A DNA stretch of 64,000 nt, taken from assembly GCF_019397265.1 (NCBI RefSeq), contig NZ_CP068985.1, positions 7,931,001 to 7,995,000 on the forward strand. The letters run 5' to 3'. Source of the stretch: Nonomuraea coxensis DSM 45129. GTDB taxonomy: Bacteria; Actinomycetota; Actinomycetes; Streptosporangiales; Streptosporangiaceae. Under the pieces are notes generated by a model that ran no database searches, was not told the DNA's origin, and saw nothing but the letters and a program-made list of their open reading frames with translations. This document shows positions 1-64,000 of this stretch, piece by piece (the first letter of the stretch is position 1; each line of letters starts with the position of its first letter). Both the position numbers and the translations under genes were made by a program.

Positions 1-208
1 CAACTCGCTGACCGACCCCTGTTTCCCCTGCTGGCCGGCCGTCGGTTGAGCTGAACGTCCCCTACAAGGCATCATGCCCGTTTTCTGGACGGATGAGTGT
101 GCCGGCCGGCACAGACCGTGGCCGCGCGGTCTCGACGCCAGAGGGACACTCGTACTACCTTCGGACAGAGGCCCGGCACAGGTTTGCTGACGTGACGAGT
201 CAGGCAGG

Positions 209-236
209 TTGACTTAAGTTCGCAACAATTTATCGG
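209..236 (+). promoter_or_regulatory. Possible promoter of the kinase pair
   Basis: TTGACT at 209-214 and TATCGG at 231-236, separated by 16 bases, resemble a housekeeping -35/-10 pair about 45 bases before the kinase start at 283. Bases 1-208 hold no gene I can support on either strand. The call rests on motif likeness only. Confidence 0.35.
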
Positions 237-282
237 CCGCGCCTCTACTGGTCGGTTTACACAAATAGGTAAGCTGCCAGGC

Positions 283-1404
283 ATGCGTGCGCCCTCCGGT
301 TACCTTCTCGCCGCGCGCTATCGGCTTGTGGAGCCGGTCGGTCGCGGCGGCATGGGCACCGTCTGGCGGGCACACGACGAGCTGCTCAACCGCTACGTCG
401 CGGTCAAGGAGGTGCGGCTGCCCTCCGTCCTCGACGAGGAGCTGCGCGCCGAGCTGTGCGCGCGCACCGAGCGCGAGGGCCGGGCCACCGCGATGGTGGC
501 GCACCCGTCCGTCATCACGGTCTTCGACGTCGTCACCGAGGACGACCGGCCCTGGATCGTCATGGAGCTGCTGCGCGCCAAGTCGCTGGAGCAGCTCATC
601 CAGGAGGAGGGCCCGCTGGAGCCGCGCCGGGCCGCCGAGATCGGCCGGCAGATCCTGGGCGCGCTGCGCGCCGTGCACGCCAAGGGCATCCTGCACCGCG
701 ACGTGAAGCCCAGCAACGTGCTCGTCACCGAGGACCGCGCGGTGCTGACCGACTTCGGGCTGGCCGCACTCGAAGGTGACGTCTCCATCACCCAGGCGGG
801 CATCGTTCTCGGGTCCGCGGGTTACATCGCTCCAGAACGGGTGCTCGGCTCGAAGGCCAGCCCGGCGGCCGACCTGTGGTCGCTCGGCGCGACGCTCTAC
901 ACCGCGGTCGAGGGCCGTGGCCTGCACGGCCGCCGCACGGCCGCGGCGGCGCTGGCCGCGCTGACGAGCGGCGAGCCGATCCCGATGACCAAGGCGGGCC
1001 CGCTCGCGCCGGTGCTCGACGCCCTGCTCAGGATCGATCCACACACCCGGCTCGACTCGGTGCGCGCCTCGCTCATGCTGGCCAGGGTCGCGGCCGGAGG
1101 CTCGGCGGAGGAGCCGCTGGCCCCGCGCAGGCCGCCGCGTGCCGCTCAGGGGCGCTCGGGGCAGGGCGTCACGCCGCCCGCCTTCGCCCGCCGGCCCGCG
1201 CACCGGGGGATGCACCGGGCCGACGTCACGAACTCCGCCCCGGTGAGCGTTCCCCGGCAGGAACGCCGCCCCGGCGAGGGCGTCCACCGCAAGCGCGTGG
1301 AGCAGCGGGAAACCCCGTCTGCTTATGCCCGTCTGAAAGCCACGGTGATAAAGTTGTGCCTTCCTCGGCGGTTCTGGCCAAGAGAACTTCGCAAGCGAGG
1401 GTAA
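283..1404 (+). CDS. Serine/threonine protein kinase, no membrane anchor
   Basis: Eukaryotic-type (Hanks) kinase, 373 residues, with all catalytic elements visible: Gly-rich loop GRGGMG at 20-25, VAVK lysine K42, HRDVKPSN with catalytic D140, and DFG with D157. It is a cytosolic enzyme that phosphorylates Ser/Thr of unknown partners. The kinase domain fills about residues 12-265; the rest is a basic Pro/Arg-rich tail with no membrane segment. A second kinase of the same type begins 35 bases after the stop, so the two look like a tandem duplication in one transcript. The kinase domains are alike in the loop and activation segment, but the tails differ completely. The ATG at 283 gives the expected N-terminus just ahead of the Gly-rich loop. 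Confidence 0.9.
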   Translation: MRAPSGYLLAARYRLVEPVGRGGMGTVWRAHDELLNRYVAVKEVRLPSVLDEELRAELCARTEREGRATAMVAHPSVITVFDVVTEDDRPWIVMELLRAKSLEQLIQEEGPLEPRRAAEIGRQILGALRAVHAKGILHRDVKPSNVLVTEDRAVLTDFGLAALEGDVSITQAGIVLGSAGYIAPERVLGSKASPAADLWSLGATLYTAVEGRGLHGRRTAAAALAALTSGEPIPMTKAGPLAPVLDALLRIDPHTRLDSVRASLMLARVAAGGSAEEPLAPRRPPRAAQGRSGQGVTPPAFARRPAHRGMHRADVTNSAPVSVPRQERRPGEGVHRKRVEQRETPSAYARLKATVIKLCLPRRFWPRELRKRG

Positions 1405-1439
1405 AGCACTTCCCAAGCGAGAATCGATATCTTCTTCGT

Positions 1440-3050
1440 ATGCCGGAACAGCAGACACGCCTGCTCGCGGAGCGTTACGAGCTCATCGCCCCGCTGGGCC
1501 GGGGCACCATGGGCACGGTGTGGCGCGCGCGCGACCGCGCGCTCGGGCGCGAGGTGGCGGTCAAGGAGATCCGCCATGACCCGGGGCTCACCGAAGAACA
1601 GCGGACCGAGCTGCGCGAGCGCATGGTCCGCGAAGGCCGCATCGCCTCCCGGATCAACCACCCCGCCGTGGCCGCGATCCACGACGTCCTCATCGACGAC
1701 GGCAGTCCGTGGATCATCATGGAGCTCGTCGAGGGCCGCTCGCTGGAGCAGGTCATCGAGGAGGAGGGGCCGCTGCCCCCGCGCCTGGTGGCCGAGATCG
1801 GCGTCGACCTGCTCGGCGCGCTGCGGGCCGCGCACGGCCAGGGCATCACGCACCGCGACGTCAAGCCGGGCAACGTGCTCATCACCGAGAACGGGCGGGT
1901 GGTGCTGACCGACTTCGGCATCGCCAAGGCCGAGGGCGACTCGCGGCTCACCAAGACGGGCATGGTGATCGGCTCGCCGGGCTACACCGCCCCGGAACGT
2001 GCCAGGGGCGAGTACACCGGGCCCGAGTCCGACGTCTGGTCGCTCGGGGCCACGCTGTACTTCGCGGTGGAGGGGCGGCCGGCCTACGAGCGCTCCACGA
2101 TCGCCGAGACGCTGGCGGCGCTGCTCACCGAGAGCGCCGACCCGCCCACGCAGGCGGGGCAGCTGCGTCCCGTGCTGAACGGCCTGCTCAACAAGGACTA
2201 CCGGCAGCGGCTCAACGCCGCCAAGGCGGAGACCCTGCTCCGCATGGTCGCCGACACCCCGACGAGCGAGATGCCGGTGATCACGGCCGAGGCTCTGATG
2301 GCTCAGGAGGTCGCGTTGCCCGACCCGTTCGCCAAGAACTCCCCGGCGAGTTCCCCGGCGGGGCCTGCCGGGCAGCCGCAGCCGCCCACGGCGGCGCCGC
2401 AGGGCCCGCGCGGCCCAGGGGCGCCGGCCCCCGGCCCCAAGGCGCCCACGGCACCGCAGAGCGCCGCCCAGGGCCAGCCACAGGGCCGCCCGCAGGGCCG
2501 GCCGCAGGGCCGGCCACCGGGTCAGCCGCAGGGTGGTCCCCAGGGCGGCCCCTCGCAGGGGCCTCGCGCGGGAGCTCCGACGGGCCCGCAGCAGGCGCCG
2601 GGCAACGCCTTCGGGTCCTCCGGGGAGGGCTACGACCCCGACCGTACGGTCAGCGTGGCCCGTCCGAAGGGCCCGTTCCCCACGCCGCCTCAGCAGCCGC
2701 CGGCCGACGAGGGCTCGATCAACACGATGCGCATCCAGTCGCCGATCGGCTCGCCCGGCCAGCAGGTCTACCCGCCGGCCGGCCCCCCGTCCGGCGGGCG
2801 GCCCGGCCCGGCGCCGAACCAGGCTCCCCCGCAGCAGCCGCCGCAGCCCGGCGGCCCGCAGTTCGGCCCCCAGCAGGGCGGGCCGCAGGTCCCCTTCGAG
2901 GGCCAGGGCCTCGGCACGGACCTGTTCTCCATCGCGGGCCCTGAGGAGCAGCAGACGGGCAACCGCAACGGGATGCTCGTCCTCATGGCGGTGGCCGCCG
3001 CGGCCGCCGTCGTCATCGCCGTCCTCATCGTGGCCCTCTTCAGCAGCTGA
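1440..3050 (+). CDS. Tail-anchored serine/threonine protein kinase
   Basis: Hanks-type kinase, 536 residues from the ATG at 1440; the frame is open far upstream, but the kinase homology begins here. Gly-rich loop GRGTMG at about 20-25, K42 of VAVK, HRDVKPGN and DFGIAK are intact. Residues of about 290-505 form a low-complexity Pro/Gln/Gly linker with repeated PQG units. A single hydrophobic helix (about 508-533) ends only three residues before the stop, so the protein has no extracellular PASTA or other sensor domain. It is therefore predicted to sit on the inner face of the membrane as a tail-anchored protein. It follows the other kinase by 35 bases and precedes fumC by 30. The substrate is unknown. 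Confidence 0.9.
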   Translation: MPEQQTRLLAERYELIAPLGRGTMGTVWRARDRALGREVAVKEIRHDPGLTEEQRTELRERMVREGRIASRINHPAVAAIHDVLIDDGSPWIIMELVEGRSLEQVIEEEGPLPPRLVAEIGVDLLGALRAAHGQGITHRDVKPGNVLITENGRVVLTDFGIAKAEGDSRLTKTGMVIGSPGYTAPERARGEYTGPESDVWSLGATLYFAVEGRPAYERSTIAETLAALLTESADPPTQAGQLRPVLNGLLNKDYRQRLNAAKAETLLRMVADTPTSEMPVITAEALMAQEVALPDPFAKNSPASSPAGPAGQPQPPTAAPQGPRGPGAPAPGPKAPTAPQSAAQGQPQGRPQGRPQGRPPGQPQGGPQGGPSQGPRAGAPTGPQQAPGNAFGSSGEGYDPDRTVSVARPKGPFPTPPQQPPADEGSINTMRIQSPIGSPGQQVYPPAGPPSGGRPGPAPNQAPPQQPPQPGGPQFGPQQGGPQVPFEGQGLGTDLFSIAGPEEQQTGNRNGMLVLMAVAAAAAVVIAVLIVALFSS

Positions 3051-3080
3051 CCCCGCCCGTCGCGGGTAAGACTGGGAGTC

Positions 3081-4469
3081 ATGAGCGAGTTTCGCGTTGA
3101 ACATGACTCGATGGGCGAGGTGCGCGTGCCGGCCGGGGCCAGGTGGCGCGCGCAGACCCAGCGGGCGGTGGAGAACTTCCCGATCTCTGGGCGGCTTCTC
3201 GAGCCGTCCCACATCGCCGCGCTGGGCCTGGTCAAGGCGGTCGCCGCCGAGGTCAACGGCGAGCTGGGCGTGCTCGCCGCAGACCTGGCGGAGGCGATCG
3301 CGCAGGCGGCGGCCGACGTGGCCGACAACGAGCACGACGACCATTTCCCGATCGACGTCTTCCAGACCGGTTCCGGTACCTCGTCCAACATGAACGCCAA
3401 CGAGGTGATCGCCGCGCTGGCCGAGGAGCGGCTGGGCCGCCCGGTCCATCCGAACGACCACGTGAACGCCTCCCAGTCGTCCAACGACGTCTTCCCGACC
3501 TCGATCCACGTGGCGGCGGCCACCGAGGTGACCTTCCACCTGATCCCGTCGCTGCGGCACCTGGCGGAGGCGCTGCGGGCGAAGGCGGCCGAGTTCGCGG
3601 GCGTGGTGAAGGCGGGGCGCACCCACCTGATGGACGCCACGCCGGTGACGCTGGGCCAGGAGTTCGGCGGCTATGCGACGCAGGTCGAGCACGGCGTCGT
3701 ACGGGTGACCGCCGCCATGGACCGCGTGCTGGAGCTGCCCCTGGGCGGCACCGCCGTGGGCACGGGCATCAACACGCCGCCGGGGTTCGCGAAGGCGGCC
3801 ATCGCCAAGCTGCGCGAGGCGACCGGCATCCCGTTCACCGAGGCGGCGGACCATTTCGAGGCGCAGGGCGCGCAGGACTCCATGGTGGAGCTGTCCGGGC
3901 AGCTCAAGGTGGTGGCGGTGTCGCTCAACAAGATCGCCAACGATCTCCGCTGGATGGGCTCGGGCCCGCGCGCGGGGCTGGGCGAGATCAACCTGCCCGA
4001 CCTGCAGCCCGGCTCGTCGATCATGCCGGGCAAGGTCAACCCGGTGATCCCCGAGGCCACGGCCATGGTCGCGGCCCAGGTGATCGGCAACGACGCGGCG
4101 ATCACGTTCGCGGGGGCGTCCGGCTCCTTCGAGCTGAACGTGCAGCTCCCGGTGATCGCCCGCAACGTCCTGGAGTCGATCCGGCTGCTGGCGAACGTCT
4201 CCCGCCTGCTCGCCGACCGCTGCGTCACCGGCATCACGGCGAACGTCGAGCGCCTGCGCGAGTACGCCGAGTCGTCCCCGTCGATCGTCACCCCGCTCAA
4301 CAAGTACGTCGGCTACGAGGAGGCCGCGCGGATCGCCAAGCAGGCCCTGGCGGAGCGCAGGACGATCCGCGAGGTCGTCGTCGAGCGCGGCCACGTGGCC
4401 GACGGCACCCTGACCGAGGAGCAGCTCGACGCCGCGCTCGACGTGCTGTCGATGACCCGGCCCGGCTAG
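3081..4469 (+). CDS. fumC: Fumarate hydratase, class II
   Basis: Catalyses reversible hydration of fumarate to L-malate in the TCA cycle; class II enzymes are iron-free homotetramers in the cytosol. The 462 residues match the family length. The fumarase/aspartase signature [11 protein letters not shown] lies at 311-321, the GRTHLMDA segment with catalytic H182 is present, and [10 protein letters not shown] near 97-106 is the substrate-binding loop. It lies downstream of two kinases and converges on trpD. The CTAG at 4466-4469 supplies a stop codon to both genes, leaving no room for a terminator between them. A fumarase in this neighbourhood also occurs in mycobacteria (Rv1098c, from memory). 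Confidence 0.96.
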
Positions 4470-5545
4470 GCCGTACGGGTGGCGTGGCCCCAGCGGGTGA
4501 GCAGGGAGAGCGCCGCGCCGGAGTCGACGGCGTCGGCGGCCCGCTTGTAGGCGCCGGCGAGGGCGGGCACGAGCTCGTTGGCGCGCGGCGCGCCCTCGGC
4601 GGCCACCACGGCGGCGGCGGCGTTCAGCAGGACGATGTCGCGCACCGGGCCGCGCTCGCCGGCGAGCACGGTCCGCGCGACGGCGGCGTTGTGCCGGGCG
4701 TCGCCGCCCCGCAGGTCCTCGGGACGGGCGCGGGCGATGCCCAGTTCGGCGGGGTCGAAGGCGGTGCGGGTGACGGAGCCGAGCCGGACGACCCAGATGG
4801 TCGAGGGGCCGCAGGTGGTGAGCTCGTCGAGCCCGTCGTGGCCGCGGAAGACCAGCGCCGAGCCGCCCCGCGCGGCCAGCACGCCGGCGATGACGGGCGC
4901 CATCCGCTGGTGGAACACCCCGACCGCCTGCGCGGGCGGCAGGGCGGGGTTGGTGAGCGGGCCCAGGAAGTTGAACACGGTGGGCACGCCCAGCTCGCGG
5001 CGCGGCCTGGAGGTGCGCCGCAGCGCCGGGTTGAACACAGGGGCGAAGCAGAACGTGATGCCGAGCTCCTCGGCGATGTGGACGACGGCGGCGGGCGGCA
5101 GGTCGATGACCACGCCCAGCTCCTCCAGCACGTCGGCGGCGCCGGACCTGGAGCTCGCGGCCCTGCCGCCGTGCTTGACGACCTTGACGCCCGCCGCGGC
5201 GGCCACGATGGCGGCCATGGTGGAGACGTTGACGGTGTCGGCCCGGTCGCCGCCGGTGCCGACGAGGTCGACGGGGTCGCCGGAGACGCGGATCGCCGCC
5301 GATCTGGTCAGCATGCCGTCGGCCAGCCCGGAGACCTCCTCCACGCTCTCGCCCTTGGCGCGCAGCGCGACCGCGAACGCGGCGATCTGGGCGTCCGTGG
5401 CCTGGTCCGACATGATCTGCTCCATCACCCAGGCGGTTTGGCGCGAGGTGAGCGACACCCCGTCGAGGAGCAGGGACAGCAGTTCGGCCCAGGTCTTCCT
5501 GACGGCCTTGGCCGAGGTGGCGGCGGAGGTGGCGGTGCTGGTCAC
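4466..5545 (-). CDS. trpD: Anthranilate phosphoribosyltransferase
   Basis: Transfers the phosphoribosyl group of PRPP to anthranilate, the second step of tryptophan synthesis. The PRPP/anthranilate site motifs are present: [26 protein letters not shown] and the NFLGPLTNP segment. I place the start at the GTG at 5545, which gives 359 residues (the family is about 340-350) and has AAAGGGG eight bases upstream. An in-frame GTG at 5662 would add 39 residues of unconserved sequence that overlap the attenuator, so it is unlikely. The gene stands alone without other trp genes. A leader peptide with tandem Trp codons and alternative hairpins precede it. Confidence 0.95.
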
Positions 5546-5596
5546 GCGAGGCGCCCCTTTCGTGAAGTGCTCGACGGGGGCGCGTACGGATGCCGG

Positions 5597-5654
5597 CGGC
5601 CGCCTCGTCGAGGCGGCCGGGTGCGTGTGCGCTGGAGGTCCGCCTAGGAGGCGG
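5597..5654 (-). promoter_or_regulatory. Transcription attenuator of trpD (alternative hairpins)
   Basis: In the trpD leader RNA, CCGCCT/AGGCGG (5654-5649 with 5645-5640) can form a first hairpin across the leader stop codon. CGGCCGCCTCG/CGAGGCGGCCG (5619-5609 with 5607-5597) forms an 11-bp terminator-like hairpin about 50 bases before trpD. The second arm of hairpin 1 (AGGCGG) can instead pair with CCGCCT inside the first arm of hairpin 2, giving an antiterminator. This is the classical Trp-attenuation geometry. No U-tract follows, which is usual in high-GC actinobacteria. The structures are seen in the sequence; the function is inferred. Confidence 0.8.
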
Positions 5655-5682
5655 GCCACCACTGCTGCGCATACGCGATCAT
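5644..5682 (-). CDS. trpL: trp leader peptide (MIAYAQQWWPAS)
   Basis: A 12-codon open frame (ATG at 5682, TAG at 5646-5644) encodes MIAYAQQWWPAS. The two adjacent Trp codons lie just before the hairpin that straddles the stop codon. When charged tRNA-Trp is scarce, a ribosome stalled at WW would free the downstream arm to form the antiterminator and allow trpD transcription. Leader peptides with consecutive Trp codons before trp genes are known in Streptomyces and corynebacteria. GGTGGG just upstream could be its ribosome site, and GATACG further upstream a -10 box. It is too short for ordinary gene finding. Confidence 0.82.
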   Translation of the reverse strand: MIAYAQQWWPAS

Positions 5683-5783
5683 GTCGCCCACCGTATCAGA
5701 CGGGATGATCCACATACCGGAGCGCTCATCTATGTCGTCCGCCCCCATGCGGGCCGGTCCGGGAAGCGCCTAGGGTGCGGAGT

Positions 5784-6536
5784 ATGGCGAAGGAGCTGAC
5801 GGGGCGCACCGCGCTGGTGACGGGGGCGGGCAGCGGCATCGGGGCGGCGTGCGCCCGCAGGCTGGCCGCCGGCGGCGCCCGGGTGCTGGTCGCGGACCTG
5901 CGGGCCGAGTCCGCGGGGAAAGTGGCCGCCGAGGTGGGCGGCGTGGCCGTGGTGGCCGACCTGTCCGATCCCGGGTTCGTCGCGGCGCTGCCGGACGAGC
6001 CGGTCGACATCGTGGTGAACAACGCCGGGTTCCAGCACGTGGCGCCGATCGAGGAGTTCCCGCCGGAGGTCTTCTCGGCCATCCTGCGGGTCATGGTGGA
6101 GGCGCCGTTCCTCATCGCGCGGCGGGTGCTGCCCGGCATGTACGAGCGCGGCTGGGGCCGGTTCGTCAACATCTCGTCGGTGCACGGGCTGCGGGCGTCG
6201 CCGTACAAGTCGGCGTACGTCACGGCCAAGCACGCGCTGGAGGGCTTCTCCAAGGTCGTGGCGCTGGAGGGGGCGGCCCACGGGGTGACCTCGACCTGCG
6301 TCTGCCCGGCGTACGTGCGGACGCCGCTGGTGGAGGCGCAGATCGCCGACCAGGCGCGGGTGCACGGGATCGCGCCCGAGGAGGTCGTGGAGAGCGTCAT
6401 GCTGCGGCCTGCGGCGGTCAAGCGGCTGATCGAGCCGGAGGAGGTGGCCGAGCTGGTCGCCTACCTGTGCGGCCCCAGCGGCTCCTTCATCACGGGAGTC
6501 TCCCTTCCCATGGACGGGGGGTGGACGGCCCGCTGA
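5784..6536 (+). CDS. SDR oxidoreductase, probable D-3-hydroxybutyrate dehydrogenase
   Basis: Classical short-chain dehydrogenase of 250 residues: TGAGSGIG NAD-binding loop at about 13-20, NNAG at 79-82, catalytic S131/S132, Y145 and K149 (YVTAK). The FQHVAPIEEFP segment is characteristic of D-3-hydroxybutyrate dehydrogenase, which oxidises 3-hydroxybutyrate to acetoacetate with NAD+ in the cytosol. ATG 5784 is chosen over a GTG at 5775 because it gives the usual N-terminus. It heads a tightly packed operon (GAF-PucR regulator, MHS transporter, two alpha/beta hydrolases), fitting import and breakdown of a 3-hydroxybutyrate-like acid or its esters. Substrate identity is inferred. Confidence 0.82.
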   Translation: MAKELTGRTALVTGAGSGIGAACARRLAAGGARVLVADLRAESAGKVAAEVGGVAVVADLSDPGFVAALPDEPVDIVVNNAGFQHVAPIEEFPPEVFSAILRVMVEAPFLIARRVLPGMYERGWGRFVNISSVHGLRASPYKSAYVTAKHALEGFSKVVALEGAAHGVTSTCVCPAYVRTPLVEAQIADQARVHGIAPEEVVESVMLRPAAVKRLIEPEEVAELVAYLCGPSGSFITGVSLPMDGGWTAR

Positions 6537-8404
6537 TGTCCCGCCGTTATCTGGAGCTGCTGGCGCGTGAGGCGTCGGCGGTGGAGTTCGAGGGGCCGAT
6601 CGTCGAGGCGCGGGCCCGGGGGGCCGACGCGGCCGAGATCGAGGAGCTGGAGCAGGCCAAGATCGAGGCGCTGAGGGTGCGCGCGCTGCTCAGGCGGCGG
6701 GCCCGGCGCGAGGCCGAGCTGTCCGCTCTCTACGACACCGCCGGCGACCTCGCCGCCCTGCGCGACCTGGACGCCGTCCTGGAGGCGATCGTGCACCGGG
6801 CGAGGCAGCTCCTCGCGACGGACATCGCGTACATGACGCTGCACGACCCCGAGCGGGGCGACACGTACATGCGGGTCACCGACGGGTCGATCTCGGCCAA
6901 GTTCCGGGCGCTGCGCCTGGCGATGGGGGCGGGCCTCGGCGGGCTGGTGGCGCAGACGGCGACGCCGTACGCGACCGCCGACTACTTCGCCGACCCGCGC
7001 TTCCGCCACGAGGGCCACATCGACGAGGCCGTCGAGGAGGAGGGCCTGGTCGCGATCCTCGGCGTGCCGCTGCGGCTGGGGCAGCGGGTGATCGGCGTGC
7101 TGATGGCGGCCAACCGCAGCGCGCGGCCGTTCCAGCAGGAGGAGGTGGCGCTGCTGGCGAGCCTCGCGGCGCACGCGGCGGTGGCGATCGACAACGCGCG
7201 GCTGCTCCAGGAGACCAGGAACGCGCTGGAGGAGCTGTCGCGGGCCCACCGCACATCGCGGGCGCGCGGCGAGGCGGTGGAGCGGGCGGCGCTGGCGCAC
7301 GACCGGATGACCTCGCTGGTGCTGCGCGGCGGCGGCATCGAGGACGTGGCGGCCGTGGTGACGGACGTACTGGGCGGCGCCCTCGCGGTCCTGGACGACC
7401 TGGGGCGCCCGCTCACGGGCGACGTGGGCGAGCTGGACGCGGGGGTGTTCGAGGCCGCGCAGGCGTCGCGGGCGCTCGGCCGGACGGTGCGGCGCGGTGA
7501 GCTGCTGGTGGCGTCCGTGGACGTCGGCGGCGAGCCGCTGTGCACGCTGGTGCTGCGCAGCGACGACGCCGACGAGCGCATCCTGGAGCGGGCGGCGCTG
7601 GTGTGCGCGCTGCTGCTGCTGTTCAGGCGGAGCGTGGCCGAGGCGGAGGGCCGGGTGCGCGGCGAGCTGCTCGACGACCTGATCGCCCGGCCGGACTCCC
7701 CCGGCCTCGCCGACCGGGCCAGGCGGCTCGGGGTGGATCTGGGGGCGCCGCACGTCGTCGTGGTGGTCAAGCACGGCGGGCAGCGGGAGCGGGCGGCGTT
7801 CTGGGCGTCCTCGCAGGCGGCGATCCGGCACGGGCTCGCGGCGGGGCGGGGCGACGAGGTGGTGCTGCTGCTGCCGGGCGAGCGTCCCGGCGCGCTCGCC
7901 GCGCGGGCGGCCGCCGAGCTGAGCGCGTCCCTGGGCCGGCAGGCCACGGCCGGCGCGGCCCTCGCGGCCGCGGAGGGCGTCGTCCCCTACGCCTACCAGG
8001 AGGCGCGGCGGTGCGCCGAGGCGCTGATCGCGCTGGGCCGGGCCGGGGAGGGCGCGAGCGCGGCCGAGCTGGGCTTCGTCGGGCTGCTCGTCGGCGACGG
8101 CCGCGACGTGCGCGGCTTCGTGGACCGGGTGCTGGGCGCGGTGATCGGCTACGACGCCCGGCGCGGCACCGCGCTGACCGACACCCTCGCGGCCTACTTC
8201 GGCACGGGCGGCTCGCCGTCGCGTACGGCCGAGGCCCTGCACATCCACGTCAACACGGTGACGCAGCGGCTGGACCGGGTCGGCCGGCTGCTCGGCGACG
8301 GCTGGCAGGAGCCGGAGCGGGCACTGGAGCTCCAGCTCGCCCTCCGGCTGCACCGCCTCGGCCACACATCCACCCGGCAGAGTGTGGGCCCCGACTCCAT
8401 ATGA
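6536..8404 (+). CDS. GAF and PucR-type helix-turn-helix transcriptional regulator
   Basis: A 622-residue cytosolic regulator. The N-terminus is coiled and Arg/Glu-rich (residues 20-65), followed by a GAF domain (about 75-220) that could bind the inducer. A middle domain follows, then the C-terminal PucR HTH (about 550-605) with TLAAYFGTGGSPSRTAEALHIH and an adjacent recognition helix. PucR proteins usually activate adjacent catabolic genes in response to a metabolite. ATG 6536 overlaps the dehydrogenase stop by one base (TGATG), indicating translational coupling. A 7-bp inverted repeat begins on its stop codon, and a 9-bp one precedes the transporter, both possible binding sites. Confidence 0.88.
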   Translation: MSRRYLELLAREASAVEFEGPIVEARARGADAAEIEELEQAKIEALRVRALLRRRARREAELSALYDTAGDLAALRDLDAVLEAIVHRARQLLATDIAYMTLHDPERGDTYMRVTDGSISAKFRALRLAMGAGLGGLVAQTATPYATADYFADPRFRHEGHIDEAVEEEGLVAILGVPLRLGQRVIGVLMAANRSARPFQQEEVALLASLAAHAAVAIDNARLLQETRNALEELSRAHRTSRARGEAVERAALAHDRMTSLVLRGGGIEDVAAVVTDVLGGALAVLDDLGRPLTGDVGELDAGVFEAAQASRALGRTVRRGELLVASVDVGGEPLCTLVLRSDDADERILERAALVCALLLLFRRSVAEAEGRVRGELLDDLIARPDSPGLADRARRLGVDLGAPHVVVVVKHGGQRERAAFWASSQAAIRHGLAAGRGDEVVLLLPGERPGALAARAAAELSASLGRQATAGAALAAAEGVVPYAYQEARRCAEALIALGRAGEGASAAELGFVGLLVGDGRDVRGFVDRVLGAVIGYDARRGTALTDTLAAYFGTGGSPSRTAEALHIHVNTVTQRLDRVGRLLGDGWQEPERALELQLALRLHRLGHTSTRQSVGPDSI

Positions 8405-8435
8405 GTGACGCCGGTCACTCCCTACCGTGACCGGC
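8403..8435 (+). promoter_or_regulatory. Nested inverted repeats before the MHS transporter
   Basis: GCCGGTCAC (8410-8418) and GTGACCGGC (8427-8435) form a perfect 9-bp inverted repeat with an 8-base spacer that ends at the base before ATG 8436. GAGTGAC (8403-8409) and GTCACTC (8414-8420) form a second 7-bp repeat sharing the GTCAC. The first could be an operator, perhaps for the PucR protein encoded just upstream, or an RNA hairpin that hides the start codon. The repeat is certain; the role is open. Confidence 0.55.
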
Positions 8436-9710
8436 ATGGCCACCTCCATCAAGAAGATCGTCGCCGCCAGCCTGATCGGCACGACCATCGAGTGGTACGA
8501 CTTCTTCCTGTACGGCTCCGCCGCCGCCCTCGTGTTCAACCAGCTCTTCTTCCCCGAGTCCGATCCGCTGACCGGCACGCTGCTGTCGTTCCTCACCTAC
8601 GCCGTCGGGTTCGTCGCCCGCCCGCTCGGCGGCCTGGTCTTCGGCCACTTCGGCGACCGGGTGGGCCGCAAGACCCTGCTGGTCGTCAGCCTGGTGATGA
8701 TGGGGACGGCGACGTTCCTCATCGGCTGCCTGCCGACGTACGAGACCCTCGGCCCGGCCGCCGCGCTGGTGCTGACGGGGCTCCGCCTGGTGCAGGGCTT
8801 CGCGCTCGGCGGCGAGTGGGGCGGCGCGGTGCTCATCGTCTCCGAGCATGGCGACGACGCCCGCCGCGGCTTCTGGGCCTCCTGGCCGCAGGCCGGGGCG
8901 CCGGGCGGCAACCTGCTGGCCACGGGCGTGCTGGCGGCGCTGGCCGCCTGGCAGCCGGAGGAGACGTTCCTGGCGTGGGGGTGGCGGGTGCCGTTCCTGC
9001 TGTCGGGGGTGCTGGTGCTGATCGGCCTGTGGATCCGGCTGACGATCACGGAGTCGCCGGTCTTCCAGGAGTCGGCGCCGGAGGAGCGGGCGCCCATCGT
9101 GGGCGTGCTGCGCCACCACTGGAAGGACGTGCTCGTCGCCATCGGCGCCCGCCTGGCCGAGAACATCTCCTTCTACCTGCTCACCGTCTTCGTCATCACC
9201 TATGCCAAGACCGCCGGCGTCGAGAACTCGACCGTGCTGACCGCGGTGCTCATCGCCTCGGCGGTGCACTTCGTGACGATCCCGATGTGGGGCGCGCTGT
9301 CGGACCGGGTCGGCCGCCGCCCGATCTACCTGGCCGGAGCGGCCGGCATCGGCGTGTGGATCTTCGCGTTCTTCCCGCTGGTGGACACCGGCAACTTCCT
9401 GGCGATCACCGTCGCGGTCATCGTCGGCCTGCTGTTCCACGGCATGATGTACGGACCCCAGGCGGCCTTCTTCTCCGAGCTGTTCGGCACCCGGATGCGC
9501 TACACCGGCGTGTCGATCGGCGCTCAGCTCTCGGCCATCGTGGCGGGCGCGCTCGCGCCCATCATCGCGGTCGCCCTGCTGCGCGCGTACTCCAGTAGCC
9601 TTCCCATCTCTCTCTACCTCGGGCTGGCCGCGGTCCTCACGCTGGGCGCGGTCTACGCCGCCCGGGAGACCCAGGGCCGCGACCTGGCCGAAAGGATCCA
9701 CACGCGATGA
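8436..9710 (+). CDS. MFS transporter, metabolite:H+ symporter (MHS) family
   Basis: Integral membrane symporter of 424 residues with about 12 hydrophobic segments. Family marks are the N-terminal TTIEWYDFFLYG, the loop 2-3 motif GHFGDRVGRK, and the repeated SDRVGRRP in the second half. MHS proteins (ShiA/ProP/KgtP type) take up organic acids with protons. ATG 8436 (MATSIKK) is preferred to the GTG at 8427, because the latter lies inside a 9-bp inverted repeat. The position between a 3-hydroxybutyrate-type dehydrogenase/PucR pair and two hydrolases points to uptake of a hydroxy acid or its ester. Its stop overlaps the next start (ATGA). Confidence 0.88.
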   Translation: MATSIKKIVAASLIGTTIEWYDFFLYGSAAALVFNQLFFPESDPLTGTLLSFLTYAVGFVARPLGGLVFGHFGDRVGRKTLLVVSLVMMGTATFLIGCLPTYETLGPAAALVLTGLRLVQGFALGGEWGGAVLIVSEHGDDARRGFWASWPQAGAPGGNLLATGVLAALAAWQPEETFLAWGWRVPFLLSGVLVLIGLWIRLTITESPVFQESAPEERAPIVGVLRHHWKDVLVAIGARLAENISFYLLTVFVITYAKTAGVENSTVLTAVLIASAVHFVTIPMWGALSDRVGRRPIYLAGAAGIGVWIFAFFPLVDTGNFLAITVAVIVGLLFHGMMYGPQAAFFSELFGTRMRYTGVSIGAQLSAIVAGALAPIIAVALLRAYSSSLPISLYLGLAAVLTLGAVYAARETQGRDLAERIHTR

Positions 9711-10705
9711 AGGTCACCACTCCCCGGCTCACCCAGAACGTCCTGACCGTCGAGGGCAGGGACGGCGGCGAGCCCGTGCTGTTCGTCCACGGCAACGTCT
9801 CCTCGGCCGCGTTCTGGCGCGACACGATGGCGGCGCTGCCGGACCGCTACCGCCCGCTGGCCGTGGACCTGCGCGGCTTCGGCGACACCGATCCTGCCCC
9901 GGTGGACGCCACGCGCGGCCTGCGCGACTACTCCGACGACGTGCTGGAGCTGGTCGAGACCCTGGGCCTGGCGCCCGTCCACCTGGTCGGCTGGAGCATG
10001 GGCGGCGGCGTGGTGCTGCAGGCCCTGCGCGACCGGCCCGCGGCGGTGCGGAGTGTCACGCTGGTCAACCCGGTCTCGCCGTACGGCTTCGGCGGCACCG
10101 AGGGCGCGGACGGCCGGATCACGCACCCCGACGGCGCGGGCGCGGGAGCGGGCGGCGCGAACCCCGACTTCGTGGCCCGCCTCCAGGCCGGCGACCTGTC
10201 GGAGGAGTCGCCCACCTCGCCGCGCAGCGTCTTCCGCTCCTCCTACGTGAAGCACCCGGTCCCCGACGAGGACTTCTACGTCCGCGCCATGCTGACCACC
10301 CGCGTGGGCGAGGCCCACTACCCGGGCGACGCGGTGCCGTCCGACGCCTGGCCCCACCTGGCTCCCGGCAAGAGCGGCGTGCTCAACACCATGTCCCCGA
10401 CCTACTTCCGGCTGGACGACCTGCCGGAGATCGACCCCAAGCCGCCCGTCCTGTGGATCAGGGGCGCCGACGACGTCATCGTCTCCGACACGTCCCTGTT
10501 CGACCTGGCGCACCTCGGCGCGCTCGGCGTCGTGCCCGGCTCCCCCGGCACGCCCGCCCAGCCGATGGTGACGCAGACGCGGGCGGTGCTGGAGCGCTAC
10601 GGCCCCTACCGCGAGGTGGTCATCGCCGAGTGCGGACACAGCCCGCACCTGGAGCACCCCGCCGAGTTCGGCCGGCTGCTGGCCGCCCACCTGGAGGAGG
10701 CGTGA
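9707..10705 (+). CDS. Alpha/beta hydrolase
   Basis: 332-residue alpha/beta-fold hydrolase. The oxyanion strand FVHGNVSS lies at about 25-32, the nucleophile elbow GWSMGG at about 95-100, and a late ECGHSPHLEHP segment provides the catalytic His. It lacks a signal peptide, so it is probably cytosolic. The four-base ATGA overlap with the transporter and the TGATG overlap with the next hydrolase place it in the same operon. An ester or oligomer of a hydroxy acid would fit the neighbours, but the sequence does not fix the substrate. An insertion rich in Gly/Ala (about residues 135-150) precedes the lid region. Confidence 0.8.
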   Translation: MKVTTPRLTQNVLTVEGRDGGEPVLFVHGNVSSAAFWRDTMAALPDRYRPLAVDLRGFGDTDPAPVDATRGLRDYSDDVLELVETLGLAPVHLVGWSMGGGVVLQALRDRPAAVRSVTLVNPVSPYGFGGTEGADGRITHPDGAGAGAGGANPDFVARLQAGDLSEESPTSPRSVFRSSYVKHPVPDEDFYVRAMLTTRVGEAHYPGDAVPSDAWPHLAPGKSGVLNTMSPTYFRLDDLPEIDPKPPVLWIRGADDVIVSDTSLFDLAHLGALGVVPGSPGTPAQPMVTQTRAVLERYGPYREVVIAECGHSPHLEHPAEFGRLLAAHLEEA

Positions 10706-11859
10706 TGCTGGTCGCCCTCACCCTCGTCGCGAGCCTGCTGACGCCCGTCCAGCAGCCGCACCAGCAGCTCGCCGTGCCGGGCGCGGAGAAGCAGGTGGTC
10801 GCCCGCCTGGCCGACCTCACGACCGCGGGCACCGTGGCCACCGGCCACACCGACCCGGCCGACTGGGCCGGGCTGCACTCGGCCGCCACGGTCAACCCGA
10901 CCGGGGTGCCGGGCACGCAGATCGACGGCTACTTCCCCGACACCTCCACCGGCAACGCCACGCACGGCTGGAACCACGACGCCCAGTTCGTGATCAGGCT
11001 GCCCGACCGCTGGAACGGCGGCCTGGTCGTCAGCGGCACCCCGGGCAACAGGGAGCAGTACGCCAACGACTACACGATCTCCGACTGGGTGCTGGCCAAG
11101 GGCTACGCCTTCGCCGCCACCGACAAGGGCAACGTCGGCACCGCCTTCCACGAGGACGGCCGCGCGCCAGGCGACGCCATCGCCGAGTGGAACGACCGCG
11201 TCACCCAGCTCGCCGTGGCCGCCAAGGCCGTGGTCCGCCAGCGGTACGGCAGGCAGCCCGCCCGCACGTACGCGGCCGGCATCTCCAACGGCGGCTACCT
11301 CGTCAGATGGCAGCTGGAGAACCGGGGCCACCTCTACGACGGCGGCGTCGACTGGGAGGGCACGCTCTGGCGGCTCAAGGGCGACAACCTGCTGAACGTC
11401 CTGCCGGCCGCGCTGAAGGCGTACCCGGACGAGGCCGGGGTGCGGGCGGCCGGGTTCGCGGCCGGGTCGGAGTTCCTGTGGCCCTTCCACCGGCAGTACT
11501 ACTGGGAGCTCACCCAGGAGCTCTACCAGAAGGAGCTGGATCCGTCCTACCAGGGCGCCCCTGCCGACTACGACTACGACGCGCGCAGGCCGTACGCGGC
11601 CGTCGCCAAGATCGCGCTGACCGGCCGGATCACCAAGCCGCTCATCACGATCCACGGGACGCTGGACACGCTGCTGCCGATCTCCCGCGACTCCGACGTC
11701 TACGCCCGGATGGTCGGGCCGCACCGGCCGTTCCGCTACCACCGGATCGAGGGCGGCAACCACCTGGACAGCCTGGTGGATCTCTACCCCGACCGGCTCA
11801 AGCCGATGCTGCCCGCCTTCAGGAGCGCGTTCGAGGAGCTGGAGGCGTGGGTCAGGTGA
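10705..11859 (+). CDS. Secreted alpha/beta hydrolase (tannase/3-hydroxybutyrate-oligomer hydrolase-like)
   Basis: 384 residues. The N-terminus MLVALTLVASLLTPVQQ looks like a short signal peptide, so export is likely. The nucleophile elbow GISNGG near residue 195 and the terminal GGNHLD segment give Ser and His of a triad; IHGTLDTLLPI carries a likely acid. The layout resembles tannase/feruloyl-esterase-like and 3-hydroxybutyrate oligomer hydrolases. A secreted depolymerase would supply monomers for the MHS transporter and dehydrogenase encoded upstream. The start overlaps the previous stop (TGATG). Its last eight bases overlap the convergent glycosyltransferase gene. Substrate assignment is inference from context. 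Confidence 0.75.
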   Translation: MLVALTLVASLLTPVQQPHQQLAVPGAEKQVVARLADLTTAGTVATGHTDPADWAGLHSAATVNPTGVPGTQIDGYFPDTSTGNATHGWNHDAQFVIRLPDRWNGGLVVSGTPGNREQYANDYTISDWVLAKGYAFAATDKGNVGTAFHEDGRAPGDAIAEWNDRVTQLAVAAKAVVRQRYGRQPARTYAAGISNGGYLVRWQLENRGHLYDGGVDWEGTLWRLKGDNLLNVLPAALKAYPDEAGVRAAGFAAGSEFLWPFHRQYYWELTQELYQKELDPSYQGAPADYDYDARRPYAAVAKIALTGRITKPLITIHGTLDTLLPISRDSDVYARMVGPHRPFRYHRIEGGNHLDSLVDLYPDRLKPMLPAFRSAFEELEAWVR

Positions 11860-13846
11860 GGTAGCGGTGCCGGCCCGCGCGCGCCAGGCGCACCACGTGC
11901 CGGACGCCGGGCAGCCGGCGGCCGAGCCGGTGCAGCGCGGTGTCCCTGCCGAGCGGCGAGGGCCGGCCCGGGTCCACGGCGGCGGACGGGCGCACCTCCA
12001 CCCGTCCCCGCCGTACGGTCAGGGCGAAGCGCAGCCCCAGCTCCTCCTCGGCCGAGCGCAGCGACGCCAGCCAGGTGCCGGGGCCGAGGTGGTCGGCGGC
12101 CGGCCAGCGCCGCACCGGCAGCTTGGCCACGAGCTGCCCGGCGAGCTTCCCCGGCAGCCCGGCCTCGGCCAGCGCCGGGGCGCTCACCTCGCGCTCGCGG
12201 CCGTGTCCGGTGCTGTGCAGCACCAGCTCCAGGGGCGGGCCGCCGCTCGGCGGCACGTACGGCACCGGCAGCACGACGTAGGCGTGCCCGTCGAGCTGCT
12301 TGACCTCGGCCGCCGCGGACACGAGCGCGATCGACTCGGCGAACGAGCGTGGCTCGACGGCGAGCCCCAGCTCCCCCTGGTCGGACCAGCAGGGCACGAC
12401 GAGCCGCATGCGGGGCCGCTGGGCGAGCACGCCGAGGCAGTTGAGCGGGCCCTCGGGCCGGCGCACCCGGCTTCTCGCCTGGTTGGCGCCGCCGTACATG
12501 CGGACGTGCAGCTCCCACTGGCCGGGCAGCAGCGGCTCGCCGTACGCGGCGCTGCTCACGTCGACCCTGGCCTCGGCCTTGATCTGCACGCGGGCCCTGC
12601 GGCGGCCCTCCTGGACCACCTCGACGCGCTGGGCCAGCGGCAGGAAGTGGATGACGCCGGTCGCGGCGTGGCGTACGTAGACCTCGATGCGGGCCCGTTC
12701 GACGGCGTCGCTCACGTTGGTGACGCTGGGGTTCAGCAGCTTGGCGTCGATGGAACGCGGCGGCACCCAGTGCAGGCGGGGGCCGTCCACGCGGTAGCGG
12801 TCGGGCCCGCCGTCGACGCCCTTGACCTCGACGGTGAGCCCGAGCACCAGGACGTGGGCGTCCCAGCGCACCTCCGTCAGCTCCGAGATCAGGCCGCCGC
12901 GGCGGGCCGAGGTGGCCAGCAGCACGATCTGGTCCAGGCGGCCCAGCCGGACGAACGCGGCCACGGCCCGGAGCTGGACGGGCAGGTGGCGGTCCAGCTT
13001 CTCGGGGAAGCGCTCCTCCATGAGCTGCTGGACGAGGCGGAAGTGCCGCCCCCGGTCCACGGAGGAGTCGGCGAACCTGCTGGTCAGCAGGGGCCGCAGG
13101 ACGGCGTAGCGGTACCAGTAGGCGTACATGCGGTCGCGCTGGCGGCCCTCGCCGACGTAGGTGTCGATGTCGTCGAGCAGCGACCGCAGCTCCTGCGCCA
13201 TCGCGTGCGGCTCCTCCTCCAGCCGGGGCCGCTCGCCGAGGTGGCAGCAGACGTGCTCGGCGAGCACCGCGATCACCTTGGCGTGCAGGTAGGCGCGCAT
13301 GACGAACGCCTGCTCGGCCAGCCGTCCGCCGGTCACCGAGAAGCCGAGCTGGTGCTCCTCCAGGTAGGCCCGGCGGTAGAGCTGCTGCGGGCCGAGCACG
13401 CTGAGGAGGCGGTCGCGCAGGATGTCGGCGCGGGCGGTGCTGCGGGCGAAGGCGACCATCGGCGGGCCCGAGGCGCGCACCAGGCGGCCGATCAGCACGT
13501 CCGCGTCGGTCTCGACGGCCCGCTCGTACATGCGGGCGAGGGCGTCGCGCTCCAGGCGGTCGCCCTGGTCGAGGAAGAAGACGTAGTCGCCGCGGGCGTC
13601 GGCCAGCCCCACGTTGCGGCCACGGGCGGGCGAGCCGGTGCAGGGCAGGTGGAACGCCCGCACATGAGGACGGGCCGCGGCGATGGCGTCCAGGCGCTCC
13701 GCGGTCCCGTCCGTGGACCCGTCGTCCACGAGCAGCACCTCGACGTCGCCCGCGGGCATCGTCTGCTCCATGGCGGAGCGGATGGCCGCGTCCGCGGTGT
13801 CACCCGGGTTGTGGACATTGACGATCACGCTGACCTTCACACCCAT
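11852..13846 (-). CDS. Glycosyltransferase family 2 with C-terminal extension
   Basis: 664 residues. Residues 1-220 are a GT-A fold family 2 glycosyltransferase: VSVIVNVHN start, LLVDDGSTDGT at about 38-48 binding the nucleotide sugar, and FFLDQGDRLE at about 90-99 in place of the usual DxD. The following 440 residues contain beta-rich segments like those of actinobacterial teichoic-acid or capsule transferases. No membrane segment is seen. The gene probably extends a cell-surface polymer, but donor and acceptor are unknown. It converges on the hydrolase operon. A secreted lytic-transglycosylase-like gene lies 93 bases upstream on the same strand, suggesting a wall-related pair. Confidence 0.85.
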   Translation of the reverse strand: MGVKVSVIVNVHNPGDTADAAIRSAMEQTMPAGDVEVLLVDDGSTDGTAERLDAIAAARPHVRAFHLPCTGSPARGRNVGLADARGDYVFFLDQGDRLERDALARMYERAVETDADVLIGRLVRASGPPMVAFARSTARADILRDRLLSVLGPQQLYRRAYLEEHQLGFSVTGGRLAEQAFVMRAYLHAKVIAVLAEHVCCHLGERPRLEEEPHAMAQELRSLLDDIDTYVGEGRQRDRMYAYWYRYAVLRPLLTSRFADSSVDRGRHFRLVQQLMEERFPEKLDRHLPVQLRAVAAFVRLGRLDQIVLLATSARRGGLISELTEVRWDAHVLVLGLTVEVKGVDGGPDRYRVDGPRLHWVPPRSIDAKLLNPSVTNVSDAVERARIEVYVRHAATGVIHFLPLAQRVEVVQEGRRRARVQIKAEARVDVSSAAYGEPLLPGQWELHVRMYGGANQARSRVRRPEGPLNCLGVLAQRPRMRLVVPCWSDQGELGLAVEPRSFAESIALVSAAAEVKQLDGHAYVVLPVPYVPPSGGPPLELVLHSTGHGREREVSAPALAEAGLPGKLAGQLVAKLPVRRWPAADHLGPGTWLASLRSAEEELGLRFALTVRRGRVEVRPSAAVDPGRPSPLGRDTALHRLGRRLPGVRHVVRLARAGRHRYLT

Positions 13847-13939
13847 GCGGCCAGCCTCCGCCCCGGCTCACGGTGGGGGCGCGGCGGCTTGCCGATTGCA
13901 GAAGGAAAGTTGACCTGTCCGGGCGGCTCTTCTGGAGGT

Positions 13940-14662
13940 CTAGTACCAGCCGACCCGCTGGGAGTGGCCCCAGGCGCCGCAGGGCGTGCCGTAGCGGCCC
14001 TTGATGTAGCCGAGGCCCCACTTGATCTGGGTGGCGGCGTTGGTCTGCCAGTCGGAGCCCGCGCTCGCCATCTTGCTGCCGGGCAGCGACTGCGGGATGC
14101 CGTACGCGCCGGAGTAGCGGTTCATGGCCCGCTCGTTCCAGCCGCTCTCCTTGTGCCAGAGCGCCTCCAGGCAGCCCCACTGGTCGGCGCCGAAGCCGAA
14201 CGAGGCGAGCATGGCCTTGGCGGTGGCCTTGTTGCTGCCGGGCGAGGGGTTGGTGCCGGGCGGGAAGTTCTGGGCGGGGAAGCCGTCGCCGCCGGGGGCC
14301 TGCTTGGGCACCACCCAGGACAGCTCGTCCTTGTGGTCGTCGGCGCCGTCGCGGTTCTTCTTGAGCTGCGCGGCCCGGAACGCCTGCTCGGCCGCGGCCT
14401 TGAGCGCGTCGGTCTCGGGGTCGGGCGCCGAGAGGTCGCCGCTGGCCAGCTTGCCCATGTCCTCGATGGTGAACGCGGGGGTGACCGGCTTGTTCGCGTT
14501 GTCGATCGCGCGCAGGGCGACGAAGGCGCCGCCGCCGCCCACGACCGCCACGGAGACGACGGCGATGACGATGGTCTTGGGTCTGACGCGCCGCGACGAC
14601 CGGCGTGCCGAGGGGACATCGGTTGTCGGGGGGCGCTCACTCAAACGCGGACCGGGGCTCAC
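13940..14662 (-). CDS. Membrane-anchored lytic transglycosylase-like protein
   Basis: About 240 residues. A short cytosolic stretch rich in Arg is followed by one membrane helix (TIVIAVVSVAVVGGGGAFVAL), an Ala/Pro-rich linker, and a C-terminal lysozyme-like domain. CLEALWHKESGWN carries the catalytic Glu, YGIPQSLPG is the second SLT motif, and GRYGTPCGAW is near the end. Family members cleave peptidoglycan outside the membrane. The start is uncertain: GTG 14662 is used here, while TTG 14701 or an internal TTG are alternatives. It is divergent from the AfsQ1-like regulator. A near-perfect CRP-type palindrome lies in the shared intergenic region, relevant because mycobacterial rpfA is CRP-controlled. 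Confidence 0.82.
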   Translation of the reverse strand: MSPGPRLSERPPTTDVPSARRSSRRVRPKTIVIAVVSVAVVGGGGAFVALRAIDNANKPVTPAFTIEDMGKLASGDLSAPDPETDALKAAAEQAFRAAQLKKNRDGADDHKDELSWVVPKQAPGGDGFPAQNFPPGTNPSPGSNKATAKAMLASFGFGADQWGCLEALWHKESGWNERAMNRYSGAYGIPQSLPGSKMASAGSDWQTNAATQIKWGLGYIKGRYGTPCGAWGHSQRVGWY

Positions 14663-14740
14663 GATCCATGAGCTTGCCCTGTCCTGGGGGGTGCCGCGCA
14701 ACCGAAACGCGGTAATCGCTTGGTGTCCCCTTGGCTAAGC

Positions 14741-14756
14741 AGCACGTTAGCGTGCT
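14741..14756. repeat. Small inverted repeat in the divergent promoter region
   Basis: AGCACG and CGTGCT (14741-14746 and 14751-14756) flank a TTAG loop. It lies between the divergent transglycosylase and response-regulator genes, 13 bases from the CRP-type palindrome. It could be a regulator site or a 5' UTR hairpin of the transglycosylase transcript. Confidence 0.4.
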
Positions 14757-14768
14757 ATTTCCGGATAC

Positions 14769-14784
14769 TGTGAGATTAGTCACA
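14769..14784. promoter_or_regulatory. CRP-type operator
   Basis: TGTGA-GATTAG-TCACA is an exact match to the CRP/FNR consensus TGTGA-N6-TCACA, also used by mycobacterial CRP and close to the Streptomyces Crp site. It lies between a divergent cell-wall hydrolase gene and an AfsQ1-like regulator gene, about 107 bases from the hydrolase start and 144 from the regulator start. Control by a cAMP receptor protein is inference. Confidence 0.65.
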
Positions 14785-14927
14785 CTATGGAGACTCCCCT
14801 TCGTGCCCCCGTTGACCGAAGGGAAGCCACTTTCAGGGTTTCTGTCCTTCTTCCCGATGCCTTCAACACGACGTCACAGTTTGGTGACACAACCCGGCTA
14901 TACAGGACATGGAACGATAATGTGCGC

Positions 14928-15602
14928 GTGGCAGGCATTCTCCTCGTCGAAGACGACCCCTCGGTCCGCACCGCTCTTGAGCTGGCGCTGACCCGTCAGG
15001 GGCACTCGGTGACGTCGTACGCGACCGGCGAGGAGGCACTCGACCACATCAGGGCCCGCCGCCCCGAGATCGCCATCCTCGACGTCATGCTCCCCGGCAT
15101 CGACGGCATCGAGGTCTGCCGCCGGGTGCGCAAGCTCGACCAGCTCCCCGTCATCCTGCTCACGGCCCGCGGCGACGACCTGGACATCGTGGTCGGCCTG
15201 GAGGCCGGCGCCGACGACTACGTGGTCAAGCCCGTCGAGCCCCGCGTGCTGGACGCGCGCATCAGGGCCATCCTGCGCCGCGCCGAGTCCGCCGCCTCCG
15301 ACCGCATCACCTTCGGCGACCTCGTCATCGACCGGGGCGCGCTCAAGGTCACGCTGGCCGGCAAGGAGATCCACCTGACGCCCACCGAGCTGCGGCTGCT
15401 GCTGGAGCTCGTCCGCCATCCCGGCCAGGTGCTCAACCGCCGCTACCTGCTGCGGGCGGTCTGGGACCACACGCACATCGCCGACTCCCGGCTCGTGGAC
15501 GCCTGTGTGCAGCGCATCCGCGCCAAGATCGAGCCGAAGCCCGCCGAGCCGGTGTTCATCCACACCGTGCGCGGGTTCGGCTACCGCTTCAGCCCTCCGT
15601 GA
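14928..15602 (+). CDS. afsQ1: OmpR-family response regulator, AfsQ1-like
   Basis: 224-residue DNA-binding response regulator. The receiver domain begins MAGILLVEDD with acidic pair near 8-9, phospho-acceptor Asp in ILDVMLPGIDG, Thr in LLTARGDD and Lys in YVVKP. The winged-helix output ends HTVRGFGYRF. It strongly resembles Streptomyces AfsQ1 in TALELALTRQGH, VVGLEAGADDYVVKPV and DSRLVDACVQR, and matches its length. In Streptomyces that system links nitrogen status to antibiotic production. I chose GTG 14928; GTG 14922 and an ATG at 14787 lie in frame, but the extra residues do not look conserved. A histidine kinase gene follows 13 bases downstream. Confidence 0.85.
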   Translation: MAGILLVEDDPSVRTALELALTRQGHSVTSYATGEEALDHIRARRPEIAILDVMLPGIDGIEVCRRVRKLDQLPVILLTARGDDLDIVVGLEAGADDYVVKPVEPRVLDARIRAILRRAESAASDRITFGDLVIDRGALKVTLAGKEIHLTPTELRLLLELVRHPGQVLNRRYLLRAVWDHTHIADSRLVDACVQRIRAKIEPKPAEPVFIHTVRGFGYRFSPP

Positions 15603-15615
15603 CCGTGATGCTTCC

Positions 15616-17028
15616 GTGATCCCTCTTCCCACCGGACTGCGCGCCCGGCTCGTCATCACGTTCACGCTCGTCGCCGTCACCGCGTCCATGCTCGTGGCCA
15701 CGATCGGCTTCGAGCTGGCCAAGACCGCCCTGGTGACCAGGACCGAGCGGACCTCCATGGACCTCGTCGTACGGGAGCTCGGCGGGCTCGACTTCCCCGT
15801 CGGCCGGCTGCGGCCGGGCGAGGCCGCGCCCACCAGCAAGGAGCTCAACCACCTGGCCCAGACCCTGAGCGCCCCCGGCAGGAGCGTCGTGATCGAGTAC
15901 GGCGACCTGGTCTCCGTCACCGGCCCGATGACCCTCCGCGACGTCCCCAACGAGCTCTACGGCCGGGCCAAGCAGAGCGTCGTGACCCAGCGCCGGGTGC
16001 TCAGGGGCGAGCTGTGGCTCATCGTCGGCACCGAGGTCCACCGCGCCACGAACGGCGTCCCCGAGGCCACCGGCCTGCGCGCCTTCGTCTTCTTCCCCAT
16101 GCGCGCCGACGTCAGCCAGCTCGACACCCTCCGCGCCAGGCTGTTCCAGGGCGGCATCGCGATCGTGATCATCGCGCTGGTCGTGGCGCTGTTCTCGGCC
16201 CGGCAGGTGCTGCTGCCGGTGCGCCGGCTGAGCGCGGCCGCCCAGGCGCTCGGCGAGGGCCGGCTCGACACCCGCCTGCCGGTCCACGGCCAGGACGAGC
16301 TGGCCGGGCTGACCGCCAGGTTCAACGACGCCGCCGCGGCGCTGGAGCTGAGCGTGTCCGAGCTGCGCTCGCTGGAGGCCATGTCCCGCCGGTTCGTGGC
16401 CGACGTCTCGCACGAGCTGCGTACGCCGCTGACCGCCATGACGGCCGTGGCCGACGTGCTGTCCGAGGAGGCCGGCCGGCTGCCCGAGGCGCCCGCCGAG
16501 GCCGTCCGGCTGGTGCTCAGGGAGATCGAGCGGCTGCGCGAGCTGGTCGAGCACCTCATCGAGATCAGCCGCTTCGACGCGGGCACCGCCACGCTCAACC
16601 TGGAGCCGGTCAACGTGGCCGACGCCATCGGCGACTGCCTGGAGACCCGCGGCTGGAACGAGCAGGTCAGGGTCAACGCCTCCCAGGGGCTGACCGCCAA
16701 CCTCGACCCGAGGAGGTTCGACGTGATCGTGGCCAACCTCGTCGGCAACGCGCTCAAGCACGGCGGCCCCCCTGTGGTGGTCAACGCCCGCAGCACCGAG
16801 AACGGGCTGGAGGTGAAGGTGCGCGACCACGGCAAGGGCATCCCGCGCGAGGCGCTGCCGCACGTCTTCGACCGCTTCTTCAAGGCCGGCGCGGGCCGGG
16901 CGCGCAGCCACGGCAGCGGCCTCGGCCTCGCCATCGCCCGCGCGAACGTGCACCTGCACGGCGGCACCATCTCGGTCCGGGCGCAGGAGCCCGGCACCCT
17001 CTTCACCGTCTGGCTGCCCCACTCGTGA
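15616..17028 (+). CDS. afsQ2: Sensor histidine kinase, AfsQ2-like
   Basis: 470-residue membrane sensor. A first transmembrane helix (about residues 10-32), an extracytoplasmic domain of about 150 residues, and a second helix (GGIAIVIIALVVALFSA) are followed by HAMP. The HisKA domain has the phospho-acceptor SHELRTPLTAM. The HATPase domain has N box VANLVGNALKH, G1 DHGKGIP and G2 SHGSGLGLAIA. It is the partner of the AfsQ1-like regulator encoded just upstream. GTG 15616 is the first start that gives a normal N-terminus. Its stop overlaps the lipoprotein start (GTGA), so all three are one operon. The signal it senses is unknown. Confidence 0.87.
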   Translation: MIPLPTGLRARLVITFTLVAVTASMLVATIGFELAKTALVTRTERTSMDLVVRELGGLDFPVGRLRPGEAAPTSKELNHLAQTLSAPGRSVVIEYGDLVSVTGPMTLRDVPNELYGRAKQSVVTQRRVLRGELWLIVGTEVHRATNGVPEATGLRAFVFFPMRADVSQLDTLRARLFQGGIAIVIIALVVALFSARQVLLPVRRLSAAAQALGEGRLDTRLPVHGQDELAGLTARFNDAAAALELSVSELRSLEAMSRRFVADVSHELRTPLTAMTAVADVLSEEAGRLPEAPAEAVRLVLREIERLRELVEHLIEISRFDAGTATLNLEPVNVADAIGDCLETRGWNEQVRVNASQGLTANLDPRRFDVIVANLVGNALKHGGPPVVVNARSTENGLEVKVRDHGKGIPREALPHVFDRFFKAGAGRARSHGSGLGLAIARANVHLHGGTISVRAQEPGTLFTVWLPHS

Positions 17029-17540
17029 GAGCCAGGACCTCCCTCGCGCTGCTCGCCTGCGTCCTGCTGGCCGCCTGCGGCATCTCCCCCACCGACGTGC
17101 AGGAACGCGGCAACGCCCCCACCGTGAGCATCCCGCCGCCGTCCAAGACGATCTACCTGATCAGGAACGGCAAGCTCGCGCGGGAGCCGGCCGACGTCGG
17201 GGACGACACGGTGGAGAGCCTGCTCGGCGCACTGTTCGCGGCGTCCGGGCAGCCGCTCGGCGACCGGGACACGGCGCTGCGCGGGTTCACGTACCTGCGG
17301 ACCAAGGACTCGCTCAACCCCGTGCAGCGCGACGAGATGCAGCTCCCGCGCACGCTGACGCTGACCGTCTACATCAGGGGCTCGGCATCGCTGAGCGACC
17401 TCGGCAAGGCGCAGATCGTCTGCACGGCGCAGCAGGACGCGGCGTACGAGCAGGTCAAGATCGTCCGGGACAACGAGAACCGCCCCCCGAAGGACGAGGG
17501 GCGGTACACGTGCGGCGATCTCCGCGGCGCTACATCGTGA
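17025..17540 (+). CDS. Lipoprotein of the AfsQ-like operon
   Basis: 171 residues with a short lipoprotein signal: [17 protein letters not shown] places the lipidated Cys at about 18. GerMN-type content is not clear, and I recognise no enzyme motif. In Streptomyces a lipoprotein gene follows afsQ1/afsQ2 in the same way (SCO4905, from memory), and the CseA lipoprotein tunes the CseBC kinase. A role in modulating the sensor outside the membrane is therefore plausible but inferred. The GTG at 17025 overlaps the kinase stop by four bases. The 3' end overlaps the convergent PhoH gene by 11 bases, so no terminator fits between them. Confidence 0.78.
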
Positions 17541-18855
17541 TGTCCTCCAGCATCTCGGTGACCAGCGCGGCGATCGGCGAGCGCTCGGAGCGGGTCAGCG
17601 TGACGTGGGCGAACAGCGGATGGCCCTTGAGCTTCTCCACCACCGCCACCACACCGTCGTGCCGCCCGACCCGCAGGTTGTCGCGCTGGGCGATGTCGTG
17701 GGTGAGCACCACGCGGGAGTTGGCGCCGATCCGGCTCAGCACCGTGAGCAGCACCCCGCGCTCCAGCGACTGCGCCTCGTCCACGATCACGAACGCGTCG
17801 TGCAGCGAACGGCCGCGGATGTGCGTGAGCGGGAGCACCTCCAGCATGCCCCGGTCCAGCACCTCGTCGATCACCTCGGGCGTGGTGACCGCGCCCAGCG
17901 TGTCGTAGACCGCCTGCGCCCACGGGCCCATCTTCTCGCCCTCGGTGCCCGGCAGATAGCCGAGCTCCTGGCCGCCGACCGCGTAGAGCGGACGGAAGAC
18001 GACCACCTTGCGGTGCTGGCGGCGCTCCAGCACGGCCTCCAGGCCCGCGCACAGCGCCAGCGCCGACTTGCCGGTGCCGGCCCGGCCGCCCAGCGAGATG
18101 ATGCCGATCTCCGGGTCCATCAGCAGGTCGAGCGCGATGCGCTGCTCGGCGGAGCGGCCGTGCAGTCCGAACACCTCGCGGTCGCCGCGCACCAGGCGCA
18201 CCGACTTGTCGGGCAGCACCCGGCCGAGCGCCGAGCCCTTGGCCGACAGCAGCCGCAGCCCGGTGTGCGTCGGCAGTTCCCTGGCCTCCTCGATGTCGGC
18301 GGTGCCGTGCTCGAAGAGCGTCTCGACGTCCTCGGCGGTGACCTGGATCTCGGCCATCCCGGTCCAGCCCGACTCGTGCACCAGCTCGGCGCGGTATTCC
18401 TCCGCGGTAAGGCCGATCGAGGCCGCCTTGACCCGCATGGGCAGGTCCTTGGAGACCAGCACGACGTCACAGCCCTCGGCGGCCAGATGACGGGCCACCG
18501 TCAGGATGCGCGTGTCGTTGTCGCCCAGGCGGAATCCGACCGGCAAGATGGACGGGTCGCTGTGATTGAGCTCAACCCTGAGTGTGCCGTCCCCAGTCGG
18601 CGTCGGCATGGGCTCGTCGAGCCTGCCGTGCCTGATCCGCAGATCGTCGAGGTAGCGCAGGGCCTGCCTCGCGAAATAGCCGAGCTCTGGGTGATGCCGC
18701 TTGGCTTCCAGCTCGGTGATCACGACGATCGGCAGGACCACGTCGTGCTCGGCGAAGCGGGTCAGGGCCGCCGGGTCGGCCAGCAGCACCGAGGTGTCGA
18801 GCACGTAGGTACGCTTGGCCGGCTGGGTCGTAGGGTTGCTCGAGGACACTGCCAC
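17530..18855 (-). CDS. phoH2: PIN-domain PhoH-family ATPase (PhoH2 type)
   Basis: 441 residues combining an N-terminal PIN ribonuclease domain ([13 protein letters not shown] at about 16-28, with acidic sites near VITELE and LGDNDTRIL) with a C-terminal PhoH ATPase. The latter has Walker [12 protein letters not shown] and Walker [11 protein letters not shown]. PhoH2 proteins are RNA helicase/RNases; the mycobacterial homologue Rv1095 lies in a comparable gene neighbourhood (from memory). The GTG at 18855 is preceded by GGGGGA at good spacing. An 8-bp hairpin lies just upstream in the leader and could affect access to that ribosome site. Confidence 0.92.
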
Positions 18856-18867
18856 ACGTTCTCCCCC

Positions 18868-18890
18868 GGGCGCCCCACGTGCGGGCGCCC
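18868..18890 (-). repeat. Hairpin in the phoH2 leader
   Basis: GGGCGCCC at 18868-18875 and again at 18883-18890 forms an 8-bp self-complementary stem around CACGTGC. It begins 12 bases upstream of the phoH2 start and overlaps its purine-rich ribosome site, so it may limit initiation. The rest of the 207-base gap to the prenyltransferase holds a TTGACA on the minus strand near 19065, but no clear -10. Confidence 0.5.
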
Positions 18891-19062
18891 TGCAGACGAG
18901 GCGGGAATCGGACCGGACCCGCGTTCCCCGACCGCGAGACGCCGTCGGCGCCGGGTTCCGGCCCCCCTCGGCGAATCGTGGTGCAAAGGCGGGACCTCTC
19001 CGGAGTGTTCGACCTGTGGTCGGACACTTTCAACGTTACGTCCTCGATACCCGAATGTCGTG

Positions 19063-19824
19063 TCAAGAACCGTAACGTCGATGTCTCGCAGCGTAATCGC
19101 GCAGCGCCCGCAGGAAGTCGACCCTGCGGAAGTCGGGCCAGTAGGCCTCGTGGAAGTAGAACTCGGAGTGAGCGCTCTGCCAGAGCATGAAGCCCGACAG
19201 GCGCTGCTCGCCCGAGGTCCGGATGAGAAGATCCGGATCCGGCTGGCCGCGAGTGTAGAGATGCTCCGCGATGTGCTCCACATCGAGCACCTCGACGAGG
19301 TCCTCGATGCTCGCTCCCTTGCTCGCTTGCTCCTGGAGCAGTGAGCGCACCGCATCGGCAATCTCACGTCTTCCTCCATACCCAACTGCAACGTTCACAA
19401 TCAGGCCCGGACGGTGTGATGACGCTTCTTTCGCGTTTTTGAGGACATTCGCCGTACGGTCCGGCAGCAGGTCCAGTGCCCCGACGGGGATGATCCGCCA
19501 GCCCTGGTCCACCAGCTCCCGCGTCACGTCCTCGATGATGCGGAGGAGCGGCTCCAGCTCCTCCCGCGGCCGGTTGAGGTTGTCGTTGGAGAGCATCCAG
19601 ACGGTGACGACCTCGACGCCGGTCTCGCGGCACCAGCAGAGCAGCTCGGAGATCTTGTCCGCGCCCTTGCGGTGGCCCGTGGAGACGTCGCGCATCCCCA
19701 TGGAGCGCGCCCAGCGGCGGTTGCCGTCGATGATGACCCCGACGTGCCGGGGAATGCTGTCCTTCGACAGCTCGGCCTCCAGCCGGCGCTCGTACAGCCG
19801 GTAGACCAGGTCGCGCAGGCCCAC
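19063..19824 (-). CDS. Isoprenyl transferase (short-chain cis-prenyl diphosphate synthase)
   Basis: 253 residues, UPP-synthase fold. The PRHVGVIIDGNRRWAR segment holds the catalytic Asp and diphosphate loop; WMLSNDNLNRP and IRTSGEQRLSGF are the other conserved regions. The N-terminus VGLRDLVYRLYERRL and overall identity resemble M. tuberculosis Rv1086, a (2Z,6E)-farnesyl diphosphate synthase, more than long-chain UppS. It probably makes short cis-prenyl diphosphate that primes decaprenyl or undecaprenyl carrier synthesis. GTG 19824 is chosen because GGGGAGGA lies six bases upstream. The reading frame continues to 19872 without a ribosome site. Confidence 0.9.
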   Translation of the reverse strand: MGLRDLVYRLYERRLEAELSKDSIPRHVGVIIDGNRRWARSMGMRDVSTGHRKGADKISELLCWCRETGVEVVTVWMLSNDNLNRPREELEPLLRIIEDVTRELVDQGWRIIPVGALDLLPDRTANVLKNAKEASSHRPGLIVNVAVGYGGRREIADAVRSLLQEQASKGASIEDLVEVLDVEHIAEHLYTRGQPDPDLLIRTSGEQRLSGFMLWQSAHSEFYFHEAYWPDFRRVDFLRALRDYAARHRRYGS

Positions 19825-19875
19825 GGAGTGTCCTCCCCAGCGGTTGCCCTCGGTCAATGACCCAACAGGCAATTA

Positions 19876-20415
19876 TCACCGCGTTTCGCCTGTGCCTGCT
19901 CCCTCTCTGGCATTCCTTGCCATATCTCTGCCTTCCAGACATCCTTCGGCCTCCTCCAGGAGACCTCGGACGAACGACGACAGCTCCGCCGAGGTCAGCA
20001 CGGCCCGCATGCCGACGCCCGTGGCGCCCCACGCCTCCACGTACGCCCGCCGCGTCACCCGCCAGCGGCTCCCCTCCCACAGCGGGATCGTGCGCAAGCG
20101 GCAGCTCAGCTCGCCGCCGGACGGACCCGACCTGCTGCGGTAGCGGAAGGAGAACAGCTCGCCTTCCGGCTCGCCGCCGGGGAACCTGTCGTCGGGATCG
20201 GCCCACCGCCTGGCCGGGCCCCGGCCCGTACGGGCCTCGTCCACGCCGCGCGCCAGCCGGGTCAGCAGCCAGCCGCAGCGCTCCCCCACGCTGCCGTACG
20301 GGGCGCCGTCGCGGTGCAGCTCAAGGGTGACCTCGTACGGCTTGCCGACGCTGTCACGGCACGCCACGGGCGTGACGGTCAGATAGGATCCGTCGACGCA
20401 GCGCAGTCCCCCCAT
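19876..20415 (-). CDS. Uncharacterised protein of the DUF692 operon
   Basis: 179 residues from ATG 20415, which has AGGGG six bases upstream. I do not recognise the family. The protein is soluble, with no signal or membrane segment. Features are a GSYLTVTPVACRD segment, a conserved-looking GERCGWLLTRLARGV, an aromatic FSFRYRSRSGPSGGELSCRLR stretch of beta character, and an acidic C-terminal helix. The gap to the upstream CrtC/AttH-like gene is 29 bases, so it is probably the last gene of that operon. The prenyltransferase gene follows 51 bases further on the same strand and may be co-transcribed. Confidence 0.6.
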   Translation of the reverse strand: MGGLRCVDGSYLTVTPVACRDSVGKPYEVTLELHRDGAPYGSVGERCGWLLTRLARGVDEARTGRGPARRWADPDDRFPGGEPEGELFSFRYRSRSGPSGGELSCRLRTIPLWEGSRWRVTRRAYVEAWGATGVGMRAVLTSAELSSFVRGLLEEAEGCLEGRDMARNAREGAGTGETR

Positions 20416-20444
20416 GCACCCCTGCGTTTCCCGGCCGATGACCC

Positions 20445-21323
20445 CTAAACCCAGACGTGGGAGCGCCATTCCGGCGGCTGGTGCCACTCCGTCCAGCCGT
20501 GGCCCGAACGCCCGTCCTCGGCCTCGAAACGGCACATCGCCCGCGGGAAGACCGCCGTCGCCCCCTCCGGCGAGGTCAGCGTCACCGGCGCGAACGCGAC
20601 CGGCCGCGCGGTCACCGCCATCCCCGGCAGCCGCAGCACCGTGCCGGCGGGGCGGTCGCCGTCGAAGGAGGTCGCCGCCGCGAAGCCCTCCGCGTGCGCG
20701 GGCTCGCCGCCCGGCGGCACGGTGAACGCCGGCCAGGGCAGGTCGAGGCCCAGGTTGGCGCGCATGCCGTGCACGTACGTGCCGTCCGTCAGCCGGCCGC
20801 TGCTCCACATCCAGGAGATCGACCACCAGTCGCGCACGCCCCAGCTGTGGTCGCGCTCGCCGTGGCCGTGGAAGGGCCGGCCGCCGACCGTGCCGGTCAC
20901 CACGCAGGGGACCTCGTAGCGCGGGGTGAGGGCGTAGCCGTACACGCCGCCCTCGGTGCGCCACTCCAGGTCGAGCGCGAGCGCGTCGGAGACCAGCCGG
21001 ACCCCGGCCGCGCGGAACGGGTCGGCGATCCGCTGGGACGCCTCGTAGCCCGCGCCGCGGACGGTCAGGCCGGGATCGTCCGGCAGGGGCGCGTCGTGGT
21101 CGATCACGGACGCGACCAGGCCGCCGGGGGTGACCAGGCAGGCCCAGTACCAGGCGCGCCTCCAGTTGGGGTAGAGGCCGAGCCGCACGTAGCCGCCCAG
21201 CTCGCCGTCGTCCGCCACGAAGTCGAAGTAGTAGGACTCGTTCCACAGTGGCTCGCCGCCGGGCTCGTGGAGCCGCTCGTCCCGCTCGTCCAGGGGCCAG
21301 TCGCCCATGTTGACCACGCGCAT
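20445..21323 (-). CDS. CrtC/AttH-like (DUF7064/7065-type) protein
   Basis: 292 residues. The pattern of beta-sandwich segments and GHGERDHSWGVRDWW near the middle resembles the hydroxyneurosporene synthase (CrtC)/AttH lipocalin-like superfamily, including the DUF7064/DUF7065 proteins of actinobacteria. Members bind or hydrate hydrophobic, often isoprenoid, ligands, but this subgroup has no established reaction. No signal peptide is present. ATG 21323 has GGGAGG upstream; ATG 21341 is also in frame. It is 19 bases downstream of the small partner of the DUF692 gene and 29 bases before an unknown gene, so it is part of that operon. Confidence 0.65.
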   Translation of the reverse strand: MRVVNMGDWPLDERDERLHEPGGEPLWNESYYFDFVADDGELGGYVRLGLYPNWRRAWYWACLVTPGGLVASVIDHDAPLPDDPGLTVRGAGYEASQRIADPFRAAGVRLVSDALALDLEWRTEGGVYGYALTPRYEVPCVVTGTVGGRPFHGHGERDHSWGVRDWWSISWMWSSGRLTDGTYVHGMRANLGLDLPWPAFTVPPGGEPAHAEGFAAATSFDGDRPAGTVLRLPGMAVTARPVAFAPVTLTSPEGATAVFPRAMCRFEAEDGRSGHGWTEWHQPPEWRSHVWV

Positions 21324-21342
21324 GCCGCCTCCCAAGCGCATG

Positions 21343-21771
21343 CTACGGCACCCGCCGCCGCCACCACGGCGTGCGGCGGCGGGGCGGATCCGGCAGCCGG
21401 CCGCGCTCGCGCAGCCAGGCGGCGAAGCCGTCGGCGTCGGCGCGGTAGCCGGGAGGCGGCTCGCCGCGGGCCCGCGCGTACGCGGCGAACTCGGCCGCCA
21501 GGTCGGCCCCGGCGGCCACGGCCGCGTCGGGGCGGAGCCGCGCCACGATGGAGCGCCGCTTGGCGACCAGGCTCGCGGCCTGGGCGCGCAGGCGGGCCGC
21601 GTCGAAGCCGTCGGGCACCTCACCGCCCGCGACCAGCGCCCGCACCACCCGCCCCTGCGCCTCCGCCAGCCGCCCCCGCGCCACCGCCAGATCCTCCCCC
21701 GGCCCCGCCAGGTTCTCCCCCGAGCCCGCCCGACCCTCCGCCTGTTGCACAGGCTCAGGTCGTGGCGCCAT
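21343..21771 (-). CDS. Small partner protein of the DUF692 oxidase
   Basis: 142 residues with no family I recognise. It is mainly helical and Arg/Ala-rich, with [25 protein letters not shown] followed by [15 protein letters not shown]. The ATG at 21771 is preceded by GGGGGAG and overlaps the end of the DUF692 gene by 17 bases, so the two are translationally coupled. Known DUF692 oxidases (MbnB, TglH, BufB) each work with a small partner protein that binds the substrate leader. By position and size this gene is a candidate for that role. That is inference; no sequence likeness to MbnC, TglI or BufC is apparent by eye. Confidence 0.6.
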
Positions 21772-22612
21772 CGAGGCTCCCCCTCGCCGCGCCGGCCGCC
21801 GTCGCGGCCCTGATCCGCTCCAGCTCCCCCGCCAGCGCGGCGTCGCTCGGGAAGTGGTCGTCCCACTCCAGCAGCACCCCGGGCGGGCGGGTACGGGAGC
21901 ACAGCTCGGTGAGCAGGTCCAGCACCGGCGCCGGCACGGCCGTGGTGTGGGTGTCGTGCCAGATGCCCTGGTGCTCGTAGCCGCCGGCGACGTGCACGTA
22001 CGCCAGGTGCTCCAGTGGCAGGGCGTCGAGCGCGGCCACCGCCGACAGGCCCAGGTTGACCTGGTTGGTGTAGAGGTTGGCGACGTCGACGAGCAGCAGC
22101 ACCCCGGTCCGCTCCACCAGCTCGGCGAGGAAGTGCCCCTCGGTCAGCTCGTCGTCCGGCCAGCCGAAGATCGCGGCCACGTTCTCCAGCGCCAGCGGGA
22201 CGGGCAGCGCGTCCTGCGCCCGGCGTACGTTCTCCGTGACGACCCGCAGCGACTCCCGCGTCCGCGGGATCGGCAGTAGATGCCCCGCCTCGACCCCGTC
22301 GCCGCGGACGAACGCCAGATGCTCGCTGACGAGCGGCGCGTCCAGCGCCTCCGCGCACGCGGCCAGGTGCGCGAGCCGGCCGGCGGCGGGCGGCTCGGCC
22401 CCGCCGACGCCGAGCGACACCCCGTGCGGGATCACCGGCACGTCCCTGGCCCGTAACAGGCGCAGCGACTCCGGCAGCGCGCCGGGCCTCAGGTTCTCGG
22501 CGATCGCCTCGACGAAGTCGACGCCTTCCATGCGCTCGATGGTGAGATCCAGCTCGGCCCGCCAGCCGATCCCCACCCCCAGCTCCGCGGTCCTGTCCCG
22601 GTCCCCCGCCAT
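21755..22612 (-). CDS. DUF692 family multinuclear non-haem iron oxidase
   Basis: 285 residues, TIM-barrel DUF692/COG3220 family. The metal-binding and catalytic positions are visible: H63 in [12 protein letters not shown]97-H98, E143-N144 (LEN), D176 and N179 (DVANLY.N), H207 (YVHVAGG), D220 and H222, E249 and D251. Characterised relatives (MbnB, TglH, BufB) use two or three irons and O2 to rearrange cysteine residues of peptides. ATG 22612 has GGAAGGA five bases upstream. The gene lies 28 bases downstream of a TIGR04222 membrane protein gene whose product ends in a Gly/Cys tail, the likely substrate in this operon. Confidence 0.9.
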
Positions 22613-22640
22613 GCCGTCCTTCCTCTCCCCGGCGCGCTTG

Positions 22641-23606
22641 TCAGCCGCCGCCACCGCCGCCCCCGCACCCGCCACCGCCGCCGCATCCTCCGCCGCCGCC
22701 GCAGCTCGACCCGCCGCCGCCGTCGCCGCCGCCGGAGGAGCCGAAATCGGAGCCGCCGAAGGACACGCCGTCACCGCCGCTGTGCGCCCCGCAGGACCCG
22801 GAGCTGTCACCGCCGGGGAAGCTGGTCATCAGCTCCTTGCCCAGCGCCGGATCCCCCGCCTCCTCCAGCCCGTAGAGCGCCACCAGCACCCCGACGGCCA
22901 GTGCGGCCGCCCCCTGGTCGCGTACGCCTCTCGGATGCCGGGCCCTCGCCGCGTTCAGCACCGTGCGCCCTTCCCTGGTGACGACGTTCCTGAGCCGCCT
23001 GCCGTGCTTGGCGCAGTGCACGAGCCCGAGCACGGGGGCGGCCACCCCGATGAGGATCGTGGGGACGAAGACGGCGTCGGGGCCGAGCGCGTCGGAGGAC
23101 TCCAGCACGAGCACCGCCACCCCGAAGACCGCCGCCGCCCAGGTGACGGCCACCAGCCGCGTCCTGCGCCGCCACGCCTCCTTGAACGCCTCCTGCGGCA
23201 CGAGGAGGCCGCGCGCCTCCAGCCCGGCGGCGAGCGCGACCAGCGCGGGATGCGTCTCCAGCTCCCGCCGCAGCTCGGCGGCCCGGTAGCCGCCCGGCCT
23301 GGACGCGAGCGCGTCGAGCACGGCCTGCTCGATCGGCACCGGTGAGGGCGCCGCGCCGTCCACGGCGGTGACCTGGGAGCCCCTGGAGACGCGGACGGCG
23401 CCGGCCGTCGCGAGGACGGTCAGCGCCGTGTTCAGGGCTCTCCGGGGCCCGCCCGTGAGGTAGGCCAGCTCGTACGGCCCCAGAGGATGCCCGCGCCCGC
23501 CGGGCTCGGCCTCGGCGACCCGCCGGATCTCGGCCTCGACCCAGCCGCTGGCGGCCTGGACCGTGATCAGCATGCCTAGAGCGGCGACGAGCAGGACGTA
23601 GCCCAC
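22641..23606 (-). CDS. TIGR04222 membrane protein with Gly/Cys-rich tail
   Basis: 321 residues from GTG 23606 (AGGGGGG six bases upstream). An N-terminal membrane helix (about 2-20) is followed by a soluble domain (21-148) with [10 protein letters not shown], typical of TIGR04222. Two helices (about 151-168 and 178-198) and a further hydrophobic stretch (232-247) come next, then a tail from about 265. The tail is almost pure Gly/Ser with Cys at 272, 302, 308 and 314; the last three are spaced exactly six residues apart in Gly5 spacers. The adjacent DUF692 oxidase gene suggests that these Cys are modified. The membrane topology and the fate of the tail are unknown. Confidence 0.88.
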
Positions 23607-23677
23607 GTTTGCCCCCCTGTGATCGGTACGGCGGCGCCACCAACGTACGACCGTGCCGCCGCACCGCACAAGGGCGC

Positions 23678-25471
23678 CTACCCGAGCCGGTCGAGCAGGG
23701 CGTCGTACTCCTTCCACAGCTCCTTCGGCAGGTGGTCGCCGAACTTCTCGAAGTGCGCCGGGATGAGCGCCGCCTCCTCGCGCCAGACCTCGCGGTCCAC
23801 GCTCAGCAGCGTGCGCAGGGCGTCCTCGGAGAGGTCGAGGCCCTCGGTGTCGAGCTCGGCGGGCAGCAGGCCGATCGGCGTCGGCACGGCGTCGGCCTCG
23901 CCGTTGAGGCGGTCGACGATCCACTTGAGCACGCGGCTGTTCTCGCCGTAGCCGGGCCAGATGTAGCGGCCGTCGGCGTCCTTGCGGAACCAGTTGACGT
24001 AGTAGATGCGCGGGAGCACGGCGCCCTCACGCCGGCCGACGTTCAGCCAGTGGCCGAAGTAGTCGCCCATGTTGTAGCCGCAGAACGGCAGCATGGCGAA
24101 CGGGTCGTGGCGCAGCTCGCCGACCTTGCCCTCGGCCGCGGCGGTCTTCTCGGAGGCGACGTTGGCTCCGAGGAAGACGCCGTGCTCCCAGCTCAGCGAT
24201 TCCGTGACCAGTGGCACGGCGGTGGCGCGGCGACCGCCGAACAGGATCGCGGAGATGGGCACGCCCTTGGGGTCCTGCCACTCGGGTGCGATGGTCGGGC
24301 ACTGGGCGGCGGGTGTGGTGAAGCGGGCGTTCGGGTGGGCGGCCGGCTCGTCGCTGTCGGGCGTCCAGTCGCGGCCCTTCCAGTCGGTGAGGTGCGCGGG
24401 CGGCTCGTCGGTCAGGCCCTCCCACCACACGTCGCCGTCGTCGGTGAGCGCGACGTTGGTGAAGATGCTGTTGCCCCAGAGCGTCTTGACCGCGTTGGCG
24501 TTGGTGATCTCGCCGGTGCCCGGGGCGACGCCGAAGAAGCCGGCCTCCGGGTTGATGGCGTAGAGGCGGCCGTCCTCGCCGAAGCGCATCCAGGCGATGT
24601 CGTCGCCGACGGTCTCGACCTTCCAGCCCGGGATGGTGGGCTGGAGCATGGCGAGGTTGGTCTTGCCGCACGCGCTCGGGAAGGCGGCGGCGATGTAGCG
24701 GGTCTCGCCGGACGGCGGGGTGAGCTTGAGGATGAGCATGTGCTCGGCCAGCCAGCCCTCGTCGCGGGCCATGACGCTGGCGATGCGCAGCGCGTAGCAC
24801 TTCTTGCCGAGCAGCGCGTTGCCGCCGTAGCCGGAGCCGTAGGACCAGATCTCGCGGGTCTCGGGGAAGTGGCTGATGTACTTGGTGGAGCTGCACGGCC
24901 ACGGCACGTCGGCCTGGCCGGGCCGCAGCGGGGCGCCCACGGAGTGCACGCACTTGACGAAGTCGCCGCGCTCCTCGATGAGGCGCAGCGCCCGCTCGCC
25001 CATGCGGGTCATGACGCGCATGGAGACGGCGACGTACGGCGAGTCCGTGATCTCGACGCCGACCTGAGAGATCTCGCCGCCGAGCGGGCCCATGCAGAAC
25101 GGGACCACGTACATGGTCCGGCCGCGCATGCAGCCCTTGAAGAGCTTGCCGAAGGTCTGCCGCATCTCCGCGGGCGGGATCCAGTTGTTGGTGGGCCCGG
25201 CGTCCTCGGGACGCTCGGAGCAGATGAAGGTACGGTCCTCGACCCTGGCGACGTCGCTCGGGTCGGACTTGGCGTAGAAGCTGTTGGGACGGGCGGCGAG
25301 CCGGATGAGCGTGCCCTGCTCCACGAGCAGGTTGGTGAGACGGGTCCACTCCTCCTCGGAGCCGTCGCACCACTCGATCCGATCGGGCTCGGTAAGGACT
25401 GCTATCTCTTTCACCCACGCTGCCAATTCGCTATTGCTCGTCGGCGTGGGCACTTCCACGGTCACGGACAC
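23678..25471 (-). CDS. pckG: Phosphoenolpyruvate carboxykinase (GTP)
   Basis: Converts oxaloacetate and GTP to phosphoenolpyruvate, the gluconeogenic entry step, in the cytosol. 597 residues, matching the GTP-dependent family (about 600). The kinase-1a loop [13 protein letters not shown] contains the hyper-reactive Cys, and [26 protein letters not shown] and NWFRKD mark the substrate and metal sites. The GTG at 25471 has GGAGGAG eight bases upstream. The leader contains a cluster of three dyads resembling the DasR operator, placed over a plausible promoter, so control by a GntR-family sugar-responsive repressor is likely. A conserved hypothetical gene lies divergently oriented upstream only by promoter region; both are on the minus strand. 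Confidence 0.97.
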
Positions 25472-25634
25472 GACTGCGCTCCTCCACTCTCTCAGGGCCC
25501 AGTCATCATTAACGACGGAACGACCGGAAGGCCAATTGGCATAGACCTGTTGGCGGGGCCGTCGTCGCAGGCAGAGGCCCTGGCGATTGGGGGAGCCTAC
25601 CCAGGCGCGGCAGACTTAAAAGAGAATTAACATT

Positions 25635-25690
25635 GACTGGTCCAGTCCAATGCCAATGGTCTAAACCAATTCCCGCAGTGGTTTAGTCCA
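25635..25690. promoter_or_regulatory. Three DasR/GntR-like operators over the pckG promoter
   Basis: GACTGGTCCAGTC (25635-25647, perfect dyad), TGGTCTAAACCA (25657-25668) and TGGTTTAGTCCA (25679-25690) each resemble the DasR dre core TGGTCTAGACCA; the second and third differ by one and two bases. They are spaced about two helical turns apart. On the minus strand, TTGGCA (25655-25650) and TGTTAA (25631-25626) form a possible -35/-10 with an 18-base spacer that contains the first dyad, a classic repressor position. The rest of the gap from 25472 to 25718 is leader sequence. Confidence 0.65.
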
Positions 25691-25718
25691 TTCCTCTCGC
25701 TGTTTCCCCTGGACCGCT

Positions 25719-26240
25719 TCACGAATGGACGTCGGGGCCCGCGGCGCGAACGCGGTCGACGTGCTGGAGGGCGTCGCGAAGATCGGCCAGCCAGGTGTCG
25801 GCGTTCCTGCCGACGAGGCGTACGCACCAGGCGAGCGCGTCGCTGCGGCTGCGGGCCACCCCGGCGGCGACGAGCGTGTCGAGGACCTGTCGCTCCGACT
25901 GGCGCAGCCGGGTCATGACCGGCACGGACAGTGTGGTGAACATCACAGTGAATCCGCCGCAGGACACGCCCCAGGACACCTTCTGCCGGAACCTCAGCTC
26001 GGCCTCGCGGGCGATCTCGATGCGCCGCTCGCGGGTCTCCTCCCTGAACCGGCGGGCCAGGCCCTCGACCAGGGCCGCGCGCTCGGCCTCCGGGGTGTCC
26101 TCCGGCGGGTCGGGGAGCGTGCCGATGACCGCGATCTCCTCGCGGTCCCTGACGATCTCGGGGGCGCCGGTGAACCAGCCTTCGGGGAGCCGCCCGGTGA
26201 ACCAGCCCCGGACCTCCGCCGTCATGTCTTCTGCACTCAT
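25719..26240 (-). CDS. Putative ribbon-helix-helix-like protein
   Basis: 173 residues from ATG 26240 (GGTGA six bases upstream). The first part has a WFTGRLPEGWFTGAPE repeat (WFTG twice) and an acidic, Glu/Arg-rich helix. The C-terminal segment SVPVMTRLRQSERQVLDTLVAAGVARSRSDALAWCVRLVGRN (read in pieces) has the strand-helix-helix pattern of CopG/Arc-type regulators. It continues into DTWLADLRDALQHVDRVRA. No toxin partner is adjacent. A perfect TGTAAT/ATTACA dyad overlaps the ribosome site and start codon, fitting autorepression. Family membership is from pattern, not a search. Confidence 0.6.
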   Translation of the reverse strand: MSAEDMTAEVRGWFTGRLPEGWFTGAPEIVRDREEIAVIGTLPDPPEDTPEAERAALVEGLARRFREETRERRIEIAREAELRFRQKVSWGVSCGGFTVMFTTLSVPVMTRLRQSERQVLDTLVAAGVARSRSDALAWCVRLVGRNADTWLADLRDALQHVDRVRAAGPDVHS

Positions 26241-26255
26241 GTAATCACCATTACA
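26240..26255. promoter_or_regulatory. Dyad operator at the start of the ribbon-helix-helix gene
   Basis: TGTAAT (26240-26245) and ATTACA (26250-26255) form a perfect 6-bp inverted repeat with CACC between. The last base is the first base of the start codon, and TGTAAT on the minus strand may double as the -10 box. Occupation by a repressor would block both transcription and ribosome access; autoregulation is the simplest guess. Confidence 0.55.
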
Positions 26256-26312
26256 CATTTGCACGCCGCAGGCACGTGAGGGAAGGAGGGTGTCGCCTCA
26301 GGGGAGTATCGG

Positions 26313-27599
26313 TCAGCGGACCCGGGCGGCGGCGACCGGGCTGACCCGTACGACGCCGGCGAGGTTCTTGGTGTAGACCTTCGAGATCTTGACGACGTCG
26401 CCGGTGCGCGGCGCCTGGATCATCTGCCCGTTGCCCCAATAGATCGCCACATGGGAGATGTAGTCGGGGTTCGTGGGATCGGACCGCCAGAAGATGAGGT
26501 CACCCGGCTGCGCCTGCGAGAGCGGCACCTGCGGCCCGGTCACCCACTGCTGGTGGGTCACGCGCGGCATCCGCACGCCCGCCTGGGCGAAGGCCCACTG
26601 GACCAGGCCGGAGCAGTCGAAGGTGTTCGGCCCCTCCGCGCCCCACACGTACGGCCGCCCCAGCTTGGACGCCGCCGCCCTGAGCGCCACGTGGACCTGC
26701 TCGACCGTCATGAACGAGCCCGCCGGCCAGTTGCGCGTGGTCTGCTGCCGCGGCTGCGGCAGCACCGGGTTGACGCTGGCGACCTGGGTGCCCTTGGGCA
26801 ACACCTTGAGGATCTTGCTCCGTAAGGCGGCCGAGCTGGCGGTGGGCGCGCTGACGATGAGCGCGTTGTCGCGCGGCAGGCCGAGCGTCCGCCCGACCTG
26901 CTTGGAGACCACCGCGTCGACCGCGCCGAAGCCGGTGGTCGCGTACGCGCCGATGCGCATCGTCCCGGCCGGCCCGCGGACCTGCCGGTGCAGCGTGAGC
27001 CCGCCGTCGTTGCCGAGCACGAACGACACCGCGACGTCGCCCGCCGCGACGTTCTGCCACAACGCGTCGGAGGAGGCGGTCACCTTGGGGGTGTAGGCGC
27101 GGAACGTGGACGGATCGACGGCGAGGGTCTGCACCCGCTTGCCGTCGAGCGTGATCGAGGCGGCGTCGGCCAGCTCCAGCGCCCGCACCCCGCGCAGCCG
27201 GCCCACCTTGCGTAACTGCGCCTCGGTGAACGGCTTGCGGGTGAGCACGAACAGGTTGGGCTTGTGCAGCTTGCGCAGCGGCGCCACCGGCTGGACCGTG
27301 CGGACCGGCGGCTGCTTCTGCGGCCGGCGCTCGGCGAGCAGCGTCTGCCTGGGCGTCGGATGGCCGGCCGCGGCGGCCTCCGGCTCGTCCCGCGGCGGCT
27401 GGGCCAGCAGCAGCACGTCGGCGGTCAGCACCGCGACCAGCGCCACCACGATGAACGGCACCAGCTTGACCGGGTCGCGGCGCTTACGGGACCGGACGAG
27501 GAAGGTGAGATCCTGCCGGATCCCTCCCGGCCCCGGCCCCTGCCCGGGATACCCCGGATACCCCTGCATGGGGGGTCCGGGCAGGACAGGGGGGTGCAT
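26313..27599 (-). CDS. NlpC/P60 (C40) peptidoglycan endopeptidase
   Basis: 428 residues. A Pro/Gly-rich cytosolic N-terminus is followed by one membrane helix (VKLVPFIVVALVAVLTADVLLLA), so the enzyme is anchored with its catalytic part outside. A middle domain of about 200 residues has no clear family. The C-terminal NlpC/P60 domain has the catalytic Cys in NTFDCSGLVQWAF, His in YISHVAIYWG and polar third residue near GQMIQAP. Such enzymes cut D-Glu-diaminopimelate bonds of stem peptides. ATG 27599 is used; a GTG at 27614 is in frame. Neither has a strong ribosome site. Confidence 0.88.
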   Translation of the reverse strand: MHPPVLPGPPMQGYPGYPGQGPGPGGIRQDLTFLVRSRKRRDPVKLVPFIVVALVAVLTADVLLLAQPPRDEPEAAAAGHPTPRQTLLAERRPQKQPPVRTVQPVAPLRKLHKPNLFVLTRKPFTEAQLRKVGRLRGVRALELADAASITLDGKRVQTLAVDPSTFRAYTPKVTASSDALWQNVAAGDVAVSFVLGNDGGLTLHRQVRGPAGTMRIGAYATTGFGAVDAVVSKQVGRTLGLPRDNALIVSAPTASSAALRSKILKVLPKGTQVASVNPVLPQPRQQTTRNWPAGSFMTVEQVHVALRAAASKLGRPYVWGAEGPNTFDCSGLVQWAFAQAGVRMPRVTHQQWVTGPQVPLSQAQPGDLIFWRSDPTNPDYISHVAIYWGNGQMIQAPRTGDVVKISKVYTKNLAGVVRVSPVAAARVR

Positions 27600-27661
27600 C
27601 ACGGGTCCACGCACGAAATCCGCCGGACCAGCGGGGGCCCGGCGGTTCGTCTCAGGTGGCG

Positions 27662-28162
27662 TCAGTTGCCGACGTACGGCACTGCCTCCAGGATCTCGAC
27701 GGTGTTCTGGCGCCCGTTGGGCATGGAGTACGTCGCCTTCTCACCGATCTTCTTACCGTTGATCGCCGCTCCGAGGGGAGACTTCGGCGAATAGACGTCG
27801 ATCGGCGCACCGCTCTCCTCGCGCGAGGCGAGCAGGAAGGTGACCTCGTCGTCGTCACCGACGAACCGGATGGTCACCGTCATGCCGGGCCCGACCACGC
27901 CTTCGGCCTTGGGGGCCTCGCCCACCTGGGCGTTGTCGAGGATCTGGCGGAGGTGGAAGATCCGGGCCTCCATCTTGCCCTGCTCGTCCTTGGCGGCGTG
28001 GTAGCCGCCGTTCTCGCGCAGGTCGCCCTCCTCACGGGCGGCCTCGATCTTCTTGGCGATGTCGACGCGCCCGGGGCCGGAGAGATATTCGTACTCCGCC
28101 TTCAGGCGGTCGTACGCCTCCTGCGTCAGCCATGTGACGTTCTCATCGCGAGAGTCGGCCAC
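27662..28162 (-). CDS. greA: Transcription elongation factor GreA
   Basis: Restarts arrested RNA polymerase by inducing RNA cleavage through the secondary channel. 166 residues with an N-terminal coiled-coil carrying the acidic tip LRENGGYHAAKDEQ, and a C-terminal globular domain with SPLGAAINGKKIGE. The length and layout fit actinobacterial GreA. GTG 28162 has GGAGAA upstream. The neighbours (DUF4307 gene upstream on the same strand, mca divergent beyond it) match the order greA-Rv1081c-mca in M. tuberculosis as I recall it. Confidence 0.96.
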   Translation of the reverse strand: MADSRDENVTWLTQEAYDRLKAEYEYLSGPGRVDIAKKIEAAREEGDLRENGGYHAAKDEQGKMEARIFHLRQILDNAQVGEAPKAEGVVGPGMTVTIRFVGDDDEVTFLLASREESGAPIDVYSPKSPLGAAINGKKIGEKATYSMPNGRQNTVEILEAVPYVGN

Positions 28163-28270
28163 GGGTTCTCCTTGCTTGCCTAGGGGGCCCTGAGATCACT
28201 TGAGGTTTCCAACGGTTGAATTGCGAAAGGCTAACAAGTCAACCGTCGGTTCGCTTCCCCAAATGTCTCA

Positions 28271-28690
28271 CTATACGAGATTGCAGTACTGGACGTGGAC
28301 GGAAGTCGCCTGGGCACTGGTGTCCAGGCTTTCCTTGAGCTGCTTACTACCCTCACCAGCCCGGATTCTTACTTCCTTGCTCCCGACTTCCCCGTGGTTC
28401 ACGTCCAGCGCCCTGATCCGGCAGACGGCCTCCCTGTCGTCCGGCTTGTAGACCTGGAAGGTGATCTCCGCCCGCGTCGGCCCGACCACGTCGAACATGA
28501 TCACCTGCGCCGGCGCCTCCGACCCGCCCGCGGTCATCGACCACATGACGTAGCCCCACCCGCCCGCGATGATGGCCACCAGGACGCCGATGACGACGTG
28601 GACGACCAGCCTGCCCCGGCGCCTGGGGCCGTCGGGCAGCTCGTCGGGGGTGCCGAGAACGGGTCCGTTCCCGACATCTCTGGTGACCAT
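28271..28690 (-). CDS. DUF4307 single-pass membrane protein
   Basis: 139 residues. A Pro/Arg-rich cytosolic N-terminus, one membrane helix (LVVHVVIGVLVAIIAGGWGYVMW) and an extracytoplasmic beta-rich domain of about 85 residues with two Cys (CRIRALDV and YCNLV) that could form a disulphide. The family is widespread in actinobacteria beside greA and mca, with no known role. ATG 28690 has AGGGAG ten bases upstream; a GTG at 28708 is also in frame. It is divergent from mca, and greA follows 108 bases downstream. Confidence 0.85.
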   Translation of the reverse strand: MVTRDVGNGPVLGTPDELPDGPRRRGRLVVHVVIGVLVAIIAGGWGYVMWSMTAGGSEAPAQVIMFDVVGPTRAEITFQVYKPDDREAVCRIRALDVNHGEVGSKEVRIRAGEGSKQLKESLDTSAQATSVHVQYCNLV

Positions 28691-28825
28691 GGTGGAATCT
28701 CCCTGCACTCCCTGAGCGTTATCCGAGACAATTGTCGCCCGCGGGGGTCCCGGTACACGACCTGACCCTCACGACCGCCTGCAGACAAACTAAGTGACCG
28801 GTCCGACTGAGGAGACATCGAGCCC

Positions 28826-29710
28826 GTGAGTGCACCGCTGAGGCTGATGGCCGTCCACGCCCACCCCGATGACGAGTCGAGCAAGGGCGCCGCGACGATG
28901 GCGCGCTATGTGCGCGAAGGTGTGGAAGTCCTGGTGTGCACCCTGACGGGTGGTGAACGCGGATCCGTGCTCAACCCCAAGATGGACCTCCCCGAGGTCG
29001 TGGCCAACATCGGCGAGGTGCGCAGGGCCGAGATGGAGCGCGCCCGCGCGATCCTCGGCGTGGAGCAGCGCTTCATGGGCTTCGTGGACTCCGGGCTGCC
29101 CGAGAACGAGGACGAGCCGCTGCCCGAGGGCTGCTTCGCCGTGCAGAAGCTGGAGGACGCCTCCCTGCCGCTGGTGGCGGCCGTGCGCGACTTCCGGCCG
29201 CACGTGATCATCACGTACGACGACGACGGCGGCTACCCGCACCCCGACCACATCATGACCAACCGCGTGTCGGTGGAGGCGTTCGAGGCGGCCGGCGACC
29301 CCGACCGCTACCCGGGCACCGGCGACCCGTGGCAGCCGCTCAAGCTCTACTACCAGATGGGCTTCACCAAGGAGCGCTTCGAGGCGCTGCACGAGGCCAT
29401 GACCTCGCGCGGGCTCGGCTCCCCCTACTCCGACTGGATCGCCCGCTGGGAGGACCGCCCCGCCAAGTGGCCGGTCACCACCCGGGTTCCGTGCGGCGAC
29501 TACTTCGACCTCCGCGACGCGGCGCTGCTCGCCCACGCCACGCAGGTCGACCCCGACGGCTTCTGGTTCGTCTGCCCGCGCGAGCTGCAGCAGGAGATCT
29601 GGCCGACCGAGGACTACCACCTGGCGCGCTCGCTGGTCGACACCGAACTGCCCGAGGACGACCTGTTCGCCGGCATCCACGCCGACGACGTCTCGCCCGC
29701 CTGCCACTGA
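28826..29710 (+). CDS. mca: Mycothiol S-conjugate amidase
   Basis: Zinc-dependent amidase that cleaves mycothiol conjugates of electrophiles and antibiotics to release a mercapturic acid for export; it is the detoxification arm of mycothiol metabolism. 294 residues with the Zn-binding AHPDDESSKG at about 11-20 and HPDH near 138-141, and the catalytic Asp in the first motif. The CWFV-like FWFVCPRELQQEIWPTEDY region favours Mca over the deacetylase MshB. The GTG at 28826 gives the family's normal N-terminus. A 57-residue membrane protein gene follows at 46 bases, as in mycobacteria. Confidence 0.95.
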   Translation: MSAPLRLMAVHAHPDDESSKGAATMARYVREGVEVLVCTLTGGERGSVLNPKMDLPEVVANIGEVRRAEMERARAILGVEQRFMGFVDSGLPENEDEPLPEGCFAVQKLEDASLPLVAAVRDFRPHVIITYDDDGGYPHPDHIMTNRVSVEAFEAAGDPDRYPGTGDPWQPLKLYYQMGFTKERFEALHEAMTSRGLGSPYSDWIARWEDRPAKWPVTTRVPCGDYFDLRDAALLAHATQVDPDGFWFVCPRELQQEIWPTEDYHLARSLVDTELPEDDLFAGIHADDVSPACH

Positions 29711-29756
29711 CCCCGCCGACGGCCGGACCACGAGGTCCCGGCGGCATACTGGAAGT

Positions 29757-29930
29757 GTGACCTATCTAGCAACAGGTGATGTGAGTCCGGGTCTGCTCGG
29801 CTTCGTCGTCGTGGCACTCATCGGCTTCGCCCTCTATTTCCTGATCAAGTCCATGAACAAGCAGATGGCGAAGATCGAGGTGCCGCGGGCGGGCGACCCG
29901 GACGACACGGACGACAAGAAGGCCGAGTAG
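29757..29930 (+). CDS. Small single-pass membrane protein downstream of mca
   Basis: 57 residues (GTG 29757 to TAG 29930), too short for most gene calling. One membrane helix (LLGFVVVALIGFALYFLI) is followed by KSMNKQMAKIEVP and a charged, Asp/Lys-rich C-terminus. A comparable small protein gene follows mca in M. tuberculosis (Rv1083, from memory), supporting its reality. The next gene starts on the base after its stop. The function is unknown. Confidence 0.78.
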   Translation: MTYLATGDVSPGLLGFVVVALIGFALYFLIKSMNKQMAKIEVPRAGDPDDTDDKKAE

Positions 29931-30218
29931 ATGCCGATCGAGGTCGTCGACAACTCGTCGGAGAGCCGTTTCGAGATCCTGGTGGACGGCAAGGTCGCCG
30001 GGTTCGCCGACTACCGCCTGCTGCCCACCAAGGTCGTCTTCACGCACACCGAGGTCTCCCCCCTCTACGAGGGCCAGGGCCTGGCCGGCCGGCTCGTCGA
30101 CCACGCCCTGCGCATGAGCGCCGACACCGGCCTGCGGGTCGTGCCGCTGTGCCCGTACGTCGCCAAGTACATCGAGCGCCACCCGGAGTTCAAGGACCTC
30201 GTCGAGGCGGCCGGCTGA
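29931..30218 (+). CDS. YjdJ-type GNAT-fold acetyltransferase
   Basis: 95 residues, a minimal GNAT fold of the COG2388 group. The beta strands VVDNSSESRFEILVDGKVAGFADYRL (given in pieces), acyl-CoA loop EGQGLAGRLVDHAL and terminal LCPYVAKYIERHPEF are typical. The ATG immediately follows the TAG of the small membrane protein gene. Substrates of this group are unknown. It ends 13 bases before the convergent gene at 30232. Confidence 0.85.
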   Translation: MPIEVVDNSSESRFEILVDGKVAGFADYRLLPTKVVFTHTEVSPLYEGQGLAGRLVDHALRMSADTGLRVVPLCPYVAKYIERHPEFKDLVEAAG

Positions 30219-30231
30219 CCGGGTGTGACGC

Positions 30232-31389
30232 TCACTCGGCGGGCGTCCAGGCCCGCTCCAGCGCCTCCGGCAGCCCCCACCAGCCGAGCGGCGTGAGCAC
30301 CCCTCCGGCGTCGACGATGCCGAGACACGCCCACAGCGGCACCACGGACCTGAAGAAGCCCTCGGTCGCCTCCAGCTCGTCCTCGTCCTGGTCCTGCTCC
30401 TCGCTCTCGATGTCCTCCGACTCGGCGATGAGGCGGGCGATCCGCTCCGGAGAGGCGAGCACCCCCGGCCCCAGCCGGGCCAGCGCCGTCACGGCCGCCA
30501 GCCAGTCGGCGTGCTGGATGGCGCACAGGTTGGCGAGGGTGAGGTCCTCCTCGCTGAGCCGCCGTTCGAGGTCGGCGAACTCCAGCAGCTCGTCCCCGCT
30601 CTCCGGCAGGTCCGCGACCGGGCCCGCGATGCCCGCCGCCACCTCCAGCCACAGCTCGCGGTCGTCGCGCGGCATCGGCCGGTCGTCGAGCCCCGCGCAG
30701 GCGCGCAGCACGTTCGCCGGATAGCCCGGCTCGGCCAGCAGCTCGCGCAGGCGCGCCCCCGCCGCGTCCAGCTCGGCGACCGGCGGCTCCGGCCGGCCCG
30801 GCAGGCCGCCGAGGATGCGGCGCAGCTCCGCCAGCGCGAACGCCTCCTCCTCGTCCCAGGCGGCGAACAGCTCCTCGTCCTGCTCGTCGTGGACCGCCCG
30901 CTCGGGCACCCGGCCGTCGGGCAGCGGCCTGGTCAGCCAGCGCTCCTGCAGCTCCTCGTACGCCGCCCGCGCCTCCGGATCGCCGCCGGCCAGCGCGTCG
31001 GGGTCGATCTCGCCGGCCGCGACCCGCTCCTCCAGGTGGGCGACCAGCAGCCCGTGCATCTCGGCCGTCACCGGACCGCGTTCGTCCTCCTCGGGCCAGA
31101 CGAAGTAGCCCTGCGTCATCAGGATCGGCTCGGTGCCCGTGGACTCCAGCCAGCGCTGCACGTCACCGACCGTGGCGACGCCCGCCTCGATCGCGCCGAG
31201 CGTCGCCTTGGCGGACTCCCAGAAGGCCCGTGACAGCGGGTTGCCGGCCGCGAGGAGCGCCCGCCGCAGGTCGGGCAGCGCCACCAGCGCCACGCCCGAG
31301 GGTACGGCGAGCAGCGCCCTGGCCACGTCCCTGCGCGTCAGGCGGCCCGCGGGCCGCGTGGCGAGCGCGCAGACGAAATCCACATCCAC
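30232..31389 (-). CDS. Uncharacterised acidic protein
   Basis: 385 residues, helical and strongly acidic, with Glu/Asp-rich stretches ([20 protein letters not shown] near 335). No signal or membrane segment and no family I can name. The N-terminal [30 protein letters not shown] suggests a small helical, possibly HTH-like, start, and the C-terminus has a [25 protein letters not shown] segment that could be a winged-helix remnant. It is divergent from the thioredoxin-domain gene, with 89 bases between. Confidence 0.7.
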
Positions 31390-31478
31390 CCTCCGTAACC
31401 TACGCCGCCCGGGGCCACGGCGCTGGCGGTCGCGGGAGTCCGCGGGCCCGCGGTTTAGGGTGGGCCGAGGAGGTCGTG

Positions 31479-33479
31479 ATGAACCACTTGGCAGGCTCCA
31501 CCAGCCCCTACCTGCTCCAGCACGCCGGCAACCCGGTCGACTGGTGGCCGTGGGGGGAGGAGGCGTTCGCGGAGGCCCGGCGACGGGACGTGCCGCTGCT
31601 CATCAGCGTGGGCTACTCGGCCTGCCACTGGTGTCACGTGATGGCCCACGAGAGCTTCGAGGACGCCGGCACGGCGCGGCTCATGAACGAGCACTTCGTC
31701 AACGTCAAGGTCGACCGCGAGGAGCGGCCCGACGTCGACGCCGTCTACATGGGCGCCACGCAGGCCATGACCCGCCAGGGCGGCTGGCCGATGACGGTGT
31801 TCGCCACGCCGGACGGCCATCCGTTCTACTGCGGCACCTACTTCCCGCGCCCCCACTTCCAGCGCCTGCTGCAGGAGGTTCACAGGGTGTGGACGGGCGA
31901 CAGGGAGTCGGTGCTCAGCCAGGGGGCGAAGGTCGTCGAAGCGCTCAACGACAACACCGCCCTGCCCCCGGGCCCGCTGCCCGGCGCGGACACGCTCGCG
32001 CGGGCGATGGACAACCTGCGGGAGTCGTTCGACCCGGTCCGTGGAGGTTTCGGCGGCGCGCCGAAGTTCCCGCCGTCCATGGTGCTGGAGTTCCTGCTGC
32101 GCTCGGGCGAGCGCGAGATGAGCGCGCGGACCCTGGAGGCGATGGCCCGCGGCGGCATCCACGACCAGCTCGGCGGCGGCTTCGCCCGCTACAGCGTGGA
32201 CGCCGGCTGGGTCGTCCCGCACTTCGAGAAGATGCTCTACGACAACGCGCTCCTGCTGCGCGTCTACACCCACTGGTGGAAGGCGGGCGGCGGCGACCTC
32301 GCCAGGCGGGTGGCGCTGGAGACGGCCGGCTGGCTGCTGCGCGAGATGACCACCCCCGAGGGCGGCTTCGCCTCGGCGCTCGACGCCGACAGCGAGGGCG
32401 TCGAGGGCAAGTTCTACGTCTGGACGCCCGAGCAGCTCGCCGAGGTCCTGGGCGAGGACGACGGGCGGTGGGCGACCGGCCTGTTCGAGGTCACCGGCAC
32501 CTTCGAGCACGGCACGTCGGTGCTGCAGCTCCCGCGCGACCCCGACGACCCCTCGCGCTTCGAGCGCGTACGCGAGCGGCTGCTGGCGGCCAGGGAGCGC
32601 CGCGTGCGGCCGGGCCGCGACGACAAGGTCGTGGCCTCGTGGAACGGCCTCGCCGTGGCGGCGCTCGCCGAGGCGGGCGTGGTGTTCGAGCGGCCCGAGC
32701 TGGTGGCCGCCGCCGGACGCGCGGCGGAGCTGCTGGCCCGCGTCCACATGGTGGACGGCCGGCTGCTGCGCACGTCCATGGACGGCCGGGCGGGGGCCAA
32801 CGCCGGCGTGCTGGAGGACCACGCCAACCTGGCCGAGGGCCTGATCGCCCTCTACGGCGTCACCGGCGAGGCCCGCTGGCTGCGGCTGGCGGGCACGCTG
32901 CTCGACGTCGTGCTCGACCGCTTCGCCGACGGCAGGGGCGGCTTCTACGACACGGCCGACGACGCCGAGCGGCTGTTCCAGCGGCCCCAGGACCCGACCG
33001 ACAACGCCACGCCGTCCGGGCAGTTCGCGGCGGCCGGCGCCCTGCTGTCGTACGCGGCGCTGACCGGCTCGGCCCGGCACCGGGAGGCCGCCGAGGCGGC
33101 GCTCGGCACGGTGTCGGTGCTGGCGCCCGGGCACGCGCGCTTCGCGGGCTGGGGCCTCGCCGTGGCGCGGGCGGCGCTGGACGGGCCGGTGGAGGTGGCG
33201 ATCGTGGGCGCGCCCGACGACCCCCGGCGGGCGGCGCTGCACCGCGCGGCGCTGCTGGCCGACGTGCCGGGGCTGGTGGTCGCGCTCGGCGACGGCGACG
33301 CCCCCATGCGGGGCGGCACGGGCGAGCCGCTCGCCCCCACCGAGAGCGTGTTCCCGGCCTTGCTGGAGGGACGCGGCCCGATCGACGAGGCCCCCGCGGC
33401 GTACGTGTGCCGCGGCTTCACCTGCCGCCTGCCGGTGACCACGGTGGACGCACTACGCGCGGAGCTGACGCGCGGCTGA
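31479..33479 (+). CDS. YyaL-type thioredoxin-domain protein (DUF255)
   Basis: 666 residues of the COG1331 family (human homologue SPATA20). The N-terminal thioredoxin-like domain has SACHWCHVM with the CxxC pair near 47-50. The rest is a large alpha/alpha barrel-like domain, with [13 protein letters not shown] and [13 protein letters not shown] resembling N-acylglucosamine epimerase folds. The function is unproven; a redox or isomerase role has been suggested for relatives. ATG 31479 follows GAGGAGG. The gene corresponds in order to Rv1084 near mca in M. tuberculosis (from memory). Confidence 0.9.
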
Positions 33480-33502
33480 CCGGCGCGGAACCGCGGGGCG
33501 GC

Positions 33503-35659
33503 TCAGCCGTCGGGCGTGCCGCGGTCGAAGCCGCCGGCGGGGCTCTGGTCGTTGCGGGCGAAGGGCTGGTCGGCCTCCTGGGAGGACGGCGGGTCCGACT
33601 GGTCGGGCTGGTCGCCGCGCCTGTTGTTCGCGTCGTTCGGGCCGTTCTGGTCGTCGACGCTGTCCTGGGCGTCGTCGGCCGGGCCCTCGCTGAACGGCCG
33701 GCCATCCTCGGACGGCTCGCTCGGCTCGGCCGGCGGCGTGCTCCAGCCGTCGTCGGACGGCGGCGAGGAGTCCTGCCGGGGCTCGTCGCCGCGGTCGCGG
33801 AAGGGTGAGTAGCCGTCCCAGCCGTAGTCGGACGGCTCGGGGAACTCCTCGACCGGCTTGCCCGCCATGGCCTCGGTCATGAACGCCCGCCAGATCTGCG
33901 CGGGAAGCTGCCCGCCGAACTGGGTGCCGTAGCCGGGGACGGTCACGGTCTTGTTGTCGTCACGGAACATGTTGACCGCCACCGCGAGCTGCGGCGTGAA
34001 CCCGTTGAACCAGACCGAGCGTGAGTCGTCGGTGGTGCCGGTCTTGCCGGCCACCGGCCGGTCGTAGAGGCGGGCGGCGGTGCCGGTGCCGTACTTGACG
34101 ACCTGCTCCATCGCGTACGTCGTGTCGGCCGCGGCCTGCTCGCCGACCACCTTCGTCGCGACCGGCTCGACGACCTGCTTGCGCCCTTCGCCGTCGGTGA
34201 CCGACCTGAGCACGTGCGCCTCCACGTGCACGCCCTTGTTGGCGAACGTGGCGAAGCCGGAGGCGTTCTGGACGGCGCTGACCGAGGAGACGCCGAGCGG
34301 GAAGGAGGCCGCGTCCTTCTGGGTGAGCTGGGCGGCCGGGATGCCGGCCTTCTCGGCGGTCTGCGCCACCTTGTCCAGCCCGACCTTCTGCCCGAGGTCC
34401 ACGAACGCGGTGTTGACGGAGTTCTGGGTGGCCTGGACCAGGTCGATGTGCCCGTAGGAGCGTCCGCTGTCGTTGGGGATGGGCTTGTCGGCGGAGGCGA
34501 CCCGGAGCGGCGAGTTGCCGTCGACCCGCGTGGACAGGTCGAAGCCGTTGTCGAGCGCGGTGGCCAGCGTGTACGGCTTGAACGTCGAGCCCGCCATGAC
34601 CTTGGCGGAGAAGGCGTTGTCGTAGGCGTAGCGCTCGGGGTCGCCGCCGTAGAAGGCGACCACCTCGCCGGTCGCGGGATCGACGGCGGCCAGCCCGGTG
34701 CGCACCTTCTGCGGCGTGCCGTCGGGCAGGGTCTCCTTGACCGCCCGCTCGGCCGCCGTCATGAGCTTCTTGTCGAAGGTCGAGACGATCTTCAGCCCGC
34801 CGCTGTTGATCTCCTCGTCGGTGTAGCCGCGCCGGTTGAGCTCGTCGGTGACCTGCTGGAGCATGTAGCGGGCCTGGCCCTTGAGCTCGAACGGCTTCTT
34901 CGGCGCGACCAGCTCGGGGAACTTCTGGGCGGACGCCTCCTCGGCGCTCAGCGCGCCGGTCTCGCGCATGGCGTCGATCACGGACTTCCAGCGGTAGCGC
35001 GCCGCCTGGAGGTCGGCGCCCTCGGGGTCCGCGAAGCGGCTGGGCTGCTGGATCACGGCGGCGAGGTAGGCGCCCTCGGCCACGCCGAGGTCCTCGACGT
35101 CCTTGCCGAAGTAGGCGCGGGCGGCCGACTGGACGCCGTTGGCGCCGCGGCCGAAGTAGATCGTGTTGAGGTACTGCTCCAGCACCCAGTCTTTGGACTT
35201 GGACTGGTCGACCTTCATCGCGATCAGGATCTCCTTGAACTTGCGGGTGACCGAGCGCTCCTGGCTGAGGCCGCTGTAGTAGTTGCGGACGAGCTGCTGG
35301 GTGATGGTCGAGCCGCCCTGGAGCTGCTGCCCGGTCATGGTGGACCACAGGGCCCGCGCGGTGCCCTTGGCCGAGACGCCGGCGTCCTCGTAGAAGGAGC
35401 GGTTCTCGGCCGCGATGACGGCCTCGCGGACGTGTCCCGGCACCTTGTCCAGCTCGACGACCTTGCGGTCGACGCCCTGCCGGGCGAGGACGCTCTTGCC
35501 GTCGCGATAATAGATCACCGAGCCCTGCGCGGTGGCCTGTTTCTGGGTGGTGTCGGGAATAGGAGTCATCGCCCACGCGACCGCGAAAAGGCCGACGAGT
35601 ACGAGGATTCCCGCTCCCGAACAAATCAGCAGAAGCCGGAGAATCCGCCGTTTCGGCAT
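33503..35659 (-). CDS. Class A penicillin-binding protein (transglycosylase/transpeptidase)
   Basis: 718 residues from ATG 35659 (AGGGGA five bases upstream). A short cytosolic tail and one membrane helix (LLICSGAGILVLVGLFAVAWA) lead to a GT51 domain with VIAAENRSFYEDAGV and GGSTITQQLVRNYYS, then a transpeptidase domain with STFK, SVN and KTGTTDDS active-site motifs. The C-terminal 120 residues are disordered, Pro/Asp/Ser-rich. It polymerises and cross-links peptidoglycan outside the membrane. The gene is transcribed opposite to the YyaL gene it converges on and follows an AsnC gene. Confidence 0.93.
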   Translation of the reverse strand: MPKRRILRLLLICSGAGILVLVGLFAVAWAMTPIPDTTQKQATAQGSVIYYRDGKSVLARQGVDRKVVELDKVPGHVREAVIAAENRSFYEDAGVSAKGTARALWSTMTGQQLQGGSTITQQLVRNYYSGLSQERSVTRKFKEILIAMKVDQSKSKDWVLEQYLNTIYFGRGANGVQSAARAYFGKDVEDLGVAEGAYLAAVIQQPSRFADPEGADLQAARYRWKSVIDAMRETGALSAEEASAQKFPELVAPKKPFELKGQARYMLQQVTDELNRRGYTDEEINSGGLKIVSTFDKKLMTAAERAVKETLPDGTPQKVRTGLAAVDPATGEVVAFYGGDPERYAYDNAFSAKVMAGSTFKPYTLATALDNGFDLSTRVDGNSPLRVASADKPIPNDSGRSYGHIDLVQATQNSVNTAFVDLGQKVGLDKVAQTAEKAGIPAAQLTQKDAASFPLGVSSVSAVQNASGFATFANKGVHVEAHVLRSVTDGEGRKQVVEPVATKVVGEQAAADTTYAMEQVVKYGTGTAARLYDRPVAGKTGTTDDSRSVWFNGFTPQLAVAVNMFRDDNKTVTVPGYGTQFGGQLPAQIWRAFMTEAMAGKPVEEFPEPSDYGWDGYSPFRDRGDEPRQDSSPPSDDGWSTPPAEPSEPSEDGRPFSEGPADDAQDSVDDQNGPNDANNRRGDQPDQSDPPSSQEADQPFARNDQSPAGGFDRGTPDG

Positions 35660-35767
35660 TCCGTCCCCTCCACCGCTCCGCACCTTCGACCCCCTAGTCG
35701 TAAGCCTGCAAGCTGGGCGAACGCCAAGGGTAAACGATCGATATCAGTGCCCCGTCCCAGAGCGATA

Positions 35768-37469
<1,702 letters not shown>

Positions 37470-37527
37470 TTTGTCCCGACTTGTCCCGGGTGATCAGACC
37501 ATCATGGGACCGTCGTCACCGTTAGGC

Positions 37528-37567
37528 ACGAGGACGCCGCCGCATCGACGTGCGCCGGCGTCCTCGT
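37528..37567 (+). terminator. Terminator hairpin after hppD
   Basis: ACGAGGACGCCG (37528-37539) and CGGCGTCCTCGT (37556-37567) form a perfect 12-bp stem with a 16-base loop, 59 bases after the hppD stop. No T-run follows, as is common here. The rest of the 209-base gap to the peptidase gene shows nothing else clear. Confidence 0.75.
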
Positions 37568-37678
37568 CCCGCACCCCGTCAACCCCCGTGTACGAGAACC
37601 GCCGACCAGGCCACGTCGCGGCCACGGCCTGACCCAGCGTAATATCTTGGTCACGGATCGAAGGGGGCTGATTCGGGG

Positions 37679-39097
37679 ATGCGTTACGAAAGGCGCTCAG
37701 TCGCGCTCTTGGTGGCGCTGGTCAGCGCGCTCGCCTGCACACCGGCCGACCAGCCGCCTCCGTCCACCGGCCCCACGGCCGCCGCGCTCTCCGACGCCCG
37801 CGCGGGCGCGGCGGGCATCGGCGACGCCGACTTCCCCAACGACGGCAACGGCGGCTACGACGTCGCCCACTACGGCATCTCCATCGACTACACGCCCGCC
37901 GACAAGCGCCTGAGCGGCATCACCACCATCACCGCCGCCGCCACCCAGGACCTCTCCAGCTTCAACCTCGACCTGACCGGCTACGACGTCAGCGGCGTCA
38001 CCGTCGACGACGAGGCCGCCACCTTCTCCCGGCAGGGCCAGGAGCTCACCGTCCGGCCGGCGCGCCCGATCGCCGACGACGACCGCTTCACCGTCCGGGT
38101 GTCCTACGCCGGCACCCCCCAGCCGGTCAGAAACTCCGCCAACCTCGGCACCTACGGCTTCATCCCGACCCGCGACGGCGCGTTCGTCACCGCCGAGCCC
38201 AACGGCGCCAAGACCTGGTTCCCGTCCAACGACCACCCCGCCGACAAGGCCACCTTCGACTTCGCGATCACCGTGCCCGCCGGGCTCACCGCCCTGGCCA
38301 ACGGCGAGCTGGCCGGCCGGCCCACCACCGCGAGCGGCAGGACCACGTGGCGCTGGCGCGAGAAGCAGCCGATGGCGACCTACCTCGCCACGGCCACGCT
38401 CGGCACGTTCGAGCTGCGCGAGGGCCGCACCGCCGCGGGCATCCCGCTGCTGGCCGCCGTCGACCCGGCGTTCAGGAGTTCGCTCGACAAGGTCTACACC
38501 GTCTCCGGCGAGGTCACCGACTACTGGGCCACCGTCTTCGGCCCCTACCCGTTCGGCTCCACCGGCGGCGTCGTCGACGACTTCGCCACCGGCTACGCCC
38601 TGGAGAACCAGACCAAGCCGATGTACGGCGGCTTCGCCCCCGACGAGGCCATCATCGCCCACGAGCTGGCCCACCAGTGGTTCGGCGACAGCCTCAGCAT
38701 CCGGCGCTGGAAGGACCTCTGGCTCAACGAGGGCTTCGCCACCTACGCCGAGTGGCTGTGGGCCGAGCACAAGGGCAAGGGCACCGCCGAGGCCACCTTC
38801 CAGCGCAACCTCGCCCGCCCCGCCGACGACCCCATCTGGGCCTACCCGCCCGGACGCGCCAAGCCCGACGACCTGTTCAACCAGTCCGTCTACACGCGCG
38901 GCGCGATGGCCCTGCACGCCCTGCGCAAGGCCGTCGGCGACGACACGTTCTTCAAGCTGCTGCGCGCCTGGACCGCCGAGCACCGCTACAGCAACGTCAC
39001 CACCGAGCAGTTCGTCGCCCTCGCCGAGAAGATGTCGGGCAAGGACCTCGGCCCGCTCTTCGACGCCTGGCTCCACGAGCCGCGCCGCCCCGCCTGA
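37679..39097 (+). CDS. M1-family metallopeptidase lipoprotein
   Basis: 472 residues. The signal MRYERRSVALLVALVSALAC ends in a lipobox Cys at 20, so it is membrane-attached outside the cell. The M1 aminopeptidase core has zinc motif HELAHQWFG and the third ligand in WLNEGFATYAE; YALENQTKP stands where the GAMEN motif normally lies. Its length is about half of a full aminopeptidase N, as the helical C-terminal domain is missing, which is normal for this secreted group. It stands alone between hppD and a sigma factor gene. Confidence 0.9.
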   Translation: MRYERRSVALLVALVSALACTPADQPPPSTGPTAAALSDARAGAAGIGDADFPNDGNGGYDVAHYGISIDYTPADKRLSGITTITAAATQDLSSFNLDLTGYDVSGVTVDDEAATFSRQGQELTVRPARPIADDDRFTVRVSYAGTPQPVRNSANLGTYGFIPTRDGAFVTAEPNGAKTWFPSNDHPADKATFDFAITVPAGLTALANGELAGRPTTASGRTTWRWREKQPMATYLATATLGTFELREGRTAAGIPLLAAVDPAFRSSLDKVYTVSGEVTDYWATVFGPYPFGSTGGVVDDFATGYALENQTKPMYGGFAPDEAIIAHELAHQWFGDSLSIRRWKDLWLNEGFATYAEWLWAEHKGKGTAEATFQRNLARPADDPIWAYPPGRAKPDDLFNQSVYTRGAMALHALRKAVGDDTFFKLLRAWTAEHRYSNVTTEQFVALAEKMSGKDLGPLFDAWLHEPRRPA

Positions 39098-39112
39098 CCA
39101 GGGCCGCAACGC

Positions 39113-39158
39113 TTTCCGTCGCCCGGCCCAAGTAAAGGTGTAAGGCGAACGACGGAAA
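39113..39158 (+). repeat. 9-bp inverted repeat before the ECF sigma gene
   Basis: TTTCCGTCG (39113-39121) and CGACGGAAA (39150-39158) are perfect complements, 28 bases apart. The second arm overlaps the purine-rich ribosome site (GGAAAAGGAAG) of the sigma factor gene at 39174. It may be an operator with looped half-sites, or a leader hairpin hiding the ribosome site. Confidence 0.5.
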
Positions 39159-39173
39159 AGGAAGTGGCGGGCC

Positions 39174-39719
39174 ATGCGCCTCAACGAGGACCCCGCGGCC
39201 TTCGAGGCCTTCTACCGCCGCCATGTCGACGCGGTGCTGAGGTTCGTGACCAGGCGGGTGAGCGACCCGCACCTGGCCGCCGACCTCACGGCCGACATCT
39301 TCGTGGCGGTGCTGGACTCCGCGCACACCTACGTCCCCGGCCGCGGCAGCGAGGTCGCCTGGCTGTACGGCATCGCGCGCAACGTCGTGTCGGCCCAGCA
39401 CCGGCGGGCGGCCCGGGAGGCCCGGGCCGGCGGCCGGCTGGCCGGCAGGCGGCTGCTCGACGACGACGACCTCACCCGGATGGAGGAGCGGATCGACGCC
39501 GGGCGCCGGATGCGCCACGCCTGGGAGGCCCTCGCCGGGCTGCCCGAGGGCGAGCGCGCGGTGCTGGAGCTCGTCGCGATCGACCAGCTCAGCGTCAAGG
39601 AGGCCGCCGAGGCCCTGGGGATACGTCAGGTGACCGCCCGGGTCAGGTTGCACCGGGCCAGACGAGCCCTGGAAGACGTCGCTTCGCCGGCATCCGTGTA
39701 CCTGGAAGGACAGGCATGA
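39174..39719 (+). CDS. ECF-type RNA polymerase sigma factor
   Basis: 181 residues with region 2 (AFEAFYRRHVDAVLRFVTRRV, DLTADIFVAVLDSA, WLYGIARNVVSAQHRR) and region 4 (GLPEGERAVLELVAIDQLSVKEAAEALGI then a recognition helix). It directs transcription to a dedicated promoter set, probably for surface stress. ATG 39174 is used. Its stop overlaps the start of a membrane protein gene by four bases (ATGA), the usual arrangement of a sigma and its antagonist. No GGAAC/GTT-type self-promoter is evident upstream. Confidence 0.88.
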   Translation: MRLNEDPAAFEAFYRRHVDAVLRFVTRRVSDPHLAADLTADIFVAVLDSAHTYVPGRGSEVAWLYGIARNVVSAQHRRAAREARAGGRLAGRRLLDDDDLTRMEERIDAGRRMRHAWEALAGLPEGERAVLELVAIDQLSVKEAAEALGIRQVTARVRLHRARRALEDVASPASVYLEGQA

Positions 39720-40405
39720 GCAGCTTCGAGGAGCGCCTTCTCAGTGCACTCAAGTCGGAGATCACCACAAGAACGGCGGACGACATGACGACGACGAGCA
39801 ATCCCCCGGTTCTGGACGGACGGCGGCGGCGCGGACGGCGGCTGGGGGTGGCCGTCGCGGGCGTGGCGGCCGCCGCCGCGGCGGTCGTGGCGCTGAACGC
39901 GACCGTGCTCCAGGGCCCCGCGTACGCGGTCACCAAGGCGGCGGACGGGACGGTCAGCGTCCGGATCAGCGCGTTCACCGACCCCGGCGGGCTGGTGACC
40001 GAGCTGGGACGCAACGGGGTCAAGGCGGTCGTGGACTACCTGCCCGAGGGGCAGACGTGCCGGCCGGAGCGCGGCCGGCCGGCCCGCGCGGGCGGCGCGG
40101 TCGGCCGGTTCGGCAGCGAGATCAGGCGGGACGGCGACGGGATCGCCTTCTCCCTCACGGCCGGGCAGGTGCCGGCCGGAGCGACGCTCGTCCTGGCCGT
40201 GACCAAGGGCCCTGACGGCGACCGCGGGATGCCGTCCGCGACCTCGCTCCAGGTGGTGGAGGGTGCGGTGGCGCCCTGCGCGGCCACCTCCCTGCCGCTG
40301 CCGTCATCCGGCACCGGCGGCACGGGTGAAGGGCGGAAGGACGACGGTCCCGGCCTCACGACGCGCGAGGAAGACGGCCCGGGGACGTCCCGGAGCGGCG
40401 AGTGA
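39716..40405 (+). CDS. Membrane protein coupled to the ECF sigma factor
   Basis: 229 residues: cytosolic N-terminus (about 35 residues, FEERLLSALKSEITTRT), an Ala-rich membrane helix (LGVAVAGVAAAAAAVVALNATVL) and an extracytoplasmic domain with two Cys, ending in a disordered Gly/Thr/Glu tail. The position and topology suggest an anti-sigma factor or sensor. However, it lacks the HxxxCxxC zinc motif of ZAS proteins, so the role is inferred. It overlaps the sigma gene by four bases. Confidence 0.7.
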   Translation: MSSFEERLLSALKSEITTRTADDMTTTSNPPVLDGRRRRGRRLGVAVAGVAAAAAAVVALNATVLQGPAYAVTKAADGTVSVRISAFTDPGGLVTELGRNGVKAVVDYLPEGQTCRPERGRPARAGGAVGRFGSEIRRDGDGIAFSLTAGQVPAGATLVLAVTKGPDGDRGMPSATSLQVVEGAVAPCAATSLPLPSSGTGGTGEGRKDDGPGLTTREEDGPGTSRSGE

Positions 40406-40423
40406 CACCCTCCGCGTCCGCCC

Positions 40424-40448
40424 CGGCCCGGCCCTGAACCCCGGGCCG
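40424..40448. terminator. Hairpin between convergent genes
   Basis: CGGCCCGG (40424-40431) and CCGGGCCG (40441-40448) form an 8-bp stem with a nine-base loop, 19 bases after the stop of the upstream gene and before the convergent ROK gene. It can act in either direction. Confidence 0.55.
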
Positions 40449-40522
40449 GAGCCGGAGCGGACCGGTCCGGCGGCCTCCCTGCCCTCCCGGGCAGCGGGCC
40501 GCCGGGCCTCCGGGCCTCCGGC

Positions 40523-41680
40523 TCACGCGCCAGTAGGCGGGATCCAGTAGCTCTCGCCCGCCAGGAGGAGGGCGGCGGCGCCGATCAGCCCCGCCTCCTG
40601 GCCCAGGGCGGCGGGCATGACCTTGACGCGGCGGGCGAACCCCATGCGGGCGTGCTCGCGCAGCGCCTCCTCCAGCGGGCCGAACAACGGCTCCCCCGCC
40701 TGGGACAGGCCGCCGCCGATGGTGACGACGTCGAGGTCGCACAGGTGCGTGGCGGAGGCGATGGCGATGCCCAGCGCCCGCCCCGCCCGCCGCATGGCCC
40801 GCACCGCCGCCACATCCCCGGCCCGGGCATCCGCGGCCAGCTGCCGCGCCGTCACCACCCGATCCTCCCGATACGCCGGCCTCACGCCCTCCTCCGAAGC
40901 ATCGGCGTAGAACCCCGCCACCCCTTGAGCGAGGGGAACGGCCCCTTCGCCGGACGTGTCGGCCCCTTGAACGGGGCTGGTGGGCCCGCCCGTGGAGGTG
41001 GCGGCCCCTTGTGCGGGGCTGGAGGACCCGTGAGTGGGAGTGGAGGACCCTTGAGTGGGGGTGGGAGGTCCTGCGGTGGGGGTGGGTGGACGGGGGTGCC
41101 AGCCGTTGGTGAGGGCCCAGGTGGTGAGGGCGGGGCCGCGGGCTACGGCCTCCAGGCAGCCGTGGCCGCCGCACTCGCAGCGGGGCCCGCCGTCGGGCTC
41201 GACGACGACGTGCCCGATGTGGCCCGCGTTGCCGGTGCCGCCGTTGACGAGGCGGCCGTTCAGGATGAGCCCGCCGCCGACACCGGTCGAGACGACCATG
41301 CCGAGCATGTCCGCGCTCCCCTGCCCCGCGCCCTTCCAGTGTTCGGCCACGGCCAGGCAGATGGCGTCGTTGTGGAGGCGTACCGGCAGGCCGGGGAAGT
41401 GGTGGGCGAGCCGGGCGCGCAGCGGGAAGCCGCGCCAGCCGGGGATGTTGAGCGGCGAGACCTCCCCGTCGGGCCAGGACATCGGCCCGCCGCAGCCGAC
41501 CCCCACGCCCTCCAGGGGACCGGCGGAGAAGGGTGCGACGAGGTCGGCGAGCGTCCGCCACAGGACCTCGGCCGGGGCGCCCAGCGGGGTGGCGGCCCGC
41601 GCCGCGCGCACCACCGTGCCGTCCCCGGAGACCAGGCCGGCGGCCATCTTGGTGCCGCCGACGTCGATCGCGAGGATCAC
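40523..41680 (-). CDS. ROK-family sugar kinase with repeat insertion
   Basis: 385 residues. The N-terminal MILAIDVGGTKMAAGLV is the phosphate-1 loop, and the zinc-binding CECGGHGCLEA is the ROK signature; a Gly-rich STGVGGGLILNG stretch marks the ATP site. ROK kinases phosphorylate glucose or N-acyl sugars. Unusual is an insertion at about residues 195-260 of short Ser/Thr/Pro/Gly repeats (PTPTQGS and variants) between TTWALTNGW and VRPAYREDRVV. It should extend as a flexible loop. It makes the protein about 60-65 residues longer than typical (about 310-320). Confidence 0.88.
   Translation of the reverse strand: MILAIDVGGTKMAAGLVSGDGTVVRAARAATPLGAPAEVLWRTLADLVAPFSAGPLEGVGVGCGGPMSWPDGEVSPLNIPGWRGFPLRARLAHHFPGLPVRLHNDAICLAVAEHWKGAGQGSADMLGMVVSTGVGGGLILNGRLVNGGTGNAGHIGHVVVEPDGGPRCECGGHGCLEAVARGPALTTWALTNGWHPRPPTPTAGPPTPTQGSSTPTHGSSSPAQGAATSTGGPTSPVQGADTSGEGAVPLAQGVAGFYADASEEGVRPAYREDRVVTARQLAADARAGDVAAVRAMRRAGRALGIAIASATHLCDLDVVTIGGGLSQAGEPLFGPLEEALREHARMGFARRVKVMPAALGQEAGLIGAAALLLAGESYWIPPTGA
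40920..41095 (-). repeat. Degenerate tandem repeats inside the ROK gene
   Basis: About 175 bases of imperfect units built around GG(A/G)CCCTTGAGTGGGG-like blocks encode repeated (S/A)(S/A)(T/S)P(T/A)(Q/H)G modules. The unit is 21-30 bases. The repeats keep the reading frame, so they look like in-frame slippage expansion and not disruption. Confidence 0.65.
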
Positions 41681-41705
41681 CGCCGCTCCGCCGCGCCGCG
41701 AGCGG

Positions 41706-42890
41706 TCACGACGGGCCCGACGTACTGGAGAAGACCAGGACGGACGCGGTGAACCCGTGGACGTGGTTGTGCCCGGCGACCGGCCCGACCTCGCCGGCGG
41801 CGAAGAAGCCCGCCACCCCGATCGGCCCGAGCGTGTCGCGCAGCGCGACCGGGTCGTGGTCGGCGGTGCCGAACATGGCCGAGCCGCGCCCGTTGCAGGA
41901 GAACAGCAGCGCCCCGTCCACGTGGCCGAGCTGCTCGCGGTGGGCGTCGAGGACGTCGTACAGGTCCTCGTCGGCGGTGGCGGCGTCGCGTACCTGGAAG
42001 CGGACGGTCCTGCCGACCTCCACGATGTCGCCGATGGCGACGGCCTCGCGTTCGGGGTCGATGCCGATCACGCCGCGGATGAGGAAGTCGCCGCGTTCGT
42101 GGCGTTCCGCGTACTCGTCCATGGCGATGCCGATCTGGAGCCCGGCGGCGACGAGCTCGCGGTCGTCCTCGTCGAGGTCGCTGACGATGTCCTCCAGCCG
42201 GGCCAGCGCGGGCTGCCCGGCCAGCTCCAGCAGCAGGTTCTCCTCGGACGCGGTCACCACCATGCTGGGGCCGATCGGCCGGCAGCCCTGGCTGACGACG
42301 GTGCTGACGTGCAGCGGACCGCCGAGCAGGACGCCGATCGCGCCTTCCAGGTAGACCTTGCCGTCGGCGAACAGCCGTACCGAGCCCCGGCCCTGCAGGC
42401 CGTTCGCCAGCCCGCCGATGAGCGGGAGGTCGCCGAGCACGTCCACCGAGCGTTCGACGAAGGCGTCGGTCGGAAAGCTGTAAGGGTCGGCCAGCAGGAT
42501 CGCCACGTGATCGTCGGCGGCGCGCTCGGGCACCCCCACGACCACGAACTTGTCCTCGGCCGCAAGCGTGTCCAGCGCGAACGTGGTGAGTCTCGCCCCT
42601 TCCAAGGTCGCCGCCCAGGCGCTCACGGCGGGCGTCAGCTCCACCCCCTGCCCGTCACCGATCACCCCTGTGGCGCTGCAACCGATCACGTGCGCACCGG
42701 GCGCGAGCTCCATCGCGGCCTGTCCGGCCCTCGCGACGTCGTCGGGATCTTCGCCGCAGATGAAGAAGCAGACCAGGTCGGCTTGGCCGCTGAGCCTCGA
42801 CAGGGCCCGGCCGACGGCGTTCTGCGCGGCCACCACCAGGTCGGAACCCACGGCGAGGCCGTCGGCGAAGCGACTCGTCATCAGTGCCAC
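41706..42890 (-). CDS. FIST domain sensory protein
   Basis: About 394 residues with FIST N (residues about 30-230) and FIST C (about 230-380) domains. FVVVGVP, GGLANGLQGRGSVRLF, GCRPIGPSMVVT and the late GALLFSCNGRGSAMFG and AGFFAAGEVGPVAGHNHVHGFT motifs are diagnostic. FIST proteins are cytosolic small-ligand (amino acid) sensors, often coupled to signalling. GTG 42890 (GGAGGCGAG nine bases upstream) is preferred to ATG 42911 and to ATG 42974. It is divergent from the MoxR gene. No partner domain is fused. Confidence 0.88.
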   Translation of the reverse strand: MALMTSRFADGLAVGSDLVVAAQNAVGRALSRLSGQADLVCFFICGEDPDDVARAGQAAMELAPGAHVIGCSATGVIGDGQGVELTPAVSAWAATLEGARLTTFALDTLAAEDKFVVVGVPERAADDHVAILLADPYSFPTDAFVERSVDVLGDLPLIGGLANGLQGRGSVRLFADGKVYLEGAIGVLLGGPLHVSTVVSQGCRPIGPSMVVTASEENLLLELAGQPALARLEDIVSDLDEDDRELVAAGLQIGIAMDEYAERHERGDFLIRGVIGIDPEREAVAIGDIVEVGRTVRFQVRDAATADEDLYDVLDAHREQLGHVDGALLFSCNGRGSAMFGTADHDPVALRDTLGPIGVAGFFAAGEVGPVAGHNHVHGFTASVLVFSSTSGPS

Positions 42891-43053
42891 GGGTCTCGCC
42901 TCCCTCGACATGTCCAAGTTCCCTAGGTCCGGATTCTCCCCACTAAAGGGACAAGCACGCACACGAACCGTCACTCAATAGTCAAGATCCGAAATCTCCC
43001 CTGCTTGTGGAAGGCCCTGCCACATTCCCCTCAGGGGACGTAGTCTCGAACCC

Positions 43054-44451
43054 GTGCATCAGCCACAGCCACGAATTCTCCGCGAGCTGCGGGAGAGCGG
43101 ACACGTCCACCGCACCGTGAAAGCCGAGGTCAGGGCGAACCTGCTGGCCAAGCTGCGGGCGGGCGAGCCACGGTTCCCCGGCATCGTCGGCTTCGACGAA
43201 ACGGTCCTGCCGCATCTGGAGCGGGCCCTTCTCGCCGGGCACGACCTGGTCCTCCTGGGCGAGCGCGGCCAGGGCAAGACCCGGCTCATCCGCACCGTCA
43301 CCGGGCTGCTCGACGAATGGACGCCGGTCGTCGAGGGGTGCGAGATCAACGACCACCCGTACGCGCCGGTCTGCACGCGCTGCCGGACGCTGGCGCGGGA
43401 GCTGGGCGAGGAGCTGCCGGTCGCCTGGAAGCACCGCGACGAGCGCTACGGCGAGAAGCTGGCCACGCCCGACACCAGCGTGGGCGACCTGATCGGCGAC
43501 ATCGACCCCATCAAGATCGCCGAAGGGCGGACCCTCGGCGACCCCGAGACCGTCCACTACGGCCTCGTGCCGCGCACCAACCGGGGCGTCTTCTCCGTCA
43601 ACGAGCTGCCCGACCTGGCCGAACGCATCCAGGTGTCGCTGCTCAACGTGCTGGAGGAGCGCGACATCCAGGTCCGCGGTTACAACCTGCGCCTGCCGCT
43701 CGACATCCTGCTCATCGCCAGCGCCAACCCCGAGGACTACACCAACCGCGGCCGGATCATCACCCCGCTGAAGGACCGCTTCGGCGCCGAGATCCGCACC
43801 CACTACCCGCTGACCGTCGAGGACGAGCTCACGCTCATCCGCCAGGAGTCCGTCCCCGACATCGGGGCCGACATCCCCGAGCACCTCGTCGAGGTGATCG
43901 CCCGCTTCACCCGCCTGGTACGCGAGTCCACCGCCGTGGACGCCCGCTCCGGCGTCTCCGCGCGCTTCTCGATCGCCGCCGCCGAGACGGCCGCCGCCTC
44001 CGCGGTGCGCCGGGCCGCCATCGCGGGCGAGGAGCAGGCCGTCACCCGCGTGGTCGACCTGGCCTGCGTGGTCCACAGCCTGCGCGGGAAGGTGGAGTTC
44101 GAGGTCAGCGAGGAGGGCAGGGAGACCGAGATCCTGGCCCACCTGCTGCGGCGGGCGACGGCGGAGACGTTCCGCAACCGGCTGGGCGGCGCGGACCTCG
44201 CGGCGGTGACCGACAAGTTCGCCGAGGGCGGCCAGGTGGAGTCCGGCGAGCTGGTCGCGGCCGGCGAGCTGCTGCACCGCATGGGCCCGGTGACCGGCCT
44301 CGCCAAGATCATGTCGAGGCTGGGCATGGGCGCGGGCGAGGAGTCTCCCGGGCACGCGGCGGCGGCGCTGGAGTTCGCGCTGGAGGGGCTCTACCTCATG
44401 CGGCGCCTGTCGAAGGAGGACCTCGACGGGACGGCCGTCTATCGCACGTGA
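43054..44451 (+). CDS. MoxR/ChlI-type AAA+ ATPase
   Basis: 465 residues of the magnesium-chelatase-like AAA+ group. Walker A GERGQGKTRL at about 69-78, sensor/second box ELPDLAERIQVSLLNVLEER and arginine region ITPLKDRFGAEI are present. There is a small Cys pair (CTRCRT) in an insert after Walker A that may bind metal. It probably remodels a protein complex with the VWA-domain protein encoded at 45354, as in RavA-ViaA and BchI-BchD pairs. A secreted unknown lies between the two. GTG 43054 gives the family's start. Confidence 0.87.
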   Translation: MHQPQPRILRELRESGHVHRTVKAEVRANLLAKLRAGEPRFPGIVGFDETVLPHLERALLAGHDLVLLGERGQGKTRLIRTVTGLLDEWTPVVEGCEINDHPYAPVCTRCRTLARELGEELPVAWKHRDERYGEKLATPDTSVGDLIGDIDPIKIAEGRTLGDPETVHYGLVPRTNRGVFSVNELPDLAERIQVSLLNVLEERDIQVRGYNLRLPLDILLIASANPEDYTNRGRIITPLKDRFGAEIRTHYPLTVEDELTLIRQESVPDIGADIPEHLVEVIARFTRLVRESTAVDARSGVSARFSIAAAETAAASAVRRAAIAGEEQAVTRVVDLACVVHSLRGKVEFEVSEEGRETEILAHLLRRATAETFRNRLGGADLAAVTDKFAEGGQVESGELVAAGELLHRMGPVTGLAKIMSRLGMGAGEESPGHAAAALEFALEGLYLMRRLSKEDLDGTAVYRT

Positions 44452-44479
44452 ACGCGGACGCTGCCGCACGTGAACGCGG
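44443..44479 (+). repeat. Direct repeat after the MoxR gene
   Basis: CGCACGTGAACGCGG occurs at 44443-44457 and 44465-44479, period 22. The first copy contains the TGA stop of the MoxR gene. It is followed by a short stem and TTTTTT (44514-44519) that could be a weak terminator before the secreted-protein gene. Confidence 0.45.
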
Positions 44480-44536
44480 GCGCGTCTTTCCGCGTCAAAG
44501 TGGGTGACTGATCGTTTTTTGACGGGGGAGCCACCC

Positions 44537-45298
44537 ATGCGCCGTTCGCTTGCCTGCGCCACCGCCACGGTCCTCGCCGCGGGCGCCTTCGCCGTGCCCG
44601 CGCGGGCCGCCACTCCCGCCACCCCGGCCAAGGTCGTGTACGGCTACGCCTGGCCCGACGGCAAGGGACACCTCCGGGTCGTGCCGAAGTCGGCCACGCT
44701 CGTGAAGAAGAAGGGCCCCCTCGGCTACCGGCTCACGCCGATCGCGGGAGCCAAGGAGGTCCGGCTCGACTACACGAAGGCCGCCGTCGGCCGGGTCACC
44801 GTGGCCTGCGGCCTGAAGGAGACCGAGGGGCAGGTCGCGCTCGACGCGAAGGGGCTCGGCCGCACCCGGTGCAAGCCCGCCGACCTGGCCGCTTCGCTGG
44901 AGTCCGGGGCGAGGCCGCTGCGCGTGGAGTTCCGGGGCGGGCGGGCCGTGCGGGTCAACGAGATCCTGGTCTCCAACTGGCCGAACCCGCGCACCGCCCG
45001 GGGGACGATCGCGCGGGTGGACGACCGTACGGTGCTGTTCGTCACGGGCGGGAAGACGTACAAGCTGGGCTATTCCTACCTGACGTACTTCTACCGGACC
45101 ACCGCCCGCTGCAAGGACGGCTGGCTGGCGGGCCGGCCGGTCCACGCCGACCGCAACGGTCTCGGCACGCAGGCGTGCGACTCCCGCGACCTGGCCAGGG
45201 CCCTGCGGTCGGTCGAGCATCCCGTGCTCGCGAAGCTGCGCTACTCGCCCGAGACCGGCGGCATCGACGAGGTCTGGGAGGTCTACGGGGACGCCTAG
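44537..45298 (+). CDS. Secreted protein of unknown function
   Basis: 253 residues from ATG 44537 (GGGGGAG upstream). A signal peptide (RRSLACATATVLAAGAFAVPARA) is followed by a mature part of about 225 residues with four Cys in two CGLKETE/RCKPADLA and RCKDGWLA/ACDSRDLA pairs that may form disulphides. The two halves share the pattern of a Cys-containing loop then (R/D)LARAL-like helix, suggesting an internal duplication. No known family is recognised. It lies between the MoxR ATPase and VWA protein genes, which usually adjoin. Confidence 0.75.
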   Translation: MRRSLACATATVLAAGAFAVPARAATPATPAKVVYGYAWPDGKGHLRVVPKSATLVKKKGPLGYRLTPIAGAKEVRLDYTKAAVGRVTVACGLKETEGQVALDAKGLGRTRCKPADLAASLESGARPLRVEFRGGRAVRVNEILVSNWPNPRTARGTIARVDDRTVLFVTGGKTYKLGYSYLTYFYRTTARCKDGWLAGRPVHADRNGLGTQACDSRDLARALRSVEHPVLAKLRYSPETGGIDEVWEVYGDA

Positions 45299-45353
45299 GA
45301 GGGACGGCACGGGGGCGCGGGAAACGGGCATTCCGGGTTAGCGTGGTGGGGTG

Positions 45354-47318
45354 ATGGCCTACCGCTATGGCGAGTACCACGACGGCCCCGACCCCCTCGC
45401 TCCCCCCTACGACGTACGGGCGGCGCTGGACGAGATGGGCGACGCGATCCTGTCGGGCTCGACGCCGGTCCACGCCCTGCGCGACCTGCTCAAGCGCGGC
45501 CTGCCCGGCGCCCAGGACCGCCGCGGCCTCGACGACATGCTCAGGGAGGTCCGGCGGCGCCGCCGCGACCTGCGCGAGCGCGGCCGGCTGGACGGCACGC
45601 TGGAGAAGGCGCGGGCGCTGCTCGACAAGGCCATCGGGCAGGAGCGGGCCGAGCTGTTCCCCGACCCTTCCGACGAGGCGCGGATGCGGGAGGCGGGGCT
45701 CGACGCCCTCCCCGACGACACGGCGAGCGCCATCCAGGAGCTGAGCACGTACGACTGGCGCTCAGGAGCCGCCCGCCAGACCTTCGAGGAGCTGCGCGGC
45801 CTGCTGCGCCGCGAGGTCCTGGACGCCCAGTTCCGCGGGCTCCGTGACGCCCTGGCCAACCCCGACCCGGAGGCCATGGAGCGGGTCCGCCAGATGATGG
45901 CGGACCTCAACGACATGCTGGACAGGGACGCCCAGGGCCGGCACACCCCGGCCGACTTCGCCGCGTTCATGGACAAGTACGGCGACCTGTTCCCGGAGAA
46001 GCCCCGCAACCTCGAAGAGCTGGTCGACATCCTGGCCCGCCGCGCCGCCGCCACGCAGCGCATGCTGGCCTCGATGACGCCGCGCCAGCGCGAGGAGCTG
46101 AGCAACCTCATCAACCAGACGCTGGAGCAGGCCGGGCTGTCGGACCAGATGCGCCGCCTCGGCGAGGCCCTGTACGCCCGCCGCCCCGACCTGGCGTGGA
46201 ACGCCCCCGAACGCCTCACCGGCGAGGAGCCGCTCGGCATGGGCGACGCGGTGACCGCGCTGGAGGAGCTGGCCGACCTGACCCAGCTCGAAACGGCGCT
46301 GCGCCAGGACTATCCCGGCGCGCGGCTCGACGACGTCGACGAGGCCGCCGTACGCCGGGCGCTCGGCCGCTCCGCCGTGGACGACCTGGAGGCGCTCAAG
46401 CGCATCGAACGCGAACTGGAGGAGCAGGGCTACCTGCTGCGCCGCCGCGGCAAGCTGGAGCTGACCCCGAAGGCGGTGCGCAGGCTCGGCGAGACCGCGC
46501 TGCGCCGGGTGTTCTCCTCCCTGGACGCGGGCCGGCGCGGCGACCACGACCAGCACGACGCCGGCTCGGCGGGGGAGCTCACGGGCTCGTCGCGGCCGTG
46601 GCGGTTCGGCGACGAGCAGCCGATCGACGTGGTCCGCACGCTGGTCAACGGCGTGCGGCGGGGCGGGGTCGGGCCAGGGGGCGGCGCGGGCGCGGCGGTT
46701 CGCCTGTCCGTGGACGACTTCGAGGTGGCCGAGACCGAACGCCGGACGGCCGCGGCGGTGTGCCTGCTGGTGGACCTGTCGTACTCGATGGCCCTGCGCG
46801 GCACCTGGGCCGCCGCCAAGCAGACCGCCCTCGCCCTGCAGGCGCTGGTGGCCTCGAAGTTCCCGCAGGACGCCGTGCAGATCATCGGCTTCTCCAACTA
46901 CGCGCGGGTGCTGCAGCCGGACGAGCTGGCCGGGCTCGACTGGGACATGGTCCAGGGCACCAACCTGCACCACGCCCTGCTGATCGCCGGCCGCCACCTC
47001 GACCGCCATCCCGACTTCGAGCCGGTGGTGCTGGTCGTCACCGACGGCGAGCCGACCGCGCACCTCATGCGCAACGGCCGCTCGGCCTTCGAGTGGCCGC
47101 CGTCGCACGAGACGCTGGAGCTCACCCTCGCCGAGATCGACAAGATGACCCGGCGGCGGGCCACGATCAACGTCTTCATGCTGGCCGCCGACGACCGGCT
47201 GAAGGAGTTCGTGGACGAGGTGGCGCGCCGCAACGGCGGCCGGGTGTTCTCGCCGAGCGCCGAGCGGCTCGGCGAGTACGTCGTCAGCGACTTCCTCCGG
47301 CTGCGCCGCGCCCGCTGA
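45354..47318 (+). CDS. VWA-domain protein, partner of the MoxR ATPase
   Basis: 654 residues from ATG 45354 (a GTG at 45351 is equally possible). About 400 residues of charged helices precede a von Willebrand A domain with the MIDAS motif VDLSYSMALRG (DxSxS) and a following GTNLHH and TDGEPTAHL that complete the metal site. Similar ViaA/CobT-like proteins act with MoxR or AAA+ ATPases as chaperone or chelatase machines in the cytosol. No membrane segment is seen. A GNAT gene follows 34 bases later. Confidence 0.87.
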   Translation: MAYRYGEYHDGPDPLAPPYDVRAALDEMGDAILSGSTPVHALRDLLKRGLPGAQDRRGLDDMLREVRRRRRDLRERGRLDGTLEKARALLDKAIGQERAELFPDPSDEARMREAGLDALPDDTASAIQELSTYDWRSGAARQTFEELRGLLRREVLDAQFRGLRDALANPDPEAMERVRQMMADLNDMLDRDAQGRHTPADFAAFMDKYGDLFPEKPRNLEELVDILARRAAATQRMLASMTPRQREELSNLINQTLEQAGLSDQMRRLGEALYARRPDLAWNAPERLTGEEPLGMGDAVTALEELADLTQLETALRQDYPGARLDDVDEAAVRRALGRSAVDDLEALKRIERELEEQGYLLRRRGKLELTPKAVRRLGETALRRVFSSLDAGRRGDHDQHDAGSAGELTGSSRPWRFGDEQPIDVVRTLVNGVRRGGVGPGGGAGAAVRLSVDDFEVAETERRTAAAVCLLVDLSYSMALRGTWAAAKQTALALQALVASKFPQDAVQIIGFSNYARVLQPDELAGLDWDMVQGTNLHHALLIAGRHLDRHPDFEPVVLVVTDGEPTAHLMRNGRSAFEWPPSHETLELTLAEIDKMTRRRATINVFMLAADDRLKEFVDEVARRNGGRVFSPSAERLGEYVVSDFLRLRRAR

Positions 47319-47352
47319 CTTTCTGTCGGTGCCGGCTGCCAGACTGCCGGTC

Positions 47353-47808
47353 ATGGACGACGTGGTGCTCAGAGACGTGGTGGAGGCCGACCTGGAGGTG
47401 TTCCTGGAGCAGGAGCACGATCCGGAGGCCGTCCGGCGGTCCCGGTTCCCCGCCCGGCCCCGGGAGCGCTTCCTCACCCACTGGCGCACCCGGGTCCTCG
47501 GCGACCCGGCCAACCGCGTGCGCGCGATCGAGGTCGACGGCCAGGTCGCCGGCAACCTGGTGGCCTGGTGGGAGGAGGACCGGCGCTTCATCGGCTACTG
47601 GATGGGGCGCGGGTTCTGGGGGCGCGGCATCGGCACCCGCGCGCTCGGCCTCTTCCTCGCCGAGGAGCCGGTCCGCCCGCTCTACGCCGACCCGCACGCG
47701 GGCAACACCGCCTCGGTGCGCCTGCTCGAACGGCACGGCTTCCAGCGGGAGGGCACGGTCCGGCACGACGGCGACGAGCACGTCATGCTCGTGCTGCGCT
47801 CGGGGTGA
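47353..47808 (+). CDS. GNAT family acetyltransferase
   Basis: 151 residues with the GNAT fold: acyl-CoA pyrophosphate loop GRGFWGRGIGTRAL near 92-105, the strand PLYADPHAGNTASVRLLERHGF, and a final HVMLVLR. It is of the RimJ/RimL-like group, which acetylate N-termini or small amines. ATG 47353 is chosen to give the usual VVLRDVVEADL start. Confidence 0.85.
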   Translation: MDDVVLRDVVEADLEVFLEQEHDPEAVRRSRFPARPRERFLTHWRTRVLGDPANRVRAIEVDGQVAGNLVAWWEEDRRFIGYWMGRGFWGRGIGTRALGLFLAEEPVRPLYADPHAGNTASVRLLERHGFQREGTVRHDGDEHVMLVLRSG

Positions 47809-47898
47809 CCGCGGCGGGCTCCGCGACCGCGCCCAGGCGGCGCGCCACGCCTACGGGACGGGCCTCGTCCGGCCGGGCGAACCGCCGCCCTGAGACCG

Positions 47899-47927
47899 CG
47901 AACGAGGAAGCCTCTCGTCCTCGTTCG
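47899..47927 (+). terminator. 10-bp hairpin before the epoxide hydrolase gene
   Basis: CGAACGAGGA (47899-47908) and TCCTCGTTCG (47918-47927) form a perfect 10-bp stem with a nine-base loop, 91 bases after the acetyltransferase gene and 17 before the next start. It may end the former transcript or act as an operator for the latter. Confidence 0.6.
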
Positions 47928-47943
47928 GGGAGAGTCTGAAGGC

Positions 47944-49098
47944 ATGAACGATGCGATTCTCCCGTTCCGGGTCGACATTCCGCAGGCCGAGCTCGACGAC
48001 CTCGCCGCCCGCCTGGCGAGCACCCGGTGGCCCGGCGAGCTGCCCGGCGTCGGCTGGTCGTACGGCGTGGCCCAGGGCCACCTCGAAGAGCTGGTGCGCT
48101 ACTGGCGCACCGGGTACGACTGGCGCCGCCACGAGGCCCGGCTCAACTCCTTCCCCCAGTTCACGACCACGATCGACGGCCAGAACGTCCACTTCCTGCA
48201 CGTCCGCTCCCCCGAGCCGGACGCGATCCCGCTGATCATCACGCACGGCTGGCCCAGCACCGTGTACGAGTTCCTCGACCTCATCGGCCCGCTCACCGAC
48301 CCGCGCGGGCACGGCGCGGACGGCGCGCCCGCCTTCCACGTCGTCATCCCATCGGTGCCCGGGTTCGCGTTCTCCGGCCCGACCGGGGAGACCGGCTGGG
48401 GCGTGAACCGGGTCGCGCGGGCGTGGGCGGAGCTGATGCGCCGCCTCGGCTACGAGCGCTACGGGGCGCAGGGCGGCGACTTCGGCAGCATGGTCTCGCC
48501 CGAGCTCGGCCGCGTCGCCCCGGACAAGGTCATCGGCGCGCACGTGAACGCGCTGGCCAACGCCTCGACGCCGACCGACCCCGACGACCTGGACCGGCTG
48601 TCGGGGGGCGAGCGGGAGCTCGCTCGCGAGCAGGAGGCGTGGTGGTACAAGCACTCCGGCTACGCCACCCAGATGTCGACCCGGCCGCAGACGCTGGCGT
48701 ACGCGCTCAACGACTCCCCCGCCGGGCAGCTCGCCTGGAACCTGGAGTGGTACGTGGACTGGGACCCGGCGAACACGGTGCAGACCCCGGTGGACCGCGA
48801 CGTCCTCCTCACGGACGTGACGATCTTCTGGCTGACCCGGACGACGGGCTCGGCGGCCCGCCTCTACTACGAGGGCGGCGACGAGGGGTGGGGCAAGCGC
48901 CCGGCCCCGTCAGGGGTGCCGACGGGAGTGGCCAACTTCCCCGGCGACAAGGCGCTGCGGGGTCTGGCCGAGCTGTCGCACGCGATCGTGCACTGGTCCA
49001 CGCCGCCGCGCGGCGGCCACTTCGCCTCGGTGCAGGCCCCCGACCTGCTGGTCGAGGACATCCGTACGTTCTTCGCGAAGACGAACAGCCGGCGATAG
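47944..49098 (+). CDS. Epoxide hydrolase family protein
   Basis: 384 residues. An N-terminal EHN domain ([23 protein letters not shown]) is followed by an alpha/beta-hydrolase core. HGWPST is the oxyanion motif, QGGDFGS carries the nucleophilic Asp, and RGGHFAS supplies the catalytic His; two lid tyrosines are probable in the RLYYEGG region. It opens epoxides to diols in the cytosol; the physiological substrate is unknown. It stands alone, convergent with a DUF6292-like gene, two bases beyond its stop. Confidence 0.92.
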
Positions 49099-49099
49099 G

Positions 49100-49522
49100 T
49101 CAGGCGTCCACGAGGCGCGTGTAGAAGGCCAGGGCGAGGTCGAAGCCGTCACGGCAGTTGCGGTGGGAGCGGTAGCAGGGGCGCCAGGCCGTGCTGGCGC
49201 CCACCCCGGCGCGCGCGTCGGTCAGCGCCTCGGGCACCCGCTCGGGGCGCGGCAACAGACCGTTGCCGAGGTAACGAACGCCCGTCAGCTCGGTGTGGGA
49301 GCCACGGCCGCCGGCCACGAAGGCGCCGAGGCGCCAGCCGCTCTCCTCGTCCCACACCAGCGCGCTGCCGTCGGCCAGCTTGACCGTGGCGTCACGCGGG
49401 TCGCAGGGACCCTCCCACCAGTCGGCCACCTCGGCGCCGAGCTGGTCGACGACTTGGCGCACGTAGCTGATCGGCTGCTGCAGCCACTCGTCGGTGTACG
49501 GCTCGACGTGCCTGATGGCCAC
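49100..49522 (-). CDS. DUF6292-like protein
   Basis: 140 residues from GTG 49522 (AAGGGGG eight bases upstream). IRHVEPYTDEWLQQPISYVRQVVDQL, shown as pieces, and the GPCDPRDATVKLADGSALVWDEESGWRLGAFV region resemble the DUF6292 proteins of actinomycetes, of unknown function. It is soluble with two Cys near the C-terminus (CYRSHRNC). A longer frame reaches 49618 without a ribosome site. Confidence 0.6.
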   Translation of the reverse strand: MAIRHVEPYTDEWLQQPISYVRQVVDQLGAEVADWWEGPCDPRDATVKLADGSALVWDEESGWRLGAFVAGGRGSHTELTGVRYLGNGLLPRPERVPEALTDARAGVGASTAWRPCYRSHRNCRDGFDLALAFYTRLVDA

Positions 49523-49661
49523 GGACGGCACCCCCTTGTGCCCAGACGGTAAGGAAAAAGGAACGGTTACCAACCCTACCCGGACTGAACTTATTCCGTT
49601 GCACACCCGTCTAGTCATTCCGGACGATATTCACGTCCCCCACGGGGAAGGAGGCGAGCCC

Positions 49662-49790
49662 ATGATTGCCACGATTCTTCTCATCGTCATGATGGCCGTG
49701 GCGGTAGCGGCCATGGAGCTCATCATGCGCTGTTCCGTCGTCGCCGGCAAAGAGAGTGTCGAGTCACACGGCGAGATCGTCGGCGACTAG
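49662..49790 (+). CDS. Small membrane protein
   Basis: 42 residues from ATG 49662 with GGAGG eight bases upstream, too short for ordinary gene finding. A single helix (ATILLIVMMAVAVAAMELIM) is followed by RCSVVAGKES and an acidic end. It lies ten bases before the DUF2269-like gene. Homologues and function are unknown to me. Confidence 0.6.
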   Translation: MIATILLIVMMAVAVAAMELIMRCSVVAGKESVESHGEIVGD

Positions 49791-49800
49791 TCTCTGCGGC

Positions 49801-50232
49801 ATGTCCACCCTGCTTCTCTGGCTCCACGTCGGGTTCGCGATCTTCACCATCGGCCCGGTGACCGCCGCGACGATGGCCGCGCCCCGCCTCATCCGCACCA
49901 AGAACGTGCCCGCGCTGCAGAACATCGCGCGCCTGACGCGGATCTACAGCATCGGCTCACTCGGAGTGTTCGTGTTCGGGCTGGTGCTCGGCATCGTGAT
50001 GGGCGGAGGTGTGCTCGGCAAGTGGTACATGACGGCCTCGATGACGCTGTTCATCGTGGCGGCGGCGCTGCTGGTGCTGATCGACCGTGACCTCCGCGCC
50101 GCCGTGCACGCCCTTTCGAGCGAGGACCCCGTCGACGACGCGAAGGTGCAGAACGGACGGATCGCCGCCATCAGCGGAGTGGTGTCCGTGATCTGGCTGG
50201 TGATCCTCTTCCTGATGATCGTCCCCACCTGA
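49801..50232 (+). CDS. DUF2269-like integral membrane protein
   Basis: 143 residues with four hydrophobic helices and LHVGFAIFTIGPVTAA at the start, characteristic of DUF2269. No active-site residues are recognisable. ATG 49801 follows a 42-residue membrane protein gene. It converges on metB with 25 bases between stops. Confidence 0.82.
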   Translation: MSTLLLWLHVGFAIFTIGPVTAATMAAPRLIRTKNVPALQNIARLTRIYSIGSLGVFVFGLVLGIVMGGGVLGKWYMTASMTLFIVAAALLVLIDRDLRAAVHALSSEDPVDDAKVQNGRIAAISGVVSVIWLVILFLMIVPT

Positions 50233-50257
50233 CGGGCCTGACGGGGACGCGCGCCGC

Positions 50258-51400
50258 TCAGCCGGCGAGCGCCCGCGTGAGGTCGGCGAGCAGGTCGTCG
50301 ATCGTCTCGATGCCGACCGACAGCCTCACCAGGTCGGCGGGCACCTCCAGCGGCGAGCCCGCCGCCGACGCGTGCGTCATCCGCCCCGGGTGCTCGATCA
50401 GCGACTCGACGCCGCCGAGCGACTCCCCCAGCGTGAACAGCTTGGCCCGGTCGCACACCGCCACGGCCTCGGCCTCGCCCCCGGCGACGCGGAACGACAC
50501 CATGCCGCCGAAGCGCCGCATCTGCTTGGCCGCGACCTCGTGCCCGGGGTGCTCGGGCAGCCCCGGGTAGAGCACCTCGGTCACGCGCGGGTGCGCGAGC
50601 AGCAGGTCGACCACGCGCTCGGCGTTGTCGCAGTGGCGGTCCATGCGGACCCCGAGGGTCTTGAGCCCGCGGAGCGTCAGCCAGGCGTCGAACGGCCCGG
50701 CCACCCCGCCGATGGCGTTCTGGTGGTAGGCGAGCTCCTCGCCGAGCCCGGCGTCGGCCGCGATCAGCGCGCCGCCGACCACGTCGGAGTGGCCGCCGAC
50801 GTATTTGGTCGTGGAGTGCACGACGACGTCGGCGCCGAGGGCGAGCGGCTGCTGCAGGTAGGGCGAGGCGAAGGTGTTGTCCACCACCAGCAGCGCCCCG
50901 TTGTCGTGGGCGAGCTGCGCGAGCGCCGCGATGTCGGCGACGCCGAGCAGCGGGTTGGTCGGCGTCTCGACCCAGACGACCCGCGTCTTCTGCGTCATGG
51001 CGGCGGCCACCGCGTCGAGGTCGTGCAGCGGGACCGGGTCGTAGTGGAGGTCCCAGCGCTGGTGGACCTTCGCGAAGAGCCGGTAGGTGCCGCCGTAGGC
51101 GTCGTTGGGGATGACCACGTGGTCCTGCGGCTTGCAGACCGTACGCAGGAAGGTGTCCTCCGCGGCCAGCCCCGACGCGAACGCCAGCCCGCGAGCCCCG
51201 CCCTCCACGGCCGCCAGCGCCTCCTCCAGCGCGGTGCGGGTGGGGTTGGCCGAGCGGCTGTACTCGTATCCGGAACGCAGGCCGCCCACGCCGTCCTGCT
51301 TGTAGGTGGACGTGGCATATATCGGCGGCACGACCGCGCCGGTCAGCGGGTCGGGCTCCTGACCTGCGTGGATGGCCAGAGTTTCAAAACCGTTGCTCAT
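50258..51400 (-). CDS. metB: Cystathionine gamma-synthase
   Basis: PLP enzyme of the Cys/Met metabolism family, 380 residues, making cystathionine from an activated homoserine ester and cysteine. The PLP Lys is in HSTTKYVGGHSDVVGG; SGYEYSRSANPTR, FASGLAAE and DNTFASPYLQ are the other family motifs, and the terminal SLGGVESLIEHP is typical of gamma-synthases/lyases. In M. tuberculosis metB (Rv1079) lies near cbs (Rv1077); here a histidine kinase and a lasso-peptide cluster separate them. Distinguishing synthase from gamma-lyase needs experiment. Confidence 0.92.
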   Translation of the reverse strand: MSNGFETLAIHAGQEPDPLTGAVVPPIYATSTYKQDGVGGLRSGYEYSRSANPTRTALEEALAAVEGGARGLAFASGLAAEDTFLRTVCKPQDHVVIPNDAYGGTYRLFAKVHQRWDLHYDPVPLHDLDAVAAAMTQKTRVVWVETPTNPLLGVADIAALAQLAHDNGALLVVDNTFASPYLQQPLALGADVVVHSTTKYVGGHSDVVGGALIAADAGLGEELAYHQNAIGGVAGPFDAWLTLRGLKTLGVRMDRHCDNAERVVDLLLAHPRVTEVLYPGLPEHPGHEVAAKQMRRFGGMVSFRVAGGEAEAVAVCDRAKLFTLGESLGGVESLIEHPGRMTHASAAGSPLEVPADLVRLSVGIETIDDLLADLTRALAG

Positions 51401-51425
51401 ACGCCAACGGTAACGGACTCCGGGG

Positions 51426-51542
51426 TCAGGCTGCCTCGTCCGGTTCCCCCTCGAACCGGGAGATCAGCACGGGGTCCGCCAGCGCCAGCAGCAGCGCGAC
51501 GACCAGCCCGGCCCCCAGCAACGCGAATCCGATGACGGCCAT
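51426..51542 (-). CDS. Small membrane protein near metB
   Basis: 38 residues from ATG 51542, with AGGGGA six bases upstream. One membrane helix (VIGFALLGAGLVVALLLAL) and an acidic tail ending EGEPDEAA. It lies 25 bases upstream of metB, so they may share a transcript. Too short for most gene finders; function unknown. Confidence 0.6.
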   Translation of the reverse strand: MAVIGFALLGAGLVVALLLALADPVLISRFEGEPDEAA

Positions 51543-51677
51543 GTCCGTCCCCTTTCGACCTCTCCAGCATCGGCTCCGCCCCCGGACGGCCGCCTCCGCT
51601 GAAGGGCTGGTCCGCCCCTGCCGCGCTCGGCCGAACGGTTGATACGGAATGTCCGACTTGAGACCTAGGCTCTGAGC

Positions 51678-52820
51678 GTGGGTGAGACGAAACGCCTCCT
51701 GTACTGGGTGCGGCGGCTGAGCGAGTTCGCGATGCTCGGCTGGCTCGGCCTGATGCTCATGCTCGACCTGGTGATCGCCGCCTCCACCGGGGGCCTGCAG
51801 TGGCTGGTGCCGGTGTGCGGCGTGGTGGGCATCGCGGCGGTGGCGCTGCGGCGCGGGCACCGGCCCGACGGCTTCGCCGTCATGCTGGCCGTGTCCTTCT
51901 GCACGTCCGTGGCCATCGGGAGCGTGGATCTCGCCGGCGTGCCCGGCATGGCGGAGACCGGGTCGCTGCTCATCCTCGTCATCGGCGTGCTGCGGCACGT
52001 CCAGCCGGTACGCCGGGCGGCCGCCCTGGCCTGCGCCGGGCTCATCGTGCTCATGGCCGAGGCCCTGGGCCGCGACTACCACGGGGCGGGGCTCGCGTTC
52101 TCGTTCCTGCTGTTCGCCGGCTGGTCGATGGCCGCGGGGGTGGGCGGCTACCTGCGTTTCCAGCAGGAGCGGCGGACGGAGGCCGTCCACTCGGTACGCA
52201 GGGCCGAACGCCTGGAGCTGGCCAGGGAGCTCCACGACCTGGTCGCCCACCACGTCACCGGGATCGTGGTCCAGGCGCAGGCCGCCCGTACGGTGGCCGA
52301 GGCCAGCCCGGAGGCGGTGCTGCCCGCGCTGGACGCGATCGCCGAGGCCGGGACGGAGGCGCTGACCTCGATGCGGCGCATGGTGACCGTGCTGCGCGCC
52401 GAGGAGGAGGCGGGCCGGCGGCCCGGCACGACCCTGGCCGACCTGCGGATGCTGACCGACCGCTTCTCGGCCGACGGGCCGAAGGTCGCCTTCGAGATCG
52501 GCCCCGGCCTGGACGACCGCACGCTGCAGCCCGAGGTCATGACGACCCTGCACCGGGTGCTCCAGGAGGCGCTGACCAACGTGCGCAAGCACGCCACGCG
52601 GACCTCCTGGGTGGAGGCGGACCTGCGCCGCCACGAAAGGTCGGCGGTGCTGCGGGTGCGCAACTTCGGCTCGGCCCCGGACCCGCGGGTGTCCCGCCTG
52701 GGCGGCGGCTTCGGCCTGGTCGGGATGGCCGAACGGGTGGAGGCCCTCGGCGGCAGGCTCCACGCGGGCCCCTCCAGGGAGGGCGCCTGGGAGGTCGTCG
52801 CCGAGTTCCCCCTGGCATGA
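51678..52820 (+). CDS. Orphan NarL-type sensor histidine kinase
   Basis: 380 residues. Four to five membrane helices in the first 160 residues are followed by HisKA_3 with phospho-acceptor LARELHDLVAHHVTG and a HATPase domain with a degenerate N box (LQEALTNVRKHA) and GGGFGLVGMAERVEALGG. Such kinases normally pair with a LuxR-type response regulator encoded next to them. None is present here; a convergent regulator gene (TPR-XRE) starts nine bases after its stop. The partner may lie elsewhere, or may have been lost on insertion of the lasso cluster. Confidence 0.85.
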   Translation: MGETKRLLYWVRRLSEFAMLGWLGLMLMLDLVIAASTGGLQWLVPVCGVVGIAAVALRRGHRPDGFAVMLAVSFCTSVAIGSVDLAGVPGMAETGSLLILVIGVLRHVQPVRRAAALACAGLIVLMAEALGRDYHGAGLAFSFLLFAGWSMAAGVGGYLRFQQERRTEAVHSVRRAERLELARELHDLVAHHVTGIVVQAQAARTVAEASPEAVLPALDAIAEAGTEALTSMRRMVTVLRAEEEAGRRPGTTLADLRMLTDRFSADGPKVAFEIGPGLDDRTLQPEVMTTLHRVLQEALTNVRKHATRTSWVEADLRRHERSAVLRVRNFGSAPDPRVSRLGGGFGLVGMAERVEALGGRLHAGPSREGAWEVVAEFPLA

Positions 52821-52829
52821 CCCGACGCG

Positions 52830-54212
52830 CTAGACGGCCCGCGTACGCGCCGCCAGCTCATGCAGCAGGGGCGGGACACGTCCGGGCTGGTGCCGCATGG
52901 CCGAGATGAGCGCGATGACCGATGGCCGGCGCACCTCCTCCGGACCGGCGCGTTCGGCCGCGAGCAGCGCGTGAACAGCGCGGCCACGATCACCGAAGGC
53001 ATGCCAGGCGCGGGCGGTGTCGATGCAGTAGCGCGCGTACCGTTCGGACGACGGCAGCCGCCGAGGGTCCACCTTCTGCGCCACCGTCAGGGACATGGCC
53101 GGGTCGCCCAAGGCGTTGTGGATGCTTATCCGGTAGGCCGCTACCGTGGCCGGCATAGAGGCTCCGGGCATCGCAGGCGTCACGACGAGCCGCCGGGCCG
53201 CGAGTTCGGCCTCACCGATGAAGTCCTCGGCGTCGTGCTGTTCACCGCCCTGGGCGCTGGCGTAAGCGGCGGTGCACAACAGGTCGATGTAGCGGGCGAG
53301 CACGGTCGGGTTCGTCCGGTCTGTGCCGGCACCCAGGCGGGCTGCGGTGTCGGCCAGCAGGGAAGTGGCGCTGGCGTGGCGGCCCTGCCGTCGCATCGCG
53401 ATAGCCACCTGACGCGCTGCCCCCGCTACGGCGGACAGGTTTCCTGAGGCACGGGCGGCCCGCAGGGCGCGGTCGGCGGCGACACACGCCACGGCGTCGG
53501 TGTGGACCTTGGTGGCGAGCATGGCCGTCAGGACGTAGGCGTCGGCGAGCAGCACGTGAGCCTGATCCCGCATAAGGCCGCCGACTTCGGCGACGGTGGT
53601 CTCGGCGGCTTGGACGAGGGGCGGCAACGTGATCGACAGTGCGCCGTAGCTGGTGGCGGCGAACGCCTCGCGGGCTTTTCCGAGCTCGGCGGTTAGAGCG
53701 GCCAGGCTGGCCGGCGCGGCCGTACCGGCATCGGTCAAAAGACGTTCCAGGCGGTCGGAGATGGTGTCGCTGACCGTGTTGGAGGCAGTGGCACTCAACA
53801 GCGCGGGTCCGGCCACGCCGAGGAAGTGGCGGCGCTTCACGTTTCGTTCCTCCCCTGCCGCTGAAGGCACCACCCTAAGCTCTGGTCCTACGACAGCGCT
53901 CGTGAACGCGCGGACGGTGCGTCCCTGCAGCGGGTGACCGGAGAGTTGTTCCTCGGCCAGACCCAGCCACCGGCAGGGGATGTCCAGGGACTGAGCCAGG
54001 CGGCGCAACGTGGCGATGTCGTTCAAAGGCTGCCGTCCGGTCTCCAGGCGAGAGATGGTCGCGGCCGAGTAGCCGGTCGCGGACCCGAGCTGCTCCTGCG
54101 TGAGGCCCGCCTGCCGGCGGGCCAGTCGGACGACGAGGGGATAATCCGCGGCCCTCACCGCGGCGAGCAGCGCGGCGGGGATACGGGCGGGGCTGTGCGG
54201 CGTGTCCAGCAT
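52830..54212 (-). CDS. XRE-type regulator with TPR-like domain
   Basis: 460 residues from ATG 54212. The N-terminal HTH (RRQAGLTQEQLGSATGYSAATISRLETG, about residues 31-58) is followed by about 330 residues of helical repeats of TPR type, resembling SARP/Rap-like or phosphatase-regulated regulators of actinomycetes. It is divergent from the lasso precursor, and two TTGCGAGGT repeats lie between, so it is the likely cluster regulator. A small-molecule or peptide ligand is inferred from the TPR fold. No membrane segments. Confidence 0.8.
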   Translation of the reverse strand: MLDTPHSPARIPAALLAAVRAADYPLVVRLARRQAGLTQEQLGSATGYSAATISRLETGRQPLNDIATLRRLAQSLDIPCRWLGLAEEQLSGHPLQGRTVRAFTSAVVGPELRVVPSAAGEERNVKRRHFLGVAGPALLSATASNTVSDTISDRLERLLTDAGTAAPASLAALTAELGKAREAFAATSYGALSITLPPLVQAAETTVAEVGGLMRDQAHVLLADAYVLTAMLATKVHTDAVACVAADRALRAARASGNLSAVAGAARQVAIAMRRQGRHASATSLLADTAARLGAGTDRTNPTVLARYIDLLCTAAYASAQGGEQHDAEDFIGEAELAARRLVVTPAMPGASMPATVAAYRISIHNALGDPAMSLTVAQKVDPRRLPSSERYARYCIDTARAWHAFGDRGRAVHALLAAERAGPEEVRRPSVIALISAMRHQPGRVPPLLHELAARTRAV

Positions 54213-54300
54213 CGAGGTCACCGGCCCTGAACTGAGGACCCTCAGCGTAGCCCAGAGACACCTGGCCGCCCTAGGTGATCGCGATATGACGATGCGTAAC

Positions 54301-54330
54301 TTGCGAGGTATGCAAACGATCTTGCGAGGT
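54301..54330 (+). promoter_or_regulatory. Paired TTGCGAGGT repeats upstream of the lasso precursor
   Basis: TTGCGAGGT occurs at 54301-54309 and 54322-54330, period 21, two helical turns, on the same face. TTGC and GCAA (54301-54304, 54312-54315) also form a small dyad. They lie 84-113 bases before the precursor start, between it and the divergent regulator gene. They are likely binding sites for that regulator; the -10 is not clear. Confidence 0.6.
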
Positions 54331-54413
54331 GCGCGCACATCCTCGCCGCACTCCCGGGAATCGGCTGTCGTAGCAGGTGACGGGCCGCACCGGTCCGGCC
54401 GAAAGGAGATCCC

Positions 54414-54554
54414 ATGTACGACGAGACCACCTCCCACCCCGACCACGCTCAGCCCTACGCCACGCCCACCCTGGTCGACCTCGGCAGCGTCCGCGCCATC
54501 ACCCTGGGCAGCGCCCGCCACGACACCGCCGACAAGAAGAAGTACTACAACTGA
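54414..54554 (+). CDS. Lasso peptide precursor (A)
   Basis: 46 residues (ATG 54414 to TGA 54552-54554) with AAAGGAG upstream. The leader has Y15-x2-P18-x-L20-x3-G24-x5-T30, the recognition motif of actinobacterial lasso precursors, with Thr at the penultimate leader position. Cleavage after L31 gives the core GSARHDTADKKKYYN: Gly1 at the N-terminus, an Asp at position 9 suited to a nine-residue macrolactam ring, loop KKK, and bulky YYN as plug and tail. D6-T7 lies inside the ring, next to a PIMT-type methyltransferase gene in the cluster. Missed by ordinary ORF calling because of its size. Confidence 0.88.
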   Translation: MYDETTSHPDHAQPYATPTLVDLGSVRAITLGSARHDTADKKKYYN

Positions 54555-54561
54555 CCGCCTT

Positions 54562-54600
54562 GGCCTGCTGCCGGCCGCACTGTGCAGCCAGTAGCAGGCC
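54562..54600 (+). terminator. Hairpin between lasso precursor and cyclase genes
   Basis: GGCCTGCT (54562-54569) and AGCAGGCC (54593-54600) form an 8-bp stem with a 23-base loop just after the precursor stop. RiPP clusters often have a partial terminator here, so precursor mRNA exceeds enzyme mRNA. The next ribosome site (GAGGAGG) follows. Confidence 0.6.
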
Positions 54601-54621
54601 GGGTTTGAGGAGGAACAGATC

Positions 54622-56504
54622 ATGCGCTGGTACGCCGGATGGTTCTCTCATTCACACGCCGGTCAGGACGCCGCTGCACCATCTCGCCCACGTGGAAGCC
54701 GCGTCTTGTCAAACCGGCCACCGTTGTGGGCAACAGGAGAATGGGGCCGGGAGCTACGCACCCTGACCATGGAGCACTGGCAGATCGCAGTTTTCGGCGC
54801 CTGCCTGGCCGACGACGCCGAACTCACCGGCACGCTGAGGCGCGCGGCGCGCACCGGCGACTGGGCTCAGTTGGCCGCCCTGCCCGGCAGCTTCGTGACC
54901 GTACGGACCGGCGCCGACGGCGTCCTGGTCGTCCCGGACCTCGCCGGAGCATGGCCACTGTTCTTCACTCCCTGGGCGGGCGGCATCGCCTACTGCTCCT
55001 CGCCGCTGCCACTGGGCGACCTCATCGGAGCCGACCCCGACCCGCGCTGGCTGGCAGCACGCCTGATAGGCGCCGACCTCACGCACGCCACCGGCGACCG
55101 GTCGCCGTTCGCCACGATCAACCGGTCACGGCCCGGCCACATGGTGCTGCTCAGGGGCCAGAAACCGTGCCACCGACCTCTGGACGTGCGCCTTGGCGGA
55201 CTGCCCTTCGCCGAAGGCGCCGAACAACTCCGGCACGCGCTGCTGACCGCGGTCAGCAGGCGCGCGCACCAGGCCGAGCGCCTGTCCAGCGACCTGTCAG
55301 GAGGGCTCGACTCTTCCAGCCTCGCTCTGCTGGCCGCGCGCTACCGGACCTCGCCTCTGCCCGCAATCACCTACGTGGACCCCGTCGGTGGCGGCGAGGA
55401 CGACTTGACCCATGCCCTGCTGTGCGTGCGGGCGGAACCCGCCTTGAAGCACATCGTCATCAGACCCGGTCCGGACGCGCTCCCGCTCACCGCACTGGAC
55501 CGGGCGCCGCTCCTGGACGAGCCCGCCCAGGACGTACTGCTGTGGGCCCGCGATGAGGCCGTGCTCGCACCCGCGGCCGGTGGGCTGCACATGACCGGCG
55601 ACGGCGGCGACTGCGTTCTTGCCGGTTCCCTTGCCTACCTGGCCGACCTGGCCCGGCCGCCGACCGCGGGGCGCTTCCTGACAGAAGCGGCGGCATGGGC
55701 GCGGCTGCGTCACCGCCCCGCCTACGCCGTCATCAGGGCCGCGCTGCGTATGGCCCGCACCAGCTACCCTCAGGCGCTGGCCGGCGTCGCCGAGCAACTG
55801 CGCGGCGGAGACCTGCCGACACGGCGAGGCGTGGAGGACACGCTGCGCTGGTGCGGTCTCAGCCCCGCTGCAGCCTGGGCGACCCGGGAGGCCCGCGTGG
55901 ATCTCGCCGCCGGCATCGAGTCGCTGATCGCCGACGGTCTTGGCCATCAGCCTGAGCATCTGTTCCCTGAGGCCGGAGCCGATGCCGAAGCACTCCGGCT
56001 GGTGCGCGCGGCAGGCGCGGACTCCAGGCCGTACAAGCAGGTTGGCGAGGTTTCGGGGTGGACGTACACACTCCGTACCTCGACAACCAGGTCATCGCCG
56101 CCTGCTCCGCCGTTTCCGTCACCGAACGGACCACCGCCCAGACCCCTAAACCACTGCTGAGGGCCGCGCTGGCGGGGCTGGTGCCGGCACAACTGTTGTC
56201 CCGCCGGACCAAGGCGTCCTTCACCGCCTGCCTGTATTCCGGTCTTCGCCATGCCGCGCCGGACGTGCGTGACCTGCTGGAGGAACCCCGGTTAGCCGCG
56301 CTCGGCCTGATCGAAGCCGCGCCCGCCCGCCATGCGGTCGGCCGTCTGCTGGACGGCGCCGACGGCCCGATGGCCGCGGTGTGCGACGTGCTCGCCGCGG
56401 AGCTCTGGCTACGCCAGCTCGCCCAGCCGCGCCCCCGCCTGTGGGGCCCCGCCTCCTCGCTCGAACGTCAGGAGCCTGAACATGCCCGTCCTGCACGCCC
56501 GTGA
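54622..56504 (+). CDS. Lasso cyclase (C), with a -1 frame break
   Basis: Asparagine-synthetase-like enzyme that adenylates the ring Asp and closes the lactam. Start ATG 54622 (GAGGAGG eight bases upstream). N-terminal glutaminase-like part to about 190, then the PP-loop SGGLDSS at 226-232. The frame reads on to 56160, but coding homology leaves it at 56058: in frame 1, codon GGG 56056-56058 is followed by noise, whereas re-reading G56058 gives GTG-GAC-GTA, VDVHTPYLDN, the conserved helix of the family, open to 56504. The joined product is about 627 residues, the normal size. GCGAGG precedes the GTG at 56058, so split translation is also conceivable. Overlaps the B1 gene by 23 bases. Confidence 0.82.
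56055..56061 (+). other. Frame-break site in the lasso cyclase
   Basis: The stretch C-GGGG-TGG (G at 56055-56058) is where the cyclase reading frame must shift by -1 to join residues ...GEVSG to VDVHTPYLDN. A one-base deletion in the G-run, a sequencing error, or programmed -1 slippage would each explain it. No classical slippery heptamer or strong downstream stem is apparent. Confidence 0.75.
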
Positions 56505-56763
56505 AGGCATCCGCCGCACCCCCGCCGACGATCAGGGAGCGGTCCTGATGGACGCCCATCGGGACCGCTTCTACGGTCTCAATCCCGCCGCCGCCGTAAT
56601 CTGGCATGCCGTGGCCGACGGCACCGAGGTCACCGCAGCCGCGGCCATCGCGGCCAGGGCCCTGCTCGCGGCCTTCTCCATCGACCCTGCCACCGCCCAG
56701 CGAGACGCCGAATCCCACCTCGCCGTGCTCACCGGGCACGGGCTGCTGCAGGAGCGGCCATGA
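56482..56763 (+). CDS. Lasso RRE protein (B1, PqqD-like)
   Basis: 93 residues from ATG 56482. The PqqD-like fold is visible in AREGIRRTPADDQGAVLMDAHRDRFYGLNPAAAVIWHAV, shown in pieces, followed by a helical C-terminus. It binds the leader of the precursor and hands it to the B2 protease and cyclase. It overlaps the cyclase 3' end by 23 bases and the B2 gene by four (ATGA). Confidence 0.88.
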   Translation: MPVLHAREGIRRTPADDQGAVLMDAHRDRFYGLNPAAAVIWHAVADGTEVTAAAAIAARALLAAFSIDPATAQRDAESHLAVLTGHGLLQERP

Positions 56764-57176
56764 CCAGCCATATGGCCCTTCCCCCGCTTGAGCATCGGCT
56801 CACTCTCGCCCACCGGCTCTCGGCGGTGATCGCGCACCTGCTCGCCGCCGCCCTGATCCGGCTCCCGTTCCGTCTCCTGTCCCGGGTGCTCGGCATGGTC
56901 GGCCGGTGGTGCCGGCACGCCGCCACTCCGACACAAGCACGGATCGCCGCCGAGGCGGCCCGCTGGGCAGGACACTGGATGCCAGGGCGGGCCGCCTGCC
57001 TGGAGAACGCCGTGGCCGCCATGCTGACCGCGGCGGTCCGGGGCCGGCGCGTGCACGTGTGCATCGGGGCGCGCACGCAGCCCTACGCCGCGCACGCCTG
57101 GATCGAGACCACCTCCGGAGCCTCAGGCGAGCCGTACCACCCCGACCGGCCCTATCACCTGTTGCTCCGCATATGA
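56760..57176 (+). CDS. Lasso leader peptidase (B2)
   Basis: 138 residues of transglutaminase-like fold. The catalytic Cys is C80 in GRAACLENAVA and the His is H112 in YAAHAWIE; the third member is probably the Asp of HPDRPYH, but not certain. It removes the leader after the penultimate Thr, releasing Gly1. ATG 56760 overlaps the B1 stop (ATGA). N-terminal hydrophobic helices may help membrane association. Confidence 0.87.
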   Translation: MTSHMALPPLEHRLTLAHRLSAVIAHLLAAALIRLPFRLLSRVLGMVGRWCRHAATPTQARIAAEAARWAGHWMPGRAACLENAVAAMLTAAVRGRRVHVCIGARTQPYAAHAWIETTSGASGEPYHPDRPYHLLLRI

Positions 57177-57199
57177 CTTGCCAACGAGGGGGAACCGCC

Positions 57200-58255
57200 G
57201 TGGCCACCGCGACGACCATCAGCCCAGCCGTCCAGAACGCGCTCGACCAGATCTCCGAAACCCACTACACGATGGAGGACGACGGCTCCCTGCTGCCGCA
57301 GACCTCCGACCGCGGCATCATCGCCACCATGCTGGACCTGCTCCAGGTGGAGCCCGGCCAGCGCGTCCTGGAGATCGGCACGGGGTCCGGCTACTCCACC
57401 GCGCTGCTGTCCCGCCTGGTCGGCGAGACCGGCAGCGTCATCTCCGTCGACATCGACCCGGCCCTCACCGGCCGCGCCGGGCGTCGGCTGCGCGCTGACG
57501 GCCGCACCAACGTCACCCTGCACGCCACCGACGGCACGACCACCGGCGGCGGGCAGGTCGACCGCGTCATCGCCTGGACCAGCCCGGAACGCATCCCCGG
57601 AGCGTGGACGCGCCACGCTGCGCCCGGGGCGATCGTGGTCACGCCGGTCCAGGTGACGGACCTGGCCAAGACTGTCCTCGTGGTACGGTGCCGCCGCGGC
57701 GCGCAGGACCCAACGCTCACCACCGACCGGCTGCTGCGGGCCGGGTTCGTCGAGGCCACCCCGTACGTCCTGGACCAGTGGCTCGTGCCGCCCCGCGACG
57801 TCGACGCCCTGGTCCACGACGAAGACGGACGGCCGCGGTGGCTGTCGGCGACCTGGCTGCGCAACGGGGGCGGCGACACCGGGCGGCGGCTGCTCCGGCA
57901 GCTCCGGACAGACGGCCGCCAGGCCGGCGGCCCACTGGACAGGGGGGAGGACCCGGCCGGCTTCTACGCCTTCCTGTTGGCCACCAGGCCCGACGCCCTG
58001 ACCACGGCCGCGCTCGGCGACCCGCTGTGGCGCATCGGCGCCTCCACCCCCACCGGGATCGCTCTCATCACGCCCTCCGACGCCGAACGGCAGACCGCCG
58101 CCGGAGACGACAGCGCCATCGACCTCCTCGCCGCCTGGGCCGCCCAGTGGCGGACCCAGGGCAGCCCAGGTCTCGACCGGCTGTCCGCCGTGCTGCACCA
58201 TGTCGGCGACGGCTGGACGGTCCGTCTCACGCCGGCCACCGGCGCGCACGCCTAG
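57200..58255 (+). CDS. Lasso-associated PIMT-family O-methyltransferase
   Basis: 351 residues. SAM motif I VLEIGTGSGYSTALL at about 56-70 and the N-terminal SPAVQNALDQISETHY match protein L-isoaspartyl methyltransferases; a C-terminal domain of about 130 residues is extra. In characterised lasso clusters (cellulonodin-2, lihuanodin), such enzymes methylate an Asp in the ring of the threaded peptide, which then closes to an aspartimide. The core here has an in-ring Asp6-Thr7. GTG 57200 has AGGGGGA seven bases upstream; ATG 57173 would overlap the B2 stop. It converges on cbs. Confidence 0.85.
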   Translation: MATATTISPAVQNALDQISETHYTMEDDGSLLPQTSDRGIIATMLDLLQVEPGQRVLEIGTGSGYSTALLSRLVGETGSVISVDIDPALTGRAGRRLRADGRTNVTLHATDGTTTGGGQVDRVIAWTSPERIPGAWTRHAAPGAIVVTPVQVTDLAKTVLVVRCRRGAQDPTLTTDRLLRAGFVEATPYVLDQWLVPPRDVDALVHDEDGRPRWLSATWLRNGGGDTGRRLLRQLRTDGRQAGGPLDRGEDPAGFYAFLLATRPDALTTAALGDPLWRIGASTPTGIALITPSDAERQTAAGDDSAIDLLAAWAAQWRTQGSPGLDRLSAVLHHVGDGWTVRLTPATGAHA

Positions 58256-58282
58256 CCGGCGCCGGGCCGTCAGGGAGCGGGA

Positions 58283-59653
58283 TCAGTGGTTGGCCAGGAA
58301 GGCGAGCAGGTCCTGCCGGGTGATCAGCCCGGACGGCTTGCCGTCCTCCAGCACGACCGCCGCGTCCGCCTTCTCCAGCGCTTCCACCGCACGCGCCACA
58401 GGTTCACCACTGCCGATCGTGGGTAGCGGCGCGGACATGTGGTCGGCGATCGGGTCGTCGGAGGAGAGCCTGCCGTGGTAGAGGGCTTCGAGGAGGTCGC
58501 GCTCGACGATGGAGCCGACGACCTCGGCCGCCATGACCGGCGGCTCCTCCTTCATGACCGGGAGCTGGGACACGCTGTACTCGCGCATGATCGAGATGGC
58601 CGTGCCGACCGTCTCGTGCGGGTGGGCGTGCACGAACTCCGGCAGGCCCGGCCCCTTGCGCGCCAGCACGTCGCCGACCAGGCCCTCGTCGGAGCTGGTC
58701 GTGAGGAAGCCGTAGTCGGCCATCCAGTCGTCGTTGAAGATCTTCGACAGGTAGCCGCGGCCGCCGTCGGGCAGCAGCACGACGACCGTGTCGCCCTCCT
58801 TGGCCCGCGCCGCCACCTGGAGCGCCGCGACGACGGCCATGCCGCACGACCCGCCGACCAGCAGCCCTTCCTCCCGGGCGAGGCGGCGGGTCATGGTGAA
58901 GGAGTCCTTGTCGGAGACCGCGATGATCTCGTCGCAGATCGTGGTGTCGTACGTGGCCGGCCAGATGTCCTCGCCGACGCCCTCCACGAGGTAGGGGCGC
59001 CCGCTGCCGCCGGAGTAGACCGAGCCCTCGGGGTCGGCCCCGACGACGCGCACCCGGCCGCCGGATATCTCCTTGAGGTAGCGGCCCGTGCCGCTGATCG
59101 TGCCGCCGGTGCCGATGCCGGCGACGAAGTGGGTGATGCCGCCCTCGGTGTCGGCCCAGATCTCGGGGCCCGTGGAGTGGAAGTGGGACTCCCGGTTCTC
59201 GGGGTTGGAGTACTGGTCGGGCTTCCAGGCGTTGGGCACCTCGCGGGCCAGCCGGTCGGAGACCGAGTAGTAGGAGTCGGGGTGGTCGGGCGGGACGGCG
59301 GTCGGGCAGACCACGACCTCGGCCCCGTACGCCCGCAGCACCGCGATCTTGTCCTGGGCGACCTTGTCCGGCACCACGAACAGGCACCGGTAACCCCTCT
59401 GCTGGGCCACGATGGCGAGCCCCACCCCGGTGTTGCCGGAGGTCGGCTCGACGATGACCCCGCCGGGGCGCAGGGCGCCCGACTTCTCGGCGGCCTCGAT
59501 CATGCGGACCGCGATGCGGTCCTTCACGGATCCGCCCGGGTTGAAGTACTCGACTTTGGCGAGCACCTGGGCCGGCAGGCCCGCGCTCACCTTGTGCAGG
59601 CGGACGAGCGGGGTGTTCCCTATGAGGTCGACCAGGGAATCGTAAACGCGCAC
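58283..59653 (-). CDS. cbs: Cystathionine beta-synthase
   Basis: PLP enzyme joining homocysteine and serine to cystathionine in reverse transsulphuration. 456 residues: catalytic domain with PLP Lys in NPGGSVKDR, the SGNTG substrate loop and GTGGTISG phosphate loop, then two C-terminal CBS domains (from about 330) that bind adenosine ligands. GTG 59653 gives the conserved start MRVYDSLVDLIGNTPL. It faces metB across the lasso cluster; in other actinobacteria the two lie close together. An SGNH hydrolase gene is divergent. Confidence 0.95.
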   Translation of the reverse strand: MRVYDSLVDLIGNTPLVRLHKVSAGLPAQVLAKVEYFNPGGSVKDRIAVRMIEAAEKSGALRPGGVIVEPTSGNTGVGLAIVAQQRGYRCLFVVPDKVAQDKIAVLRAYGAEVVVCPTAVPPDHPDSYYSVSDRLAREVPNAWKPDQYSNPENRESHFHSTGPEIWADTEGGITHFVAGIGTGGTISGTGRYLKEISGGRVRVVGADPEGSVYSGGSGRPYLVEGVGEDIWPATYDTTICDEIIAVSDKDSFTMTRRLAREEGLLVGGSCGMAVVAALQVAARAKEGDTVVVLLPDGGRGYLSKIFNDDWMADYGFLTTSSDEGLVGDVLARKGPGLPEFVHAHPHETVGTAISIMREYSVSQLPVMKEEPPVMAAEVVGSIVERDLLEALYHGRLSSDDPIADHMSAPLPTIGSGEPVARAVEALEKADAAVVLEDGKPSGLITRQDLLAFLANH

Positions 59654-59780
59654 CGAGGTGTTCACCTTCTTTGCCAAAGCTTGATCAGCTATCGAAAGGC
59701 CGAGATCCGGTCGGGATGGCAGGCCCTCGGCTAGTTTCCTAGCAAACGCTACCGCCGAGTTCGACCAGGGAGGGACGTAC

Positions 59781-60764
59781 GTGGTCTGGGCAGCTGGGAT
59801 GGCGCGCGCCGCACGTAGGATCGCCACCGCGGCGGCGCTCGGAGGGGGCGGGCTGACGGCCTTGGGTGCGACGGCGTACGGGCTGCTGGTCGCCGAGGGA
59901 CTGCTGGCGCGCAAGGCCATCGGCCGCCCGCACGGCATGGACGGGCCCCCTTCCGACGGCACGTACGGCATGTTCCCCGGCGAGGCGATCAAGCTGGCGA
60001 TGCTGGGCGACTCCACGTCGGTGGGCCTCGGCATGACGGATCCGGCCCAGACGCCCGGCGTGCTGCTCGCCAACGGCCTGGCCGCGGTGTCCGAGCGCCC
60101 GGTGCGGCTGCTCGTGGCGGGCCGCTCGGGCGCGTCGTCGGCGGAGCTGGGCGAGCAGGTGGACCGGGCGCTCGCCATGGAGCCGCACCTGGCGGTGATC
60201 TTCGTGGGGGCCAACGACATCATCACCCAGACGCCTCCGGCGGTCGCCGTGCGCCACCTGACCAAGTCGGTGCGCCGGCTGCGCGAGGCGGGCGTCGAGG
60301 TGATCGTGGGCACCTGCCCCGACCTGGGCACGGTACGGCCCATCGCGCAGCCGCTGCGCTGGGTGACCCGGCGGTGGAGCCGGCAGCTCGCGGCGGCCCA
60401 GACGGTGGCGGTGGTGGACGCGGGCGGCCGTACGGTGGCCTTCGCCGACACGCTCGGCCCCGAGTTCGCTACAAATCCGACAGAGATGTTCGGACCGGAT
60501 CGTTTCCATCCATCTGCCCGAGGTTACGCGCAGGCCGCTTACGTGGTGCTACCGTCGGTGTGCGCTGCGTTGGGGTTGTGGCCTGAGCCGCGCCCCGCGC
60601 GCCGCGAAGAACTGCAACCGATCTACCTCGCGGCGGCCACGGCCGCGGAGGAGCCCGGCACCGAGGTCACCGCGACCCGGGTCGACGGGCGGGCGACGGG
60701 GCTGCACGGCAAGTGGGCCGCGTTGTTCCGCCGGAGGCTCGGCGAGCAGCTCAACGACGCCTGA
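59781..60764 (+). CDS. SGNH/GDSL hydrolase
   Basis: 327 residues. A membrane helix near the N-terminus (AALGGGGLTALGATAYGLLVAEGLL) may anchor it. Block I MLGDSTSVG carries the catalytic Ser, GANDIITQ is block III, and DRFHPSARGY is block V with Asp-His. Such enzymes are extracytoplasmic esterases, often on lipids or polysaccharides. GTG 59781 has AGGGAGGG upstream. It corresponds in order to Rv1075c near cbs (from memory). Confidence 0.88.
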   Translation: MVWAAGMARAARRIATAAALGGGGLTALGATAYGLLVAEGLLARKAIGRPHGMDGPPSDGTYGMFPGEAIKLAMLGDSTSVGLGMTDPAQTPGVLLANGLAAVSERPVRLLVAGRSGASSAELGEQVDRALAMEPHLAVIFVGANDIITQTPPAVAVRHLTKSVRRLREAGVEVIVGTCPDLGTVRPIAQPLRWVTRRWSRQLAAAQTVAVVDAGGRTVAFADTLGPEFATNPTEMFGPDRFHPSARGYAQAAYVVLPSVCAALGLWPEPRPARREELQPIYLAAATAAEEPGTEVTATRVDGRATGLHGKWAALFRRRLGEQLNDA

Positions 60765-60906
60765 CCCCCCGGTTCAGGCCCGTCGAGCGGCTCGGCCCGC
60801 GGCCGGTCCGCCCCCGTTCCGGCGTGGCGTGTCCTCGACCGCGCCCCGCACCGGTGACCTTCCGCGCCCGAGCCGTCACTCCTCGTCCCCTTGGAGGGTA
60901 TCGCCC

Positions 60907-62256
60907 GTGCTCCGGCCCCTCTGGAAGCCGTCCGTCGCCCTGTTGGCAGGAACTTTCGCCGTCGCCGGGTGCGCCGGCAGCGACGCGGCCACCACCCCCG
61001 CCTTCCCCACCTGGCACAACACGCAGGTCAACGTCGTCAGCCGGCTGGCCGAGGCGGCCGGGGTGGTGACCACGACCTCGATGAAGCCCGACGGCTCCCT
61101 GGAGACGGTGGCCGTCCGGCTGCGCGACGGCCGGCGGCTGTGGGGCTATCCGGCCACGATGGCCGGCCGCCTGCCCGGCATGGGCGTCTCGGCTCCCGCG
61201 ATCGTCGAGACCGGCGGCGGCGAGGGCGTGGTGGTGGCGCTCGACCCGGCGCGCAAGGGCCGGTGGAACGCCACTCTGGTGGCCCGCGACGCGCACTCCG
61301 GCGTGCAGAAGTGGACCCGGCCGGTGCACTCCTCGTTCGGGCCGCAGCGCTGCGGGCCCTACGTCTGCCTGTCGGAGCACACCGCGCTGGCCACGGCCCG
61401 CACGGTGGTGCTCGACCCGGCCAGCGGCAAGCCACTGTGGAAGCTGCCGGGCATCTCGGAGGTCGAGTGGTCCGACCGGACGCGGGTGCTGCTGCTGCGG
61501 CTGTCGGACGACCCGATGGTGGAGTCGTACGAGCTCAAGACCGGCAAGCTGCAGTGGCAGCAGCCGATCGAGCAGGCGCTCGGGCCGGGCGTCGACCTGT
61601 CGGGCGGCTGGGCGTTCGGCGCGGCGGGCGACGACCTGGTCGGCTACGTCGCCCCCTACACCGACCCAGAGACCAGGCGGCTGTCCACGTTCGGCCTGTT
61701 CTCGCTGCGGAGGGCCGACGGCACGATCAACTGGATCCGCCCGTCGGTCGTGCGCGTCTACCCGAGCGGCAACCCCGGCTACGCCCCCGTCGTGCGGCCG
61801 GTGGACCGCCAGGGCGCCTACGGCGGCTTCGCCCGGCTCGACCCGACGTCGGGGCGGGTGATGGGGCAGGTCGGCGCCGCCGACGTGCCCGGCTCCGGCT
61901 GGTGGCTGGCCTTCCCCGACCGCATGGACAAACTGGGCTTCCTCACCCACGGCGCCAAGGGCTCGGTCTATGACCTGGCCTCGGGCCGGTCGGCTCCGGT
62001 GGAGGAGGAGCGGAGCTGGTCCTTCTGCGTCACCGACCCCAAGCCGCTGCCGTTGAAGGGCCAGCCGCCCGGCTTCTACGCGACGGCGGCCGTCTGCGAG
62101 TACGACCTCGCCACCGGCAGGCGGGTCACCCCGGCGGGCCCGCCCCCGGCGTGGTTCACCGGCAGCATGGCGGGCTGGCGGCTGTGGCGCGACGAGAAGG
62201 GGGCCCTGCACGCGGTGAACGACAACACCGAGAGCGCGCCGGGCATGTACGGGTAA
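60907..62256 (+). CDS. Secreted beta-propeller lipoprotein
   Basis: 449 residues from GTG 60907 (GGAGGG eight bases upstream). Signal peptide with lipobox FAVAGC, then blade-like repeats with WxY/WxL and GxxV patterns, resembling PQQ-type or quinoprotein-like seven-bladed propellers without metal-binding residues visible. The Cys-rich spots (RCGPYVC, FCVTD, VCEYD) may form disulphides. Function unknown; a surface scaffold or sensor is plausible. Confidence 0.75.
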   Translation: MLRPLWKPSVALLAGTFAVAGCAGSDAATTPAFPTWHNTQVNVVSRLAEAAGVVTTTSMKPDGSLETVAVRLRDGRRLWGYPATMAGRLPGMGVSAPAIVETGGGEGVVVALDPARKGRWNATLVARDAHSGVQKWTRPVHSSFGPQRCGPYVCLSEHTALATARTVVLDPASGKPLWKLPGISEVEWSDRTRVLLLRLSDDPMVESYELKTGKLQWQQPIEQALGPGVDLSGGWAFGAAGDDLVGYVAPYTDPETRRLSTFGLFSLRRADGTINWIRPSVVRVYPSGNPGYAPVVRPVDRQGAYGGFARLDPTSGRVMGQVGAADVPGSGWWLAFPDRMDKLGFLTHGAKGSVYDLASGRSAPVEEERSWSFCVTDPKPLPLKGQPPGFYATAAVCEYDLATGRRVTPAGPPPAWFTGSMAGWRLWRDEKGALHAVNDNTESAPGMYG

Positions 62257-62293
62257 GTCCTTCTCCGGGGGCGGCGAGGCTTGCGCGAAGAAC

Positions 62294-62308
62294 TGGAATA
62301 TAGTTCTA
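62294..62308. promoter_or_regulatory. Imperfect dyad upstream of the thiolase
   Basis: TGGAATATAGTTCTA is a TxGAA/TTCxA dyad, resembling TetR-family operators of fatty-acid genes such as TAGAAC-GTTCTA. It lies 28 bases before the thiolase start and overlaps a possible -10 (TATTAG nearby). Regulator unknown. Confidence 0.45.
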
Positions 62309-62335
62309 CTATTAGCCGCCGACAGAGGAGGGGCC

Positions 62336-63553
62336 ATGCCCGAGGCAGTCATCGTCGCAACCGCGCGTTCGCCCATCGGACGAGCCTTCAAGGGGTCGCT
62401 CAAGGACATCAGGCCCGACGACCTGACCGTGCAGATGATCCAGGCGGCCCTGGCCAAGGTGCCCCAGCTCGATCCGCACACCATCGACGACATCATGCTG
62501 GGCTGCGGCCTGCCCGGCGGCGAGCAGGGCTTCAACCTGGCCCGGGTGGTGGCGGTGCTGCTCGGGCTCGACGACGTGCCGGGCACCACCGTGACCCGCT
62601 ACTGCTCCTCGTCGCTCCAGACCACCCGCATGGCCTTCCACGCCATCAAGGCGGGCGAGGGCGACGTGTTCGTCTCCGCGGGCGTGGAGACCGTCTCGCG
62701 CTTCGTCAAGGGCAACTCCGACTCGCTGCCCGACACGCACAACCCGCTCTTCCTGGACGCGCTGGCCCGCACCAAGTCCTACACCGAGGGCGGCAAGACC
62801 TGGCACGACCCGCGCGAGGACGGCGACGTGCCCGACGTCTACATCGCGATGGGCCAGACCGCCGAGAACGTCGCCCAGCTCCGCGGGGTCAGCCGCCAGG
62901 AGCAGGACGAGTTCGGCGTGCGCTCCCAGAACCTCGCCGAGAAGGCGCTGGCCGACGGTTTCTGGGCCAAGGACATCACGCCCGTCACGCTGCCCGACGG
63001 CACCGTGGTGAGCCAGGACGACGGGCCCCGGCCTGGCACCACGTACGAGAAGGTCGCCGGCCTCCAGCCGGTCTTCCGCCCGGACGGCACGGTCACGGCG
63101 GGCAACTGCTGCCCGCTCAACGACGGCGCCGCCGCCGTGGTGATCATGAGTGACGTCAAGGCGGCCGAGCTGGGCATCACGCCGCTGGCCCGCATCATCT
63201 CCACCGGCGTCTCGGGGCTGTCGCCGGAGATCATGGGCCTCGGCCCGGTGGACGCCTCGCGGCAGGCGCTGGCGCGGGCCGGGATGGCCATCGAGGACGT
63301 CGACCTGGTCGAGATCAACGAGGCGTTCGCCGCGCAGGTCATCCCGTCCTACCAGGAGCTGGGCATCGACCTCGACCGGCTCAACGTCAACGGCGGGGCC
63401 ATCGCGGTCGGTCACCCGTTCGGCATGACCGGCGCCCGCATCACCTCCACGCTCATCAACGGCCTCCAGCACCGCGACAAGACCATCGGCCTGGAGACGA
63501 TGTGCGTGGGCGGCGGCCAGGGCATGGCCATGCTCCTGGAGCGCCTGAGCTGA
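62336..63553 (+). CDS. Acetyl-CoA C-acyltransferase (thiolase)
   Basis: 405 residues with the three thiolase catalytic motifs: nucleophilic Cys in TVTRYCSSSLQT near 89, HPFGMTGAR with His and, near the C-terminus, CVGGGQGMA with Cys. EINEAFAAQ is the other conserved loop. It cleaves or forms beta-ketoacyl-CoA. The order near cbs and the SGNH gene matches fadA3 (Rv1074c). ATG 62336 follows GAGGAGG. Confidence 0.95.
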   Translation: MPEAVIVATARSPIGRAFKGSLKDIRPDDLTVQMIQAALAKVPQLDPHTIDDIMLGCGLPGGEQGFNLARVVAVLLGLDDVPGTTVTRYCSSSLQTTRMAFHAIKAGEGDVFVSAGVETVSRFVKGNSDSLPDTHNPLFLDALARTKSYTEGGKTWHDPREDGDVPDVYIAMGQTAENVAQLRGVSRQEQDEFGVRSQNLAEKALADGFWAKDITPVTLPDGTVVSQDDGPRPGTTYEKVAGLQPVFRPDGTVTAGNCCPLNDGAAAVVIMSDVKAAELGITPLARIISTGVSGLSPEIMGLGPVDASRQALARAGMAIEDVDLVEINEAFAAQVIPSYQELGIDLDRLNVNGGAIAVGHPFGMTGARITSTLINGLQHRDKTIGLETMCVGGGQGMAMLLERLS

Positions 63554-63562
63554 CGCGCGGAC

Positions 63563-63596
63563 CCCGGCGCCCGGCCCCGGCGGGCCGGGCGCCGGG
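63563..63596 (+). terminator. Strong terminator after the thiolase
   Basis: CCCGGCGCCCGGCC (63563-63576) and GGCCGGGCGCCGGG (63583-63596) form a perfect 14-bp stem with a six-base loop, ten bases after the thiolase stop and before the convergent gene. Bidirectional action is likely. Confidence 0.85.
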
Positions 63597-63615
63597 CCGC
63601 GGCGGCCGGGGCCGG

Positions 63616-64000
63616 TCAGCCCGACCGGTCGGGGCCGGCGTGGACCGGCGTGATGCGCAGCAGGACGCGCCGCTCGCGGACCATGGCGGCGCGGTAGTCC
63701 TCCCAGTCGGGATGCTCGCCCGAGATGTCGCGGTAGTAGTCGACCAGCGGCTCCATGGCCTCGGGCAGGGAGATGACCTCGGCGGTGCCGTCGACCTGGA
63801 TCCACTGGCCGTAGAAGGCGCTCGTGAAGGCGCACAGCGACACGTTGGGGTCGTGCCGCACGTTGCGGGTCTTGAACGCCGTCTCGCGCGTGCTGACGAC
63901 GATGTACGGCCCCTGCACGCCGACCGTCACCGGCGACATCTGCGGGCGCCCATCGCGATGCCGGGTGAGCAGGACGGCGTTGTGATTGCCGCGGAGGAAG
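63616..64000 (-). CDS. PPOX-class (F420/FMN) oxidoreductase, 5' end outside the window
   Basis: The last 128 codons of a gene whose start lies beyond base 64000. The frame continues upstream of an internal ATG (63939) as ...RGNHNAVLLTRHRDGRPQ, a typical N-terminal strand of the pyridoxamine-5'-phosphate oxidase fold. Then come VGVQGPYIVVSTRETAFKTRNVRHDPNVSL, given in pieces, and a C-terminal RVLLRITPVHA. These enzymes reduce flavin or F420 with unknown substrates. The 63939 ATG should not be taken as the start. Confidence 0.8.
   Translation of the reverse strand, partial: FLRGNHNAVLLTRHRDGRPQMSPVTVGVQGPYIVVSTRETAFKTRNVRHDPNVSLCAFTSAFYGQWIQVDGTAEVISLPEAMEPLVDYYRDISGEHPDWEDYRAAMVRERRVLLRITPVHAGPDRSG

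Follow-up and report, generated by a model that had tools for sequence, protein, structure and literature searches.

The window, a stretch of 64,000 nucleotides from Nonomuraea coxensis DSM 45129 (contig NZ_CP068985.1, positions 7,931,001 to 7,995,000), probably holds a group-1 lassimiditide cluster on an inserted block of DNA, in which the cyclase frame is broken, decay is at an early stage and little or no product is made. A decaying lassimiditide island is the likeliest reading of the locus, and an error of assembly at the lesion is its main rival. The genes for a lasso precursor, a cyclase, an RRE, a B2 protein and a PIMT-type methyltransferase are consecutive, in the order A-C-B1-B2-M. 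The features are as follows, with positions counted from the first letter of the window.

52825–58260, no strand given: whole block of 5.4 kb, between a sensor-kinase gene (ends at 52820) and a cystathionine-beta-synthase (CBS)-like gene (from 58283)
52830–54212, minus strand: divergent helix-turn-helix regulator, 460 aa
54402–54409, plus strand: AAAGGAGA, ribosome-binding-like, 5′ of the precursor, read from the sequence
54414–54554, plus strand: precursor A, 46 aa, made up of a leader of 31 aa, which has the YATPTLVDLG motif with Thr at −2, and a core of 15 aa
54507–54551, plus strand: core GSARHDTADKKKYYN, with the Asp6 codon at 54522–54524 and the Asp9 codon at 54531–54533
54622–56160, plus strand: first open reading frame of cyclase C, 512 aa, with SGGLDSS and GDGGD
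56047–56057, plus strand: approximate site at which the cyclase frame shifts by one net base, placed by frame and homologue comparison
56058–56504, plus strand: second open reading frame of cyclase C, 148 aa, with a possible GTG start
56482–56763, plus strand: B1, RRE/PqqD-like leader-binding protein (PF05402, E 7.5e-11)
56760–57176, plus strand: B2, leader peptidase, lasso_biosyn_B2 (NF033537, E 2e-21, 76.7 bits, cut-off 33)
57200–58255, plus strand: M, PIMT-type methyltransferase with a C-terminal domain (PF01135, E 9.3e-25)

The earlier note had placed a lasso leader and core at 54414, and the open reading frame there bears this out, its leader matching the NCBIfam model lasso_leader_L3 (NF033521) with an E value of 3e-6 and 26.9 bits, above the cut-off of 19. 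The core, GSARHDTADKKKYYN, has Gly1, Asp6, Thr7 and Asp9, and DTAD occupies positions 6–9. Gly1 with D(T/S)AD at these positions marks group 1, and DTAD at 6–9 is the published signature of that group of lassimiditides, to which cellulonodin-2 and lihuanodin belong (PMC13001092). The motif supports Gly1 and Asp9 as the predicted partners of a 9-residue ring, as had been proposed. Asp6-Thr7, described in the same proposal as the only other in-ring Asp, is indeed present; that description understates the case, as Asp6-Thr7-Ala8-Asp9 is the published motif itself. Group 2, where the modified Asp belongs to the loop, is recognized by conservation of an Asp beyond the ring, and KKKYYN has no Asp past Asp9. 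The precursor also falls short of the albusnodin type, scoring 22.3 bits against the NF033525 cut-off of 30.

The PIMT-like enzyme that had been noticed at 57200, after the RRE, B2 and cyclase genes, was confirmed by the match to PF01135 and by the family motif WXXXGXP, present as WRTQGSP at residues 317–323; all 40 of the aligned sequences have W317 and P323. The PCMT match stops at residue 159 of 351, and beyond it lies the C-terminal extension that, with WXXXGXP, marks the PIMT homologue of group-1 clusters. The fold aligns with the two-domain PIMT of Thermotoga maritima (PDB 1DL5) across model residues 4–348, at 20% identity, with a domain orientation that differs as judged by rmsd. Pairwise dN/dS values for M (Nei-Gojobori) were 0.47 between the window and locus L020 and 0.57 between the window and locus L051, compared with 0.25 and 0.37 for complete-cluster pairs and 0.37–0.41 for orphan pairs; these few pairs suggest visible constraint, less of it in the pairs that include the window. 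A scan of genome contigs with M found two loci, one of which, L007, was left out as a remote methyltransferase, and a class-wide search gave matches in 5 of 394 genomes, including one from another family (locus L101).

B1 and B2 are of the lasso type that group-1 clusters contain, as seen from PF05402 and NF033537, with B1 scoring 46.6 bits against NF033530, under its cut-off of 70. The order A-C-B1-B2-M together with DTAD recurs in 12 of the 31 relatives' loci read. Loci L052 and L064 reach contig edges and were left unclassed, and two M sites of the family, G160 and a second copy in G149 (34% identity), were left out of the set. The predicted class, a PIMT-associated lasso peptide with Asp6 as the aspartimide site and Asp9 as the acceptor, is supported by DTAD, the leader, the gene order and WXXXGXP, in agreement with the earlier note, and it fits every feature that could be tested at the level of sequence. 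In the proposed pathway, given that every gene works, B1 would hold the leader and B2 would cut after Leu31. The cyclase would link Gly1 with the Asp9 side chain round the threaded tail to give a 9-residue ring. M would then methylate Asp6 of the threaded peptide, and the amide of Thr7 would expel methanol to form the aspartimide. The monoisotopic masses calculated for these species are 1752.854 (linear core), 1734.844 (lasso), 1748.859 (lasso methyl ester) and 1716.833 (lasso with aspartimide), with predicted 2+ ions at 877.434, 868.429, 875.437 and 859.424.

The characterized lassimiditides cellulonodin-2, from Thermobifida cellulosilytica, and lihuanodin, from Lihuaxuella thermophila, have the lasso leader, 9-residue ring and Asp9 acceptor predicted here, and DTAD at 6–9 with Asp6 modified by a PIMT homologue bearing WXXXGXP, sequence features that are matched in the window (PMC13001092). 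The comparison, made by published features rather than core letters, sets apart the loop and tail KKKYYN and the broken cyclase frame of N. coxensis. The cores of all twelve DTAD precursors read in relatives (9 distinct ones) have 16 residues and fit the pattern DTADxNxx(R/K/H)Y(N/Y/W). The core in the window is an outlier, a 15-mer that lacks Asn11 and Arg14 and has KKK after the ring. The earlier note had called for a precursor search and had thought the peptide an undescribed member. The protein search returned the precursor itself as sole match, with no identical core, a search of solved structures with the precursor found none, and the core letters are absent from the literature searched, which did not extend to supplementary lists of mined precursors. 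The kind of peptide, in contrast, is already published: group-1 D(T/S)AD clusters or peptides mined in actinobacteria number 48, 58 or 67 by report, the last two figures coming from two mining studies. By its sequence, the core is an addition to the group-1 lassimiditides already described, not a new type.

The cyclase, treated as whole in the earlier note, proved to be split by a frame change. Its two open frames overlap and match positions 9–417 and 440–559 of NF033561, the model of albusnodin/ikarugamycin-family macrolactam cyclases, which is the best model for both; since the pieces align with separate stretches of a single family model, the gene as sequenced has a broken frame. Each piece alone is under the 300-bit cut-off. 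The nearest homologue, P0123, is an intact cyclase of 627 aa from Nonomuraea sp. NPDC049646 that bears the albusnodin/ikarugamycin-family name, although the precursor in the window is under the albusnodin cut-off. Residues 1–479 of the first frame are 78% identical to residues 1–477 of P0123, and residues 1–148 of the second are 81% identical to its residues 478–627, with no extra stop. The pieces are thus collinear with P0123, and as two collinear NF033561-type pieces they place a lasso cyclase gene of the family at the locus, in line with a group-1 cluster; the single unbroken frame expected of a functional producer is absent as sequenced. Because the frame is broken, production of the lasso peptide by the strain is probably slight or absent, and the cluster appears to be in early decay. 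The intact second frame implies that the lesion is either very recent or an error.

The idea that a different cyclase could stand in from elsewhere in the genome is unsupported. NF033561, the sole cyclase model used, finds no second lasso cyclase in the genome; its other matches are two partial ones (E 1e-18 and 6e-18), at the level of asparagine-synthase-like proteins, and there is only one B2 protein. TKASF in the second frame, where Nocardiopsis-type clusters have TKGDY, was considered as a sign of decay and rejected, because the genus' other lasso cyclases (TKAAF and TKGEF) and intact P0123 (TKGAF) vary there too.

If the frame change were an error of sequencing or assembly, the cluster would be whole, and its product would be a cationic lasso peptide that has a new core and contains an aspartimide. 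This is somewhat unlikely. The lesion amounts to one net base in a short TTT/GGGG homopolymer context, where indel errors are common, both sides of it are about equally conserved relative to P0123, and A, B1, B2 and M are all open. Nonomuraea sp. NPDC049646 (P0003, P0123) probably has closely related clusters that are intact. However, comparison with N. wenchangensis over 24.8 kb of gene cores found no real frame error or non-triplet indel in any of 24 genes, so that the assembly does not look poor overall, and inspection by eye showed no split gene in the window other than the cyclase. The cyclase representative in the protein collection is a short form of 463 aa with two members on two contigs, a weak point on the same side. 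Cyclase frames are broken likewise in the relatives' loci L056 and L062, which could reflect recurrent decay or recurrent draft errors.

It is improbable that the break is tolerated, with the second frame translated from GTG 56058 or by ribosomal slippage so that the pieces form a working split cyclase. The GTG has a Shine-Dalgarno-like GAGG (56047–56050) at the proper distance, and the ATP-binding SGGLDSS and the C-terminal TK motif lie in different pieces, but intact P0123, P0124 and P0125 each carry both parts in one chain, the first frame closes with about 33 off-frame residues, and no canonical slippery heptamer was seen. That M is a housekeeping or repurposed PIMT lying beside the lasso genes by chance and not acting on Asp6 is very improbable: M-type genes without lasso genes do persist in several Nonomuraea loci, but this one stands in the published lassimiditide order beside a DTAD precursor, carries the motif of the family and clusters with the M proteins of NPDC049646 and NPDC052265 (support 99/96).

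The neighborhood bears on the preferred reading, a decaying island. In N. wenchangensis the flanks of the block are 92% and 96% identical, and the same locus holds only a fragment of M (a 229-bp match); the regulator lies inside the block missing there, and no relative of it was found beside the other loci. Of 10 other Nonomuraea loci, 3 have the kinase and CBS-like genes side by side, and the block would be an insertion between two otherwise neighboring genes. An apparent precursor remnant 5′ of the B2 stub in L051 (...RIDAPGGYYGN*), which looked worn by eye, was rejected because aligning it locally, as DNA, to the precursor of the window gave a score of 13, which 273 of 500 shuffles also reached.

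It is conceivable, though doubtful, that the PIMT outlives the lasso pathway in this lineage: cyclases break, A, C and B1 are lost, and an intact lasso-type PIMT is kept through another substrate. In six Nonomuraea species an orphan PIMT lies directly 3′ of a gene for a conserved protein, some 110 residues long (MA/VENFxELPAPSSVRLIDFEEARVVPG...), that has no Pfam family, and the two are a candidate enzyme/substrate pair. The core of N. coxensis, one residue shorter, with three lysines after the ring and without Asn11 and Arg14, would test the tolerance of the threading enzymes and the PIMT for changes in loop and tail. The frame break in the cyclase and the N. wenchangensis remnant are a warning that, when a cluster is called by its motifs alone, the strain can be credited with a product it does not make.

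Five plus-strand genes stand in series in the single 9.07-Mb contig of the window's genome (G000): a precursor (A), a cyclase (C), an RRE/PqqD-like protein (B1), a leader peptidase (B2) and a PIMT-type methyltransferase (M). NF033561 is the albusnodin/ikarugamycin-family macrolactam cyclase model.

Features of the cluster (window positions)
52830-54212, divergent, upstream of the five genes: helix-turn-helix regulator
54414-54554, +: precursor A, NCBIfam lasso leader model, E 3e-6
from 54622, +: cyclase C, NF033561 matches in two frames
56482-56763, +: B1/RRE
56760-57176, +: B2, lasso_biosyn_B2, E 2e-21
57200-58255, +: M, PIMT-type, PCMT, E 9.3e-25

A genome search returned this one match to B2 only. 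The strongest of the nine PCMT matches in the genome lies elsewhere (G000:C1:8935879-8936238, locus L103).

Two characterised aspartimide lasso peptides have in common DTAD at core positions 6-9, in which Asp6 is the modified residue and Asp9 closes the ring; their PIMTs have in common WXXXGXP within an additional C-terminal domain, and M requires the threaded peptide (PMC13001092). Sixty-seven clusters of this type and an identical DTAD group are given in PMC10787088. The window core, GSARHDTADKKKYYN, has DTAD at positions 6-9. In M, residues 317-323 read WRTQGSP, of which W317 and P323 are unchanged in all 40 sequences aligned. Residues 4-348 of the predicted structure of M (mean pLDDT 92.3) align with the two-domain PIMT of T. 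maritima; among the first rows compared, canonical PIMTs high in the structure-match list end at about residue 199. Every sequence feature tested therefore agrees with the class proposed in the earlier note, and the cluster very probably belongs to it. The genes present, their motifs, the broken frame and the differences between loci are read directly from the DNA; by analogy with published systems, the leader would be bound and cut after Leu31, the Gly1-Asp9 ring would form with threading, and Asp6 would be methylated and then closed to the aspartimide.

The peptide had also been put forward as an undescribed member. Neither the core nor pieces of it were found in the literature searched, a scope that stopped short of published supplementary precursor lists, and a precursor search of 5.8 billion proteins found one candidate, itself; such a search is a weak test when the protein is this short. 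The novelty is confined to the letters of the core: the kind of molecule is already known from the DTAD group, and the core is a new member of it.

The cyclase, which the earlier note had taken as whole, is as sequenced two overlapping frames collinear with one intact chain. The first (54622-56160) matches NF033561 positions 9-417 and residues 1-477 of the intact 627-residue cyclase P0123 of Nonomuraea sp. NPDC049646 (78% identity); the second (56058-56504) matches model positions 440-559 and residues 478-627 (81%). Single chains likewise cover both pieces in P0124 and P0125. The frame change amounts to one net base near 56047-56057. Conservation beyond it is no poorer than before it and no extra stop follows, so the lesion is either recent or an assembly error. 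No other NF033561 cyclase was found in the genome beyond two weak partial matches. Probably, then, the strain as sequenced yields little or no product. An assembly error hiding a working cluster is a less likely reading. The alignment with N. wenchangensis spans 28.7 kb, of which 24.8 kb are gene cores, and takes in most of the length of 24 genes. Its only non-triplet indels are a closely spaced 5+4 pair, which together make nine, and a single base at 47938, six positions ahead of the likely start codon at 47944; this speaks against a generally poor assembly and lowers the odds of error. That the overlapping frames, collinear with a single chain, work as two pieces is very improbable. Broken cyclase frames occur in three of 13 DTAD clusters, the window included; the other two (L056, L062) break at different places and may reflect decay or sequence errors.

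The block 52825-58260 lies between a sensor-kinase gene and a cystathionine-beta-synthase-like (CBS-like) gene. The flanks in N. wenchangensis share 92% (50001-52824) and 96% (58261-62000) identity with those of the window; the sole remnant between them is a 229-bp match to M (87%; L030, about 6560-7200; also L006). Kinase and CBS-like gene adjoin, 6 to 121 bases apart, at three of ten other Nonomuraea loci (L116, L121, L123); at the remaining seven no CBS-like match follows the kinase in the retrieved stretch. No relative of the block's regulator was found at other retrieved loci. We infer that the 5.4-kb block arrived ahead of the split between N. wenchangensis and the window's species, and that the former subsequently lost most of it. 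Short PIMT-like proteins also occur in the protein collection: P0017 and P0030 (named N. wenchangensis) and P0015 (N. cavernae).

Searches with M gave 12 matches at 1e-30 in 54 genomes of the genus, 31 at 1e-40 in 341 of the family and 5 in 394 drawn from the class; 31 stretches from relatives were retrieved and read. Twelve repeat the gene order of the window, with a DTAD precursor first and then C, B1, B2 and M.

Relatives' loci by gene content
DTAD precursor with C, B1, B2 and M: L053-L059, L061-L063, L065, L066
B2 stub adjoining M: L020, L021, L051, L070
M without lasso genes: L022-L027, L067-L069
M itself broken or fragmentary: L029, L030
B1 and B2 without cyclase: L060
Other lasso cluster with distant M: L028
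At contig edges, unclassed: L052, L064

The precursor step demanded D(T/S)AD and a leader-like motif, other precursor types lying outside it. The 12 precursors carry nine distinct cores, all 16-mers with Asn11, Arg/Lys/His14 and Tyr15, whereas the window core is an outlier, a 15-mer with a KKKYYN tail. L060 (3692-6113) holds B1, B2 and two tandem PIMT-like stretches, with no cyclase or DTAD precursor in the 12 kb retrieved. L028 (6104-14000) is a lasso cluster of different type whose cyclase (L071) is above the NF033561 cut-off; its PIMT is distant (36-37% identical), and no DTAD precursor was found at the locus.

PIMT genes also stand apart from the pathway. At L020 (5616-6860) an intact PIMT, 70% identical, adjoins a B2 stub; A, C and B1 are absent from its 13 kb, and in its genome (G042) NF033561 matches nothing better than 1e-17. 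On the tree of M sequences, that of the window groups with NPDC049646 and NPDC052265 (99/96), next with L020 (97/89) and then L051 (100/99), so that M genes whose only lasso companion is a B2 stub fall among cluster M genes. In six Nonomuraea species (L022-L027) a lasso-type PIMT that shares about 45-48% identity with the window M lies in conserved synteny; no lasso genes were found near it, and two of these genomes, G017 and G036, have no NF033561 match better than 1e-16. Directly upstream lies a conserved protein, about 110 residues long and assigned to no Pfam family; the two possibly constitute a new PIMT/substrate pair.
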